A DNA stretch of 54,802 nt from Synechococcales cyanobacterium S06. GTDB taxonomy: Bacteria > Cyanobacteriota > Cyanobacteriia > Cyanobacteriales > JAABRE01. The translations under genes were made by a program, and so were the position numbers. The notes under the pieces were generated by a model. The model searched no databases. It saw only the letters and a list, made by a program, of their open reading frames with translations, and was not told where the DNA came from. The DNA lies in contig JAABRE010000029.1 in the NCBI GenBank assembly GCA_011391125.1, forward strand, positions 1 through 54,802. Direction: 5' to 3'. Below, piece by piece: positions 1 to 54,802 of the stretch (the first letter of the stretch is position 1; each line of letters starts with the position of its first letter).

Positions 1-272
1 TCAAAAATTGACTGAAGTTCAGCGAGATTTATACCATTCATTATTCTTCTAATTGTGCCATAAGAGGGCAAAGAATTGTGTGGTATTTGGAACAAATTAA
101 GCAGTTGACGCTTTTCATTTTGGCAGAATTGTTCTATCTGTTTATAACTGGTATTTCCCACGAGTAGGGCGAAAATAATGATAGTTAAAACTACCCATAA
201 TTGATGTCTTTTACCCTGATTTCGACGAAAGTCCTTGACTAATTTAAACTTTTCAATTAAACTGTTTAACAT
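1..272 (-). CDS. ISAs1-like transposase, N-terminal part (runs off the window)
   Basis: The reading frame starts at the ATG at 272 and is open to the window edge, giving 90 residues. It resembles the N-terminal associated domain of ISAs1/H-repeat DDE transposases: a basic start, then HQLWVVLTIIIFALLVGNTS, then a SYKQIEQF-like helix and a LPSYGTIRRIM segment. This is pattern recognition from family knowledge; the catalytic DDE part lies outside the window, so intactness is unknown. The upstream 273-380 stretch is probably the end of the element, because a foreign signal-peptide fragment begins there. Confidence 0.7.
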   Translation of the reverse strand, partial: MLNSLIEKFKLVKDFRRNQGKRHQLWVVLTIIIFALLVGNTSYKQIEQFCQNEKRQLLNLFQIPHNSLPSYGTIRRIMNGINLAELQSIF

Positions 273-314
273 ATTTTTGGAAATCAAAAAAATAGTGTTC
301 TCTTTTTGATTTTA

Positions 315-494
315 TCAAGAAAAGATCACTATTATATTTTTTTTTACCCCCGAGAATGAAAACACCCTGCTAATAGCCCTAATTCCTAGTAAATGAGATA
401 CCACTTCTTGAACATAATTAACGGTTTGTGCTTGACTATTATTAGTGAATAAAAAACTAATAATTAGGGAAGTAAAAATTTTAGTATATTTCAT
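315..494 (-). pseudogene. Signal-peptide N-terminus of a secreted protein (CpeT/CpcT-like?), cut by the IS
   Basis: Starting at the ATG at 494, the first ~23 residues form a typical signal peptide (Lys, hydrophobic stretch, NNSQAQ). They are followed by TVNYVQEVVSHLLG, which resembles from memory the start of secreted CpeT/CpcT-like proteins of cyanobacteria. After that the sequence (RAISRVFSFSG...) stops looking like any family. The change falls near 380, where GGGCTATTAGC-type IS-end sequence begins. I infer that the ISAs1-like element inserted here and the rest of the gene lies beyond the left edge. A short real peptide cannot be excluded. Confidence 0.35.
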
Positions 495-542
495 AATTTC
501 ACTTGGTAATATAGGCAATTCTTAGTTAACTTAACTATTTGA

Positions 543-2084
543 TCACAAAATTTTGGCAAAACTGCACGGACTATGATTTAGCCTATTTTGCATAATTATT
601 GATAATAAAGATTTAGCTAAATGATAAACAACTGGTATAGATACCGCATTTCCAAATTGTTTTTTCGTAATATTTTCCTTTTCAGCTATGATAAACCAGT
701 CAGGAAAACCTTGTAATTTAGCATAATCTTTCGCTGTTAAAGGTTGAAAATTATTTTTCAAATAAATTTTTTCAATAAATATCTTTTTATATTGATCTGG
801 TTTTTGACATTCTATAGATTTAGTGGCTATAAAATCCCTTGTTCCTGTCGCTGTTAAAGTACCTATTACATCAGCATTCGGTAGAAAAATTTTAGCAATA
901 CCATTAATTCCAGAGGATATTTTAGAGTTAACAAATTCATAGCCCTTATTTTCAATAAATCGTAAAATCTTTTTATCAATTAATAATTGTAATTCCTCTT
1001 CTTGTAAACTATCAATAAGTTCTTTTAAAACCTTAAAAGCTAAAGGATTACCATCTTTATTACCATATTTTTTCTTTCTTCTATTTTGCAGAATTATTTG
1101 ACAAATATATTTTTCCCTTTCCGTTGTCTCAATTAAATCCCAAGAATGAATTGTTGTATGACCATTTCTAATATCAGAAAATAAGAAAAAATCATTTAAT
1201 TCATTATCCTTTTTAAATCTTCCCCGAAAAACAGGAATTTTACCATTATAGTGATTCCAATTAAGATTAAAACAGTTGAAAAATAGGTTCGTAGTTGCGC
1301 TTTAGCGCTTTTTAGGACTAAAGTCCAACAACAAACTAAAAACTTTTGTTTAATTTTTATTTGGAATTACTATAAATAACAAATGAGGATTAAATTTTTG
1401 CTTGGTAATACTTGACTTGTCTAATTTTTCTATAAACTGATAAAGTTTAGGATTTGTTGTTAATGGTTCGGGAAAATTAAAGTCATTAGAATATTCTAAA
1501 TCTTTTCTAATACCAACAATAAAAATGCGATCGCGATCTTGGGAAAGTCCAAAATCATAAGAATTTAACACTTGAAAATTAACTGCATAACCGGCTAATT
1601 CAAGATTATTAATAATATAAGTTAAACTATATTTATTTCTTGGTTCTGTTAAACCTTTCACATTTTCAAAAATAAAAGATTTAGGTTTATTACTATTAAC
1701 TAATCTAATCACATCAAACCATAATGTACCTCTGGAATCCTCAAATCCCTTTGATTTTCCGGCAATTGACCAAGGTTGACAAGGGACACCACCTACAATT
1801 AAATCTAATTCAAAAGGTGAAGAATCTATATTTTGAACATTTCCTAGATTTTTTTCCTCGCTATTTTTAGCCCTAAGAAAATTATTTTGATATACTTTGA
1901 TCGCTTCTTTATCTATTTCTGAATAACCTAAACATTGACCTCCTAATTGTTCAAAAGGTATTCTAAAACCACCAATTCCAGCAAATAAATCTACAAAAGT
2001 AAATTCACAGGGAAAATTATTTTTTTTCCCTGGTTGAATCGGTTTAAATAGTTCAAATTGTTGAGGCTGACTAATCGTTTTCAT
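543..2084 (-). pseudogene. C5-cytosine DNA methyltransferase gene split by a MITE
   Basis: The N-terminal half (ATG at 2084) carries the SAM-binding FVDLFAGIGGFR motif, the catalytic PCQPWS motif, ENVKG and the QDRDR motif of Dcm-type methyltransferases. It ends in a stop (IVIPNKN*) lying inside the MITE at 1249-1372. From 1246 to 543 the frame is open again and encodes the target-recognition and C-terminal part: FFLFSDIRNG, NRRKKKYG, ATGTRDF, LTAKDYAKLQGFPDWF and KKQFGNAVSIPV (motifs IX-X). Removing the element plus one TA joins ...NPHLLF to NGKIPVF... in frame. A preceding TTG at 2087 is in frame, but ATG 2084 is simpler. No cognate endonuclease is adjacent. As it stands the gene should be inactive. 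Confidence 0.88.
1249..1372. mobile_element. MITE, family A, copy 1 (inside the methyltransferase gene)
   Basis: A 124-bp non-coding element flanked by TA on both sides (1247-1248 and 1373-1374), with ends TAGTGATTCCAA and TTGGAATTACTA that are inverted repeats with one mismatch. Near-identical copies lie at 19471-19594, 19642-19765 and 28996-29123. The interior carries the palindromic GCGCTTTAGCGC motif and the phrase GGACTTTAGTCC found in all copies. The TA duplication is typical of IS630/Tc1-mariner-type transposition, so a parent of that kind is inferred. Confidence 0.9.
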
Positions 2085-2188
2085 CAATCACTTTTCAAAT
2101 TAACTAATATTTTTTCAGAGAATCAGATTATAACATATTTAACCTCATAAATAGTGGTAATTTATGAATTACCACTACAAATACTAAA

Positions 2189-2530
2189 TTAAATGTTAAG
2201 TTTTCCAGTGCTAAATAATTGATAACCTGCGGTAAATGAGATCATAGAAATGAAAAAATGCCATAAACTTGTCGATTCTAAAATTGCTCTACTACTAACA
2301 AAAACGCAAACTATTCCTATACCAATTAATGTCCAACCAATAAACTTCGAATCTCTTGGTAAAGCAAATAATGCACCGATTCCTCCGGTTAAAGCTAAAA
2401 CTGAAATATCGGCCGAAATTCCTCGCCACCAGTAAGGAGAAACATTCGTGGTAAATAAAATATTTGTCCCTAAAAAATAGATGCCAACTAACATTAAACC
2501 TAACCCGATTATGGTGGTAAATAATTTCAT
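2189..2530 (-). CDS. Small integral membrane protein, unknown function
   Basis: 113 residues with about four hydrophobic segments (residues ~3-27, ~42-57, ~64-82 and ~88-106) joined by short loops, so very probably an inner-membrane protein. The SPYWWRG motif sits in the first loop. I recognise no named family. It lies 32 bases after the GIY-YIG-like gene on the same strand and may be co-transcribed with it. Confidence 0.6.
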   Translation of the reverse strand: MKLFTTIIGLGLMLVGIYFLGTNILFTTNVSPYWWRGISADISVLALTGGIGALFALPRDSKFIGWTLIGIGIVCVFVSSRAILESTSLWHFFISMISFTAGYQLFSTGKLNI

Positions 2531-2562
2531 AATACGCTCCTTTTTGTGTTAATAATTTGGGT

Positions 2563-3741
2563 TTAAATTCCTTGAATAAAGGGAGAAAATCTCTCAATTA
2601 ACTCCGATTTTACCTGATGAAGATAATGAATACTTGTCCCGGTTATATAAGCAATACTCACATTTTTATCATCTTCCAATTGCTCAATTAAAGGGTGATG
2701 ATAACAATGTTCATAGAGATTTTCAGTGATTCCTAAACCATAAATCTTCCTTTCATTTATGATAAAATAAATACCGGGTAATTCTGGTAAATTATCCTTT
2801 TTATCCAGCCAAATATTATTAAGTCTGCGAGGATCTAATTGATTAAGTTCCATAAATTCGCCGCCATCAATAAACTGAGCAATAAAGATCATAAAAGCGC
2901 GATAAATGTCATCAAAACCATCGGAAAAAGACTCCCTTTCAAAAGTTTCTAAAAAATCCCGTTGTTCCTCAGTTAATACCTGATTCATATTAGACCAATC
3001 ATATTCATTTAACTGCTCTAATAACCTGTCAAAATCGTGATTAGGATAGTACCAATTTGACCATAATTGCTTAAGTTTTTTTGAACTTAATAAATCATCA
3101 GTATCCCCGACAAATTCTTCCCAAGCACGTTTAAAATTACGGTAAACTTCGGCTGGTAAAGCTTTAATATTTTCTTGATTAATAGTTTTCAAGTCCGGTA
3201 AATCAAGATAAATAAATTCTGATTTTTCCTTTGGTTTATTATCAGTCGAACTAACTAATAAAGCCGAATCAGGGATAATTTCAGCATCAATTGGAGCTTC
3301 ATTATCTTCATAAACTACATTAAATTGTAGGTTAACTTGTAAATAACACGATCGCCAATTTTGCCCCGGTTCTAAAATTTCAATTTTGCGTCTTCCGTTA
3401 ACAAATTCAGACAAAAAACTCTGATCAACTCTTGCTAAAGATAGGTCTTTTTTCATTTGGGCCAACCATTCTGAAGCTATTTTTACCGTATTACGAATTT
3501 TGGGATCAGAATGTTCAATATAAGGCTTAATAATCGTCTGTTCATTATTAAATTTTTCCTCAAAAGATTGCATTACCCAATGATTTTTGGAAAAATCAAG
3601 CGGACTTTCTTCTCTGTTTTGATTTGATAATCGGGCGATTTCTAATTTGATCGCCTCCCGGCAAATCTCTGACCAATTGGCTTCCACATCAGCCATTTCC
3701 TCTTTTAAAACATCATTGATGTATATATTTATGCTGCCCAT
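2563..3741 (-). CDS. RHH-like DNA-binding N-terminus with degenerate GIY-YIG C-terminus
   Basis: I place the start at ATG 3741 (MGSINIYIND...), because an upstream extension to 3804 would run into the divergent gene. Residues ~1-40 (INIYIND, then EANWSEICREAIKLEI) look like a ribbon-helix-helix fold as in antitoxins. The last ~80 residues look like a GIY-YIG nuclease domain: LPGIYFIINERKIYGLGI, a following helix (ENLYEHC), and a conserved-type glutamate in KSELIERFSP. The expected arginine of the active site is not obvious, so nuclease activity is doubtful. The acidic middle has no family I know. The function is unknown; an autoregulated DNA-binding protein is inference. Confidence 0.6.
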   Translation of the reverse strand: MGSINIYINDVLKEEMADVEANWSEICREAIKLEIARLSNQNREESPLDFSKNHWVMQSFEEKFNNEQTIIKPYIEHSDPKIRNTVKIASEWLAQMKKDLSLARVDQSFLSEFVNGRRKIEILEPGQNWRSCYLQVNLQFNVVYEDNEAPIDAEIIPDSALLVSSTDNKPKEKSEFIYLDLPDLKTINQENIKALPAEVYRNFKRAWEEFVGDTDDLLSSKKLKQLWSNWYYPNHDFDRLLEQLNEYDWSNMNQVLTEEQRDFLETFERESFSDGFDDIYRAFMIFIAQFIDGGEFMELNQLDPRRLNNIWLDKKDNLPELPGIYFIINERKIYGLGITENLYEHCYHHPLIEQLEDDKNVSIAYITGTSIHYLHQVKSELIERFSPFIQGI

Positions 3742-3802
3742 ATACGATATGTTATCTGTATGTATATTATTATGCGCATAACAGATTGAGTTGTCAAGTA
3801 CC
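3742..3802. promoter_or_regulatory. Divergent promoter region between the RHH/GIY-YIG and LOG-family genes
   Basis: This 61-bp AT-rich spacer separates two head-to-head genes. It holds a perfect 10-bp palindrome TATGCGCATA (3771-3780) and the related steps TATACGATAT and CTGTATGTATATT, plausible binding sites for a dimeric RHH protein. No classical -35/-10 pair stands out, so the operator role is inferred. Confidence 0.3.
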
Positions 3803-4297
3803 ATGAAAAAAATTATTATCGGGGTGATGGGACCTGGTGATCAAGCCACTTCTCGCGACTTGGAACATGCCTACAAACTAGGCCAGTTAATCGCTCAAGC
3901 GGGTTGGGTTTTACTGACAGGGGGCAGAAACGCCGGCGTGATGAATGCCGCAAGCAAGGGAGCAAAAAGCAATGACGGTTTAACCATTGGTGTATTACCG
4001 AATCAAAATACGGCGGGAATGTCCGAATTTGTCGATATTGCCATAATCACCGACATGGGCAATGCTCGCAACAATATTAATGTGCTTTCTAGTGAGGTGG
4101 TGATAGCTTGCGGAATGGGGTTAGGTACAGCGTCAGAGGTAGCTTTAGCCTTAAAAAGCGGGAAAAAAGTCATTTTATTAACTGAAAACGAGGAATATCA
4201 GCAATTTTTCCAAAATTTAGCGCCTAATGATGTGTTTTTGGCGACCAATGCTGACGAGGCGATCGCCCTTGTCCAAAGGTTTGTAGTTGCGCTTTAG
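3803..4297 (+). CDS. TIGR00725/LOG-family Rossmann protein
   Basis: 164 residues from ATG 3803 (an in-frame TTG at 3791 is less likely). It shows the nucleotide-binding architecture of the lysine-decarboxylase-like/LOG superfamily: IIIGVMGPGDQAT at the start, then GWVLLTGGRNAGVMNAASKGAK (the GGxxGVM motif), IGVLPN, and a GMGLGTASEVALAL segment. Relatives include cytokinin riboside phosphoribohydrolases, but members of the short TIGR00725 branch mostly lack a proven activity. The 3' end of the gene runs into a fragment of a dispersed repeat (GTAGTTGCGCTTTAGCGC, 4283-4300), which supplies its last codons. Confidence 0.8.
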   Translation: MKKIIIGVMGPGDQATSRDLEHAYKLGQLIAQAGWVLLTGGRNAGVMNAASKGAKSNDGLTIGVLPNQNTAGMSEFVDIAIITDMGNARNNINVLSSEVVIACGMGLGTASEVALALKSGKKVILLTENEEYQQFFQNLAPNDVFLATNADEAIALVQRFVVAL

Positions 4298-4563
4298 CGC
4301 TACTATTTCAGTTTTACCAAAAATATAACAACCAACTTAAGAGGGAATAGGTTAAGAAATTGACGATTTCTTGAGGATATTTAATTTGATGCTTGGTTTT
4401 AGCTAAATAATTGCAATTGATTACCAAGATAGTATTAAAGTCCAACTGCGAACCACCTCTTAGATAAAATAAATCAATCTTAGAAAAGACTCATTTTAAG
4501 ATAAGATAAAAATGTTAAGTTTTATTGCAAACTGAAACGAAAAAATTAGAGAGGTTGAACACC

Positions 4564-5166
4564 ATGGCATACGAACTCCCCGCATTACCTTATGAATACA
4601 CAGCCCTAGAGCCCTACATTTCCAAAAGCACTCTGGAGTTTCACCACGATAAGCACCATGCGGCTTATGTAACCAATTACAACGCTGCTGTGGAAGGCAC
4701 AGAATTGGCTACTATGTCTATCGAAGATGTCATCAAAGCTGTTGCTGAGGATGCCAGTAAAGCTGGTATTTTCAACAATGCGGCTCAATCTTGGAATCAC
4801 AGTTTCTACTGGAATTGTATCAAACCCAACGGTGGCGGCACTCCTAGCGGTGCATTAGCTGATAAAATTAATGCTGATTTCGGTAGTTTTGAAAACTTTG
4901 TTACCCAGTTCAAACAAGCCGGAGCGACTCAATTCGGTAGTGGTTGGGCTTGGTTAGTATTAGACAATGGTACTTTAAAAGTAACCAAAACCCCGAATGC
5001 TGGCAATCCCATTACTGCGGGGCAAATTCCTTTATTGACCATGGATGTTTGGGAGCACGCCTACTATTTGGATTACCAAAATAAAAGACCTGCTTACATG
5101 GATGATTTTGTTGCCAAGCTAATTAATTGGGATTTTGTAGCGGAAAATTTTGCTACAGCTTCCTAA
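4564..5166 (+). CDS. sodB: Iron superoxide dismutase
   Basis: 200 residues from ATG 4564; an upstream in-frame codon at 4525 is disfavoured because MAYELPALPY is the normal SodB start and a purine-rich GAGAGG precedes it. Metal ligands are visible as H27, H79, D161 (in MDVWEHAYY) and H165. AAQSWNHSFYW and the QFGSGWAWL segment are typical of iron rather than manganese enzymes. It dismutates superoxide to oxygen and peroxide in the cytoplasm. No signal peptide. It is followed by a structured RNA and a hairpin terminator. Confidence 0.95.
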   Translation: MAYELPALPYEYTALEPYISKSTLEFHHDKHHAAYVTNYNAAVEGTELATMSIEDVIKAVAEDASKAGIFNNAAQSWNHSFYWNCIKPNGGGTPSGALADKINADFGSFENFVTQFKQAGATQFGSGWAWLVLDNGTLKVTKTPNAGNPITAGQIPLLTMDVWEHAYYLDYQNKRPAYMDDFVAKLINWDFVAENFATAS

Positions 5167-5177
5167 TTATTAAGCGT

Positions 5178-5408
5178 AAGGTGGGGATCACCTAAAAACG
5201 GAGTCAATCACTGTTAATAGGTGTGAACCAGACCTCTCGTGAAGAGGAGCAGTTATCTAGGTCACGATACCTAGCGGTTAGCGTGCTCCTAGCTCTATCG
5301 CTACTGATTAAACAGTCCGCAAGGATAGTGTCTTTAGCTTAAAAAGCTTAGATAACAAGGTTGAGGCAAACATTACCCTCTTTTGAGGAGTTACTCAGAA
5401 ATGAGGTC
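5178..5408 (+). ncRNA. Highly structured RNA, resembling a stand-alone HEARO / IscB omega RNA
   Basis: No ORF, but nested hairpins in succession: GGTG/CACC (5181-5192); CACCT (5189-5193) pairing with AGGTG (5219-5223); CCTCT/AGAGG (5233-5247); a long arm with AGGAGC (5245-5250) pairing GCTCCT (5285-5290) around CTAGGT/ACCTAG; ACTG/CAGT; AGCTT/AAGCT; and CCCTC/GAGG near the 3' end. The order of elements, the long bulged hairpin, and an AGATAA...GG...AAACATTACC 3' part match what I remember of IscB omega RNA scaffolds (HEARO). No IscB or TnpB ORF follows. That it is a folded RNA is moderately sure; the class is inference. Confidence 0.5.
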
Positions 5409-5445
5409 AAATCTAGTAGTATTATGCTACTAGATTTGATATTTT
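5409..5445 (+). terminator. Hairpin terminator after sodB and the structured RNA
   Basis: A perfect 11-bp stem (AAATCTAGTAG with CTACTAGATTT) and a 7-base loop, followed by a modest T-rich tract (GATATTTT). It would close the rightward sodB/RNA transcript. Confidence 0.65.
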
Positions 5446-5651
5446 AACGGTTTTTTGGTATTGTTTAACTACATTTAACTCCTCTTTTCCGTGATTAGAT
5501 GATATGGCAATTTAAAAGAACTATTTGTTAATATTTTAAATTCTTAAAATTGTCCACCTTAGCCCAAAATTTACTCCTAATTTTAAGGGAAATTTTAACG
5601 ATTATTGGTTGAATAATAATGTTCAATTTTTAAAAATAGGATTTCTTTTAA

Positions 5652-7889
5652 TTAAATAAAAACACAAATGGGAACTCTTTTATATGCAGGAGTGCCACTA
5701 AGTTCATCAATTTGAGCATGAAACAATACATTCGCTTCAGGATAAAACATAAAAGCTGTACCTTCTCTTGTGTCTCCACAAATTATTTCAATGTCATTTA
5801 ATTGGCCAGCATTTCCTTTCACTTTAACTTTTTGATGTTCAGAAAAACCGGCTTTTTTCACATCAGTTCGATTCATCAAAATGCAATGACGATGAGGCAT
5901 TCCTCGATATTTGTCATATTCGCGGTAAACTACGGTGTTATGTTGTCCATAACTGCGACCTGTGCCTAAAATTAAGACAATTCCTGAGCTATTTTCTACT
6001 AATCCTAAATCTGTTTGGGAAGGTAATGATAATAAAGGTAAAGGTGTCACCCACATATTTGCTTTACCTGTCGGGGTGGGAAAAGTTGGTTCTGTAAAAA
6101 TGCGTCCCGAAATGGTAAATTCTTCTTTAGTTTTGTCAAGATTACTGATTTTTTCATAACCCGGAATAGTTTGGCCAATTAATTCCCTGACATATTTTGT
6201 GTCTTGTAATTTACGCCAGTTAATTGGTTTTTCTCCGAGACAAAGATGGGCAATTTCAGTTATTAATTCCACTTCAGAAATTAACTCACCTCGATCGCCC
6301 GAAATATGACTTTTACCAGTATCATTTAACCTGACAAAATTATTGCCAGATTCGGTAGTCGTGGGATGGGGATTTTCAAAACGGTTGAAAACGGGCAAAA
6401 TGAGGGTATTTTTGGCCGCTAAACCGTGAAAATGCCCTAAATTTGGTTTAGTTGCCACATAAAAGACGGTTTCTATCCTCGAAAGGGCAAATTTCGCAGC
6501 GTTTAAGTCAGGATTGGCTGCGTAAAGATTGCCGCCCAAACAGAACAAACTGTCAATTTTACCCGCTTCCGCCGCGTCAATTAAGGCGCGAGTATGATAA
6601 CCTTTGCTAGTATCAATGGGTTTTTCTAGCAAGATTGATAAAGCTTGTTTAATTTCCTCCTTTAACTTGATGGTAACACCCATTGATCCAAAACCCTGCA
6701 CATTGGAATGACCGCGAATGGGCATGACACCAGCGCCAAGTTTGCCCGCATTCCCCGTCATTAAAGCAGTATTGGCGATACTGCGCACATTCTCAACGCC
6801 ATTTGATTGCTGAGTTATTCCCATGGCCCAAGCAAAAACCACCGCTTCTGATTTTCCGATCATGTATGCAGTTTCCTCGATTTCTTCTTGGGAAATTCCA
6901 CAGGTTTTAATAATAGTTTCCCAGGGAATTTCTTGAGCAGTTTTGATAATTTCTGACCAATTTTCTGTGTGTTTTTCCAGATAATTATAATCCACTAAAT
7001 TCTGCTCAATTAATGATTTTTGTACCCCGATCAATAAAGCAGTATCACTCCCCGGAATTGGCTGTAGGTAAAGGGTTGAAATATCTGAACCACCTTTTAA
7101 AAGGGACTTAATTGGGAAAGCAGGGGAAGCAAATTTAACTAATCCTACTTCGATTTGGGGATTAATTATAATAATTTTGCCACCTCTTTCGCGCAATTTA
7201 ATTAGTTCATTCATTAAACGAGGGTGATTTGCGGGGGCATTTGAACCGATTAAAACCACACATTCAGCGTGTTTTAAGCTCTCTAAACTAACGATTGACG
7301 TTCCCGTACCAAAAACACTTTTTAAGCCCACTGTAGAGGGAGCATGGCACAAATCAGAGCAATCTGCAAGGTTGTTGCTATCCAAAGCCCTGAATAATAA
7401 CTGCAATAAAAAAGCGGCTTCGTTGGATGATCTTCCCGAACTATAGCTGGCGATTCTGTCACCTTGTTTTTTCAAAGCTTGTTCGGCGATTTCATAAACT
7501 TGTGGCCAAGTAATTCTTTGATAATGGGAATTGCCGGCTTGATACAAAAGTGGATAGCTTAATCTACCAAGGCGATCGCATTGTTGGGAATTCAACTTTT
7601 GTAATTCCTCAATGGAAAATTGTTCAAAAAAATTGGACTCAATGGGGGGTTGCAATTCGGCGGCGATCGCCTCTACACTTTTAGCACAGCGTTGTAAATA
7701 TTCTCCCGCTTCATTGACAAATCCGCCCTGTTGCCCACCAGTTCCCCAAGCACAGGATAAACAAGCACTTTTGTGATTTAAAGTCTTCCAAAGATCAATT
7801 CCTTGGGGAGAAAGCGTCTGTTCTACCCAATACTGAATAATAGGTAAACCGCCGCCACTATTTGGAGAAGAAGTATTATTATTAGTCAT
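5652..7889 (-). CDS. FdhF/YdeP-family molybdopterin oxidoreductase
   Basis: 745 residues of the formate-dehydrogenase-alpha-like YdeP family. The N-terminal ACLSCAWGTGG cysteine motif, SSGRSSNEAA, VLIGSNAPANHPRLMNEL, MTGNAGKLGAGVMPIRGHSNVQG and the C-terminal LILGTGRSYGQHNT molybdopterin-dinucleotide binding part are all present in the expected order. The length matches the family. It should bind a bis-MGD molybdenum cofactor; the substrate of YdeP-type enzymes is not established. No signal peptide, so cytoplasmic. No formate dehydrogenase partner subunit lies next to it. Confidence 0.9.
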   Translation of the reverse strand: MTNNNTSSPNSGGGLPIIQYWVEQTLSPQGIDLWKTLNHKSACLSCAWGTGGQQGGFVNEAGEYLQRCAKSVEAIAAELQPPIESNFFEQFSIEELQKLNSQQCDRLGRLSYPLLYQAGNSHYQRITWPQVYEIAEQALKKQGDRIASYSSGRSSNEAAFLLQLLFRALDSNNLADCSDLCHAPSTVGLKSVFGTGTSIVSLESLKHAECVVLIGSNAPANHPRLMNELIKLRERGGKIIIINPQIEVGLVKFASPAFPIKSLLKGGSDISTLYLQPIPGSDTALLIGVQKSLIEQNLVDYNYLEKHTENWSEIIKTAQEIPWETIIKTCGISQEEIEETAYMIGKSEAVVFAWAMGITQQSNGVENVRSIANTALMTGNAGKLGAGVMPIRGHSNVQGFGSMGVTIKLKEEIKQALSILLEKPIDTSKGYHTRALIDAAEAGKIDSLFCLGGNLYAANPDLNAAKFALSRIETVFYVATKPNLGHFHGLAAKNTLILPVFNRFENPHPTTTESGNNFVRLNDTGKSHISGDRGELISEVELITEIAHLCLGEKPINWRKLQDTKYVRELIGQTIPGYEKISNLDKTKEEFTISGRIFTEPTFPTPTGKANMWVTPLPLLSLPSQTDLGLVENSSGIVLILGTGRSYGQHNTVVYREYDKYRGMPHRHCILMNRTDVKKAGFSEHQKVKVKGNAGQLNDIEIICGDTREGTAFMFYPEANVLFHAQIDELSGTPAYKRVPICVFI

Positions 7890-8305
7890 AACTATAGGTT
7901 TTAAGATAAAATTTCAGTAATTATAATTAGGGTTTACGGAAAAAAGCTGACAGCTATGTAGATCAAGACTTTCAAGTTGGTGGGACTTGAATTAAGTGCA
8001 AGGATTTCAACAAATAATCGTAAAAAACCTTACATTTACGGGGATTAATCAAGATTTTTGCTCGTCAAAAGACCCGGTCAAACTATCAACTATCAACTAT
8101 CAACTATCAACTCGCCCTCACCAGCCATTTATTCAGCAAACCCTAATTAAATTTTAGTATGTAGGGTAGGTAAAATGGCGATTAATTAAGGATATATATT
8201 TTGATTATAATTCGCCATGGTCCACCGTCTTAAATTGGTGGGTAAAACGGTTTATTAATTATGGGTATTAAGCATATTTTTCAACGGTTTTACCTCATCG
8301 ACAAA
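7890..8305. other. Gene-free spacer (416 bp)
   Basis: No ORF or RNA recognised. It contains the AACTATC heptamer array and, from about 8158, a GTAGGGTAGGTAAAATGGCG segment whose beginning is repeated at 8972 (TATGTAGAGTGGGTAAAATTGCG), so part of a dispersed repeat. The leftward molybdoenzyme promoter should lie here, but no clear -35/-10 was picked out. Confidence 0.5.
8081..8111. repeat. Tandem heptamer AACTATC, ~4.4 units
   Basis: Four complete copies of AACTATC plus AAC, without interruption. It is one of several heptamer arrays in the window (see 40645-40718 and 49286-49345). Confidence 0.9.
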
Positions 8306-8638
8306 TTATTTTAAAATAAGAATACCAAGATTTTTATCTTCTCCAAAGGACAAAATAGTTTCGTGGTTGTTTCTTAATAGTAATTCTATGGTTTTAGTGG
8401 AGCAATTTCCTAAACGAATCCAAATTATTTTGGGGGGAAAACCTTTAAGAATTAATAATTCATTAAAATCCGAATCTTTGGTAACAATAAGATAATTTTC
8501 TGTTTTGGCAATTTCCCAAACAATTTGATCAGATTCTTGATCTAATCCCCTTAAATAAAGATGATTAGAATTAGGATAAAGATCAGCTAAAATATTAACT
8601 AAACGGGGTGATAAATTGTGATCGAAAAGTAATCTCAT
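8306..8638 (-). CDS. DUF5615 PIN-like toxin
   Basis: 110 residues starting MRLLFDHNLSPRL, with the conserved aspartate, followed by TKDSDFNEL and PPKIIWIRLGNCST. This pattern is typical of the DUF5615 PIN-like proteins, presumed RNases, that pair with DUF433 antitoxins. The start codon overlaps the stop of the upstream DUF433 gene by one base (TAATG), indicating translational coupling. All visible acidic positions (D7, D56, D58) are kept, so it looks intact. Confidence 0.87.
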   Translation of the reverse strand: MRLLFDHNLSPRLVNILADLYPNSNHLYLRGLDQESDQIVWEIAKTENYLIVTKDSDFNELLILKGFPPKIIWIRLGNCSTKTIELLLRNNHETILSFGEDKNLGILILK

Positions 8639-8859
8639 TAGTTAACTAATAATGTTTGACGTTCACGTTCAGCAGCATAACTTAAACAGGCTAAAATATC
8701 CTCTTTGGTTAAATAAGGAAAATCAGCTAAAATTTCTTCAAAAGTCATTCCTGAAGCAAGATAGGAAAGAACATCATAGACAGTGATTCTCATTCCTCGA
8801 ATACAAGGTTTTCCGCTTCTTTTTCCTGATTCTATGGTAATAATATTTTGATAGGACAT
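8638..8859 (-). CDS. DUF433 antitoxin
   Basis: 73 residues: ITIESGKRSGKPCIRGMRITVYDVLSYLASGMT and ILADFPYLTKEDILACLSYA are hallmark DUF433 sequences (a small HTH-like fold). It is the first gene of a two-gene operon with the DUF5615 toxin and should neutralise the toxin and repress the operon, as known for such pairs. Confidence 0.9.
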   Translation of the reverse strand: MSYQNIITIESGKRSGKPCIRGMRITVYDVLSYLASGMTFEEILADFPYLTKEDILACLSYAAERERQTLLVN

Positions 8860-9117
8860 AGTTTTTTCTTAATAAACTTTATTTTCATATTAAAACATAT
8901 TCAGCCAAATTAACATAGATTATAAATAATGAAATGTCTGTATTGTCAAAAGCAACTTTAAAAATCTACAGTATGTAGAGTGGGTAAAATTGCGATTAAT
9001 TAAATACCATTTTGCTTTACCAATTTTTATTTTTTACTTAATCAAAGATGGGCAATGGCGAAGATAGATTTAAAATAGGATAACAAGATTGATTACAACC
9101 TTACCCACCCTATTTTC

Positions 9118-9551
9118 TTATTGTAACGGATAATCAGTTAAAGAATAAACAGAATTCGGACGAGGATTAAGTTTTTTTAATAAGACATAATCTGCAGTCC
9201 AAAATTGTGCGGATGTATATTCAGATACTGCTAAAAATACCGAATCATACAGAGTTAATAATTGATATTTTTCTGCTATAAACCACGCATTTTTTTTAAG
9301 ATTTGGTGTATCAATATATTCAATCGGAAAATCACAAAATGCTTGATATATTGTTTCTGCTTCCTTCTTTGTTAATAAATTACTTCTCACTTTTTTCTTA
9401 ATACAGAAGCAATTTCCGCCCAAAGAAAACTAGGAGCTACTAATCTTTGAAAAATGGCATTACTAACTAATTCCGTTGCTAAATCTTCCTGTTCATCAGG
9501 ACACAAATATTTAATAAAAACACTTGTATCTAAACAATAAACTTCATTCAT
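9118..9551 (-). CDS. VapC-like PIN toxin, split by a -1 frame change at A AAA AAG
   Basis: Frame 1 runs from ATG 9551 (MNEVYCLDTSVFIKYL, PIN-domain start with D8) through LWAEIASVLRKK to a TGA at 9389-9387. The rest of the PIN domain (VRSNLLTKKEAE..., YDSVFLAVSE, FWTADYVLL) continues in the -1 frame to 9118. The junction is the heptamer A AAA AAG (9396-9390), in the exact phase of a bacterial -1 slippery site, directly before the stop. The combined product would be about 145 residues, normal for VapC. It may be programmed frameshifting, a disabled gene with a lost A, or a sequencing error in a six-A run. The start overlaps the antitoxin stop by 8 bases. Confidence 0.78.
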
Positions 9552-9795
9552 TTTCGTTGCTTTCCCTTAATTCCCTGATTAAAATTACTGGATCTGGATG
9601 AATACCAGTACGTTTTTCAACTTCTGCTCTTAGTTTTAAAATAGTTTGCTGAGCGGAAACAATTTTATATCTTTGTACTTCTTTTGTCAGTGTTTCAATT
9701 ACAAATTCATTCAAAGATTTCTGATCTTTTTTAATTTCTTTTATTTGTTCCAGTAAATTAACTGGAAAACTAATGGTTACTGATTCATTTTCCAT
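9544..9795 (-). CDS. VapB-like antitoxin (RHH type)
   Basis: 83 residues. The N-terminus ESVTISFPVNLLEQIKEI followed by SLNEFVIETLTKEVQRY looks like a ribbon-helix-helix beta strand and two helices. The C-terminal HPDPVILIRELRESNENE would be the toxin-binding tail. Its stop overlaps the toxin start, as usual in toxin-antitoxin operons. The exact family is not recognised. Confidence 0.72.
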   Translation of the reverse strand: MENESVTISFPVNLLEQIKEIKKDQKSLNEFVIETLTKEVQRYKIVSAQQTILKLRAEVEKRTGIHPDPVILIRELRESNENE

Positions 9796-9840
9796 AATTA
9801 AGCCTTTTTTTTTCCTAAATTAATAATTATCAATTATCAA

Positions 9841-12522
9841 TTACCAAACTGCTAGTTTCACAGGTCGCCAATCTCCCGAAAGGATAAAAGGAGCCCAGAA
9901 GAAGGGATGTTCATATTTAGGATTGCGCAACATTTTTAATTGTTGATCTCTTAAGGCTTCACCCCTCGCTTCACCCTTGTAAATTCCTTCATAATATCCC
10001 ACCATTAAATCTTTTGTACCGAAATCGTCAACTTGCCATAAACTAATGATTTGAGTTTCAGCACCAGCCATGACTAAGGAGCGTCTTAAACCATAAACTC
10101 CTTCACCATTGGCGACTTCACCTAATCCCGTTTCGCAAGCGGAAAGGACCACTAATTTTGTGCCCTGTAAGTTTAAACTAGCGGTTTCTAAGGCCGTTAA
10201 AACGCCATCTTCGCTGCCACTTTGACGGGGATTGAAACCGGCTAAAGCTAACCCTGATCTTAACAGAGGATTTTCATTTTTCAGGTTGGCGAAGAAAAAA
10301 CCATGGGTTGCTATATGTAACAATATTGGTCCTTTAAGCTGTTTAAGGGCATTTTCCGTGGCATTTGAACGGGTTAAAACCGTGACTCCCTGTAACAAAG
10401 GAGCGATCGCCCTCACTTCTAATGCTGTTCCAGGCAATGGACCAACTTTAACGGTGGCTAATTGGGATGATCTTTTTGTCTCAATAGCCCGATTTTGGGA
10501 AAAAACTGGACTAGAATTCGGATTACCGGGGTTATCATAATCTGGATCTGCCATGACGACAGGGGTTTGACCGGGTTTAGTGGAACTTTCAGAGCGAAGT
10601 AAATCTCGGCCGGTACTAAGATAAATGATGGAGTAATTTTCCAACAAATATTGACCATTTTCGTCAGTTAAAGCCGCAAAAGGCATTAAATTTAACTGAC
10701 TATCAGGAGAGAGCAGAATTTTGGGAGTATTACCCACAATTTTGCGAATCGGGGCAAAAACGAGGTCATATAGGGTTTTACCTGTTTGTTTCACCGTATT
10801 ACTGCGACTAACAATGCTTTTTCTCAAGGATACCATCGCGCTATTAATCGTCGCTGCGTCTCCTAAATCTACCCAAGTAGGTTGCCCCTGTTTCGGCAAA
10901 ATATAGGCCAGATAACGGGGAGAGGATATCCAATCCTTGATGGTAGGATCGTAGGGGTAATAGGAGACCATTTCGACTAAGACTCCATCACTAGGGATTA
11001 ATTGCTGTACTTTCTCAATGGTGACTGCTTCAGATTTGGTGCGAAATTGGGCGCTACGATTTGCCAAAGTGGCTTCAATTTGTTCGGCTTTTGCTTTCAG
11101 GGTAGCAATTTCCTGTTGAGATTGTTCAGGATTAGCACTTCCTACCCCTTTAAAAATCAAAGATGATAATTGACTTCTAATATTCGCCAATTGCTCCAAT
11201 AAAACCTGATCTTCGGGGGTTAAATTGGCCCGTAAAGCTTGGATATTATCAGTTAAAGCGTCCAAAATTCGTCCTTTACGCCGTAAAACCGTTGTTAAAG
11301 CCAAATTTAAAGCTTGGGGATTATTCGGTGCAGCTTGTGCATGAAGGGAAATGGCCGCTTTGGTAGAATCAGCTAATTTATTCATGTAGGCCTGTTTTTG
11401 GCTTTCTGAACCACTAGCGAGGACCACGGAAATATTTTTTTCCTCGATTTCCATAGCTTGACTCAATAAATCAATAGCTTGATCAATATTTCCTGTTTGT
11501 CGTTTCACCCAAGATAAATTGCCTAAAGTAGTCGCCATGTCAGGGTGTTCATTACCTTTAACCTGTTTTAAAATCCCTAAGGCACGATTTAACAAAGGTT
11601 CAGCTTGGCTATAATTACCTTGCTCTGAATAGAGGGTCGCCAAATTGTTTAAACTACTGGCCACATTAGCACTATTTGGTCCTTCGCTTTGTTCTAAAAG
11701 AGAAAGGGCACGTTGCAACAAAGGTTCTGCTTCCGTAAAGCGTTTTTGTTCGCCGTATAAATTGGCTAAATTGTTTAAGGTAGCGGCAATCAGGGGATTT
11801 TCCTGACTATTTTCAGCGATTTTCAAGGCTTCTTGAAATAAAGGTTCAGCTTTTTGATATTGTTCTGCTTCTGTATATAGGGACCCTAAATCATTGAGGG
11901 TAACAGCAATGAGCGGAGCTTGTTCAGCTAAATTACTTTTTAAAATACTTAAATTACGTTGATAATAGGATTCTGCTTGGGGATAGTTGGCTTGAGCGCG
12001 AGCTAAATCTCCTAAATAATTTAAAGTGCTATAAGTGGAAATGCTATCTTTACCTGTGATTATTTCTAAAATATTTAAAGCTTGCTGTAAATTGCTCTGA
12101 GCCAATTCATATTTTCCCTGCTCATAATATAATAAACCCAAATTATTGAGAATATTCGCCCCTAATTCATTATTTAAGTTATTATTAAGACTATTTTTAG
12201 CTTCTTGTAAATCCATTTCTGCCACTTTATAGTTTCCCTCATCAAGGTGAATTTCCCCTAATTGATTTTGCCAAAAGGCTCTTGTTTCTGTATTTTTTTC
12301 TGCTTGGGCGATCGCTTTTTCTACTAACGAAATTGCTTCATTTATTTTTCCTTGTTCTCTTAAAGTCTTAATTTCTTTAACCAAATTTTCTAAATCTTGG
12401 TTATTATTTTGCTTAGTTTGTTGGACAATAATTGGCGTTTTTGCTAAGGTTAAATTCGGTAATATTGTCAAAAATAGGAGCGATAATAGACTGTAATTCA
12501 GGATTTTTTGCGCAGTTTTCAT
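9841..12522 (-). CDS. Secreted CHAT-domain protein with TPR repeats
   Basis: 893 residues. Residues 1-27 form a signal peptide ending at LTLA. Residues ~40-360 hold about eight TPR units of the kinesin-light-chain type (NNLGLLYYEQGKYELAQSNL and similar). The C-terminal ~350 residues are a CHAT caspase-like domain, with the dyad at about H740 (HIATHGFF) and C796 (VVLSACETGLG). Such proteins are common in cyanobacteria and are presumed proteases whose TPRs bind partners. The substrate is unknown. No obvious partner gene is adjacent; it stands 45 bases from the VapBC pair in the same direction. Confidence 0.9.
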   Translation of the reverse strand: MKTAQKILNYSLLSLLFLTILPNLTLAKTPIIVQQTKQNNNQDLENLVKEIKTLREQGKINEAISLVEKAIAQAEKNTETRAFWQNQLGEIHLDEGNYKVAEMDLQEAKNSLNNNLNNELGANILNNLGLLYYEQGKYELAQSNLQQALNILEIITGKDSISTYSTLNYLGDLARAQANYPQAESYYQRNLSILKSNLAEQAPLIAVTLNDLGSLYTEAEQYQKAEPLFQEALKIAENSQENPLIAATLNNLANLYGEQKRFTEAEPLLQRALSLLEQSEGPNSANVASSLNNLATLYSEQGNYSQAEPLLNRALGILKQVKGNEHPDMATTLGNLSWVKRQTGNIDQAIDLLSQAMEIEEKNISVVLASGSESQKQAYMNKLADSTKAAISLHAQAAPNNPQALNLALTTVLRRKGRILDALTDNIQALRANLTPEDQVLLEQLANIRSQLSSLIFKGVGSANPEQSQQEIATLKAKAEQIEATLANRSAQFRTKSEAVTIEKVQQLIPSDGVLVEMVSYYPYDPTIKDWISSPRYLAYILPKQGQPTWVDLGDAATINSAMVSLRKSIVSRSNTVKQTGKTLYDLVFAPIRKIVGNTPKILLSPDSQLNLMPFAALTDENGQYLLENYSIIYLSTGRDLLRSESSTKPGQTPVVMADPDYDNPGNPNSSPVFSQNRAIETKRSSQLATVKVGPLPGTALEVRAIAPLLQGVTVLTRSNATENALKQLKGPILLHIATHGFFFANLKNENPLLRSGLALAGFNPRQSGSEDGVLTALETASLNLQGTKLVVLSACETGLGEVANGEGVYGLRRSLVMAGAETQIISLWQVDDFGTKDLMVGYYEGIYKGEARGEALRDQQLKMLRNPKYEHPFFWAPFILSGDWRPVKLAVW

Positions 12523-12668
12523 GTTTTTTTAATAATTAATAATTTAATAGCTAATTTATTAAATTGATATCTATGACCAAAAAGCCGATGGTTTCAGGTT
12601 TCCTCCTCTTTTAAGAGGAAAAATATGAGCCTATTATTCATTATTCCAAGCTACTGACTTCAGTCCGT

Positions 12669-12696
12669 GTCGGGGTCAACGGCCGTTAACCCCTAC
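12669..12696. repeat. 28-bp palindrome GTCGGGGTCAACGGCCGTTA...
   Basis: A near-perfect palindrome centred on AACGGCCGTT. The same sequence with small changes lies at 15595-15622. It is followed by short TAACTGATAACTGA repeats. Probably a REP-like dispersed palindrome. Confidence 0.7.
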
Positions 12697-12788
12697 TGGT
12701 AACTGATAACTGATAACTGAAATGACCAGTTTACTTTAAGATAAGCTATATTTGTGGCAATCTTTCGTTAACATTATTTCTATTGTAA

Positions 12789-13583
12789 ATGAATTTTTTA
12801 TTTTTGTCGAAATTATTACCCCTCTTTTTCTATCCTTTGGGTTTTGCTTGTTTAGCTTTAATTCTTGCTTTAATTATCGGTTGGAAATATCCCCGTTGGG
12901 GTTATTTTCCGGTTGCTTTAGCATTAATTACTTTATTATTAGCTAGTAATAGTTGGGTTAGCAATTATTTGGTAAAATCCTTAGAATGGCAAAATTTTCC
13001 CTTACCAAATATACCAAAATCTGAAGCGATTGTTATTTTAGGTGGGGCGACTAAATCAGCGCTGAAACCTCGACCAATGGTTGATGTAAATGAACAGGGC
13101 GATCGGGTTTTATACGCTGCTAAATTATATAAAGACGGTTTAGCACCTTTAATTATCGCCTCTGGTGGTCGTATTGAGTGGAAGAATGGAGGAACTCCTG
13201 AAGCACAAGATATGGCCGAATTGTTACAATTAATGGGTATTCCTGATTCTGTAATTATTCAAGAGCCAAATTCTTTAAATACTTATGAAAATGCGGTTAA
13301 TGTTAAACAAATCTTAACAGCCAAAGGCATTAATCAAGTATTATTAGTAACATCGGCTTTACATACTCCCAGAGCTAAGTTAATTTTCCAACGTCAAGGT
13401 ATTAATATTATCCCCGCTCCTACTGATTTTATTGTTAGTGAAGATGACATCGAAACTCTCAATCGTAATGGTCAAGCTTTTCTGTTAAATATATTACCAG
13501 ATGCAGAAAATATTGCTAAAACAACTAAAGCTTTAAAGGAATATTTAGGGATATTTATTTATCGTTTAAAAGGTTGGATTTAA
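12789..13583 (+). CDS. YdcF/ElyC-family (DUF218) membrane protein
   Basis: 264 residues with two N-terminal membrane helices (~1-30 and ~36-58), then a DUF218 domain: SEAIVILGGATKS, GDRVLYAAKLYKDGLAPLIIASGG, TYENAVNV and LLVTSALHTPRA are the usual motifs. Family members such as ElyC and SanA act in envelope integrity; the enzymatic reaction is not settled. The length is normal. The ATG at 12789 is preceded by no strong Shine-Dalgarno sequence. Confidence 0.88.
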   Translation: MNFLFLSKLLPLFFYPLGFACLALILALIIGWKYPRWGYFPVALALITLLLASNSWVSNYLVKSLEWQNFPLPNIPKSEAIVILGGATKSALKPRPMVDVNEQGDRVLYAAKLYKDGLAPLIIASGGRIEWKNGGTPEAQDMAELLQLMGIPDSVIIQEPNSLNTYENAVNVKQILTAKGINQVLLVTSALHTPRAKLIFQRQGINIIPAPTDFIVSEDDIETLNRNGQAFLLNILPDAENIAKTTKALKEYLGIFIYRLKGWI

Positions 13584-13656
13584 TAAAAGTAAAAAGTAAA
13601 AAGTAAGTAAAGACTTAAGAACTTAAAAACAATTTAAGCTTATTTAACCTAAAAAT

Positions 13657-13875
13657 ATGAGCCAAGAATTTTATCAATTTTTGCCCAATACTCCCCCTCC
13701 TGCTGATATTTTACAATGTCATCAATTAACCTTTGAATTTCGCCAAGAAGTCCAATCTCGTGACAATTTTAAACAGTATTGTCAATGGTATAAGGAAACT
13801 GCTAAACAACATCAGGAGGAGTTAACAAAAATGCGTCATGATGTTAATTTTTTGGGTTGGTTTTTAAGGAGATAG
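13657..13875 (+). CDS. Small conserved-looking protein, unknown function
   Basis: 72 residues with a proline-rich start (LPNTPPPADILQ) and a charged helical C-terminus ending FLGWFLRR. No signal peptide or known domain. It lies 73 bases after the YdcF-like gene on the same strand and may share its transcript. The aromatic- and glutamine-rich composition matches neighbouring genes, supporting a real gene. Confidence 0.6.
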   Translation: MSQEFYQFLPNTPPPADILQCHQLTFEFRQEVQSRDNFKQYCQWYKETAKQHQEELTKMRHDVNFLGWFLRR

Positions 13876-13907
13876 ACGGCGCTAAAGGGCAACAACAAAC
13901 TATTAAT

Positions 13908-15245
13908 TTAATTATTAATTAGACTATCTCTTTCGTCAATTAATTGTCTTATTTCTTTGTGTTTTTCTGAGTTTAAAGGGAATTTTACCATTAATAAACC
14001 TGCGAAAATTGCGAGGGGAATTGGCATCAAAATAAACATATATTTTAAGCCTAATATGGCCGATTCTGTGTTATTTTTCCCCGGTATAAATCCAATCCAA
14101 TCTAACATTGGATATGTTATTCCTACTGCTAAAGCGTAACCGATTTTATTGGTCATTGCTAATAGGGAATAATATAATCCTGTACGTTGACTTCCATTTT
14201 CTAAGTTGTCATAATCCGTAATATCGGCCATAATTGCTCTTAATAAAAAAGCCGGTGCTCCTGATGATAATCCATAGATAATATTACCAATACCACATAA
14301 CCACCAACTTCCGGGTTTTATTAATAATAATAGGGGTAAAATTAACGCTGTATAAAACATCGCCAGGCTAAATGTTTGATGTTTGCCAAATTTATGACTT
14401 AATTTTATCCACATAGGAATACCTAAAAATCCTGCCACAAAATATAACAGTAATAATACGCTACTCCAGTTCGATAATTTCATGGCATAATCAATGTAAA
14501 ATATATATAATGATCCCGCTATTCCCGGGGCAATTCCTGATAGTAAATCCGCTAATAATATCCACTGCAATAATCTATTTTTTAAGATCATTTTTAGGGT
14601 TTTTTTCCACTTTAAAGGAGGAGCAAATTGACTCGGATTTTCTTTGACGAAATAAACGGCGATCGCCACCGTAATTGGTAAAAAAATGACCACAAACCAC
14701 CCCATGGAAGCCATTTTAATTTGCGGAGTTACTTCGCCCAATTGTTCAAGCAAAGCGGGCAATGCCAAAACCGACAACATCCCAAAAACTAAGGCAAATT
14801 CCCGCCAACCTTGAATGGAAGCTCGTTCGTGGTAATCTGAGGATAATTCCGCTCCCCAGGACATATGACAAATAACCAACAGGGTGTAACCTAGGTACAG
14901 TACCAACATCCAAAATAAAAGATACTCTCCTCCCACGCCAATTTCAGGTAAAAATACTTGGTAAACGCTAATCATCAAAATGGGTACTGACAAAATAATC
15001 CAATGACGACGACGACCTAATTTGGTGGTGACATGATCACTGATTACACCGACAACTGGGTCAGTAAAAACATCCCAAAAACGGGCCATCATAAAAATAG
15101 TACCCACTAAAGACAATCCTAAACCCATTTCTTCGGCATAAAATGGAGGTAAATAAACCACTAAAGGAAGGCCTAAAGCAGAAATAGGAATTGCGGGAGC
15201 AATATAGGCTAAAATTGTAGGCCAAGTGAGTTTAAATTGGTTCAT
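13908..15245 (-). CDS. MFS sugar/cation symporter of the GPH (MelB-like) family
   Basis: 445 residues, about 12 hydrophobic segments. The GPH signature is visible in ARFWDVFTDPVVGVISDHV and KLGRRRHWI after helix 2, and again in the second half in IMADITDYDNLENGSQRTGLY. These carriers usually move glycosides or pentosides with Na+ or H+; the substrate here is not deducible. Its ATG directly abuts the ureB stop codon, so it is translated in the ureAB operon. This is unusual for a presumed sugar carrier. Confidence 0.85.
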   Translation of the reverse strand: MNQFKLTWPTILAYIAPAIPISALGLPLVVYLPPFYAEEMGLGLSLVGTIFMMARFWDVFTDPVVGVISDHVTTKLGRRRHWIILSVPILMISVYQVFLPEIGVGGEYLLFWMLVLYLGYTLLVICHMSWGAELSSDYHERASIQGWREFALVFGMLSVLALPALLEQLGEVTPQIKMASMGWFVVIFLPITVAIAVYFVKENPSQFAPPLKWKKTLKMILKNRLLQWILLADLLSGIAPGIAGSLYIFYIDYAMKLSNWSSVLLLLYFVAGFLGIPMWIKLSHKFGKHQTFSLAMFYTALILPLLLLIKPGSWWLCGIGNIIYGLSSGAPAFLLRAIMADITDYDNLENGSQRTGLYYSLLAMTNKIGYALAVGITYPMLDWIGFIPGKNNTESAILGLKYMFILMPIPLAIFAGLLMVKFPLNSEKHKEIRQLIDERDSLINN

Positions 15246-15557
15246 TTATAATAGTAATTCCCCATTAATTAAGCCATTAAAACCGTAAATTTGACGTGAA
15301 CCTCCTAATGTTACTAATTCCACCTCTTTTTCGTCCCCCGGTTCAAACCGAATTGCTGTACCTGCGGGAATATTCAAGCGCATTCCTTTGGTTAAATTTC
15401 GGTGGAATTGTAAAGCACAATTGACCTCAAAAAAGTGATAATGTGAACCAATTTGAATGGGGCGATCGCCAGTATTTGCTACTATTATTTTTAAAGTTTG
15501 TTTACCGACATTTAATTCTATTTCTCCTTTTTTGGCAAATATTTCACCCGGAATCAT
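15246..15557 (-). CDS. ureB: Urease beta subunit
   Basis: 103 residues, full length for Ure[51 protein letters not shown] and [10 protein letters not shown] are characteristic. It is part of the (UreABC)3 nickel urease. The catalytic UreC is not in this window; the MFS gene follows instead. Transcribed after ureA with a 64-base gap containing a palindromic repeat. Confidence 0.97.
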
Positions 15558-15594
15558 GTCATTTTCTCCTTTAATAAGTGTTAGTAATAATTGA

Positions 15595-15622
15595 GTAGGG
15601 GTTAACGGCCGTTAATCCCTAC
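15595..15622. repeat. 28-bp palindrome GTAGGGGTTAACGGCCGTTA... between ureA and ureB
   Basis: Near-perfect palindrome, second copy of the one at 12669-12696. It touches the ureA stop codon and could form a hairpin in the ureA-ureB mRNA. Confidence 0.75.
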
Positions 15623-15924
15623 TATTTAATGGGATTATGTACAGTAACTAATTTTGTACCATCAGGAAAAGTGCCTTCTACTTGAACTTCTGGGATCATT
15701 TCGGGGATACCTTCCATCACATCATCTTTAGTTAATAAAGTCGTACCATAACTCATTAATTCTGCCACAGTTCGGCCTTCTCGCGCACCTTCTAAAATGG
15801 CCGCAGAAATGTAGGCAATTGCTTCAGGATAATTTAATTTAAGGCCTTTATTTTTGCGTCTTTCTGCTAATAAAGCCGCCGTAAACAACAATAATTTATC
15901 TTTTTCTTGGGGTGTTAGTTGCAT
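15622..15924 (-). CDS. ureA: Urease gamma subunit
   Basis: 100 residues, full length: [56 protein letters not shown] and [13 protein letters not shown] are diagnostic of UreA. First gene of the ureA-ureB-MFS operon. Confidence 0.98.
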
Positions 15925-15951
15925 AATGTTTATTTTTTGTTTATGATCTGA

Positions 15952-16049
15952 TATAGCACTTTCTGATTAAATGTTATCTAGCCCTCACCCCCCTCATCCC
16001 AAAGGGAGAGGGGGAAAAGAGAGGTAAAATGTCAAATGAAAATGCTATA
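15952..16049. mobile_element. MITE, family B, copy 1
   Basis: About 98 bp between TATAGCACTTTCTGATTAA and GAAAATGCTATA, which are imperfect inverted ends beginning with TATAGCA. The interior is CTCACCCCCCTCATCCCAAA followed by GGGAGAGGGGG, which can fold back. A close copy is at 33986-34090. It lies between the divergent ureA and ParD-like genes. Confidence 0.75.
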
Positions 16050-16110
16050 AATTGATTAATAACATATTATAACTAAAATGTTACAATAAAATAATTTAAG
16101 GATCAATTTT

Positions 16111-16353
16111 ATGAATATTATTCTCAAACCCAAACATCAAAAATTTATTCAATCACAAGTTGAAAGTGGTAGCTTTGCTGATGCTGATCAGGCGATCGAG
16201 TTAGCATTTCAACTTTTAAATGATTATTTAGAATGGGTAAAAGATACTCGTCAAAAAATAGATGTTGCTATTATTGAAATGGATAATAATGAAGGATTAG
16301 ATGGAGAAACATTTGTTAATGAAATTATCAGTAAAGTTGCAAGCAATTATTAA
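16111..16353 (+). CDS. Orphan ParD-like antitoxin
   Basis: 80 residues. NIILKPKHQKFIQSQVESG, SFADADQAIELAFQLL and a C-terminal EGLDGETFVNEI resemble ParD-type antitoxins of cyanobacteria. An AAGGATC sequence precedes the ATG. No toxin gene follows: the 71 bases to the next gene are non-coding. It sits just after a family B MITE, so the toxin may have been lost. Confidence 0.72.
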   Translation: MNIILKPKHQKFIQSQVESGSFADADQAIELAFQLLNDYLEWVKDTRQKIDVAIIEMDNNEGLDGETFVNEIISKVASNY

Positions 16354-16424
16354 TGTTAATATTTAACTGAAAAATTTGAGGCCTCCTATATACTATTATT
16401 AATCTATAAAGACTTTATTTTTCC

Positions 16425-18362
16425 ATGATAACTAATTTTTCTGATTCTAAATCCATCGCCGGAATTGCTACTAATTTAAGTTCATATAACACATTAAATA
16501 GCATTTGTCAACCCTTAAATTTAGATATTTGGCTACCAAATACTTTAAGTTCAAATAATATTAATAATGCGCTATTTTATGATAGTTCATTAAAGGAAAA
16601 TTTAGTTGACATTTGGCATAAATATAACGCTTTTGTCTTCTGTTTAGCGACAGGAGCAGTGGTAAGATTAATCGCTGATTTATTAGAAAATAAGGCGACT
16701 GATCCTGCTATTTTGGTAATAGATGAACAGGGTAAATATGTGATTAGTTTAGCTGGTGGTCATCAGGGAGGAGCGGATTTTTTAACTAGGTTGGTTGCTG
16801 AACATTTGGGGGCAATTCCTATTTTGACTGGTTCAAGCAATGCTAACAATTTAATGGGCATTGATATAATGGGAAATTCCTATAATTGGCTCAAAGGTGA
16901 GGGAAATTGGACAGAGGTTAGTGCAGCGATTTCTCGTCAGGAAACCGTGCAGGTTATTCAAGATTGTGGCTCAATTTTGTGGCGCAATTCTTTACCTGAA
17001 AACCATAATTTTAACTTTACTCCCCCCCTTAATAAGGGGGGATTAAGGGGGGATCAAGCCCTTAGTAAGGGGGGAATAAGAGAGGATAAATTTGAGAATT
17101 GCTCTCAAATTTATATTACCTATAAAAAAGCCAATTTAGCAGAAAATACTCCTCAAGTTTACTGGTATCCGCGAGTTTTATGGGTGGGAATTGGTTGCGA
17201 AAGGGGGAGCAGTAAAACATTAATTGATTTTGCTATTAAACATATTTTTGAAACCCAGAATTTAGCGATGGAAGCGATCGCTTCAATTGCTACAATTGAC
17301 ATTAAAGCTGATGAAGTTGGTCTGTTAGAATTCTGTCAAGAAAATAACTATCCTTTGTTAACTTTTGACGCAGAAACTTTGAGTAAAATTGAAGTTCCCA
17401 ACCCTTCTAAAATCGTGAATCAAGAAGTCAATACTCCCAGTGTGGCGGAGGCTGCTTGTTTAGCTGCTGCAACAAATCTTAATAAGTTTAATATTGTGAG
17501 GGAAACTATTAGTAATCCTTTGTTAGTAAGCAAACAAATTGTCAAAATGGAGGGGGAAAAAGGTGCAGTTACGGTAGCAGTTGCTCAATCGGACTTAGAA
17601 TATGTTAAATCAAATGGTAAATTATCTTTAATTGGCATAGGTCCGGGTAATCTAAATCAGATTACACCAGCGGCAAAAACTGCTATTATGGAAGCTGATG
17701 TTATTATCGGTTATAGTCTTTATATTGACCTAATTAAACCGTTATTTTACCCTGGTCAAATTGTTGAAAGTTGGCCGATTACTAAGGAAAAAGAACGCGC
17801 ACAAAGGGCGATCGAATTGGCACAATGGGGTTTAAATGTCGGGGTGATTTCTTCGGGAGATTGTGGTATTTATGCCATGGGTGGTTTAGTATTTGAAGAA
17901 TTGGCGGAACAAAATTGGGATGGTAAACAACCCTCGGTGCAAGTATTCCCCGGAATAAGTGCTTTGCAGTCAGCATCCAGTAGGGTTGGCGCTCCTTTGA
18001 TGCACGATTTTTGTACTGTTAGTTTAAGTGATTTACTAACACCTTGGGAGGTGATTGAAAAGCGTTTAAATGCTGCTGCAATGGGTGATTTTATTACGGT
18101 ATTTTATAATCCTAAATCGAAAACTCGCACCCAACAAATTTACATTGCGAGGGACATTTTTTTGCAATATCGTGATGGCAATACACCAGTGGCGATCGTT
18201 ACTTCAGCTTATCGGGAAAATGAACAAATTAGGGTGACAACTTTAGAGAAAATGTTAGATTTTCCCATTGATATGTTAACAACAGTTATTATTGGCAATC
18301 GTAGCACCAAAAATTATCAAAATTGGATAATTACTCCGCGAGGATATTTAGGTTTTGAATAA
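16425..18362 (+). CDS. cobJ: CbiG-CobJ fusion: cobalamin ring contraction and C17-methylation
   Basis: 645 residues, two enzymes in one chain. Residues ~1-370 form CbiG (cobalt-precorrin-5A hydrolase): FCLATGAVVRLIADLL, SLAGGHQGGADFLTRLVAEHLGA and VGIGCERGSSKTLIDFA. Residues ~395-645 form CobJ/CbiH (precorrin-3B C17-methyltransferase): LSLIGIGPGNLNQITPAA, IGYSLYIDLI, VISSGDCGIYAMGGLVFE, VFPGISALQSAS and FYNPKSKTRTQQI. Such fusions are known in cyanobacteria. A repeat is translated in frame within CbiG at 17021-17088. It supports NrdJ further on, which needs the cofactor. Confidence 0.93.
   Translation: MITNFSDSKSIAGIATNLSSYNTLNSICQPLNLDIWLPNTLSSNNINNALFYDSSLKENLVDIWHKYNAFVFCLATGAVVRLIADLLENKATDPAILVIDEQGKYVISLAGGHQGGADFLTRLVAEHLGAIPILTGSSNANNLMGIDIMGNSYNWLKGEGNWTEVSAAISRQETVQVIQDCGSILWRNSLPENHNFNFTPPLNKGGLRGDQALSKGGIREDKFENCSQIYITYKKANLAENTPQVYWYPRVLWVGIGCERGSSKTLIDFAIKHIFETQNLAMEAIASIATIDIKADEVGLLEFCQENNYPLLTFDAETLSKIEVPNPSKIVNQEVNTPSVAEAACLAAATNLNKFNIVRETISNPLLVSKQIVKMEGEKGAVTVAVAQSDLEYVKSNGKLSLIGIGPGNLNQITPAAKTAIMEADVIIGYSLYIDLIKPLFYPGQIVESWPITKEKERAQRAIELAQWGLNVGVISSGDCGIYAMGGLVFEELAEQNWDGKQPSVQVFPGISALQSASSRVGAPLMHDFCTVSLSDLLTPWEVIEKRLNAAAMGDFITVFYNPKSKTRTQQIYIARDIFLQYRDGNTPVAIVTSAYRENEQIRVTTLEKMLDFPIDMLTTVIIGNRSTKNYQNWIITPRGYLGFE
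17021..17088. repeat. G/C-run repeat inserted in frame in cbiG-cobJ
   Basis: CCCCCCCTTAATAAGGGGGG followed by ATTAAGGGGGGA and CTTAGTAAGGGGGGAATAAG: a fold-back repeat widespread between cyanobacterial genes, here translated as PPLNKGGLRG...LSKGGIRE without breaking the frame. It falls between the central and C-terminal CbiG parts, probably in a surface loop. Confidence 0.8.
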
Positions 18363-18390
18363 TTGTAGGAAAATATTTTGTTATTAACAA

Positions 18391-18720
18391 ATGAGTGGAA
18401 TTAATCGTAAAATTGAGCTTGATATTAAACATATTGCTAAACATATTCCTGAAACATCATCAATGAAAAAATTACTAAAAATACAAGGAATGGCCCATGT
18501 TTTTAATGAGGAAGAAACTATGTATCGAGTTGCTGAAACTATAATTAAATATGGGGAATTTACAGGTATAATTAGAGGACATGAACGTTATGGATTATAC
18601 TTTAGTAGTCCCATTGGTTATAGAATAAGTATTGAGGGTAATCGTATTCCTTTGCATTATGGTGAACTTAAAATAACTGGAGATAAATATCATGTTATAC
18701 CCCGTAGAAAACCTAGCTAA
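18391..18720 (+). CDS. Possible RNase-type toxin (DUF6972-like)
   Basis: 109 residues. MAHVFNEEETMYRVAETIIK, GIIRGHERYGLYF, GYRIS and the C-terminal GDKYHVIPRRKPS resemble the small single-domain toxins related to polymorphic-toxin nucleases (DUF6972-type, from memory). The closing HVIPR-P signature is typical of that fold. It overlaps the next gene by 29 bases, as toxin/immunity or toxin/antitoxin pairs often do. The assignment is tentative. Confidence 0.5.
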   Translation: MSGINRKIELDIKHIAKHIPETSSMKKLLKIQGMAHVFNEEETMYRVAETIIKYGEFTGIIRGHERYGLYFSSPIGYRISIEGNRIPLHYGELKITGDKYHVIPRRKPS

Positions 18721-18961
18721 TAATTGGCAATTTTCAGAAATATGGCTTGATTCAACTGCTATTCCTCCTTATATTTTAATGTTACTTGGTGATGATCAAA
18801 ATAATTATTGTGTTATTGATCCAATTCAAAATTATAAGATAATTTTTGCTTGTTCTGATTATGAAGAAGCAAAAATTTGGCTACTGGAAGATGAATATGA
18901 ACTTGTAAAAGGTAGATTAATTATTGATAATTTTTCGGCAACTATGGATCAAGTTATTTAA
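18692..18961 (+). CDS. Small acidic protein, putative immunity partner
   Basis: 89 residues, acidic and rich in Tyr, Ile and Asp, with no known motif. The start at ATG 18692 lies inside the previous gene and gives a 29-base overlap, suggesting coupled translation. Guilt by association makes it a candidate neutraliser of the upstream toxin-like protein; this is inference only. Confidence 0.5.
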   Translation: MLYPVENLANNWQFSEIWLDSTAIPPYILMLLGDDQNNYCVIDPIQNYKIIFACSDYEEAKIWLLEDEYELVKGRLIIDNFSATMDQVI

Positions 18962-19054
18962 TTATTCAGGATAATTTTCTCCTAAACTTTTTTTCTAAAT
19001 TTATTATCTAGGAAAATATCAAAACCATAATAATATTTTCCTAATATTAGGAAT

Positions 19055-19081
19055 GTTGGGTTACACTTTGTTTAACCCAAC
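19055..19081. repeat. Inverted repeat GTTGGGTTA...TAACCCAAC
   Basis: Nine-base perfect arms with a 9-base loop between the 18692 and 19144 genes, both rightward. May act as a weak terminator or be a remnant of a dispersed element. Confidence 0.55.
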
Positions 19082-19143
19082 CTACAAAAATTGCTATAAT
19101 TTAAGTTTGTGTGATTTTAATACAATTAATCTTTGAGGAAATT

Positions 19144-19428
19144 ATGCAGTTAACTAATCAAAATTTTCAACTTCTTAAAGAAGCAATTGCTAAAAATGCC
19201 GATGGTAAAATTATCTTAGAAGACGAATTAAACTCTTCTATGTATCGAGTCTTAGTCAATGAAAATGGACAAATTCTGTTAGATCCCATTCACCCAAAAG
19301 AACAATGGTTATGGCAAAATCCTGAAGCTTTAGCTATGGTGAGAAAGGGTATTCAAGAAGCTGCTGAAGGAAAAGTTCATGATTTAGGTTCTTTTGCTAA
19401 ATATGCAGATTTGGAGATTGATGACTAA
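19144..19428 (+). CDS. Antitoxin-like protein preceding the broken ParE/RelE toxin
   Basis: 94 residues from ATG 19144, preceded by GAGGAAATT at Shine-Dalgarno distance; an in-frame start at 19111 lacks such a site. QLTNQNFQLLKEAIAKNADGK and ILLDPIHPKEQWLWQNPEAL followed by VRKGIQEAAEGKVHDLGSF resemble the antitoxins that precede ParE/RelE toxins in cyanobacteria. The stop overlaps the toxin start by one base (TAATG). The gene itself is intact. Confidence 0.78.
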   Translation: MQLTNQNFQLLKEAIAKNADGKIILEDELNSSMYRVLVNENGQILLDPIHPKEQWLWQNPEALAMVRKGIQEAAEGKVHDLGSFAKYADLEIDD

Positions 19429-19470
19429 TGCGATTTTCTCTGAAACTTTCTACTGAAGCTAAAGAAACTA

Positions 19471-19594
19471 TAGTAATTCCAAATAAAAATTAAACAAAAG
19501 TTTTTAGTTTGTTGTTGGACTTTAGTCCTAATAAGCGCTAAAGCGCAACTACGAACCTATTTTTTAACTGTTCTAATCTTAATTGAAATTACTA
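19471..19594. mobile_element. MITE, family A, copy 2 (in toxin gene)
   Basis: 124 bp flanked by TA (19469-19470 and 19595-19596). Ends TAGTAATTCCAA and TTGAAATTACTA. It brings a TAA stop into the toxin frame eight codons after the insertion point. Confidence 0.93.
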
Positions 19595-19641
19595 TATCAC
19601 TTATCTTGAGCAAAATCAACCAAAAAAATACCGTAAAGTTA

Positions 19642-19765
19642 TAGTAATTCCAAATAAAAATTAAACAAAAGTTTTTAGTTTGTTGTTGGACTTTAGTCCT
19701 AAGAAGCGCTAAAGCGCAACTACGAACCTATTTTTTAACTGTTCTAATCTTAATTGAAATTACTA
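19642..19765. mobile_element. MITE, family A, copy 3 (in toxin gene)
   Basis: 124 bp flanked by TA (19640-19641 and 19766-19767), the same orientation as copy 2 and nearly identical to it (one visible difference, AAGAAGCGC against AATAAGCGC). Only 47 bases separate the two copies. Confidence 0.93.
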
Positions 19766-19986
19766 TATCAAAACTTTAGCTCTAATGGAAACAAATTTAC
19801 GTCATCCTAGCTTAAATACCCATAAATATTTGGATTTATTTGGACCTAATGGGGAGGAAATTTTTGAAGCTTATATAGAAAATAAAACTCCAGGAGCTTA
19901 TCGTGTTTTTTGGTATTATGGACCGGATAATAGTCAAATTACGGTAGTGGCAATTACGCCTCATCCCTAAATAAGAAATAATTAGA

Positions 19987-20046
19987 GGGTGGGCAATTTT
20001 TAGCTTAAAAATATTAGGGATTAAATTAATTTTAAATTGCCCACCC
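19987..20046. repeat. Inverted repeat GGGTGGGCAATTT...AAATTGCCCACCC
   Basis: 13-base perfect arms around 34 bases of AT-rich sequence, between the toxin remnant and the convergent holin-like gene. A similar element is at 43796-43854. It could serve as a bidirectional terminator. Confidence 0.7.
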
Positions 20047-20055
20047 AGTCTTAAT

Positions 20056-20400
20056 TTAAGCTTCTTTATTTAACACATTTCCTAGGAAACCTGAGACTAA
20101 AGAAAGTACAATTGAACCGATTAAAGCGGGGAAAAAACCATCAATTGTAAAACCAGGAGTAAAGTATCCTACTAACCCTAAAGTCATGGCATTTACTACT
20201 AATAAAAAGAGTCCTAAAGTCAAAAAAGTTAGGGGTAAGGTCAACAGTATTAATAGTGGTTTGACAATCGCATTGACTAATCCTAAGATGATCGCCCCAA
20301 CCGCAGCAGCGGAAGCACCATCAATGGTGAGACCGGGGACCAAATAGGCTGTAATCAATAAAGAAAGGGCTGTAACTATCCAAGTGATGATAAATTGCAT
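20056..20400 (-). CDS. Phage-holin-family (superfamily IV) membrane protein
   Basis: 114 residues with four membrane segments: ITWIVTALSLLITAYLVPG, GAIILGLVNAIVKPLLILLT, TLGLFLLVVNAMTLGLVGYF and ALIGSIVLSLVSGFLGNVL. The pattern GLVNAIVKPLL...LTLGLF is typical of the chromosomal DUF360/holin IV family. These are common in non-viral genomes and no phage genes are nearby, so it is not evidence of a prophage. The physiological role is unknown. Confidence 0.85.
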   Translation of the reverse strand: MQFIITWIVTALSLLITAYLVPGLTIDGASAAAVGAIILGLVNAIVKPLLILLTLPLTFLTLGLFLLVVNAMTLGLVGYFTPGFTIDGFFPALIGSIVLSLVSGFLGNVLNKEA

Positions 20401-20606
20401 CTGAAATTATGGTTAAAGAGTGTATTAGTATTTCTATTTTAGATCAGTTTTGAGGGAACATTTTGTGACTCAAGGGATTTGATAAATAATTAAATTCATC
20501 AAATCACTTAAGGTCTGTTACTAGCACTATATGCTATAATTTTTTGTTACACTCTTTACATAAAGATAAACCAAAGTGCTGTTTTTCTAAAAAAAAGTGT
20601 AAATAA

Positions 20607-22118
20607 ATGTCAAGTTCAATTATAAATTTAATTAAATTTCAGTCAAAAATTACAGAGGGAGACTCAGTGACTAACACGATAAATCGATTGTGGTTAGACC
20701 AAGTTTCTGATACTATACCTATAATTATTTATATTTATGATGTTATAGCTGAAAGTAATATTTATATTAATAAAGCTATTACTAATATTTTAGGTTATTT
20801 ACCAGAAAATTTTAAACAAATAGATTTAATTAATTTGGTACATAATGAAGACCTTAATCTGTTTAAAGAACAAAGAAAAAAATGGTTAAATTTAGATAAT
20901 GAGGAAATTTTAAAACTTAATTATCGGGCCAAAGATATTCAAGGAAACTGGCACTGGTTAAAAAGCCAGGATGTTGTTTTGTCGCGCACATCACAAGGTA
21001 AAGTACAACAAATTCTCAGTACAATTAGTGATATTACGGAACAAAAAAAATTAGAAATAAAATTACAAAAACAGATTGAATGTGAAAGGTTAATTACTGA
21101 TATTTCTAAGCAAATTCATCAGTCTTTTGATTTGTCAGAAATCCTAGAAACTACGGTGACAGAAGTGAGGAATTTCTTACAAATTGATCGGGTAATTATT
21201 TATCAATTAAAATCGGATTGGAGTGGAATAGTTGTAGTTGAATCTGTAAATTTAGCTTGGAAATCTCTCAAGGGAATGACTTTGGTTGATGAAACATTTG
21301 CTAATAATTACATTCCTCTTTATAAACAGGGAAGAATTCAAGCAATTACTGATATTTATCAGGAAAATTTAAGTGAATGTCATATTCATTGGTTAGCACA
21401 ATTACAAGTAAGAGCTAATTTAGTCATTCCCATTGTCGATAGTGATGATTTATGGGGTTTATTGGTAGCTCAAAATTGTAATTGTCCCCGAAAATGGAAT
21501 GAAGATGAAATTGATTTCTTGCAAAGATTGGCGATTCAAGTTGGCATAGCCATTGAACAAGCTGAGTTATATCAGGAGTTAAAAATAGCGAATCAACAAT
21601 GGCAATTGTTAGCATCCACAGATGGTCTAACTAATATCGCAAATCGCCGATTTTTTGACCAGTATTTAAGTAAAGAATGGAAAAGATCAACTCGCGAACA
21701 AGTACCTTTATCTTTAATACTTTGTGATGTGGATTATTTTAAGAAATATAATGATATTTATGGTCATCAAGGAGGAGATTATTGTTTACAAAAAGTAGCG
21801 CGAGAATTAGAAGGAGCAATTAAAAGACCTGCTGATTTAGTAGCCCGTTATGGTGGTGAAGAATTTGTGATCTTATTACCGAATACTAACTCCATGGGAG
21901 CGGTACAAAAAGCGGGTGAAATACGTTCTCGTTTCCGGGTTTTAAAATTAGCTCATCAGGGGTCAGATGTGGCCGATTATGTGACCATGAGTTTTGGTGT
22001 TGCTACGATGATACCGAGTCAAAAAACCTCGCCTCAAATATTAATTGAAAAAGCCGATCAAGCTTTATATGATGCCAAAAAAAAGGGTAGAGATAGGATA
22101 GTTTTAGCCGGTGAATAA
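20607..22118 (+). CDS. PAS-GAF-GGDEF diguanylate cyclase
   Basis: 503 residues. A PAS domain (~30-145) includes ITNILGYLPENF and a WHWLKSQDVVLSRT / ISDITEQKK end. A GAF domain (~170-325) follows, with FLQIDRVIIYQL and LVIPIVDSDDLWGLLVAQNC. The C-terminal cyclase (~335-503) has DGLTNIANRRFFD and the active-site RYGGEEF. An inhibitory I-site RPAD lies five residues before GGEEF. It should make c-di-GMP in response to a signal sensed by PAS/GAF. The CPRKWNEDEIDFLQ segment of GAF resembles phytochrome-type GAF ends, but I see no clear chromophore cysteine motif. The following eda gene overlaps by 8 bases. Confidence 0.93.
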   Translation: MSSSIINLIKFQSKITEGDSVTNTINRLWLDQVSDTIPIIIYIYDVIAESNIYINKAITNILGYLPENFKQIDLINLVHNEDLNLFKEQRKKWLNLDNEEILKLNYRAKDIQGNWHWLKSQDVVLSRTSQGKVQQILSTISDITEQKKLEIKLQKQIECERLITDISKQIHQSFDLSEILETTVTEVRNFLQIDRVIIYQLKSDWSGIVVVESVNLAWKSLKGMTLVDETFANNYIPLYKQGRIQAITDIYQENLSECHIHWLAQLQVRANLVIPIVDSDDLWGLLVAQNCNCPRKWNEDEIDFLQRLAIQVGIAIEQAELYQELKIANQQWQLLASTDGLTNIANRRFFDQYLSKEWKRSTREQVPLSLILCDVDYFKKYNDIYGHQGGDYCLQKVARELEGAIKRPADLVARYGGEEFVILLPNTNSMGAVQKAGEIRSRFRVLKLAHQGSDVADYVTMSFGVATMIPSQKTSPQILIEKADQALYDAKKKGRDRIVLAGE

Positions 22119-22764
22119 TTACAAGTTAAAGTGGTATGACTTATTGAGAAAATATCGGGCGATCGCGGTAATTCGCACCGATAATTTGGCCCATGGTTTA
22201 GCCATGGCCAGGGCAGTTTCCGTGGGAGGTATTAAGTTAATTGAGGTGACATGGAACAGTGTTAATCCTGATATTTTAGTTAGCAAATTAAGAAATAATT
22301 TACCTGATTGTGTCATTGGTGTAGGCACAATTTTAGATGCACAAAGTTTGGATTTAGCCATTAATTCAGGAGCAGAATTTATCTTTTCACCCCATACAAA
22401 TTTAGAGCTAATAACTAAGGCAAATCAAGCAAAAATTCCCGTTATTCCGGGAGCTTTTTCTCCCACAGAAATAGTGAATGCTTGGCAAAAGGGAGCGACT
22501 TGTGTTAAGGTATTTCCCATTAATAGTTTGGGCGGAATTAGTTATCTTAAAGCACTTCAAGGACCCTTGGGAGAAATTCCTTTAATACCCACAGGAGGAG
22601 TAACTATTAACAATGCTGCTGATTTTATCAAAGCAGGAGCTATGGCCGTTGGACTTTCCAGCGAGTTATTCCCGAAAGAAGCAATTATCAAGCAAGATTG
22701 GTCAATTATCACCAAAAAAGCTGAATTATTAGCTCAGAATCTCCAATATAGCATTCCTAAATAG
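22111..22764 (+). CDS. eda: KDPG/KHG aldolase (2-keto-4-hydroxyglutarate aldolase)
   Basis: 217 residues from a GTG start at 22111 that overlaps the upstream gene by 8 bases, indicating coupling. AIAVIRTDNLAHGLAMARA, GGIKLIEVTWNS, GVGTILDAQSLDLAI, GAEFIFSPHTN, VIPGAFSPTEI and the Schiff-base lysine in GATCVKVFPINSLGG are all present, followed by IPLIPTGGV. It splits KDPG to pyruvate and glyceraldehyde 3-phosphate in the Entner-Doudoroff pathway. Its last six residues (YSIPK region) and stop codon are contributed by a family C MITE end at 22747. Confidence 0.93.
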   Translation: MNNYKLKWYDLLRKYRAIAVIRTDNLAHGLAMARAVSVGGIKLIEVTWNSVNPDILVSKLRNNLPDCVIGVGTILDAQSLDLAINSGAEFIFSPHTNLELITKANQAKIPVIPGAFSPTEIVNAWQKGATCVKVFPINSLGGISYLKALQGPLGEIPLIPTGGVTINNAADFIKAGAMAVGLSSELFPKEAIIKQDWSIITKKAELLAQNLQYSIPK

Positions 22765-22848
22765 GTTGTAAAAAAATGTTTTCACCAAATCCTTACTGGG
22801 CCAGACGTTGCATGCAACGTCTCTACACAACGATATCTGATTGCTATA
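22747..22848. mobile_element. MITE, family C, copy 1, overlapping the eda 3' end
   Basis: 102 bp from TATAGCATTCCTAAATAGG to CTGATTGCTATA. The copy at 32962-33063 has the same length and matching ends, and the interior palindrome GTTGCATGCAAC. The ends share TATAGCA with family B. The CCTAAATAG at the start supplies the eda codons Pro-Lys-stop. Confidence 0.85.
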
Positions 22849-22916
22849 TAACCAGGAGTGCGATTCCTTTCTATTAAAATAGTAAGAAAAATAGGCAAAA
22901 ATGCCCTTTCTTAAAA

Positions 22917-22966
22917 GTTTGTAGTTGCACTAAAGGGCAGAAAACCCGATCGGTGCAACTACAAAC
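22917..22966. terminator. Inverted repeat between convergent eda and hflX
   Basis: 14-base perfect arms GTTTGTAGTTGCAC and GTGCAACTACAAAC with a 22-base loop, located between two convergent genes. It may terminate both transcripts, although T-runs are weak. The arms match the GTAGTTGCGC phrase of other dispersed repeats, so a mobile origin is possible. Confidence 0.45.
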
Positions 22967-22982
22967 CTGAGATAAATTGTGC

Positions 22983-24683
22983 TTAATTCACCGTATAGGC
23001 CACCAATTCTGATATTTTTTGGCGCAATGTTTCCAAACCCAAACGTTTACTTGCCGAAATAAATAAAGCTAGTGGATATTCCTCCCGCGCCTGAGTTAAA
23101 CTATCATTAGAAGCCTGATCAATCTTATTAAATACTAATAACATTGGACCAGGAGAAATGGGCATTTGCGATAATATTTTAGTCACAGAATTGATCTGTT
23201 TTTGCCATGCTGGATGAGATAAATCAACCAAATGTACCAAAGCGTCAGCTTCGGTCACTTCCTCAAGGGTTGCACGGAAAGCATCAACCAAAGGAGGCGG
23301 CAATTCATTGATAAACCCCACGGTATCAGTAATTAACACGTTTTGCGGACGCTCTGTGACGCTATTTTCAAGGGTTAGACGACGGGTAGTGGGATCAAGG
23401 GTGGCGAATAATTGATCAGCCACATAAACCTCCGCATTTGTCAAGGCGTTGATCAAAGTTGATTTGCCGGCGTTGGTATAACCCACAATAGCAATGCTGG
23501 GAACTTCCTGTTGTTCTCGTTGTTGGCGTAAACGACTCCGATGCGATCGCAGTTGGTTAACTTCCTGTTGTAGTCGAGTTATGCGCTGTGCGATTGCCCT
23601 CCGTTCAGTTTCCAGTTTGGTTTCCCCAGGTCCACGAGTTCCGATACCTCCCCCTAATCGAGACATGGCCTGACCTTTACCCGTCAGACGGGGTAACAGA
23701 TATTGCAATTGGGCCAATTCTACCTGCAATTTTCCCGCTCCCGATTGGGCGCGTTGGGCGAAAATGTCGAGGATTACGCCCGTGCGATCAACCACTCGTA
23801 CGCCTAATTTTACTTCGAGGTTGCGCTCTTGGGAGGGGGATAAATTGCGATCGAAAACGACTAAATTCGCTCCCAATCTCTGCACTGCGAGGGCAATGTC
23901 ATCGACTTTACCTTCACCTACCACGGTGCGAGGATTGGGACTTGAACGTTTTTGCGTCACTTGATCTAAAACCACACCTCCCGCCGTATCGACTAAACGA
24001 GCTAATTCCGCCAAACCATTATCAAAGTCGATTTGGGACATTTTAGCGGTCATTAAACCCACTAATAAAACCCGATCTTGATCTAAATCAACGGATTTGA
24101 CCGTAAATTCTCGGCTAAATTCGGCTTCTAAATTTTCGACTAAATCGAGAAAATCTTGGTCACAAAGTTCATCTAAGTCTAAAGGTTCAGATACCTGCCA
24201 ATAGTTCCCTTCTGCTAAGTTTAGGTCGGTTTGGGGGATTAAATGGCTAACGTAGGTATTGTCAATATAACCAGTTAACCCGCCACCACGACGCTCAAAC
24301 CCTTTTCCGGTCAGGGTTAGGCTAATTAATGCATCTAACCGTTGTAAGGCCATGGCCGTCAAACTTGATTCTTTCGGTGGCTCTTTTTGGAGTTCGGTGG
24401 CTAAACAACGAATCCCCGAAAGTCTTTGTGCTCCGTAACGGGGTAATTCCATGGCCGGAATTTGAGTTTGACGAGGTGATCCCACTCCGAGACGAATGAC
24501 TTGTCCTCTCCGATTGATGTATGCGCAAATAGGTTGATTTATTTCCGTGCTAAGGGCAGCGAGTTTTTGCGCAAATTCCGCCGTCGTAAATCGATCGCCA
24601 GGCAATTTTTGGTGATACAGTTTTTGTAACTGTTTCAAGTGACTAGATTTTAGTCCTTGTAGGTTTCCATATATGGTATCTAT
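22983..24683 (-). CDS. hflX: HflX ribosome-splitting GTPase (probable AUA start)
   Basis: G-motifs are GYTNAGKS (G1), DTVGF (G3) and NKID (G4), preceded by the HflX domain (AGGVVLDQVTQKR, GEGKVDDIA, LSPSQERNLE, DRTGVILDIFAQRA, GIGTRGPGETKLE) and a cyanobacterial N-terminal extension of ~180 residues. HflX separates stalled ribosomes. The first standard start is TTG 24638, but the frame upstream encodes IDTIYGNLQGLKSSH, matching the METIYGNLQGLK start I recall from homologues. At its first codon (ATA, 24683-24681) there is an ideal AAGGAG at 24696-24691, 7 bases upstream. An in-frame TAA lies just above, and no ATG, GTG or TTG lies between. Confidence 0.92.
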   Translation of the reverse strand: MDTIYGNLQGLKSSHLKQLQKLYHQKLPGDRFTTAEFAQKLAALSTEINQPICAYINRRGQVIRLGVGSPRQTQIPAMELPRYGAQRLSGIRCLATELQKEPPKESSLTAMALQRLDALISLTLTGKGFERRGGGLTGYIDNTYVSHLIPQTDLNLAEGNYWQVSEPLDLDELCDQDFLDLVENLEAEFSREFTVKSVDLDQDRVLLVGLMTAKMSQIDFDNGLAELARLVDTAGGVVLDQVTQKRSSPNPRTVVGEGKVDDIALAVQRLGANLVVFDRNLSPSQERNLEVKLGVRVVDRTGVILDIFAQRAQSGAGKLQVELAQLQYLLPRLTGKGQAMSRLGGGIGTRGPGETKLETERRAIAQRITRLQQEVNQLRSHRSRLRQQREQQEVPSIAIVGYTNAGKSTLINALTNAEVYVADQLFATLDPTTRRLTLENSVTERPQNVLITDTVGFINELPPPLVDAFRATLEEVTEADALVHLVDLSHPAWQKQINSVTKILSQMPISPGPMLLVFNKIDQASNDSLTQAREEYPLALFISASKRLGLETLRQKISELVAYTVN

Positions 24684-24730
24684 AGGCTTGCTCCTTTTTT
24701 ATATATAAGTCTTTTTATAATTATAGTCAA

Positions 24731-25615
24731 ATGAGTGAAATTAAAATTGCTGTGGTGGGTGATGTTCATAATCAATGGGATTTTGATGATCATTTAGCTT
24801 TACATTCTTTAAAGGTTGATTTGGTTCTTTTTGTGGGGGATTTCGGCAATGAAAATCGTGAACTGGTCAGCAAAATTGCTTCCCTCGACATTCCCAAAGC
24901 AGCGGTGATGGGAAACCATGATGCTTGGTTCACTGCTACGGAGTGGGGTAGGAAAAAATCACCCTATCAGCACAGTGAAGAAGATTGGGTACAAGATCAG
25001 TTAGATTCCCTCGGCGAGTGCCATGTGGGTTACGGCAAGCTTGATTTAGATCACCTACAGGTTTCGGTGGTGGGAAGTCGGCCTTTTTCTTGGGGCGGTC
25101 CTAAGTTAGTCACAGAGCAGTTTTTAGCCGAACGTTACGGAATTAATAATTTTGCGGAATCGTGCGATCGCCTTGTTGCCGAATCTAACCAAACAGCTTA
25201 CCAAAATCTGATTTTTTTAGGTCATAATGGTCCCAGTGGCTTGGGCGATCAAGCTGAAGACATAGTTGGCCGAGATTGGAAACCATTGCACAGTGATTTC
25301 GGTGATCCGGATTTTGCTGAGGCGATCGCCAAAGTTCGGTCAACAGGGAAACAAATTCCCTTAGTGACTTTTGGTCATATGCACCATAACCTGCGTCACA
25401 GAAAGGATATTTTGCGGACTAGGGTAACGGTTTGCGAGCATGGTACAGTATATCTAAATGCCGCCAGTGTCCCCCGAGTTAAGGAAATAGACGGCGTAAA
25501 ATGCCGCAATTTTTCGGTGGTGACTCTCGTAAATTACCAAGTTAAGGACATAACTTTGGTGTGGTTAGATGGTGAACATCAAATTATTTCCCAAGAAATT
25601 CTCTATCTTCGCTAG
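24731..25615 (+). CDS. TIGR04168-family metallophosphoesterase
   Basis: 294 residues. Calcineurin-like metal-binding motifs: VVGDVHNQWD, FVGDFGNE, AVMGNHDAW, FLGHNGPSGLG and TFGHMHHNLRH. It is the cyanobacterial/plant TIGR04168 type, cytoplasmic, with unknown substrate. It is divergent from hflX; the two start only about 47 bases apart, so their promoters overlap. Confidence 0.92.
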   Translation: MSEIKIAVVGDVHNQWDFDDHLALHSLKVDLVLFVGDFGNENRELVSKIASLDIPKAAVMGNHDAWFTATEWGRKKSPYQHSEEDWVQDQLDSLGECHVGYGKLDLDHLQVSVVGSRPFSWGGPKLVTEQFLAERYGINNFAESCDRLVAESNQTAYQNLIFLGHNGPSGLGDQAEDIVGRDWKPLHSDFGDPDFAEAIAKVRSTGKQIPLVTFGHMHHNLRHRKDILRTRVTVCEHGTVYLNAASVPRVKEIDGVKCRNFSVVTLVNYQVKDITLVWLDGEHQIISQEILYLR

Positions 25616-25641
25616 ACAAAGGAAGCCTTTTCTGTTATAAT
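25613..25641 (+). promoter_or_regulatory. Sigma70-type promoter of tRNA-Ser
   Basis: TAGACA (25613-25618), 17 bases, then a consensus TATAAT (25636-25641). The tRNA starts 14 bases later. The -35 box overlaps the end of the phosphoesterase gene. Confidence 0.8.
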
Positions 25642-25655
25642 ACAAAATCACTGCT

Positions 25656-25740
25656 GGAGAGGTGGCAGAGTGGTCGATTGCGCTCGACTTGAAATCGAGT
25701 GAGGCGAAAGTTTCCGTGAGTTCGAATCTCACCCTCTCCG
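25656..25740 (+). tRNA. tRNA-Ser (anticodon UGA)
   Basis: 85 nt with acceptor stem GGAGAGG/CCTCTCC, anticodon arm CTCGACTTGAAATCGAG (anticodon TGA), a long variable arm (GAGGCGAAAGTTTCC region) typical of class II tRNAs, and a T arm containing GTTCGAATC. The CCA end is not encoded. Confidence 0.97.
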
Positions 25741-25752
25741 TTTAATCAACAA

Positions 25753-28700
25753 TTAAGAATTATTCATCAGATTAATAATATTCATGGTTTCCACACTGAC
25801 AGTAGTAACACGCATTAATAAGTCGATCACCTCCTCTTTATAATCAGAAAAACGGTAATTATTAAAATGTTTAGAGATGGTTTCATCTTTAATTTTCTTC
25901 TCTTTATATTGGTCTAAAATCCACTCAATCGCACTACGATTTCCTAGTTTATATTCCCAGGCAATTTTCGGGACATTTTCTAAAGTGGTAATCTCATCAA
26001 TGATTATTTGACCCTTGGTTTTATCTACTTTTAATTTGGGTTTTGAAGTTGATTGTAGAGAGGTTGCATGCAACGTCTCTACATTAATTCTTTTCAAAGG
26101 ATAAGGTGTTACATTCTCATAATTTAGGTGTAATTCCATTAATTTTTGTCCCCAATTTTTCCACTGATTAAAATTAGGATAAAAAGGTATTCTTGGGAAA
26201 TCTCGTTTCAAATTCTGCTCGTATTTTTCCCGATATTTCGGATTATGTAAAACTGCATAAATGTAATGGAATATGTCTAGTTTAGTTATTTTCCTCACCC
26301 CCAACTTTTCTCCTGTAGGCGGATTAGCCCTCACCCCCAACCCCTCTCCCACAGGGTGAGGGGAGCTAGAATTGTCTGAAAGTCTTCTCCCCCCTCTCTC
26401 TGAGAGAGAGGGGGGTTGGGGGGGTGAGGGTTGATAATATTCCCTAAACTGTTCTAATCCCCAATCTGTAATATTATCAATTTTTGCGCCATTTTCATAA
26501 GTATATAAAGGAAGACATTGGGTTTTTTCTAAGAAATCAAGACAAGTTATAGTGTCAGTTATTAAACATTGAAAAGGTTTTGAACCTCCTAAACCAGAGA
26601 AACAAAGATAATAATTTTCTTGTGATTTTTGATAAATATTAAACCATTGATAAGTCATCCCATTCAAGTGTTTATCAAAATACAAATATTGTTTAATAAA
26701 TGGCCGATATAAACTTGAAATAATCTGCTCTTGATTCAATTCTTTATGAATTCTTCTCTTTAAATAACTTGTTAATTCCCGATCCCATTTTATGTTATTT
26801 TTGTCTTTAAACTCGTTATCTTCTAAGGTTTTTTGATAAGTTTTAATAAAAAACCGCACTTTTTGCGTTAAATTTTCCTCTGAAAAATCATAAACCCAGT
26901 CATCTCTTTGTGTTAAAACTCCCCTCGAAAATAACTTAAAGATTGCTTGATCAGATTTTCCTGACTTAACATTTTTGTCAATTAAAGGTAGTAATTCCTC
27001 GAAATCATTATCCACTTGATTAATCCAGTTAGCGTTTTTGTCAGTGGTAATGTGTTCAAAAGGAATTTGAGCAAATTGGTGACTTGCTAAAAATTGTAAC
27101 TTTTCTTGACCACTATTAAAATTAATTAAAGAATTATAAAATATTTGACATTTTTCCCTCACCCCCAACCCCTCTCCCAGAGGGTGAGGGGAGTCGGATT
27201 TTTTCACAAAAAAAGTAATGGCAACTCCCACCATAATATTAAAAACATTACCAGATTGATCACCAGCGCGAATATTTCCTCCTAAATCAATGACATAAAT
27301 ATGACTAAATTCAGAGGAAATAACCTTTCTAAAACCATCAAAAGTTAGTGCATCAATAAAAGAGGAATTAGTAATAAATGCAATAATTCCGTTATCATTT
27401 AATCTGTCTGTTGCCCATCTTATAAACCTAATGTACATATCATACAATACTATTTGATTTTGTGCTTTTCCTTCTTTTACATAAGTATCTTTGATACGTT
27501 TATCTATACTTTGATAACCACGATTTGCATTATTTTGATTAAAGTTTTCTTGTTTAGCGTTATAGGGAGGATTGCCAATAATGACTGATATTTTTCGTTC
27601 ATTTTGTCGTTTAATTCGCTCCGTATTTTCCAAAGATATAGCAAATAAATCCCCTTGTTTTTCCGCAAAAGAAGTATGATCTAAAGTATCAACTAAACAG
27701 ATATTATTAAACTCTAAATATTCTCCAGTTTTCTGTTGATAACTGTATTCAATATTAAGATTTGCTATATAATAGGGCAAAATTGAAACTTCATTACAGT
27801 GGATTTCATGCTGATATTTATAGGTAATATCTCTGGTTAATAAATACTCTAATATTTCCGTGATAAATGTACCTGTACCGGTGGCTGGGTCTAATATTTC
27901 AACTCCCCGATCGCCCAAGGTTTTTTGAAAGTATTTAGTTAATAAATAATCGGTACTTTCCACCATGAATTTAACGATTTCATTCGGAGTATAAACGATT
28001 CCGAGGCGATCGGCCGCCAAAGGATTATAGGCCTGATAGAAATTCTCATAAACTACTTTTAAAAACTTCTGTTTTTCCTGATGATTGACAATATTAGCAG
28101 CGGTTCTAATAATTACTTGATAATAACTTTCAATAGTTTTTAAAGTCTGGCGTTTAAGACTACCTGTAAAAAACGTTTTAATTAGTTCTTGTAACTGACA
28201 AGCAATATTATTTTCCTGATGAAATTGTCCCTCACTAAAAATATTAGTAAAAATATCCTCAGTTAAAATATGCTGAATAATCATTTCCCGAATATCAGCT
28301 TCATTAAGACTAGGATTGATGGAATCTTGACAAACTTTTAAAAAAGCGTTAAATTTCTGTGAGAAATCCGATTTCTGATTATTCGTTAGTAAATTTGATT
28401 TCTGAGGGGATGAGAAATCGGATTTCTGAAGTTCAGTATTAATAACATTTCTCAAAGTAGTTAAAATCGTGGGTAAATCTTCCTTAAAAGAGGAAATTGC
28501 TTGTCGAAAATCCTTAACTTCTCCTCTTTCATAATCTAAAAATAGATTAATAATCTTATCTAAATCGGCGTCATTTTCCATATTAATCCGCAGGGTTTCT
28601 CGGCCATTTTGGATTAAAACAGCAGTCTTAGTATCCTCAAATAAAATATTATCAGTGGGATAACCTTTCTGATTAATTTTTAACTCAATTTCTTCGTCTA

Positions 28701-28959
28701 AATTATCTTTTTCATCTTTAGCCTCCCAATACCCCCAATCCAGTCTTAAAGCATCTTTTACGATGCCATCAAGGCGAATCTGAGTATTAAAACGACTAGA
28801 AATAGTTAACTCGTCAACCAAGACAAAATCCCGCGCTTTACAATAGGAATTTAGCAAATTACCGAAAGCAAATCTGACCGAATTTTCGTTACGACTACCA
28901 CCAAAACGAATTTTAGCTTCTAAATCCCGACGATATTGATTAATAAGAGTAATGGACAT
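25753..28959 (-). CDS. Type ISP/IIG-like restriction-modification enzyme
   Basis: 1068 residues in a single chain. A PD-(D/E)XK-type nuclease at the N-terminus (RLDGIVKD with D64; GYWEAKD with E79 and K81). An adenine-N6 methyltransferase in the middle: IVYTPNEIVKFMV, DPATGTGTFITEIL (motif I) and NPPYNA (motif IV). The C-terminal ~400 residues look like the type ISP target-recognition part (YRPFIKQYLYFD, FHYIYAVLHNPKYR). I see no helicase motifs, so it differs from classical LlaGI-type ISP enzymes. Three repeat segments are translated in frame (27158-27194, 26298-26432 and 26055-26082). No separate specificity gene is present. Confidence 0.88.
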   Translation of the reverse strand: MSITLINQYRRDLEAKIRFGGSRNENSVRFAFGNLLNSYCKARDFVLVDELTISSRFNTQIRLDGIVKDALRLDWGYWEAKDEKDNLDEEIELKINQKGYPTDNILFEDTKTAVLIQNGRETLRINMENDADLDKIINLFLDYERGEVKDFRQAISSFKEDLPTILTTLRNVINTELQKSDFSSPQKSNLLTNNQKSDFSQKFNAFLKVCQDSINPSLNEADIREMIIQHILTEDIFTNIFSEGQFHQENNIACQLQELIKTFFTGSLKRQTLKTIESYYQVIIRTAANIVNHQEKQKFLKVVYENFYQAYNPLAADRLGIVYTPNEIVKFMVESTDYLLTKYFQKTLGDRGVEILDPATGTGTFITEILEYLLTRDITYKYQHEIHCNEVSILPYYIANLNIEYSYQQKTGEYLEFNNICLVDTLDHTSFAEKQGDLFAISLENTERIKRQNERKISVIIGNPPYNAKQENFNQNNANRGYQSIDKRIKDTYVKEGKAQNQIVLYDMYIRFIRWATDRLNDNGIIAFITNSSFIDALTFDGFRKVISSEFSHIYVIDLGGNIRAGDQSGNVFNIMVGVAITFFVKKSDSPHPLGEGLGVREKCQIFYNSLINFNSGQEKLQFLASHQFAQIPFEHITTDKNANWINQVDNDFEELLPLIDKNVKSGKSDQAIFKLFSRGVLTQRDDWVYDFSEENLTQKVRFFIKTYQKTLEDNEFKDKNNIKWDRELTSYLKRRIHKELNQEQIISSLYRPFIKQYLYFDKHLNGMTYQWFNIYQKSQENYYLCFSGLGGSKPFQCLITDTITCLDFLEKTQCLPLYTYENGAKIDNITDWGLEQFREYYQPSPPQPPSLSERGGRRLSDNSSSPHPVGEGLGVRANPPTGEKLGVRKITKLDIFHYIYAVLHNPKYREKYEQNLKRDFPRIPFYPNFNQWKNWGQKLMELHLNYENVTPYPLKRINVETLHATSLQSTSKPKLKVDKTKGQIIIDEITTLENVPKIAWEYKLGNRSAIEWILDQYKEKKIKDETISKHFNNYRFSDYKEEVIDLLMRVTTVSVETMNIINLMNNS
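26055..26082. repeat. Palindrome GTAGAGAGGTTGCATGCAAC...
   Basis: A 28-bp palindrome matching the core of family C MITEs (GTTGCATGCAACGTCTCTAC), translated in frame as part of NVETLHATSLQ near the end of the restriction enzyme. Confidence 0.7.
26298..26432. repeat. G/C-run repeats inside the restriction enzyme gene
   Basis: Copies of CTCACCCCCAACCCCTCTCC with fold-back partners such as GGGTGAGGGGAG and CTCTCTGAGAGAGAGG, translated as SPPQPPSLSERGG and SSPHPVGEGLGVR. A further copy at 27158-27194 gives SPHPLGEGLGVR. These are the dispersed repeats otherwise seen between genes, here tolerated in frame. Confidence 0.8.
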
Positions 28960-28995
28960 AATTATTAATAGAAATAAAAATTTTTCTTAATTATA

Positions 28996-29123
28996 TAGTA
29001 ATTCCAAATAAAAATTAAACAAAAGTTTTTTGTTTGTTGTTGGATTTTAGTCCTAAGAAGCGCGCACAGTGCAGCAACTACGAACCTATTTTTTAACTGT
29101 TCTAATCTTAATTGGAATTACTA
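28996..29123. mobile_element. MITE, family A, copy 4
   Basis: 128 bp flanked by TA (28994-28995 and 29124-29125), ends TAGTAATTCCAA and TTGGAATTACTA. It is four bases longer than the other copies because of a GCGCGCACAGTGCAGC variant in the centre. It lies 36 bases upstream of the restriction enzyme start, in its promoter region. Confidence 0.92.
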
Positions 29124-29133
29124 TAAAACCAGT

Positions 29134-29286
29134 ATGGAATCTTTGAACGTTAAGGGTTGTCAACCAAATCTCCCTGGTGATGTGGTTAAAAGTGATGTGC
29201 TTTTTAGTTTGGTTGATCGCTTAAATTCCGCACAAAAGATTTTTGCCTCGACGGGTGGTCTTAATATCAAAATTTTAAAAAAGTAG
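29134..29286 (+). CDS. Possible 50-residue protein, unknown
   Basis: An open frame from ATG 29134 to TAG 29286 encodes MESLNVKGCQPNLPGDVVKS and a further 30 residues with mixed composition (DVLFSLVDRLNSAQKIF...) that looks protein-like. It begins just after MITE copy 4, has no clear Shine-Dalgarno site, and its last 12 bases overlap the convergent DUF202 gene. It could be a small gene or the remainder of one cut by the MITE. Confidence 0.3.
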   Translation: MESLNVKGCQPNLPGDVVKSDVLFSLVDRLNSAQKIFASTGGLNIKILKK

Positions 29287-29670
29287 AATACCCAGAAAAG
29301 CAAATAAACCAGCCAAAATTAAGGCTATTGCTACTACAAAACTCAGGGAGAGACGAGAGATATAGGTAAAATCTCCGCGCTGAATTCGTCGCAAATCTTC
29401 ACGATGAGAGAAGGAAGCTGCCAACAAAGCTAACGTTCCAATGGCAATGAAGGAAAGTCCCAAATTTCGCGCTAAATGAGCATGATCAACTTGAGGACCT
29501 AATCCTTGATCAAGAGCTTCGACCACACGATCAATACCAAACCCAAAACTGATTAAGGACAAACTGGTCCGAATCCAGGCCATTAAGGTGCGTTCGGCAG
29601 CGGCTCTGTTGCGTTCTTTGGCAAGTTCATTGGTAAGATTAGGGGGAAAAGGTTCAGGAGGATGTTGCAT
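29275..29670 (-). CDS. YidH/DUF202 membrane protein
   Basis: 131 residues. The cytosolic N-terminus LAKERNRAAAERTLMAWIRTSLSLISFGFGI carries the DUF202 hallmark (ER.LMAWIRTSL), then two further hydrophobic segments (~75-92 and ~108-130). Function unknown; the family includes the VTC1-like domain. Confidence 0.9.
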   Translation of the reverse strand: MQHPPEPFPPNLTNELAKERNRAAAERTLMAWIRTSLSLISFGFGIDRVVEALDQGLGPQVDHAHLARNLGLSFIAIGTLALLAASFSHREDLRRIQRGDFTYISRLSLSFVVAIALILAGLFAFLGILLF

Positions 29671-29740
29671 AGTTGATAGTTTTTGTTTTAACTAAAAAAG
29701 TTTGGCTCAACTGCCAGAAAAAATAAGCATATTTTAAGAT

Positions 29741-29807
29741 GGTGGGTTACGTTGCTAATCAAAACTTATCTGTTTTTTATCAAAATCAATCTCGCTGCTA
29801 ACCCACC
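29741..29807. repeat. Inverted repeat GGTGGGTTA...TAACCCACC
   Basis: 9-base perfect arms, more with mismatches, between the DUF202 and glgB genes, both leftward. Similar in style to the GGGTGGGCAAT elements at 19987 and 43796. May end the glgB transcript. Confidence 0.6.
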
Positions 29808-29907
29808 CTACCAAGTATCAGTATTATTGATCACCACAGCTTTTCAATAAATAAACCCGAATTAACAATTGTCAATGGTTAATTGTCAATTGTTAATGGT
29901 TAATTGG

Positions 29908-31863
29908 CTATTTTTTGAGTTTGAAAATTAGCACAGAAAATGCGGGAACGTTAATTTCTAAAGCGTGAGCAAATCTACTATTTTCCCATTTTCTAGTGGT
30001 AATTTCGGTGCGAGTTTCGACATTTCTACCCCAATAATATTCCGAATCAGTATTTAATAAAACCTCATAAGTGCCTTCTTGATGAACACCTAACCAGTAA
30101 TTATGATAGTTGTAAGGTTTAAAGTTACAAATTACTACCAAAAAGTCGTCACTATATTTATCTTTACGAATGAAGGAAATTACACTTCTAGCAACATCAT
30201 CACAATCAATCCATTCAAAACCACCATGGGTAAAATCGTCTGTATATAAAGCAGGTTGGTTGCGATAAATTGTGTTTAAATCTTTTACTAATTGTTGTAA
30301 TTTTTTAAAGGGTTCGTGTTGTAAAAGTGCCCAGTCTAAATCAAGGTTAAATTTCCATTCCTGTGTCTGACCAATTTCCATTCCCATAAACAGGGTTTTC
30401 TTACCAGGATGGGTAAACATAAAGGCAAAAAGTAATCTTAAATTCGCTAATTTTTGCCAGTCATCTCCGTGAATTTTTTGGAATAAATTACCTTTTCCGT
30501 GTACTACTTCGTCGTGGGAAAGAGCTAACATGAAATTTTCATCGAAAGCATACCACATACTAAATGTAATTGATCCATGGTAGTTAGAACGATCTTGGGG
30601 AGTGACGTGCATATATTTTAAAACGTCATTCATCCAACCCATATTCCATTTAAAATTAAATCCTAAACCTCCCATGTCTGGAGGCCGAGAAACATAAGGC
30701 CAAGACGTAGCTTCTTCGGCAATTGAGAGAATATTCGGGTAATATTTAAACAGGGTTTTATTTAATTCTTGTAAAAAACTTACTGCTTCTAAATTTTCTG
30801 GTCCACCATGTTGGTTCGGTATCCATTGACCCGGTTGTCTTTCATAATTTAAGTACAACATCGAGGAAACTGCATCTACTCTAATTCCGTCAATATGATA
30901 TTTTTCAAACCAAAAAATTGCACTGGAAATTAGAAAATTACGGACCTCATTGCGGGAATAATTAAATACTAAGGTTCCCCAACCTTTATGTTCTCCCCGT
31001 CTTGGATCTTGGTGCTCATAAAGACAAGTTCCATCAAAATAAGCCAATCCATGTTCATCTTTGGGAAAGTGCCCCGGTACCCAATCGATAAGCACTCCAA
31101 TGTCATTTTGGTGACATTTTTCCACAAAATACATGAAGTCTTGGGGATTTCCATAACGAGATGTTGCTGCATAATATCCTACTACTTGATAACCCCAAGA
31201 CCCATCGAAAGGATGTTCAGTTACGGGTAATAATTCAACATGGGTGTAACCCATTTCTTTGACGTAGGGAATCAATTTATCCGCTAATTCTCGATAGGTT
31301 AAAAAACGCGCTCCTGGTTTGTCGGGAACAGGGACCGCAACTCCATTTTCCACCACTTCTTCGATGGTAGTATGCAACCATGAACCTAAATGCACTTCAT
31401 AAACTGAGATTGGTAAGTCCAGAGGGTTTTGATTGCGTCTCTTTTCTAGCCAATGATGATCGTTCCAATGGTATGATAAATCCGTTACTACAGATGCTGT
31501 GGAAGGCCGCAGTTCCTGATAATATCCAAAGGGATCGGTTTTATACACATAACGTCCATTATGATGGGTGACACAGAATTTGTATTTATCCCCAATATTG
31601 ACTCCAGCAACGAATAGTTCCCAAATTCCCACTTTATTCGGAATCATGGAGTGTTGATTGCGATCCCACAAATTGAAATCTCCAACCACACTGACTTGTT
31701 TAGCATGGGGAGCCCAAACTGCAAAATAAACTCCTCTAACTCCGTCTTTTTCGTAAACGTGTGCCCCTAATTTTTCATAAATATGGTGGTGTGTTCCTTG
31801 GCCAAAGAGATATATGTCAAATTCAGTGATAAATTGGTTTTCCGTGTTCTCTGTTTGATTCAT
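29908..31863 (-). CDS. glgB: 1,4-alpha-glucan (glycogen) branching enzyme
   Basis: 651 residues, GH13 branching enzyme. A CBM48 domain (~40-130, VYFAVWAPHAKQVSVVGDFN) is followed by the catalytic barrel. Nucleophile D330 (GIRVDAVSSM), acid/base E383 (SIAEEATSWP) and D451 (ALSHDEVVHG) are all present. It forms alpha-1,6 branches in glycogen. It lacks the extra ~100-residue N-terminal domain found in longer cyanobacterial and E. coli forms; the frame upstream of ATG 31863 gives no sign of one. Confidence 0.97.
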   Translation of the reverse strand: MNQTENTENQFITEFDIYLFGQGTHHHIYEKLGAHVYEKDGVRGVYFAVWAPHAKQVSVVGDFNLWDRNQHSMIPNKVGIWELFVAGVNIGDKYKFCVTHHNGRYVYKTDPFGYYQELRPSTASVVTDLSYHWNDHHWLEKRRNQNPLDLPISVYEVHLGSWLHTTIEEVVENGVAVPVPDKPGARFLTYRELADKLIPYVKEMGYTHVELLPVTEHPFDGSWGYQVVGYYAATSRYGNPQDFMYFVEKCHQNDIGVLIDWVPGHFPKDEHGLAYFDGTCLYEHQDPRRGEHKGWGTLVFNYSRNEVRNFLISSAIFWFEKYHIDGIRVDAVSSMLYLNYERQPGQWIPNQHGGPENLEAVSFLQELNKTLFKYYPNILSIAEEATSWPYVSRPPDMGGLGFNFKWNMGWMNDVLKYMHVTPQDRSNYHGSITFSMWYAFDENFMLALSHDEVVHGKGNLFQKIHGDDWQKLANLRLLFAFMFTHPGKKTLFMGMEIGQTQEWKFNLDLDWALLQHEPFKKLQQLVKDLNTIYRNQPALYTDDFTHGGFEWIDCDDVARSVISFIRKDKYSDDFLVVICNFKPYNYHNYWLGVHQEGTYEVLLNTDSEYYWGRNVETRTEITTRKWENSRFAHALEINVPAFSVLIFKLKK

Positions 31864-31972
31864 CTTTCGGTTTAAACGAGGGTATAAATTAAATATAGTT
31901 TACGTTAGTTTACACTTACGATGGGGATCACAAATCGGATTTTTGTACTATTTTAGGAACAATACTAAAACC

Positions 31973-32953
31973 ATGACTAATAGTTTAAACCTTCAAAAAG
32001 TTCGCCTGTGCGATCGCCGTGATTGGGGATTACTGAAACTTGCCGGTGCCGATCGTCTGCGTTTTCTCCATAATCAAAGTACCAATAATATTAATATTTT
32101 ACAACCAGGGCAAGGTTGCGACACTGTTTTAGTCAATTCTACGGGGAGAACCCTCGATTTAGTCACCGTTTATGTCCTCGAAAATGAGCTTTTATTATTA
32201 GTTTCCCCCCAACGTCGTGACTTTTTGATGCAGTGGTTAGACCGCTTTATTTTTCCCTTTGATCAGGTTACTTTAACCGACGTTTCGGCTCAATATTCTA
32301 TCTTAACTTTAATCGGCTCTGAGAGCGATAATTTGTTAGCAAAATTAGGTTTTGATTCGGTTATTAATTTACCAGAAAATAGCCATATAACTGTTAATTT
32401 TGATGCTACAAATCTATTAATTACTGTTGGTAATGGCTTAAAAATAACTGGTTATAATTTAATTCTACCCATTGACAAAAGCCCTGATTTATGCTATAAA
32501 TTAAACCAATTTGGCGTCGAGGCGATCGATAATAATGACTGGGAAAAATTGCGTATTTTGCAAGGAAGACCTGCGGTAAATCAGGAATTAACAGAAGATT
32601 ATAACCCCTTGGAAGCTGGTTTATGGGATTGTATTTCTTTTCAGAAAGGCTGCTATATTGGTCAGGAAACCATTGCTCGTTTAAATACATATCAAGGAGT
32701 CAAAACCCGACTTTGGGGACTTAAATTAACTGACACAGTAACCGAAGGAGAAACTATCACTTTAAACGGAGACAAAGTGGGCATTTTAACCAGTTTTACC
32801 AGCACAGAAAACGGTTATTTCGGATTAGGATATATTAAAACAAAAGCAGGAGGAGAAGGTTTACAAATAGAGGTGGGAAATGTGAAAGGAGAAGTAATGG
32901 CCGTACCATTTCTTAAACACGAATATTACCAACCAGAAAAACAAGGAATTTAA
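31973..32953 (+). CDS. ygfZ: YgfZ/GcvT-like folate-binding protein (Fe-S maintenance)
   Basis: 326 residues from ATG 31973; an in-frame TTG at 31943 would add 10 residues without family support. LLKLAGADRLRFLHNQSTNNI, RTLDLVTVYVL, the signature KGCYIGQETIARL with its conserved cysteine, and EAGLWDCISF are present. The family (IBA57/CAF17-like) binds tetrahydrofolate and helps certain Fe-S enzymes. Divergent from glgB. Confidence 0.9.
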   Translation: MTNSLNLQKVRLCDRRDWGLLKLAGADRLRFLHNQSTNNINILQPGQGCDTVLVNSTGRTLDLVTVYVLENELLLLVSPQRRDFLMQWLDRFIFPFDQVTLTDVSAQYSILTLIGSESDNLLAKLGFDSVINLPENSHITVNFDATNLLITVGNGLKITGYNLILPIDKSPDLCYKLNQFGVEAIDNNDWEKLRILQGRPAVNQELTEDYNPLEAGLWDCISFQKGCYIGQETIARLNTYQGVKTRLWGLKLTDTVTEGETITLNGDKVGILTSFTSTENGYFGLGYIKTKAGGEGLQIEVGNVKGEVMAVPFLKHEYYQPEKQGI

Positions 32954-33299
32954 ACATTACCTATAGCACTCCTAAATAGGTTGTAAAAAATTGTTTTCAC
33001 TAAACCCTTACTGTAGAGACGTTGCAGGCAACGTCTCTACACAACTAACATAGGACTGCTATAACTTGTGATAATTTTGCTCCAATTATTTGATTTGAAG
33101 ACGAAATAGAGCCAAAAAGAAGCCCTCTAAAGCTTTATTTTCCCTCTAAATAGTCACATTTTAAGTAATACCAAATTCAGTTAATATGGCAACAATTAGA
33201 TGTTAACTAGAAATCCGATTTTTGCAAGTTTTTTGGGTTTTACTCAGGAATAAATATTTGGTTAAAAATTGGATTTCTGATCGTAATTATTAATTGTTT
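32954..33299. other. Gene-free spacer (346 bp) with a family C MITE
   Basis: Between convergent ygfZ and the Sua5-like gene. Apart from the MITE (32962-33063) I see only AT-rich sequence with AAATCCGATTTTTGCAAG and AAAATTGGATTTCTGA, short phrases repeated elsewhere in the window (for example near 35340). Confidence 0.5.
32962..33063. mobile_element. MITE, family C, copy 2
   Basis: 102 bp, TATAGCACTCCTAAATAGG to AGGACTGCTATA, interior GTAGAGACGTTGCAGGCAAC followed by GTCTCTAC. Same length as copy 1 at 22747. Confidence 0.85.
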
Positions 33300-33947
33300 T
33301 TACCTCAGAGTTAGCCATTTTTCAACTTCATCCCATCCCAAACCTTTACGGATTACTTTAGGTTCAGATTCAGTAAAATCTAGGATAGTGGAAGTTTTAA
33401 TTCCCGGATCTGAGTTAATATCAATTATCAAATCCACTATTTTATCTAAACTGTCAAATAATCTCGCAGTTTCCCAATTATTATCATCCTCATCATCATC
33501 ATCATGTAAATGTGCTGATGTCGAAATTATGGGATTTCCTAATGTTTTTAATAATTCTTGACAAACTGTATGATTGGGAACACGAATACCCGTGGTTTTT
33601 CGTTTAGGATCCATTACTAATTTAGGAACTAATTTAGTTGTCGGTAAAATAAAAGTATAAGGACCAGGTATTAAATGTTTCATAATGCGGTAATTTTCAT
33701 CAGTTACCCAAGCATAATTAGAAATATTTGACAATGAAGAACAAAGAAATGTGAGTGGTTTATCATTGGACATTTGTTTAATGCGTCTCACCTTTTCCAC
33801 GGCGGATTTTACGGTTAAATCGCAACCGATCGCATATACTGTATCAGTAGGATAGAGCATCACTGCTCCTTTTTTCAAGGCCGTGGCAATCTCTTCTAAA
33901 TCGCGTTTTTGGGGATTTTGGGGATGAATTTTGTAAATGGTAGCCAT
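33300..33947 (-). CDS. Sua5/YciO/YrdC-family protein
   Basis: 215 residues. KGAVMLYPTDTVYAIGCDL, KVRRIKQMSNDKPLTFLC, PGPYTFILP, TTGIRVPNH and NPIISTSAHLHDD fit the YrdC/Sua5 fold that binds ATP, threonine and bicarbonate. The short length and the KxR...SxxN variation fit the YciO-like branch, whose part in tRNA t6A formation is less certain than that of TsaC. Contains a D-rich stretch (DDDDEDDN). Confidence 0.87.
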   Translation of the reverse strand: MATIYKIHPQNPQKRDLEEIATALKKGAVMLYPTDTVYAIGCDLTVKSAVEKVRRIKQMSNDKPLTFLCSSLSNISNYAWVTDENYRIMKHLIPGPYTFILPTTKLVPKLVMDPKRKTTGIRVPNHTVCQELLKTLGNPIISTSAHLHDDDDEDDNNWETARLFDSLDKIVDLIIDINSDPGIKTSTILDFTESEPKVIRKGLGWDEVEKWLTLR

Positions 33948-33985
33948 AATGAATCTTAAATTGTTAATTGATAATCGTTAACTGA

Positions 33986-34090
33986 TATAGCATTTTCTGA
34001 TTAAGTGTTATGTACCCCCTCACCCCCCAACCCCCTCATCCCAAAGGGAGAGGGGGAAAAAGAGGCAAAATATCAACTAAAAATGCTATA
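33986..34090. mobile_element. MITE, family B, copy 2
   Basis: 105 bp, TATAGCATTTTCTGATTAA to AAAAATGCTATA, interior C/G-run fold-back as in copy 1 (15952). ATCGTTAA is found on both sides (33973-33980 and 34092-34099), perhaps a coincidence or a trace of duplication. It lies between the Sua5-like gene and larC. Confidence 0.78.
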
Positions 34091-34122
34091 ATCGTTAATT
34101 GTACCTCCTTATTAATAATAAT

Positions 34123-35340
34123 ATGAAAAAAGTTATTTATTTAGAATGTCCGAGTGGAATTGCTGGCGATATGTGTCTAGGTGCTTTGGTCAATCTTGGT
34201 GTCCCTTTAGAATATTTAATTCAAGAATTAGCTAAATTAGGTATTAGTAATGAATACAATTTAAGCGTTGAAAAAGTACAGAAAAATGGACAAGAAGCCA
34301 CCAAATTTAACGTTAATTTAACCCACGATTCATCATATTATCATCACCATGATCATATTCCTGCTCGACATTTACCCGATATTTTGGACTTAATTACTAA
34401 TGCTAATTTACCGAAAAAAGTCACTGAAAAAAGTATCAAAATATTTAATAATTTGGCGATCGCCGAAGCTGCTGTTCATGGAATAACACCAGAAAAAGTG
34501 CATTTCCATGAGGTAGGATCTACAGATGCAATTATAGATATAGTTGGCACTTGTTTGGGTTTAAATTGGTTAAAAATTGAGGAGATATATTGTTCGGCCA
34601 TGCCCACTGGAAGTGGTACAATCTCCGCAGCACATGGAAAATTACCTGTGCCAGTTCCCGCAGTATTAAAATTATGGGAAATGCGACAAATTCCAGTTTA
34701 TAGTAATAATATTAACGGCGAATTATGCACTCCTACAGGAGTAGCAATTGCCTCAACTTTAGCTAATAATTTCGCTCAGTTTCCTGCTTTAAAATTGAGT
34801 AAAATTGGACTAGGAGCAGGTTCAAAAGATTTCCCAATTCCTAATATTTTAAGAATGTGGTTAGGAGAATTAACTGATAATTTAGAAACCGAAAATTTAG
34901 AGACAATTACAGTTTTAGAAACTCAAGTTGATGATTGTAACCCCCAGGCGATCGCCTATACAATGGAAATACTATTAAATAGAGGAGCATTGGACGTATT
35001 TACCCAACCAATTGTCATGAAAAAAAGTCGTCAAGGAATTTTATTAACCGTTATTTGTACAGAAGATAAAATAACAGAATGTGAGAACATAATTTTCCGC
35101 GAAACTACTACTTTAGGTATCAGAAGAAGTACCCAAAAACGAAGAATTTTAGAGAGAAAAATAGCCGCAATTGAAACAATTTACGGTACTATAAACGTTA
35201 AAATTGCTCAAGAGAAAGGAGAAATAATTAACATTCAACCAGAGTATGAAGATTGCGCCGAAGTCGCAAAAAAATACAACTTGCCATGGAAGACAATTCA
35301 TCAAACAGTTTTAAATACAATTAATAGATCTGAAATCTGA
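34123..35340 (+). CDS. larC: Nickel-pincer cofactor synthesis protein LarC
   Basis: 405 residues from ATG 34123 (MKKVIYLECPSGIAGDM); an upstream TTG at 34099 lies in the MITE flank. YLECPSGIAGDMCLGALVNLG, a His-rich loop (YHHHDHIPARHLPDI), AEAAVHGITPEKVHFHEVGSTDAIIDIVG, CSAMPTGSGTI and LETQVDDCNPQAIAY are characteristic. LarC inserts nickel into the pincer nucleotide of lactate racemase-type enzymes. The known programmed-frameshift arrangement (LarC1/LarC2) is not needed here: the frame is continuous. Confidence 0.93.
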   Translation: MKKVIYLECPSGIAGDMCLGALVNLGVPLEYLIQELAKLGISNEYNLSVEKVQKNGQEATKFNVNLTHDSSYYHHHDHIPARHLPDILDLITNANLPKKVTEKSIKIFNNLAIAEAAVHGITPEKVHFHEVGSTDAIIDIVGTCLGLNWLKIEEIYCSAMPTGSGTISAAHGKLPVPVPAVLKLWEMRQIPVYSNNINGELCTPTGVAIASTLANNFAQFPALKLSKIGLGAGSKDFPIPNILRMWLGELTDNLETENLETITVLETQVDDCNPQAIAYTMEILLNRGALDVFTQPIVMKKSRQGILLTVICTEDKITECENIIFRETTTLGIRRSTQKRRILERKIAAIETIYGTINVKIAQEKGEIINIQPEYEDCAEVAKKYNLPWKTIHQTVLNTINRSEI

Positions 35341-35374
35341 TTTAAAAAAATCGGATTTCTGGAGTCAAAAAAAA

Positions 35375-37150
35375 ATGACAAAAATATTAAATAATCGTTA
35401 TCAAATCATCAAAACATTAGGAAGTGGAGGTTTTGGGGACACATTTTTAGCAAAAGATACCCATTTACCCTCGCAAAAATACTGCGTAATTAAACAGTTA
35501 AAACCCGTGATTAATAATGCAGAAATGACCCAATTAACAGAGGAAAGATTTGCAAGGGAAGCAGCAATTTTAGAGGATTTAGGTGAACATAATTCCCAAA
35601 TTCCTAAATTATATGCTTATTTTAGCGACAAAAAACAATTTTATTTAATACAGGAATATATTGAGGGAGAAACCTTAACTAAAGTAGTCGAAAAACAAGG
35701 AAAACTTAAGGAAGAAATAGTTAAACAAATATTGTGTAATCTTCTCCCCGTTTTAGACTATATTCACAGTCGTGGAATAGTTCATCGTGACATCAAACCC
35801 GATAATATTATCCTCAGAAATAACGATAATTTACCGGTATTAATTGACTTTGGAGCAGTTAAAGAAACCATGGGTACAATTGTCAATAATCGGGGCAATT
35901 ATACCAATTCGATTATAATAGGTACACCGGGATTTATGCCACCGGAACAATCAATAGGAAGACCAGTTTTTTCCAGTGATTTATATTCTTTAAGTTTAGT
36001 TGCTGTCTATTTATTAACAGGAAAACTCCCCCAAGAAATACCCACAAATCCCCGTAATGGTGAGTTTATTTTTGACCAATTTACTAACAATATTAGTCCG
36101 CATTTAATCGATGTTTTAAAACGTGCTATTAATGAACATCCTCAAAATAGATTTCAGACGGCCAAAGAGATGTTAAAAGCATTAACCAATAACTCGATAA
36201 ATTCCCCCAATAATAGTTATATTGCTCCCACGGTTAAAATGGTTGCACCCACAGAAGTAGCTGATATTCCTGACGAAAATAAGTTAGGTATGTGGGTAAT
36301 TTTTATTACTATTATAATTGGGGGAATTTTCGGTTTAAATCTGCTTTTTTCCATGGCACAACAAGCACAAAATAAGGCAAATGTCAAGCAGAATAATCAA
36401 GAAATAGTAACAAATGAAAAGCCAAATATAGAACCAGAAATAGTAACAAAAATTGAAAGGCCATCGGTGGAAAAAGCATTATTTAATTATTATGAAACTT
36501 TAAATAATGGTGATTATCAAACAGGATGGAATTTACTCTCAGAAGAATCGAGAAATAATAAGAATAGTCATCCTAATGGTTATCAATCTTATCTTGATTG
36601 GTGGAAACAAGTAAAAAAAGTAGATATTTTAGCAACGAATATTATCGAGGAAAATGAACAAGTCGGAATTATAGATAGTAAATTAAAATATCAGTTAATC
36701 TCAGGAAAAATTGTTGAACAATCTTTGATATTTAGCTTTCTTTGGTCAGAAACTGAGCAAAAATGGTTATTAAATAAAGTAGAGCGAATCTCCGAAAAAG
36801 TAATTAATAATATTAATAATAATTCCCCCGTAGATTTTGTGAAAAATTATTACCAAATGGTTAATGAGAAAAAATATGAAACAACTTGGCAAAAATTATC
36901 AAAAGACTTTACCACAAATAAGGTAAAAAATGATTATTCAAGTTATCTTAATTGGTGGAAAAGTGTTACCAAAGTGGAAATTACGGAGGTAAAATTAATT
37001 AGCCATAATAATGAAAAAGCTATCCTAGAAACCAAATTAAAATATTCCATGAAAAATGGAAAAATTGGTTATGATAAATTAAAAATATCCTTAATTAAAG
37101 ATCGAGAAAAAGATGACTGGTTAATTGAAAATACCGTTAATATTAAATAG
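35375..37150 (+). CDS. Membrane Ser/Thr protein kinase with duplicated extracytoplasmic domain
   Basis: 591 residues. Kinase domain ~7-265: glycine loop LGSGGFGDTFLAKD, VIKQLKP lysine, HRDIKPDNIIL, DFGAVKE and GTPGFMPPEQ. One membrane helix at ~308-328. Outside, two similar units (~363-475 and ~487-591), each with YYxxxNxxxYxTxWxxLS and a YLxWWKxVxKVxI motif, look like a tandem duplication of an NTF2-like domain. Starts 34 bases after larC. The target is unknown; a PP2C phosphatase at 41153 is a possible counterpart. Confidence 0.93.
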   Translation: MTKILNNRYQIIKTLGSGGFGDTFLAKDTHLPSQKYCVIKQLKPVINNAEMTQLTEERFAREAAILEDLGEHNSQIPKLYAYFSDKKQFYLIQEYIEGETLTKVVEKQGKLKEEIVKQILCNLLPVLDYIHSRGIVHRDIKPDNIILRNNDNLPVLIDFGAVKETMGTIVNNRGNYTNSIIIGTPGFMPPEQSIGRPVFSSDLYSLSLVAVYLLTGKLPQEIPTNPRNGEFIFDQFTNNISPHLIDVLKRAINEHPQNRFQTAKEMLKALTNNSINSPNNSYIAPTVKMVAPTEVADIPDENKLGMWVIFITIIIGGIFGLNLLFSMAQQAQNKANVKQNNQEIVTNEKPNIEPEIVTKIERPSVEKALFNYYETLNNGDYQTGWNLLSEESRNNKNSHPNGYQSYLDWWKQVKKVDILATNIIEENEQVGIIDSKLKYQLISGKIVEQSLIFSFLWSETEQKWLLNKVERISEKVINNINNNSPVDFVKNYYQMVNEKKYETTWQKLSKDFTTNKVKNDYSSYLNWWKSVTKVEITEVKLISHNNEKAILETKLKYSMKNGKIGYDKLKISLIKDREKDDWLIENTVNIK

Positions 37151-37161
37151 CCATTAACAAT

Positions 37162-37226
37162 TATAGCACTTCCAAAATTTATAAGGACTCTCTTTCCCCT
37201 CTCCCTTTGAGATGAGGGGAAAGACG
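37162..37226. repeat. Partial TATAGCA repeat between convergent kinase and aminotransferase genes
   Basis: Begins TATAGCACTTCCAAAATTTA and continues with CTCTTTCCCCTCTCCCTTTG. In reverse orientation the same sequence occurs at 54028-54112 (CTCATAAATTTGGGAAGTGC, then TATA). Only one end is recognisable here, so probably a decayed copy. Confidence 0.6.
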
Positions 37227-37227
37227 G

Positions 37228-38415
37228 TTAATTGTGATAAGAAATACCGGCTTTTTTGAGACGATCTAAAGCTTCTTGCAAACGGGGAAGATCAGCGATT
37301 AAACTAACTCTAACATAACCGTCTCCTGCTTCACCAAAAGCACCTCCGGGGGTCACTACAACGCCAGTTTTTTGTAGTAAATTCAGGGCAAAATCGGTGG
37401 AATTCATCCCCACACTACAAGGTACCCAAAGATACATTGTCGCTTGAGAAGCAGGGAAATTCCAACCTAATTCTCCTAATCCTGTCATCAAAAAATCCCT
37501 ACGTTGCTTATATCTTTCAATAACAATATCAACATAACTTTGCGGTAATTTTAAAGCAGTTTCGGCCGCAGTTTGAATCACCGAAAAAATGCCATAATCT
37601 AAGTTAGTTTTCAGAGTCCGTAATCCTTGAATAATATCGGAATTTCCTACGACAAAACCAACTCGCCAACCAGCCATATTATAGGTTTTTGACATAGTAT
37701 GAAACTCTACGCCAATTTCCTTCGCTCCCTGAATTTCTAATAAACTCGTAGGTTGATAACCATCAAAGGCAATTTCGGCATAAGCTAAATCATGAACTAA
37801 CATAATTTCATAATGTTTCGCCCAACTAACAATTTCCTCAAAAAATTCCCTCGGAGCAGTAGCAGTGGTGGGATTATTAGGATAGTTAAAATAGATCATT
37901 TTCGCCTTTCTGGCCACATCTTCTGGGATACTAGAAAGGTCAATTAACCAGTTATTTTCCGCTTTCAAAGTAACAGGATAAATCTGCGCTCCCGCTAAAG
38001 CAGGACCACGAAAATGGGCCGGATAGGCCGGACTTGGCACCAGTACCGTGTCCCCGGGATCGAGGTAAGCTAAAGCAAGGTGGGAAAGTCCCTCTTTTGA
38101 ACCAATTAACGGTAAAGCTTCGGAACTAGGAGCTAATTCAACACCGTAGCGCAATTTATACCAATCCGTAATCGCTCGACGAAAATTGGCTGTCCCTTCA
38201 AAAGGAGGATAGCCGTGATTTTGGGGCACAGACATGGCGGCGATCGCCGAATCAATAATGGGTTGAGGAGTCGAACCATCAGGGTTGCCCATCCCCAAGT
38301 CTATTAAATCAAGTCCCTGCTCACGAGCTTTGGCTTTTAACTCATCCAAACGGGCGAAAACATAGGGTGGTAAAGCACTCAGACGTTTAGCTCTAGTAAT
38401 CCAATTCACTGTCAT
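37228..38415 (-). CDS. Class I/II PLP aminotransferase (aspartate/alanine type)
   Basis: 395 residues. IDLGMGNPDGSTP, the NYPNNPT motif of the PLP site, VHDLAYAEIAFDG, the PLP lysine in TMSKTYNMAGWRVGF and the C-terminal GYVRVSLI arginine are all visible. It belongs to the aspartate/alanine aminotransferase group near AlaA and LL-DAP aminotransferases; exact substrates cannot be read from sequence. Transcribed from a long, hairpin-rich upstream region. Confidence 0.92.
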   Translation of the reverse strand: MTVNWITRAKRLSALPPYVFARLDELKAKAREQGLDLIDLGMGNPDGSTPQPIIDSAIAAMSVPQNHGYPPFEGTANFRRAITDWYKLRYGVELAPSSEALPLIGSKEGLSHLALAYLDPGDTVLVPSPAYPAHFRGPALAGAQIYPVTLKAENNWLIDLSSIPEDVARKAKMIYFNYPNNPTTATAPREFFEEIVSWAKHYEIMLVHDLAYAEIAFDGYQPTSLLEIQGAKEIGVEFHTMSKTYNMAGWRVGFVVGNSDIIQGLRTLKTNLDYGIFSVIQTAAETALKLPQSYVDIVIERYKQRRDFLMTGLGELGWNFPASQATMYLWVPCSVGMNSTDFALNLLQKTGVVVTPGGAFGEAGDGYVRVSLIADLPRLQEALDRLKKAGISYHN

Positions 38416-38447
38416 GGTTTTGATGATTGTAAAATTGACACTCCCTT

Positions 38448-38488
38448 CCCTGTGTTAAATTCACTCAAAGAGTGAATTTAACACAGGG
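38448..38488. repeat. 19-bp perfect hairpin upstream of the aminotransferase
   Basis: Arms CCCTGTGTTAAATTCACTC and GAGTGAATTTAACACAGGG with a 3-base loop AAA, 33 bases before the aminotransferase start. No T-run follows on either strand, so not a standard terminator; it would form a very stable stem in the 5' leader. Confidence 0.85.
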
Positions 38489-38489
38489 A

Positions 38490-38575
38490 GGAGATTCTTG
38501 ATTCATCGAATCTTAGCTAGACTAGGAAACAAGAGTTCCCTAGTCCCCGTCAGACCGTCTCCACAAGCATTTTTG
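38490..38575 (+). ncRNA. Candidate small RNA (Yfr2-like?)
   Basis: GATTC/GAATC stem, then GACTAGG...CCTAGTC with AGGAAACA exposed, then CCCGTCAGACCGTC and a short T-run (CATTTTTG). Abundant cyanobacterial Yfr2-type RNAs show a GGAAACA loop, but only one copy is seen and no promoter was identified. Tentative. Confidence 0.2.
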
Positions 38576-38600
38576 ACTATGATTATATTTTGATTATTTT

Positions 38601-38639
38601 GATTACTATGATTAGATTAGAGATTTAATCATAGTAATC
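38601..38639. repeat. 14-bp perfect inverted repeat
   Basis: GATTACTATGATTA and TAATCATAGTAATC around an 11-base loop, within a run of ATGATTA/TAATCAT half-sites (38578-38660). Could be a cluster of binding sites or a cruciform. Confidence 0.8.
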
Positions 38640-39174
38640 ATTTAATCATTACAATCATAGTTGCGTTTTTGAATACGGGCTGTCCGACCGCATTTAATCT
38701 TATTTAATCTTTCAGTTTTAATCTTTCAGTTTTTGTTTAATTGCCGCAATTTTAGCTAGCGTTTTACCCAAAAACTTAAGACAAAACTTATTTTAGTTGT
38801 TTTTAGGTGAGAGGTGCTACATTTAACCTATTCAAACCTATATAAAGCTAATTAAAGCATTTAAAAAGATTGAATAAAGTATGGCATTATCTTGATAGAT
38901 AACGGCGGTAGCCCGCAAAGCTCATAACCTAAAATCACAAGCGCTTTAGATATGCTTTTTGTTCTGTCGAGTATAGATAGACTTTTAAGGTTAGTGGTAT
39001 AGAAATAAAACATTCTAAGGTTTTCACACTAACGAGCCTTTGTATCTACGAACTGTTTCTTCGCAATTAAAGTATAGCTTATTAAGCTAAAAAATTTTTA
39101 AATTTTAATTATTTTGATGGTTTTTCTGATTTGTATAAGTTTACTAAGGTATTTTGCTATTAGTAACAGCTCTG

Positions 39175-39212
39175 AAAAAAGCGATAACCTCTTTACAGGG
39201 GATAAAGAGGTT
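39175..39212 (-). terminator. Intrinsic terminator of the sigma factor gene
   Basis: Read leftward: AACCTCTTTA, 7-base loop, TAAAGAGGTT, then ATCGC and a six-T run. A standard rho-independent terminator 41 bases after the sigma gene stop. Confidence 0.88.
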
Positions 39213-39252
39213 AAAGTTCGTTATTTTAGTTAGTAAATGAGCAAAAATCATT

Positions 39253-40236
39253 TTAACTGGCTAAATATTCTCGAATATGGGCTTGTTTTCTTCTTAAATG
39301 GGCGAGAGCTTGGTTTTCTAGCTGACGCACTCTTTCTCGACTAATATTTAGTCTTTGACCGATTTTAGTTAAGGACATCTCTTTGCTACCATCAAGTCCA
39401 AAACGCAAGAAAATTACTTCTCTCTGCAAGTGATTCAATTCCCCTAACAAATTGATTAGATCTTGACGCATTAATTCCTGATCTAAATAATTATCCGGTG
39501 AGGAATTTTCATCTTCTAGCATTTCTGACAATTCTGTGTCTTGATTTTCTCCCACTCGCACATCTAAGGAAATTGGCTGACGGGACAGACTAAAATATTC
39601 CCGAATTTCCGCTGGTGTTAGGTTTAATTCCCCGCCAATTTCGGCGAAGGTCGCACTTCGTCCCAATTTTTGCGACAATTCCCTTTGCACTTTTTTGATT
39701 TTGTTTAGTTTTTCGGTGATGTGAATGGGAAGACGAATTGACCGTGATTGCTGTGCGATCGCCCTGGTGATTGCCTGACGAATCCACCAATAAGCATAGG
39801 TGGAGAATTTAAAGCCTTTGGTGGGATCAAATTTCTCCACTCCCCTTTCTAAACCTAAACTTCCTTCTTGGATTAAATCCAAAAATTCCATGTTTCGTTT
39901 TTGATACTTTTTGGCGATCGCCACCACGAGGCGCAAATTAGCCTCAATCATTTTAGTTTTAGCTCTTTGGCCTTGGGTGATGGTTTTGCTTAATTCATCT
40001 GTCGTCAAATAGACCAACTCCGCCCATTCTGGGGTGGTAATAGATTGATTAAGCTGCTTTTCTAAGTCCTCTTTGGCGTGAATTAAGGACATCATTCTTT
40101 GTACCAGCTTACCATAAACAATTTCTTGTTCATGGCTCAGTAGAGGGACTCTACCAATTTCATGTAAATAAGTACGCACCAAATCGGCCGAAACTTTAGA
40201 TTTATGGGTAGTTTTTTCAATTTTATTAAGGGACAT
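39253..40236 (-). CDS. Group 2 sigma-70 factor (SigB/SigD type)
   Basis: 327 residues, lacking region 1.1. Region 1.2: SADLVRTYLHEIGRVPLLSHEQE. Region 2: MIEANLRLVVAIAKKYQKRNMEFLDLIQEG, FKFSTYAYWWIRQAITRAI (-10 recognition). Region 3: RLPIHITEKLNKIKK. Region 4: LREVIFLRFGLDG-like (LQREVIFLRFGLDG) and ISRERVRQLENQALAHLRR (-35 recognition). Length and features match the dispensable group 2 factors of cyanobacteria, which are used in stress, light or nitrogen responses. Which paralogue it is cannot be settled without alignment. Confidence 0.93.
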   Translation of the reverse strand: MSLNKIEKTTHKSKVSADLVRTYLHEIGRVPLLSHEQEIVYGKLVQRMMSLIHAKEDLEKQLNQSITTPEWAELVYLTTDELSKTITQGQRAKTKMIEANLRLVVAIAKKYQKRNMEFLDLIQEGSLGLERGVEKFDPTKGFKFSTYAYWWIRQAITRAIAQQSRSIRLPIHITEKLNKIKKVQRELSQKLGRSATFAEIGGELNLTPAEIREYFSLSRQPISLDVRVGENQDTELSEMLEDENSSPDNYLDQELMRQDLINLLGELNHLQREVIFLRFGLDGSKEMSLTKIGQRLNISRERVRQLENQALAHLRRKQAHIREYLAS

Positions 40237-40609
40237 AGATTCTAATTGCGACTCCTCTAATTAAGAACAAAGCGATCTATCAAGTGGAAAATTTATTAAA
40301 ATAGTTAATCCGAAGTCGGTATGAGTTTTACTTAAGTTTATGTTATTACAGATTTAGACGCTAGTAAAGGGAAAAAAGTTCAAAAAAAGAGGGATAACCG
40401 AACCGAAGTAAGAAGTAAGGGGCCAGAAGTAACTACTAGAGTTTTTGCGCCAAGTCAGGTAATAGGTAATAGGGGTCGAAATTGAAGCTTATGAGAGGAA
40501 AATTGATTTTACCCCTAGTTTCCAAAGATGTCTACTGACTACTTTGACCAAAGAAAGCAGTGTAAGGGATCCTCTTTTGCGAGGAAAAATAAGGAGAATA
40601 AGTCGTTTT

Positions 40610-40649
40610 ATCAGGTTTCCTCCGGGCCTGGTGACGGAGGAAACCTGAT
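40610..40649. repeat. 14-bp hairpin ATCAGGTTTCCTCC...
   Basis: ATCAGGTTTCCTCC and GGAGGAAACCTGAT with a 12-base loop, joined to the start of the heptamer array. A related GGTTTCCTCCTCTTTT occurs at 12597. Confidence 0.8.
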
Positions 40650-40718
40650 AACTGATAACTGATAACTGATAACTGATAACTGATAACTGATAACTGATAA
40701 CTGATAACTGATAACTGA
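40645..40718. repeat. Tandem heptamer CTGATAA, ~10 units
   Basis: About ten perfect head-to-tail copies of CTGATAA over 74 bases. A length-variable microsatellite is likely. It lies ~25 bases upstream of the predicted -35 box of the DUF4327 gene. Confidence 0.95.
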
Positions 40719-40742
40719 AATGACACAAATTTAAAAAAATAC

Positions 40743-40772
40743 TTGCCAAAATGGAACCGAATAGGGTATAAA
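40743..40772 (+). promoter_or_regulatory. Predicted promoter of the DUF4327 gene
   Basis: TTGCCA (40743-40748), 18-base spacer, TATAAA (40767-40772). It would give a 5' leader of roughly 110 bases. Confidence 0.5.
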
Positions 40773-40891
40773 TATATCAGGATACTTTTCTGTCCTTCAA
40801 AGACTGTGTTATCTAAAAAGCATCGCAAATAGAAAAGTAAAGCTCATCAGAGCATTGGTAAAACTAAGTTATTTAAAAATAAATTGAGTGT

Positions 40892-41110
40892 ATGACGAAT
40901 AAAGTTGCTCACCCAATGGTGAAGTTGCAGCGCAAGGTCTCTTCGCTTCTTAATTCACAGGTAATTCAACCTGAAGATAGTATCGGTAAGATCGCATTAT
41001 TATATGGAGATGAATGGGCTTACTGGAAAAAAGAGTTGCTGGATTTTGGTTTTAGTATGCAAGATCCCGTTCAGGAACTATTGTTAGTCGATCAATGGGA
41101 TGAAGAATAA
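40892..41110 (+). CDS. DUF4327 family protein
   Basis: 72 residues. HPMVKLQRKVSSLLNS, SIGKIALLYGDEWAYWKKEL and DFGFSMQDPVQELL match the small cyanobacteria-restricted DUF4327 family. Soluble, no cysteines, function unknown. Confidence 0.85.
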   Translation: MTNKVAHPMVKLQRKVSSLLNSQVIQPEDSIGKIALLYGDEWAYWKKELLDFGFSMQDPVQELLLVDQWDEE

Positions 41111-41152
41111 TTAACAATTAACAATTAATCATAATTATTAATTGTTAATTGT

Positions 41153-43051
41153 TTAAAACCAAATTTGTTCTTGTAAACTAGGTCGAACTTTAATTCTGAC
41201 AATTATTGCGGTTATGTTATCATGGCCGTTATATTCGTTGGCCAAATCAATTAATTTCAAAACTCCTTCATCTAAATTACTAGTGGAACTAAGGAACTTA
41301 CTCAGTTCTGCTTGACCATAATCCTCCATCAAATTATTATCTGATAAACCATCTGAACAAAGAATAAAAAGTGTGTCTTCATTAATTTCTAGGAAATTAA
41401 TGTCTGGTTCGACAAAATTATTATTTCTTGGTCCTAAAGCTTGAGTTAGTTGAAAAGCATCTGGACGGGCGTAGGCGATTTCTGGTTCAATACCCCGTAA
41501 AATTTCCCTTTGACCAACTTCATGATCAGAGGTGATTTTTTCTAGTCCTCCTTTACGAGTATAGCGGTATATACGGCTGTCACCCACGTGGGCGATCGCC
41601 ACTTTCGTATTTTGAACTAAGGTCATGACCATAGTAGTCCCCATCCGGCCGCTACCTGAGCTTTGATTGTCCTTATTAACTTCATAAATACGATGATTAG
41701 CTAATAAAATGCCATTTCTAATGGTGTCATAGTCCGGCAAGTGATCGTGCCAATGTTCTTGAAAATAGTTTTGTAAATTTTCAACGGCTAAAGCGCTGGC
41801 CACCTCCCCTGCTTCATGGCCTCCCATACCATCACAAACAATATAAAGACCTCGAGCTTTAATACTTTTACCTTTAGTATTAGCTTGTTTTTTGATTTCG
41901 GTGGTTATGCCGAAAAAATCTTCGTTGTGGCTTCTTTGTAGTCCAATGTCGGTAGCCGCCGCATCCGTCAAGCTGTAAATTTGCATGGGAAGAACGACGG
42001 TGGGGGTATCTTCTCCATCATTAAAGGGGGGGAAAACCTGATCTAATTCTTGATTGTCGTCAATCATTTGCTCGTCGTTTTCAAAATCAAAACTTTCGGG
42101 AATGGCCGGAGAACTTTGTTCTTGAATGGCGATTTCCTGTAGGATCGTGTGTAACTGATCCACGGTGTTAATTTTTTCAGCTTCGAGATCCCGGAAAATT
42201 TGAAGGATGACAGGATGTTGACTGTAAATTGAGTTAGCAATCAGTAATTCAAATGTTTTGACTAAATCTTTCAGGCTGGGCGCATGGTCAAAAGGATCAA
42301 AGTATAATTGTTGTAAGCAAAAACTTTCATCTTCATCCACTTTTAAATTACTCACTTCGAGAAGACTTTGACCACAGCCAACTTTAAATAGCAATTTCCA
42401 GGGCTTAATAATCTCATCAAACCAATATAAAATTTCCGTAATGGCAAAAGTTTCAGTGGAAAGTAAATCAGAAAGTAATTTAAAATCAGAACGGTCTGAT
42501 AAAACAACAACTTGGCGATTATCCATGACCCAAGAATCTTGTACATCGGGAATCAGAGGATAAAATTCCTCTAAACGCAGATAAGAAAGGGCGATACTGG
42601 GAATACCTTGGACAACTTCCGCAAATTTACCCGCATTTTCGGCTATATGTGCCAAAATTTCCGGATGTTTTTCCAGGGTTAAATCCAGATTGGATTTTTG
42701 CAGGGGTTGTGAATCAATGACCTTAACCGCCAAAAATTGACTGGATAGCTCACCAAGATCAGCATTCAGCAAACGATAACGCTCCCCTGGGTCTAAATAA
42801 TCTTCAGAAAAAGAAGGTATCTCAAGAGAAGTTTCCGCTTTCGGTTGCTGAGTATGAAGGTCGGCTTGTAGGGCAATAATGGCACGCCAAATATTACCAG
42901 TGAAAGCTCCACAACTGAAACAGTGATCAGCATTCCAAGAGACCAATTCACCGCATTCGGGACAAGATTTATGGGTCAAAGAAGTTCCACATTCCTGACA
43001 GGATTCTTGATCATCAGCATTTTCAAACTGACATTCAGGACAAACTAACAT
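41153..43051 (-). CDS. PP2C-type protein phosphatase with N-terminal zinc ribbons
   Basis: 632 residues. Residues 1-50 carry four CxxC pairs (CPECQFENADDQESCQECG, then CPECGELVSWNADHCFSCG), two zinc ribbons. A middle part (~80-330) resembles a degenerate kinase-like or regulatory region without catalytic motifs. The C-terminal PP2C domain (~370-632) has DIGLQRSHNED, VCDGMGGHEAGE, AHVGDSRIYR, LFILCSDGLSDN and HDNITAIIV, so the metal-binding aspartates are present. It likely reverses Ser/Thr phosphorylation. Confidence 0.92.
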   Translation of the reverse strand: MLVCPECQFENADDQESCQECGTSLTHKSCPECGELVSWNADHCFSCGAFTGNIWRAIIALQADLHTQQPKAETSLEIPSFSEDYLDPGERYRLLNADLGELSSQFLAVKVIDSQPLQKSNLDLTLEKHPEILAHIAENAGKFAEVVQGIPSIALSYLRLEEFYPLIPDVQDSWVMDNRQVVVLSDRSDFKLLSDLLSTETFAITEILYWFDEIIKPWKLLFKVGCGQSLLEVSNLKVDEDESFCLQQLYFDPFDHAPSLKDLVKTFELLIANSIYSQHPVILQIFRDLEAEKINTVDQLHTILQEIAIQEQSSPAIPESFDFENDEQMIDDNQELDQVFPPFNDGEDTPTVVLPMQIYSLTDAAATDIGLQRSHNEDFFGITTEIKKQANTKGKSIKARGLYIVCDGMGGHEAGEVASALAVENLQNYFQEHWHDHLPDYDTIRNGILLANHRIYEVNKDNQSSGSGRMGTTMVMTLVQNTKVAIAHVGDSRIYRYTRKGGLEKITSDHEVGQREILRGIEPEIAYARPDAFQLTQALGPRNNNFVEPDINFLEINEDTLFILCSDGLSDNNLMEDYGQAELSKFLSSTSNLDEGVLKLIDLANEYNGHDNITAIIVRIKVRPSLQEQIWF

Positions 43052-43143
43052 GGGGGAACTCCTTTTAAAATATAACCATAAGTGACTAACAAGTAATGGT
43101 AATTCATTTTATTTCTATTTAATTATAGATATTTATTACTATT

Positions 43144-43764
43144 TTAAATTATTCTTACCAACCGCGCAATTATGTTAATTTCTTCTAAGGTTAAATTGCG
43201 CCATTCGCTCCATTTTAAGGTATTTAAACTTAGTTGCTCTTTTGCGGAGAGGCCTAGGGAAATTCTGACTAATCTTAATGTAGGATAACCGATGGCGGCC
43301 GTCATTTTTCTTACTTGTCGATTCCGTCCTTCTGTTAATGTAATTTGTAGCCAACTTGTGGGGATATTTTGACGGTAACGAATGGGGGGATTTCGTGGTG
43401 GAAGTTCTGGTTCTGCTGATAAAAGCTGAACTTTTGCTGGTCTGGTACAATAATCTTTAATGGTAACACCTTGACGCAATTTATCTAGGGATTTTTCCGT
43501 GGGAATTCCTTCGACTTGGACAAAATATGTGCGAGGATGGGCAAATTTAGGGTCAGAAAGTTTATGTTGTAAAATGCCATTATTTGTTAATAATAATAAA
43601 CCTTCGCTATCTAAATCTAATCTTCCCACGGGATAAACATCAGAAATAGGTATATAATCGGCTAAAGTGGGACGTTTTTCACCCTCATTTTTGTCATCTG
43701 TAAACTGACATAAAACTCCGTAGGGTTTAAAAAATAAGAGATATTTATACTGAGTTTCTTTCAT
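43144..43764 (-). CDS. rluE: RluE-like 23S rRNA pseudouridine synthase
   Basis: 206 residues, RsuA family without the S4 domain: [13 protein letters not shown], the catalytic aspartate in [30 protein letters not shown] and [25 protein letters not shown]. The short N-terminus and KPYG start suggest RluE (E. coli U2457). Symbol by analogy. Confidence 0.85.
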
Positions 43765-43795
43765 TTTTAAGGATATTTTAAAGGTAAAGTTTGTA

Positions 43796-43854
43796 AGGTG
43801 GGCAATGTCGATTATTTTTTTATAATAGTTTCAAAAGATTACATTGCCCACCCT
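43796..43854. terminator. Inverted repeat AGGTGGGCAATGT...ACATTGCCCACC
   Basis: 12-base arms around a 34-base AT-rich centre including TTTTTTTA, between the hydrolase and rluE genes (both leftward). Same design as the element at 19987. It may end the hydrolase transcript or be a small mobile repeat. Confidence 0.5.
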
Positions 43855-44494
43855 ACCTAATATTTTCAATAAATTGAATTAAATAATTATGAAATTCTTG
43901 GGGTTTGTTTAAATAACAGGGATGTCCCGCATTTTCCAGGATTATTTGCTTGACATTTGGCATAATTTGTGCTAGTAAATGGGAATTTTTTAGCGGTACA
44001 ATTTGATCATTGCTACCCCAAATTGCCAAAACTGGTAGATTAATCCCAGTTAAAAGTTTACTATAATGGGGTATTTTTACCGGAGCTACTGCTACTAATC
44101 CCCTTAATTTATCTGGATATTTAATAATAAATGGTAAAGTGTAATTTCCACTCATGGAAGGGGAAACTATTACAGGTTTATCTAATTTTAATTCGGTAAT
44201 TAATTCTAATAAAAATAATTCGGGGGAAAGCCCAAAAATAGGCGGAGTTTTGCCATAACCGGGTAAATCAATGGCAATTACTAGATAACCTTGGTTTGCT
44301 AGGGTTTCAATAGTGCCTAAATCCTGCCAAGTTTGGGAGGTAAAACTTGCACCATGGAGTAATAAAACTGAGGAATTACTATTAGAAATACCTGCTTTTA
44401 TCTGGTTTATTTTGGTATTTTTAATGGTTAAAATCATGGCTTTTTTGGGTAATTTTAGGAGATGATAAAACAGGCCATTTGCCTGTTTCACCAT
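43853..44494 (-). CDS. Alpha/beta hydrolase (ABHD14-like)
   Basis: 213 residues from ATG 44494; ATG 44437 (MILTIKNT...) is an equally good start giving 194 residues. VLLLHGASFTSQTW (oxyanion loop), AIDLPGYGKTP, nucleophile elbow SPSMSGNY, AIWGSNDQIVP (acid) and ENAGHPCYLNKP (His) complete the triad. The substrate is unknown. The longer start lies 3 bases after the upstream stop, so it is in an operon with the next genes. Confidence 0.85.
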   Translation of the reverse strand: MVKQANGLFYHLLKLPKKAMILTIKNTKINQIKAGISNSNSSVLLLHGASFTSQTWQDLGTIETLANQGYLVIAIDLPGYGKTPPIFGLSPELFLLELITELKLDKPVIVSPSMSGNYTLPFIIKYPDKLRGLVAVAPVKIPHYSKLLTGINLPVLAIWGSNDQIVPLKNSHLLAQIMPNVKQIILENAGHPCYLNKPQEFHNYLIQFIENIR

Positions 44495-44497
44495 TAA

Positions 44498-45007
44498 TTA
44501 AGCCAGTACAAAATCTACATTCTCTGTACCTTGGGTTTCTGCTTTTCCGGAGGTTAATTTTTTCTCATTAATCTTAACAGCAAATGGGGTAGTATTTAAC
44601 TCCTGTAAATTATAATCAGTTTTCTGGGTAGTATAACCGACACTGGCAATTAAATTCCGTCCTTTTTCTGTGTAAAGAAAAGCTAACATTTGGTTTTTTT
44701 GTAGTTGATTATCCTTAGCCCAAATTACCATGTATTGTTTACCTTGATAATCGAAAATTTTTGCTGGACGATTTGGTACATAACGTCCTGGATTACCAAA
44801 ACTTTTATCTAAAAAGCCTTGGACAGAATTTGCTTCAACAACTGCGTAAGCTACTTCTTGTTCGGATTTAGGTTGAGCATCTCCTAAACTTTGTTCTCTG
44901 ACTTGTTCTTCTTGGCGATTTTGGAAATAATCAATGGCTTTTTTAGTACCAATCGCTCCGACGGTAACGATTCCTGCTCCGATTAAAAAATTTCTCAGGT
45001 TACTCAT
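44498..45007 (-). CDS. Membrane-anchored protein, unknown function
   Basis: 169 residues. One N-terminal hydrophobic segment (LIGAGIVTVGAIGTKKAIDYF) followed by a soluble domain, with FGNPGRYVPNRPAKIFDYQGK, YMVIWAKDNQLQ and NLIASVGYTTQKTDYNL. No family recognised. Between parA and the hydrolase in the same direction. Confidence 0.6.
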   Translation of the reverse strand: MSNLRNFLIGAGIVTVGAIGTKKAIDYFQNRQEEQVREQSLGDAQPKSEQEVAYAVVEANSVQGFLDKSFGNPGRYVPNRPAKIFDYQGKQYMVIWAKDNQLQKNQMLAFLYTEKGRNLIASVGYTTQKTDYNLQELNTTPFAVKINEKKLTSGKAETQGTENVDFVLA

Positions 45008-45070
45008 TTTTTTTGTTTAATTACTAATACATTTGCCTGAAATTGTAACATATTTTTTGAGAAATTAACC

Positions 45071-45964
45071 TTAAAAAAGTGATAACTTTTGTAACAATTC
45101 TTGGGTTAATTGGACAAATTTTTTCGCACCAGAGGAGTTAGGATGAGAAAGCACAACTGGGGTAAAACTATCAACAGCTTTGGCCACATTAACATCCATG
45201 GGAATCTGAATTTCAAACAGTTTATCAGGGCTAAAATCTTCCACTACCCTTTTCATTACTTGTTTGTAATATTTGCCAAAAATATTATTATCAGAAAGGA
45301 TGAAAACTATGCCTAATAATTTTAAATTTATTGGAGTGCTATTTTGGTGATTTTCCTTTAGTTTATTAATTCGTCTTTCTAATAATTGAATTCCGACAAT
45401 GGATAAAGGTTCAGGCCGAGCAGGTAAGAGGTAAAAATCACTAGCGGCAATACCACTTCTAGTTAATAAATTATAACCCGGTGCGCAATCTATTAAAATA
45501 AAATCATACTCATCTCTAACTGGTTCTAAAATATTTTTAATCAACCTGCGTTCAAAGTTATTCCAAACCAGATCAAAATTTCCTGCTTTTCCCTCAGAAA
45601 TCACTTCATCATGTAACATTTTTGAAACCAAATATTCATCATGTAATTCTAAATCTCCGGGTAATAAATGCAAGTTTCCAATCTCACAAACATCATCTAA
45701 AATTAAATCTGAAATATCCAATTGTTTACGATTATTTAACTGAATATATTTATCCAATAAATAATTTAAAGTGCGGCTTTTTCTTCTGATTTTGGCAAAT
45801 TCGATCGGGGGCATTAAACTTAAAGTAGCACTAATTTGGGCATCTAAATCAAGTACCAATACTTTTTTGTTATGATTTTTTGCTAAACAAGTTGCTAAAT
45901 TAACCGTTAAGGTAGTTTTACCCACTCCACCTTTCATGTTGACTGTACTAATAACAATGCCCAT
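45071..45964 (-). CDS. ParA-family ATPase
   Basis: 297 residues. Deviant Walker A MKGGVGKTTLTVNLA, VLVLDLDAQISATLSL, Walker B-like DFILIDCAPG, and a C-terminal DVNVAKAVDSFTPVVLSHP typical of chromosomal ParA. No ParB gene adjoins, and neighbours are not plasmid genes, so a role in positioning some cargo (for example carboxysomes use a similar McdA) is possible but not shown. Confidence 0.9.
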   Translation of the reverse strand: MGIVISTVNMKGGVGKTTLTVNLATCLAKNHNKKVLVLDLDAQISATLSLMPPIEFAKIRRKSRTLNYLLDKYIQLNNRKQLDISDLILDDVCEIGNLHLLPGDLELHDEYLVSKMLHDEVISEGKAGNFDLVWNNFERRLIKNILEPVRDEYDFILIDCAPGYNLLTRSGIAASDFYLLPARPEPLSIVGIQLLERRINKLKENHQNSTPINLKLLGIVFILSDNNIFGKYYKQVMKRVVEDFSPDKLFEIQIPMDVNVAKAVDSFTPVVLSHPNSSGAKKFVQLTQELLQKLSLF

Positions 45965-46029
45965 AATTTATATTTTCTCAAGGTCTCAAGAAAAATATGA
46001 TAAACCATTCGGGGACATTTATCAAAATA

Positions 46030-46527
46030 TTAAATTTCGTTAACTAACCATTGCCATTCTAACAAAATTGAACTAGGAATTTTCAAGGCCAATTCTTGAT
46101 TATTTTTGAGGGGAAGTGCGATTTTTAAAAAGCCATTTTTAGGTAATTGATTGACGATATTGGTAACATCAAATTGACCCACATTCGGAGCAGGAGATTG
46201 AACGGAAAAAAGATCATTAGCCATTAATACCTTACCATCAGAGGTAATAATTTCTAAGGGTTGAGGATGATTTAATTCTGCGATACCCGGAAACCCCACT
46301 AAACGAAGATAATAGTTAGTTTCCTTATTATTAGTTAGGGGAAATAAAACAATTTGCCAACTATAGCCATTTTTATCTTTCAGGGAATGTTTAGAATTAT
46401 AACGGGTGACTCCGGGGGATTCTTGATATTCGGTTAAAGTGGCTTTTGCTGGGGGAGAAAATATTAAGAAAGTGGTACATAAAATGACAATTATTATTGT
46501 TAAGGAGACAATTTTTTTGAGGTTCAT
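46030..46527 (-). CDS. DUF3122 secreted protein
   Basis: 165 residues. A signal peptide (~1-29, ending AKA) then YQESPGVTRYNSKHSLKDKNGYSWQIVLFP and NYYLRLVGFPG, typical of the cyanobacterial DUF3122 family. Probably periplasmic or lumenal; function unknown. It starts 4 bases after the EamA gene stop. Confidence 0.87.
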   Translation of the reverse strand: MNLKKIVSLTIIIVILCTTFLIFSPPAKATLTEYQESPGVTRYNSKHSLKDKNGYSWQIVLFPLTNNKETNYYLRLVGFPGIAELNHPQPLEIITSDGKVLMANDLFSVQSPAPNVGQFDVTNIVNQLPKNGFLKIALPLKNNQELALKIPSSILLEWQWLVNEI

Positions 46528-46531
46528 AATA

Positions 46532-47443
46532 TTAGTTAGCTCTGGTTTTATTTGTACCGAAAATAGCGATTGCTACTCCAAATAATAACATCAAAGCTCC
46601 CCTTAAAACTCCCTTGGAAATATTTTCGTTAAAAAGTAGCCAAGCTAGGAAACTTGAGCCGACAGGTTCAAAGAGAATTGCTAAACTAACCAAGGTAGGC
46701 GAGATAAATTTAACGGCAAAATTAACGCTGGTATGACCAATTAATTGGGGAATAATTGCCATTAAAATTAGATAAAAATAGACTAAATTTGGCTGGCCAA
46801 AATAACTAAAATTAAACAGGAAAGGAAGGGGTAATAAAGTTAAAGCTGCGGTAGTATAAGCAATTACAATATAACTGTTAATAGTTAAACCAAATTTTTG
46901 CGATTCTCGGCCCAACATCAGATATAAACTAGCGAAAAATGCTCCCATTAAAGCTAAACTATTACCTAAAAGTGGGTTACTATTTATCCCCGTTATATTT
47001 AATTCTTGATTTGCTATAAAAACTCCACCAATTAAAGCAATAATTATGCCAAAAAGTGTTATTTTACTAATTTTTTCTTTAAACCAAAACCAAGAAATAA
47101 TAGTTACCCAAAGAGGATTTGTGGTGACTAAGGTAGTAGAAATGGCGATGGAAGTATAGGATAAAGAAGTAATCCAACAAGCAAAATGAAAGGCTAAACA
47201 AACTCCGGCACTTAAAGCGTAATAATAGGCTTTTTTCTCGCATTTTTCCTGTCTTAAATTATCCCAAGCTGGTAGGAGAATAATACTGGTAATAATTAAG
47301 CGAGAAGCTGCGATAAATAAACTAAAACCCACTCCATTTAAACCCGAAACTTGCTGACATAAACGGATAAAAATTGCAGCGCTAGAAACTGCCATAACTC
47401 CTACTATTAAAATAAGTCCTACCTGCCAATTTTTACTTAACAT
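46532..47443 (-). CDS. EamA/DMT-superfamily transporter
   Basis: 303 residues, ten predicted helices in two five-helix EamA repeats; TTLVTTNPLWVTIISWFWFKEKIS and SPTLVSLAILFEPVGSSFLAWLLFNENIS are the paired signature ends. Exports or imports a small metabolite; substrate not predictable. First gene of the leftward cluster. Confidence 0.9.
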   Translation of the reverse strand: MLSKNWQVGLILIVGVMAVSSAAIFIRLCQQVSGLNGVGFSLFIAASRLIITSIILLPAWDNLRQEKCEKKAYYYALSAGVCLAFHFACWITSLSYTSIAISTTLVTTNPLWVTIISWFWFKEKISKITLFGIIIALIGGVFIANQELNITGINSNPLLGNSLALMGAFFASLYLMLGRESQKFGLTINSYIVIAYTTAALTLLPLPFLFNFSYFGQPNLVYFYLILMAIIPQLIGHTSVNFAVKFISPTLVSLAILFEPVGSSFLAWLLFNENISKGVLRGALMLLFGVAIAIFGTNKTRAN

Positions 47444-47710
47444 ATAAACATAAACAAAAAAATATTAGAAAAGGTGCTTTTTTTGAGATTAAATTTCTGA
47501 AAAAAGTCAAAATAAAATCAATTTTTATAGATAAAACCTCAATTTATTCCCTTTTAACCCCCTTATTTAACATCTGTCTAAAGTTGAATTTTGATAATTG
47601 ATCAAATATTTTTTCCTCTGCTCTTTTGTTGTAGCAATAAATCAAAAATAGGACCCGATTCCTTTTTAAGATAAACTGGTTTACTTGGTAACTTAAATTA
47701 ATTATTCTAA

Positions 47711-50700
47711 ATGGTTAGAGAACTTCAAAAAAAAACTCAACAAATCGACTTTCCGAACACAGCACCAGCGGCCAACCCCGTATTTTTCCGTACTTATAGT
47801 CGTAAGGATAACGGGGTGAGAGAAACTTGGGAGCAAGTTTGCGATCGCACCATTGCCGGATTGCAAGAATTGGGCAATTTGAGCAATGATGAGACGAATT
47901 TACTCTACAGAATGATGCAACCCTTGAAAAGTATGCCTTCTGGCCGTTGGTTATGGGTTGGCGGTACAGACTGGATTAAGCAAAAAGAGAATTTTTCGGG
48001 TGCCTATAATTGCACTTCAACAAATGCCCTCGATTGGGAAGCATTTGGCTTGATGATGGACTTAGCAATGCAAGGTTGCGGAACTGGTGCGGTATTAGAA
48101 CCAAAATACATCAATAAATTATCCCCCATCAAAAACCATTTAAACATCATTTTAAACGGTGACATTGGCACAACTGCGGTCCAGGAAAGGAGACAGGAAA
48201 CTGAAGTAAAAATTATAGGCGAAAAAGCATATATTTATGTGGGTGATTCCCGCCAAGGTTGGGTAAAATCCTATCAAACTTTGTTAGAACTTTCCACCGA
48301 TAACCGTTTTGACAGCCAAGTTGAAGTTATTGTTAATTTAGCCGATGTTCGCCCTGCTGGTGAACCCCTCAAGGGTTTTGGCGGCGTAGCCAATCCAGTT
48401 AAGCTCCTTGATTTATACGAGCGCTGTAGCCGTATTTTGAATAATGCAGTTGGCCGTCAATTAACCTCGGTGGAATGTTGTTTGTTGATTGATGAAGCCG
48501 CGGTAACCATTGTTGCAGGAAACATCCGGCGATCGGCGGGAATGCGTCAAGGTTCAAGTGACGACTCGTTGTTTAGTAAAGCCAAAGATAATCTTTGGCA
48601 GCAGGATCAAGATGGTAATTGGCGGATTGATCCCACACGTGATGCGTTGAGGATGGCCAACCATACCCGTGTTTTTCACCAACAACCGACCTTAGAAGAA
48701 ACGGTAAATGCGGTTAGAAAGCAATATTATAGCGGTGAAGGTGCGATTCAATATGCTCCCGAAGCCATTTTACGGGCCAATATTGACCTTTTTGCTGACG
48801 AAAGCACAAAAAAAGACTTTTGTCAAGCCTATTTAAAAAATCAAGGCAAAGAATGGATTAAAAACCGTTACCCGGAAATGTCCGAAAGGGAAATTAACCA
48901 CCGTTTAGGTAGATATGGACTTAATCCGTGTTTAACTGGGGATACTTGGGTCCATACGGAAAAGGGACCTCGACAGATTAAGGATTTAATCGGACAACAG
49001 TTGAGCGTTTATGTAAATGGTGAACTTTTCAGCACGACTAAAGATGGTTTCTGGGAAACTGGAGTTAAACCTGTTTTTAAGGTTGTTACTGAGGAAGGTT
49101 TTGAATTACGTTTAACTGACAATCATCAATTATTGAAAATTACCGCCAGCACTCAACACCATCAATATTCTGACTGGTGTGAGGTTAAAGATTTACAGGT
49201 GGGCGATCGCCTTTTAATCCATAATCACCGTAAAATAGAACCATGGGAAAGTGTTGGCACTTTTGAAGAAGGTTATGAAATCAGTAAACAGTTAACAGTT
49301 AACAGTTATCAGTTAACAGTAAACAGTGAACAGTTATCAGTTAACAATTTAGTATTATGTAACAATACTAAAGATAATTTCACTGGTGAAATTGACAATA
49401 GACTATTATCGAATGAATTTAACATTAAACATCAGGTAAAAAATATTACACCTGAGATTGAGCAAGGAAGTTATGAGTTTTATCGTGGTTTTTTGCAAGG
49501 TATTTTTGATGGCAATAGTGCCGTTTTAGAGACTTCAATTAGCTTATTTGATAGTAATTTTGACACCTTAAAAACGGTGCAAAGAATGTTAGCTAGATTG
49601 GGAATAATCTCGAAAATCGAGCAAAATGAGTTACTTATTTGCGCGGATAATCTTCGTATTTTCCAAGAATTAATCGGTTTTCAAGACTCGAAAAAAGCTA
49701 AACTTTTAGCACAATTATTAACCGCATATAAACCATCAAAAGAAAGATTTACCGTCAAAATTAAGGCGATTTTAGCCGATGGTGTGGAATCTGTGTACGA
49801 TTGTACAGTACCTGCGGTATCACGTTTTGACGCAAACGGCCTTGTTGCTCATAACTGCGGGGAAATTATCGGCGCTGATTTTCACTGCAATCTTGCAGAA
49901 GTACACCTCAACTTAATTGATCCCTTAAACTATCAAGATCAAGATGATGCTTTTAAAGCAGGAGCATTATCGGTCGCAACCCTATTAAACCATCGTTTTG
50001 AGGTCGAAAGATACCGTTACAGTCGGGAAATTGACCCCATTGTCGGGGTTTCTTTTACGGGTTTATTTGACTTCTTTGTTCATGCTTTCGGGACAAATTG
50101 GTTAAAATGGTGGGAAGAGGGAAGACCAAATACTGCAACTGGTATTGACTTTAAACATAAGGAAGCTGAATATTTGCGACGTTGGCGAGAAGTTGTGCAT
50201 CAAACTGTCTGGGAATATTGCGATCGCCATCAATTACATCGCCCGAATCGTTGCACTACCATTCAGCCTAGTGGCACAAAATCATTGCTGACAGGAGCAT
50301 CACCTGGTTGGCATCCTCCGAAATCCCAAAGGTTTATTCGTCGGATTACTTTCCGCAAAAATGACCCGGTGGCCTTAGCTTGTTTCGATTATGGTTACAG
50401 TATCATACCTTCTCAGTCAGATAAAGACGAAAAGGGTAACTTATTAAATGATGCTTTTGATCCACGTTGTAGCGAGTGGTTAGTGGAAATTCCCACCGAA
50501 GTTTCTTGGGCTAATTTACCAGGAGCAGACCAAATTGACATTGGCAAATTTTCAGCTTTAGCACAATTCGATTTTTATATGAATGTGCAGCAAAATTACA
50601 CCACCCATAACACTTCGGCTACTATTGAATTACGAGAACCGGAAATTGAACCTTTAGGTCAGGCAATTTACGAAGCAATTAAAAACGATCAAGGTTACAT

Positions 50701-50932
50701 TTCGGCCGCTTTATTAGCTCGTTTTGATGACTTACAAACCTTTCCTCGTTTACCTTTTGAACCCATTGATAAGGAAACCTACGCAAAACTGAGTCAAAAA
50801 GTAATTGAGAGAAGGAAAATTGACAATTTTGTGACCGCATTAAGACAATATGATGCGGGATATTTGACCGAAGCAGGTCCTGCTGGATGTGATTCTGATA
50901 AATGTTTGTTACCAGAACAAAATCCTAGTTAA
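47711..50932 (+). CDS. nrdJ: B12-dependent class II ribonucleoside-triphosphate reductase with intein
   Basis: 1073-residue precursor. Removing the intein (residues 407-715) leaves about 764 residues, as in Lactobacillus RTPR. Exteins show SGRWLWVGGT, YNCTSTN (Cys119 equivalent), NIRRSAG, GLNP^CGEI (Cys408 thiyl-radical and Glu410 equivalents), FHCNLAEVHL (Cys419), TTIQPSGTKSLLTGASPG and the C-terminal CDSDKC reducing pair. It makes dNTPs using adenosylcobalamin. The enzyme cannot be active before splicing because the catalytic cysteine is the +1 residue of the intein. No cobalamin riboswitch was recognised upstream. Confidence 0.96.
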   Translation: MVRELQKKTQQIDFPNTAPAANPVFFRTYSRKDNGVRETWEQVCDRTIAGLQELGNLSNDETNLLYRMMQPLKSMPSGRWLWVGGTDWIKQKENFSGAYNCTSTNALDWEAFGLMMDLAMQGCGTGAVLEPKYINKLSPIKNHLNIILNGDIGTTAVQERRQETEVKIIGEKAYIYVGDSRQGWVKSYQTLLELSTDNRFDSQVEVIVNLADVRPAGEPLKGFGGVANPVKLLDLYERCSRILNNAVGRQLTSVECCLLIDEAAVTIVAGNIRRSAGMRQGSSDDSLFSKAKDNLWQQDQDGNWRIDPTRDALRMANHTRVFHQQPTLEETVNAVRKQYYSGEGAIQYAPEAILRANIDLFADESTKKDFCQAYLKNQGKEWIKNRYPEMSEREINHRLGRYGLNPCLTGDTWVHTEKGPRQIKDLIGQQLSVYVNGELFSTTKDGFWETGVKPVFKVVTEEGFELRLTDNHQLLKITASTQHHQYSDWCEVKDLQVGDRLLIHNHRKIEPWESVGTFEEGYEISKQLTVNSYQLTVNSEQLSVNNLVLCNNTKDNFTGEIDNRLLSNEFNIKHQVKNITPEIEQGSYEFYRGFLQGIFDGNSAVLETSISLFDSNFDTLKTVQRMLARLGIISKIEQNELLICADNLRIFQELIGFQDSKKAKLLAQLLTAYKPSKERFTVKIKAILADGVESVYDCTVPAVSRFDANGLVAHNCGEIIGADFHCNLAEVHLNLIDPLNYQDQDDAFKAGALSVATLLNHRFEVERYRYSREIDPIVGVSFTGLFDFFVHAFGTNWLKWWEEGRPNTATGIDFKHKEAEYLRRWREVVHQTVWEYCDRHQLHRPNRCTTIQPSGTKSLLTGASPGWHPPKSQRFIRRITFRKNDPVALACFDYGYSIIPSQSDKDEKGNLLNDAFDPRCSEWLVEIPTEVSWANLPGADQIDIGKFSALAQFDFYMNVQQNYTTHNTSATIELREPEIEPLGQAIYEAIKNDQGYISAALLARFDDLQTFPRLPFEPIDKETYAKLSQKVIERRKIDNFVTALRQYDAGYLTEAGPAGCDSDKCLLPEQNPS
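48929..49855 (+). other. Intein in NrdJ (309 residues)
   Basis: Starts with Cys1 (CLTGDTWVHTEKG, block A), block B ELRLTDNHQLLKI, block F SVYDCTVPAVSRFDANG and block G LVAHN followed by Cys+1. A LAGLIDADG-like segment FYRGFLQGIFDGNSAV is present, but the second motif is not recognisable, so the homing endonuclease is probably degenerate. A heptamer array adds a KQLTVNSYQLTVNSEQLSVN linker at 49286-49345. Splicing residues all appear intact. Confidence 0.95.
49286..49345. repeat. Heptamer-type array AACAGTT inside the intein
   Basis: About eight units of AACAGTTA and variants (CAGTTATCAGTTAACAGT...), read in frame as a repeated LTVNS peptide between the Hint and endonuclease parts. Confidence 0.85.
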
Positions 50933-51001
50933 AGTAGTAATTATTGAGTTGTCCATAGTTGGTTAGACTTTTTACTTGTAAAATCAAATTCAGGAGTTAT
51001 C

Positions 51002-51199
51002 ATGTTGATCGAAGAATTAAAACCCCTTGTCGAAGAATTAACGAAACAACCAATTTCCTTTCTTGGGGGATTTGTTTCCGGTATTTTAAGATTAAATACC
51101 AATGAAGAACCCTTAAAAAGCTGGTTAGAAAAACAGGGAAATTGTCAGGCAAATAATAGGTCAAAAACTACCGGTCCTGAAACCATTACCATCGAATAA
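51002..51199 (+). CDS. Small protein, unknown (downstream of nrdJ)
   Basis: 65 residues. An AGGAG site lies about 5 bases before ATG 51002. LIEELKPLVEELTKQPISFLGGFVSGILRLN and EPLKSWLEKQG look like amphipathic helices with a short glycine-rich hydrophobic segment. Small proteins of this type are common in cyanobacteria; no function is known to me. A terminator follows. Confidence 0.65.
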   Translation: MLIEELKPLVEELTKQPISFLGGFVSGILRLNTNEEPLKSWLEKQGNCQANNRSKTTGPETITIE

Positions 51200-51219
51200 A
51201 GACGAAGCTAAATTTTTCT

Positions 51220-51276
51220 AAAAAGGTATTAAATAGCACACAAATTTAGACAAGCTATTAATACCTTTTTTTTCTG
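51220..51276 (+). terminator. Terminator after nrdJ/51002 gene
   Basis: AAAAAGGTATTAAATAGC pairs with GCTATTAATACC (one bulge) and is followed by seven or more T. Intrinsic terminator closing the rightward transcript. Confidence 0.85.
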
Positions 51277-51485
51277 GCGCATTACTGATTTTTATAACCA
51301 ATTATTTAAGTTCAAAATTTACCAATCACAAAAATGATTGAAAAACCATCAACAAATAACAGACAGGTTTAATTACATTAGAAACCAAACCCACTCGGCG
51401 GCTTGAATTTATTTTGATTGGGCCGCCCGGTTAACAATGATTTTTTTACCTGGCCCTAGAAACAGTTTTTCAATCAAAGTAAAAT

Positions 51486-51878
51486 CTACTCGACTTCTTC
51501 TTCAAATTCACCCATTTTATTGAGTTTAATATGTTTACGTCCCAAAGTAATTTCAAATTCATCACCTGGTTTGAGATTCATTTTAGAAGTATAGGCAGCA
51601 CCAATGAGAAGATTACCATTAGATTGAACAGAAATTTTATAGCTAGCGGAGCGGCCTCCTCTTCCTGTACCATTGGAAGTGCTATCTAATCTAATGCCTT
51701 CAGCATCGATTAAAGCATTTAAGAATTTCATCATATTAACTCTTTCAATGCCGTTTTTAGTTTTGGTATAGTAACCACAAGCTTTCGCTTTTTCGTCTTT
51801 ACTTGCATTACCCAAAGATTTAACTTTTTCGAGTAATTCTTCTCCCATTAAGGGAGTGGGTTGTTGATTTTTAGCCAT
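51486..51878 (-). CDS. cyAbrB-type transcription regulator
   Basis: 130 residues. PLMGEELLEKVKSLGNASKDEKAKACGYY, the linker GRGGRSASYKISVQSNGNLLIGAAYTSKMNLKPGDEFEI and GRKHIKLNKM are typical of cyanobacterial AbrB-like regulators, which carry the swapped-hairpin domain at the C-terminus. Synechocystis members regulate nitrogen, carbon and hydrogenase genes. Whether cyAbrB1 or cyAbrB2 is not decided. Confidence 0.93.
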   Translation of the reverse strand: MAKNQQPTPLMGEELLEKVKSLGNASKDEKAKACGYYTKTKNGIERVNMMKFLNALIDAEGIRLDSTSNGTGRGGRSASYKISVQSNGNLLIGAAYTSKMNLKPGDEFEITLGRKHIKLNKMGEFEEEVE

Positions 51879-52075
51879 GGATATAAATTATTAAGTGAAA
51901 GTAACAGTTATTGATTGTACAGTTTTAAGGAGTAAATACAAAAGTAAAATTAACTAAAGTTATACTTTGTGATTTAAGCCTAATATTATCCTACCCTAAA
52001 TAACGAAAAAAATAAATCATTTTATTTTAATCAATATTAATTTTTTTTGCTAAAAACTATCGGATAAAGACAAGA

Positions 52076-52519
52076 ATGAAATTAACAACTCGGGGTCATT
52101 ATAGTGTTAAAGCTTTACTGGTATTAAGTCTAAAGTCTCCTAACAAGCCCATGTCAGTAAAAGCGATTTCAGAGGAGCAAGATTTACCAGCACCTTATTT
52201 AGAAAAATTATTGATTGAGATGAGAAAAGCGGGCTTAGTTAAATCAGTAAGAGGAGCACAAGGAGGCTATCAGTTAGCCTTACATCCTAGTAAAATTTCT
52301 TTAGGGCAAATTTTAGCTGCGGTAGGTGAAACAATTGAACCCCTATCCCAACTAAATCCTGATGCTACAATTGCCGAAGATTGGGTAACATTTAGTTTAT
52401 GGCAAAGACTACATCAAAAATTAAAAGAAGCATTATATAGTATCACTTTAGCTGATTTATATTATGATGCTCGTAGTTGGCAAGCGAACCATGGAGAAAA
52501 AGCTAGTTTTATTATTTAA
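52076..52519 (+). CDS. Rrf2-family regulator without cluster cysteines
   Basis: 147 residues. The winged-helix MKLTTRGHYSVKALLVL, SEEQDLPAPYLEKLLIEMRKAGLVKSVRGAQGGYQLAL is clearly Rrf2. In IscR-type members three cysteines follow the wing; this protein has no cysteine at all, so it does not bind Fe-S in that way. Two bases separate it from the GFA gene, so they form an operon. Confidence 0.9.
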   Translation: MKLTTRGHYSVKALLVLSLKSPNKPMSVKAISEEQDLPAPYLEKLLIEMRKAGLVKSVRGAQGGYQLALHPSKISLGQILAAVGETIEPLSQLNPDATIAEDWVTFSLWQRLHQKLKEALYSITLADLYYDARSWQANHGEKASFII

Positions 52520-52521
52520 AC

Positions 52522-52908
52522 ATGAAAAATTATCCAGAATTAAACACTTATCAAGGTGGCTGTCACTGTGGTAGAGTAAGGTTTGAGGTAATTATTAATA
52601 AATATGAAGCCCTGGACTGTAATTGTACAATTTGTAGTAAGAAAGGTTTTTTACATCTGATTGTACCTTCAGAAGATTTTACCCTGCGACAAGGTAATGA
52701 TTCTTTAACCACTTATACTTTTAATACCAAAACAGCTAAACATAAATTTTGTCAAGTGTGTGGTATTCATGCTTTTTATCAACCTCGTTCTCACCCTAAC
52801 TCCATTGATGTTAATATTCGTTGTTTAGATGAGAATATTGTTTCTAAATTTGAGATTAAACCTTTCGATGGCGCAAACTGGGAAAAAAATATTGATCAGA
52901 TTCGTTAA
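52522..52908 (+). CDS. GFA/CENP-V-domain zinc protein
   Basis: 128 residues. Zinc cysteines in YQGGCHCGRVRFEV, LDCNCTICSKKGF and KHKFCQVCGIHAFYQPRS match the GFA fold (glutathione-dependent formaldehyde-activating-like). Most members have unknown activity; a role in aldehyde or glutathione chemistry is only suggested. Confidence 0.9.
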   Translation: MKNYPELNTYQGGCHCGRVRFEVIINKYEALDCNCTICSKKGFLHLIVPSEDFTLRQGNDSLTTYTFNTKTAKHKFCQVCGIHAFYQPRSHPNSIDVNIRCLDENIVSKFEIKPFDGANWEKNIDQIR

Positions 52909-52946
52909 TAATTAAGACTCAATGAATAGGGGTTGCTAATGGGTTG

Positions 52947-53945
52947 ATGTTTAATTTTATTTTGAATAATAGTAGGGGGATGATCTTACTGGCAGCAGCG
53001 AGTTTAGATTACCTAATTGGAGATCCTCAAAACTGGTTACATCCAGTGCAAGTAATGGGTTGGATTATCACTCAAATAACGAAAATAGCGGGTGAGCAAA
53101 AATGGCAACGAAGACTAACCGGAATAATTTTAGGAAGTGGTTTAATAGTCGGTAGTGGTTTATTTAGTTATTACCTGATTAACATCGCTAATTTTTACCA
53201 CCCAATCTTCAGTATGCTCCTGCAAATAATCCTCCTTGCGAGTTGTTTTGCGGGCCGTAGTTTAAGAAATGCCGCATTAGATGTCTTACAACCTTTAACT
53301 GAAAATAACTTAGAATTAGCTCGTCAAAAATTAAGCCAATATGTGGGTAGAGACACCAATAATTTATCCGAAACCGACATCTTACGAGCCGTGTTAGAAA
53401 CTGTCGCTGAAAATACTACCGATGGCGTAACTGCGCCCTTATTTTATGCAATTTTGGGCGCATTTTTACCTTTCGGTAGTGTACCTTTGGCCTTGGCCTA
53501 TAAAGCTGCCAGCACCTTAGATTCCATGATTGGTTATCGCTCTGAACCTTTCGCCGATTTAGGTTGGTTTAGTGCTAAATTTGAAGATCTTTTGACTTGG
53601 TTTCCCTGTCGTTTAACTGTGCTTACCTTAGCCTTAATTTCCCGAAAACCCCAGCAAGTTTGGCAAATTTGTCAAAGAGATGCGATTAAAGACCCAAGTC
53701 CCAATTCCGGTTGGAGTGAATGTGCTTATGCGGCGATTTTAGGGGTACAATTGGGCGGAATTAATACCTATAAAGGTGTGATTAAGGAAAAACCCCTCTT
53801 AGGTGATTCCCTTGAACTGATTACCGCTCAAAAAATTCAACAAGCTTTAACCTTAACCCGTTTTTGCTGTTTAATTTGGTTGGCGATATTTTTAGCACTT
53901 GTTTTTTACAATACTTGGTTCGGTGATCTAGCATTTTCAGATTAA
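52947..53945 (+). CDS. cbiB: Adenosylcobinamide-phosphate synthase
   Basis: 332 residues from ATG 52947 (an in-frame TTG sits just before). LDYLIGDPQNWLHPVQVMGW, LSQYVGRDTNNLSETDILRAVLETVAENTTDGVTAPL (given in parts: VGRDTNNL, VETVAENTTDG-like), YRSEPFADLGWFSAKFEDL and PSPNSGWSECAYAAILGVQLGG are characteristic of CbiB/CobD. A membrane protein that attaches aminopropanol phosphate to cobyric acid, late in B12 synthesis. Confidence 0.96.
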   Translation: MFNFILNNSRGMILLAAASLDYLIGDPQNWLHPVQVMGWIITQITKIAGEQKWQRRLTGIILGSGLIVGSGLFSYYLINIANFYHPIFSMLLQIILLASCFAGRSLRNAALDVLQPLTENNLELARQKLSQYVGRDTNNLSETDILRAVLETVAENTTDGVTAPLFYAILGAFLPFGSVPLALAYKAASTLDSMIGYRSEPFADLGWFSAKFEDLLTWFPCRLTVLTLALISRKPQQVWQICQRDAIKDPSPNSGWSECAYAAILGVQLGGINTYKGVIKEKPLLGDSLELITAQKIQQALTLTRFCCLIWLAIFLALVFYNTWFGDLAFSD

Positions 53946-54513
53946 ATGAGAGCTACCCCCTCACCCCCCTACCCCCCTCATCCCAAAGGGAGAACCATTT
54001 ATTAGCCTTCACCTATAAGAATTATTTTCCTATTCCCTCACCCCCCTACCCCCCTCATCCCAAAGGGAGAGGGGGGAAAAGAGTCCTCATAAATTTGGGA
54101 AGTGCTATAATTCACCCTTTCCTTGAGTGCATCTCCTTATTTTAAATTCATTTCTAACAGTTTCGCTAAAATATCATCAATAATAGGGTTCGTTGTTGCG
54201 CTTCAGCGCAATCTGGAGCGCTAAAGCGCAACTACAAACCTAAATTTAATTCTAACAGTTTCGCTAAAATATCAACAATAATAGGGTTCGTTGTTGCGAC
54301 CATCTGGTAGGGGCGCAAGCATTGCCCCCCTCTAAGTACGGGACAAAAGACTTAAAAACTATACTATAAAGGGGTTTCAGAGAAGATGCACGTAATCTAC
54401 ATCAGTTTACGTTCAAACCCACCACAAAAATAAATTAGCAAATCCTCTCTAGGAATGGCTTTGCCAGTTTGCAGATATGACATAATGGATTCCCATTTGC
54501 TGTAAGAAAACCC
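53946..54513. other. Gene-free, repeat-rich region (568 bp)
   Basis: Contains two copies of CTCACCCCCCTACCCCCCTC (from 53959 and 54038), the TATAGCA-type repeat ending at 54112, the ~57-bp direct repeat at 54142-54298, and from about 54370 probably the left end of the IS4-like element. No other gene seen. Confidence 0.6.
54142..54298. repeat. Direct repeat of ~57 bp (two copies)
   Basis: The phrase TTCTAACAGTTTCGCTAAAA with TATCA(T/A)CAATAATAGGG and TTCGTTGTTGCG occurs at about 54142-54200 and again at 54242-54298, separated by a GCGCTAAAGCGC palindrome repeat. Looks like a local duplication around a dispersed element. Confidence 0.85.
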
Positions 54514-54802
54514 ATGAACCAATATAACGCCTTGAAACAAGCCCTCAAACCTCATTTGGGATGGCACGGAGCAAGACTCTCTTTCCTCGCCTTGTTCTTA
54601 CTGGCTCTGTTGAAAGTGAAAACGGTCAATCTCAAAGAATTGGCTCTCGGTTTTGAAGGTCTGGCATTGGTAGAGTCCCATTACAAACGATTACAACGCT
54701 TTTTTTCGGACTTCGAGATTGATTACCCTCAAATTGCTCGTATCGTAGTCCACTGGCTCAATATCCCCCAACCCTGGGTATTGAGTATTGACCGCACCAA
54801 TT
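54514..54802 (+). CDS. IS4-family-like transposase, N-terminal part (runs off the window)
   Basis: 96 residues from ATG 54514: MNQYNALKQALKPHLGWHG, LLKVKTVNLKELALGF, SHYKRLQRFFSDF, then WVLSIDRTN, where the D is the first DDE-catalytic aspartate of IS4-type elements. The codon usage and higher GC differ slightly from neighbours, fitting a mobile gene. Intactness unknown. Confidence 0.85.
   Translation, partial: MNQYNALKQALKPHLGWHGARLSFLALFLLALLKVKTVNLKELALGFEGLALVESHYKRLQRFFSDFEIDYPQIARIVVHWLNIPQPWVLSIDRTN

Follow-up and report, generated by a model that had tools for sequence, protein, structure and literature searches.

IscB is an RNA-guided nuclease, an ancestor of Cas9, and its guide RNA, the omega RNA, corresponds to the HEARO family of Rfam (RF02033), in which a downstream iscB gene is usual, not universal. 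Stand-alone omega RNAs that work together with IscB are already on record (Altae-Tran et al. 2021, as cited in PMC9581776). In the case of TnpB, copy retention and drive guided by the insertion site have been described (PMC11870625). In the cyanobacterium Limnospira indica, HEARO RNAs have been annotated and set aside, together with group I and group II introns, as remnants (PMC8400943).

The window, that is, the whole stretch of 54,802 nucleotides analysed here, contains a HEARO behind the superoxide dismutase gene sodB. Compared with RF02033, it shows a whole-length match, the same order of stems, the 3' core (GATAACA...GAGGCAAACATTACC), the 3' hairpins and the 5' position of the guide, but it has no downstream iscB and scores just below the cut-off, as do the iscB-linked members of its subtype. 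Like the stand-alone omega RNAs cited in PMC9581776, it has no neighbouring nuclease gene, and iscB lies elsewhere in the genome; unlike them, as far as they are characterized in that citation, a full mini-element can be delimited, a hairpin replaces iscB, the matching iscB is damaged and the function in trans is putative. As in ISC or IS200/IS605 elements, it has defined left and right ends that dispersed copies have in common; the tnpA of the autonomous members is missing. Short length, ends of a parent element and the absence of a protein gene are shared with the non-autonomous IS200/IS605 derivatives of the PATE/MITE type, from which the window element differs by its complete guide-RNA scaffold. 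To what is known, the locus adds a delimited mini-element, a hairpin that replaces iscB and recurs in two or more families of one genome, and a last RNA hairpin that overlaps the start of iscB. With good probability, 5184–5508 is a mini-element of the ISC or IS200/IS605 type that lacks iscB, is non-autonomous and borrows, or formerly borrowed, IscB in trans. It is a well-delimited case of a guide RNA outliving its nuclease gene and spreading as an element of its own.

Architecture of the element downstream of sodB

Coordinates are window positions (Table 1); C90 denotes the window copy, and the other C labels denote copies on other contigs of the same genome. The DNA that follows sodB does not code for protein and is structured. 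The single-sequence fold of 5150–5430 has a z-score of -2.56, with 1 of 200 shuffles equally stable, and the Rfam HEARO model matches 5203–5376 on the plus strand over its full length (1–211) at 77.8 bits (E=1.3e-15). In addition, DNA homology with the nearest other HEARO copy in the genome spans 5178–5405, and the copies nearest to the window element are iscB-linked ones. The initial annotation, which had proposed a structured non-coding RNA resembling a HEARO or IscB omega RNA, is borne out on both counts by the fold, the significant covariance-model match and the homology. Because the match lies below the Rfam gathering threshold for HEARO, 83 bits, it is absent from a default Rfam scan. 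The low score is no ground for doubt, since copies of the same subtype directly before iscB also remain below 83 bits, both in this genome (C66, 76.5 bits; C130, 67.5 bits) and in other species (L084, 82.7 bits; L087, 79.2 bits).

Table 1. Features at the sodB locus and within the mini-element, in window positions
Feature	Position	Strand	Basis or comment
sodB (Fe/Mn superoxide dismutase), host gene	4567..5166	+	ORF; Pfam Sod_Fe_N and Sod_Fe_C
Presumptive 16-nt guide TATTAAGCGTAAGGTG, host DNA just left of the left end	5168..5183	+	placement by the conserved left end
Omega RNA (HEARO) scaffold	5184..5405	+	RF02033 match; homology to iscB-linked C66, C105b and C130; 49 covarying or conserved pairs
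Left-end stem CACCTA / TAGGTG, adjoining the guide	5189..5223	+	relatives retain the stem with other sequences
First 3' hairpin CCTC-TTTT-GAGG	5377..5388	+	changed pairs elsewhere: CCTA/TAGG, CCAT/ATGG, CCGT/ACGG
Second 3' hairpin CTCA-GAAA-TGAG	5394..5405	+	3' arm includes ATGAG
13-bp hairpin replacing iscB; probably a transcription terminator	5407..5439	+	hairpin and terminator scans
Right end of the mini-element	5464..5508	+	counterparts in C66 and C105b lie at and after their iscB stops

On the left, the element starts at GGGATCAC (5184), which C90, C66, C105b and C130 have in common. The left-end stem is formed by CACCAA/TTGGTG in C66, by CACTTACTA/TAGTAAGTG in C105b and by CATTAAC/GTTAATG in L086. 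On the 3' side, the ATGAG of the second 3' hairpin serves as the iscB start in C66, C105b and C130, all of which carry the gene, and because the last hairpin of the RNA overlaps the iscB start, the end of the homology coincides with the end of the RNA and is not random. Further downstream, the right end aligns with the DNA at and after the iscB stop in C66 (alignment score 50, shuffles 21 ± 3, 0/1000) and in C105b (41.5, shuffles 22 ± 3, 0/1000). The complete mini-element therefore measures about 325 bp, from 5184 to about 5508 with a right tip uncertain by a few bases, and has lost iscB, with a hairpin in its place. It extends well past the 5178–5408 first assigned to it, up to the right end common to the iscB-bearing copies.

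Since the element reaches about 5508, the hairpin in the place of iscB lies within it. It had been described as a terminator that alone follows the RNA; this is correct in that neither iscB nor tnpB follows, but the hairpin belongs to the element and is not demonstrably the terminator of sodB itself. Its plus-strand T tract is weak; in the terminator scan it was flagged on the minus strand only. The element contains no tnpA transposase gene of its own, and the Y1 transposase loci elsewhere in the genome have no ends in common with it, only simple repeats being matched.

The sodB context

The stop codon of sodB occupies 5164–5166, and the mini-element begins 17 bp past it on the same strand. 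The next large ORF beyond the element (5652–7889) lies on the minus strand and no iscB or tnpB gene is found at the locus, confirming the stand-alone state. A scan for consensus matches detects no promoter-like match on the plus strand between sodB and the element; from this and the 17-bp distance, the sodB transcript probably runs into the element.

The same proximity and orientation would suit a regulatory RNA of the host in the 3' UTR of sodB, without any tie to mobile elements. This reading is very improbable, as judged against sixteen copies dispersed over the genome, element ends common to other copies, and the absence of a HEARO-like motif at all 109 other sodB loci (from 29 other genomes of the order, plus 80 from named genomes). 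The insertion is therefore lineage-specific. No empty insertion site appears among these loci, where the downstream DNA is unrelated or free of a HEARO motif, the window genome being the sole member of its genus and family compared; the regions downstream of sodB have already diverged at the level of the order.

Elsewhere in the window, to judge by eye from the minus-strand sequence, two adjoining small ORFs (8306–8859; 110 and 73 aa) look like a toxin–antitoxin pair of the DUF5615/DUF433 type, and pieces of a DNA cytosine methyltransferase (543–2087; ORFs of 245 and 72 aa) have the appearance of one interrupted gene.

Covariation of the RNA scaffold

The main alignment comprises nine sequences of the window subtype, and its consensus structure has 9 helices with 49 pairs in total. 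Across this structure 95.1% of the cells are paired, and two-sided changes occur in 23 of the 49 pairs, a level that 0 of 500 shuffles reach. When the partner is slid by one column, pairing falls to about 40%; part of the excess over the slid versions is built in, because these same sequences also gave the structure, whereas the Rfam match is independent of this. In a wider alignment of 14 sequences, 18 of 30 pairs carry two-sided changes. The initial annotation had named in advance two outcomes that would speak against its HEARO assignment, the lack of a significant hit and the lack of compensatory base changes in homologues; both the hit and the changes are present.

Such stems could also act mainly as DNA hairpins in transposition by a Y1 transposase rather than as RNA, an improbable reading. 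The left-end stem lies beside the tip, as in the ends of IS200/IS605 elements, Y1 transposase genes are present in the genome, and, according to work on IsrB, some of the region beside the guide may be there for transposon mobility and not for cleavage (PMC9581776). However, the constraint spans all 222 nt of the scaffold, core and long-range closing helix included, and it is an RNA model, HEARO, that is matched.

The structure also bears on whether the scaffold is an inert relic, an omega RNA fossil left after the loss of iscB that no nuclease now uses, which has somewhat less than an even chance of being correct. In favour of the relic, the window copy has three broken pairs; the remaining 46 of 49 are kept. 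Against the nearest copy, C66, seven two-sided changes keep the pairing and one, in the window copy, breaks it, despite similar rates of change at paired (24/98) and unpaired (25/122) sites. Furthermore, helix 6, which has three broken pairs in C66, is intact in C90, and the boundaries match the 3' hairpin of the RNA and the terminator-like hairpin.

HEARO copies and iscB genes in the genome

The genome contains 16 dispersed HEAROs, ten of them stand-alone and six followed by iscB or, counting fragments, a piece of it (C105b, C151a, C78a, C130, C66 and C29). The strongest hairpin past the scaffold has -13.5 to -24.6 kcal/mol in all ten stand-alone copies (the value for C78b being that of two hairpins taken together) vs. 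-5.2 to -9.6 kcal/mol in the six iscB-linked copies. Eight of the ten stand-alone copies belong to a second family, characterized by its own conserved right part.

The members of this second iscB-less family are C91, C9, C5, C120, C105:22540, C107, C81 and C151:14696 (L030, L033, L041–L044, L040 and L036). In its terminator-like hairpin the stem sequence varies and the pairing stays (AAAAATAATAGTACC... vs. AAAAACTATAGTAG...). A position behind same-strand genes was considered as a general rule for stand-alone copies and rejected: the gene next upstream is on the same strand in only four of the ten, and among these four the window copy is the closest to it.

All the iscB genes of the matching subtype are damaged. 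In C105b, an insert of about 130 bp follows codon 8, without an in-frame ATG, GTG or TTG inside it; in C66, the gene has an internal TGA stop and lacks its middle; in C130, it is truncated. The intact iscB genes, C151a and C78a, both belong to the other HEARO subtype, and the assembly holds no intact iscB of the window's subtype, so that activity of the element today is doubtful. The word orphan in the initial annotation accordingly fits the locus, which has no nuclease gene, and not the genome, where iscB genes occur elsewhere, albeit damaged in the matching subtype.

The damage to every matching iscB, and the assignment of the intact IscBs at C151 and C78 to the other subtype, argue for the relic, although the loss of the nuclease may be recent. 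Because the matching nucleases look broken, for the present day the relic comes close in likelihood to the mini-element served by IscB in trans; the confidences placed in the two overlap, since they differ in present-day function only. At the locus itself, the scaffold is preserved, both ends are present and iscB is absent.

Repeats are found inside several of these copies. One of about 110 bp (...TTTTTAGTTTGTTGTTGGACTTTAGTCC...) splits iscB after codon 8 in C105b (L031 / L015, C105:41600-42200) and recurs in C81 at the left end of the HEARO (L040, about 15550–15680). A C-rich insert (...CCCCCCCTTG..AAGGGGGGAAGT...) occupies variable loops of the HEAROs L035 (C130), L039 (C78a), L037 (C151a) and L044 (C107), forming a nested repeat inside an RNA gene.

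The guide and a possible mode of retention

The guide had been placed just 5' of about 5180. Its position on the 5' side stands; its limits shift, because the scaffold begins at 5184 and the presumptive guide is therefore 5168–5183, host DNA directly behind the sodB stop. For its length, 16 nt, published IscB omega RNAs served as the model. In the whole genome, TATTAAGCGTAAGGTG has no second site with fewer than two mismatches, and sites with two or three mismatches are no more frequent than those of the reversed control pattern. Uniqueness of the guide is predicted if it directs the nuclease to the element's own insertion site, yet any random 16-mer would behave likewise.

In the preferred reading of a mini-element served in trans, iscB would have been lost from an iscB-bearing element, a hairpin taking its place, and the product would have inserted 17 bp past the sodB stop. 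The sodB transcript would read into the element and stop at the internal hairpin, yielding an RNA that carries, as its 5' guide, the host sequence to the left of the insertion. This RNA could be loaded onto IscB supplied by another copy, and the complex would then cut chromosome copies that lack the element, which repair would copy back. Several chromosomes per cell are common in cyanobacteria. The cleavage-based step is proposed by analogy with the work on TnpB (PMC11870625) and with the stand-alone omega RNAs that function with IscB (cited in PMC9581776). If the trans mechanism is true, one IscB serves many guides, a step reminiscent of CRISPR-Cas9, where guide and nuclease genes are separate, and cyanobacteria with multi-copy genomes would offer a natural setting for testing nuclease-driven copy retention.

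Occurrence in other genomes

In a sample of the order, 24 of 50 genomes contain HEAROs, 235 in total. Among the 150 matches listed, a listed iscB lies no more than 1.5 kb downstream of 56, 89 have none and 5 are at a contig start; iscB-less HEAROs thus outnumber iscB-linked ones among the matches listed, the stand-alone share being an upper estimate because downstream contig ends are counted in and short iscB fragments may escape. The pattern holds in G039, a genome in a single contig, with two HEAROs with iscB and eight without among the matches listed. No DNA similar to the element was found in plasmid records, and viral contigs gave no exact match to the 27-base core pattern.

A stand-alone copy in another species (L089/L129) also has a long hairpin after the scaffold. 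A wider proposal, which we put forward tentatively and consider rather less likely than its opposite, is that mini-elements composed of a left end, an omega RNA, a terminator-like hairpin and a right end have arisen repeatedly in cyanobacteria without iscB; they would constitute a distinct class of parasites exploiting the IscB of other elements to drive through polyploid chromosomes, the guide RNA in this case being powered by the sodB promoter.

Two stand-alone copies of the window subtype, L089 (G127:C93) and L090 (G304:C58), occur in other cyanobacteria with different sequence at the place of iscB, and L090 retains the first codons of that gene.
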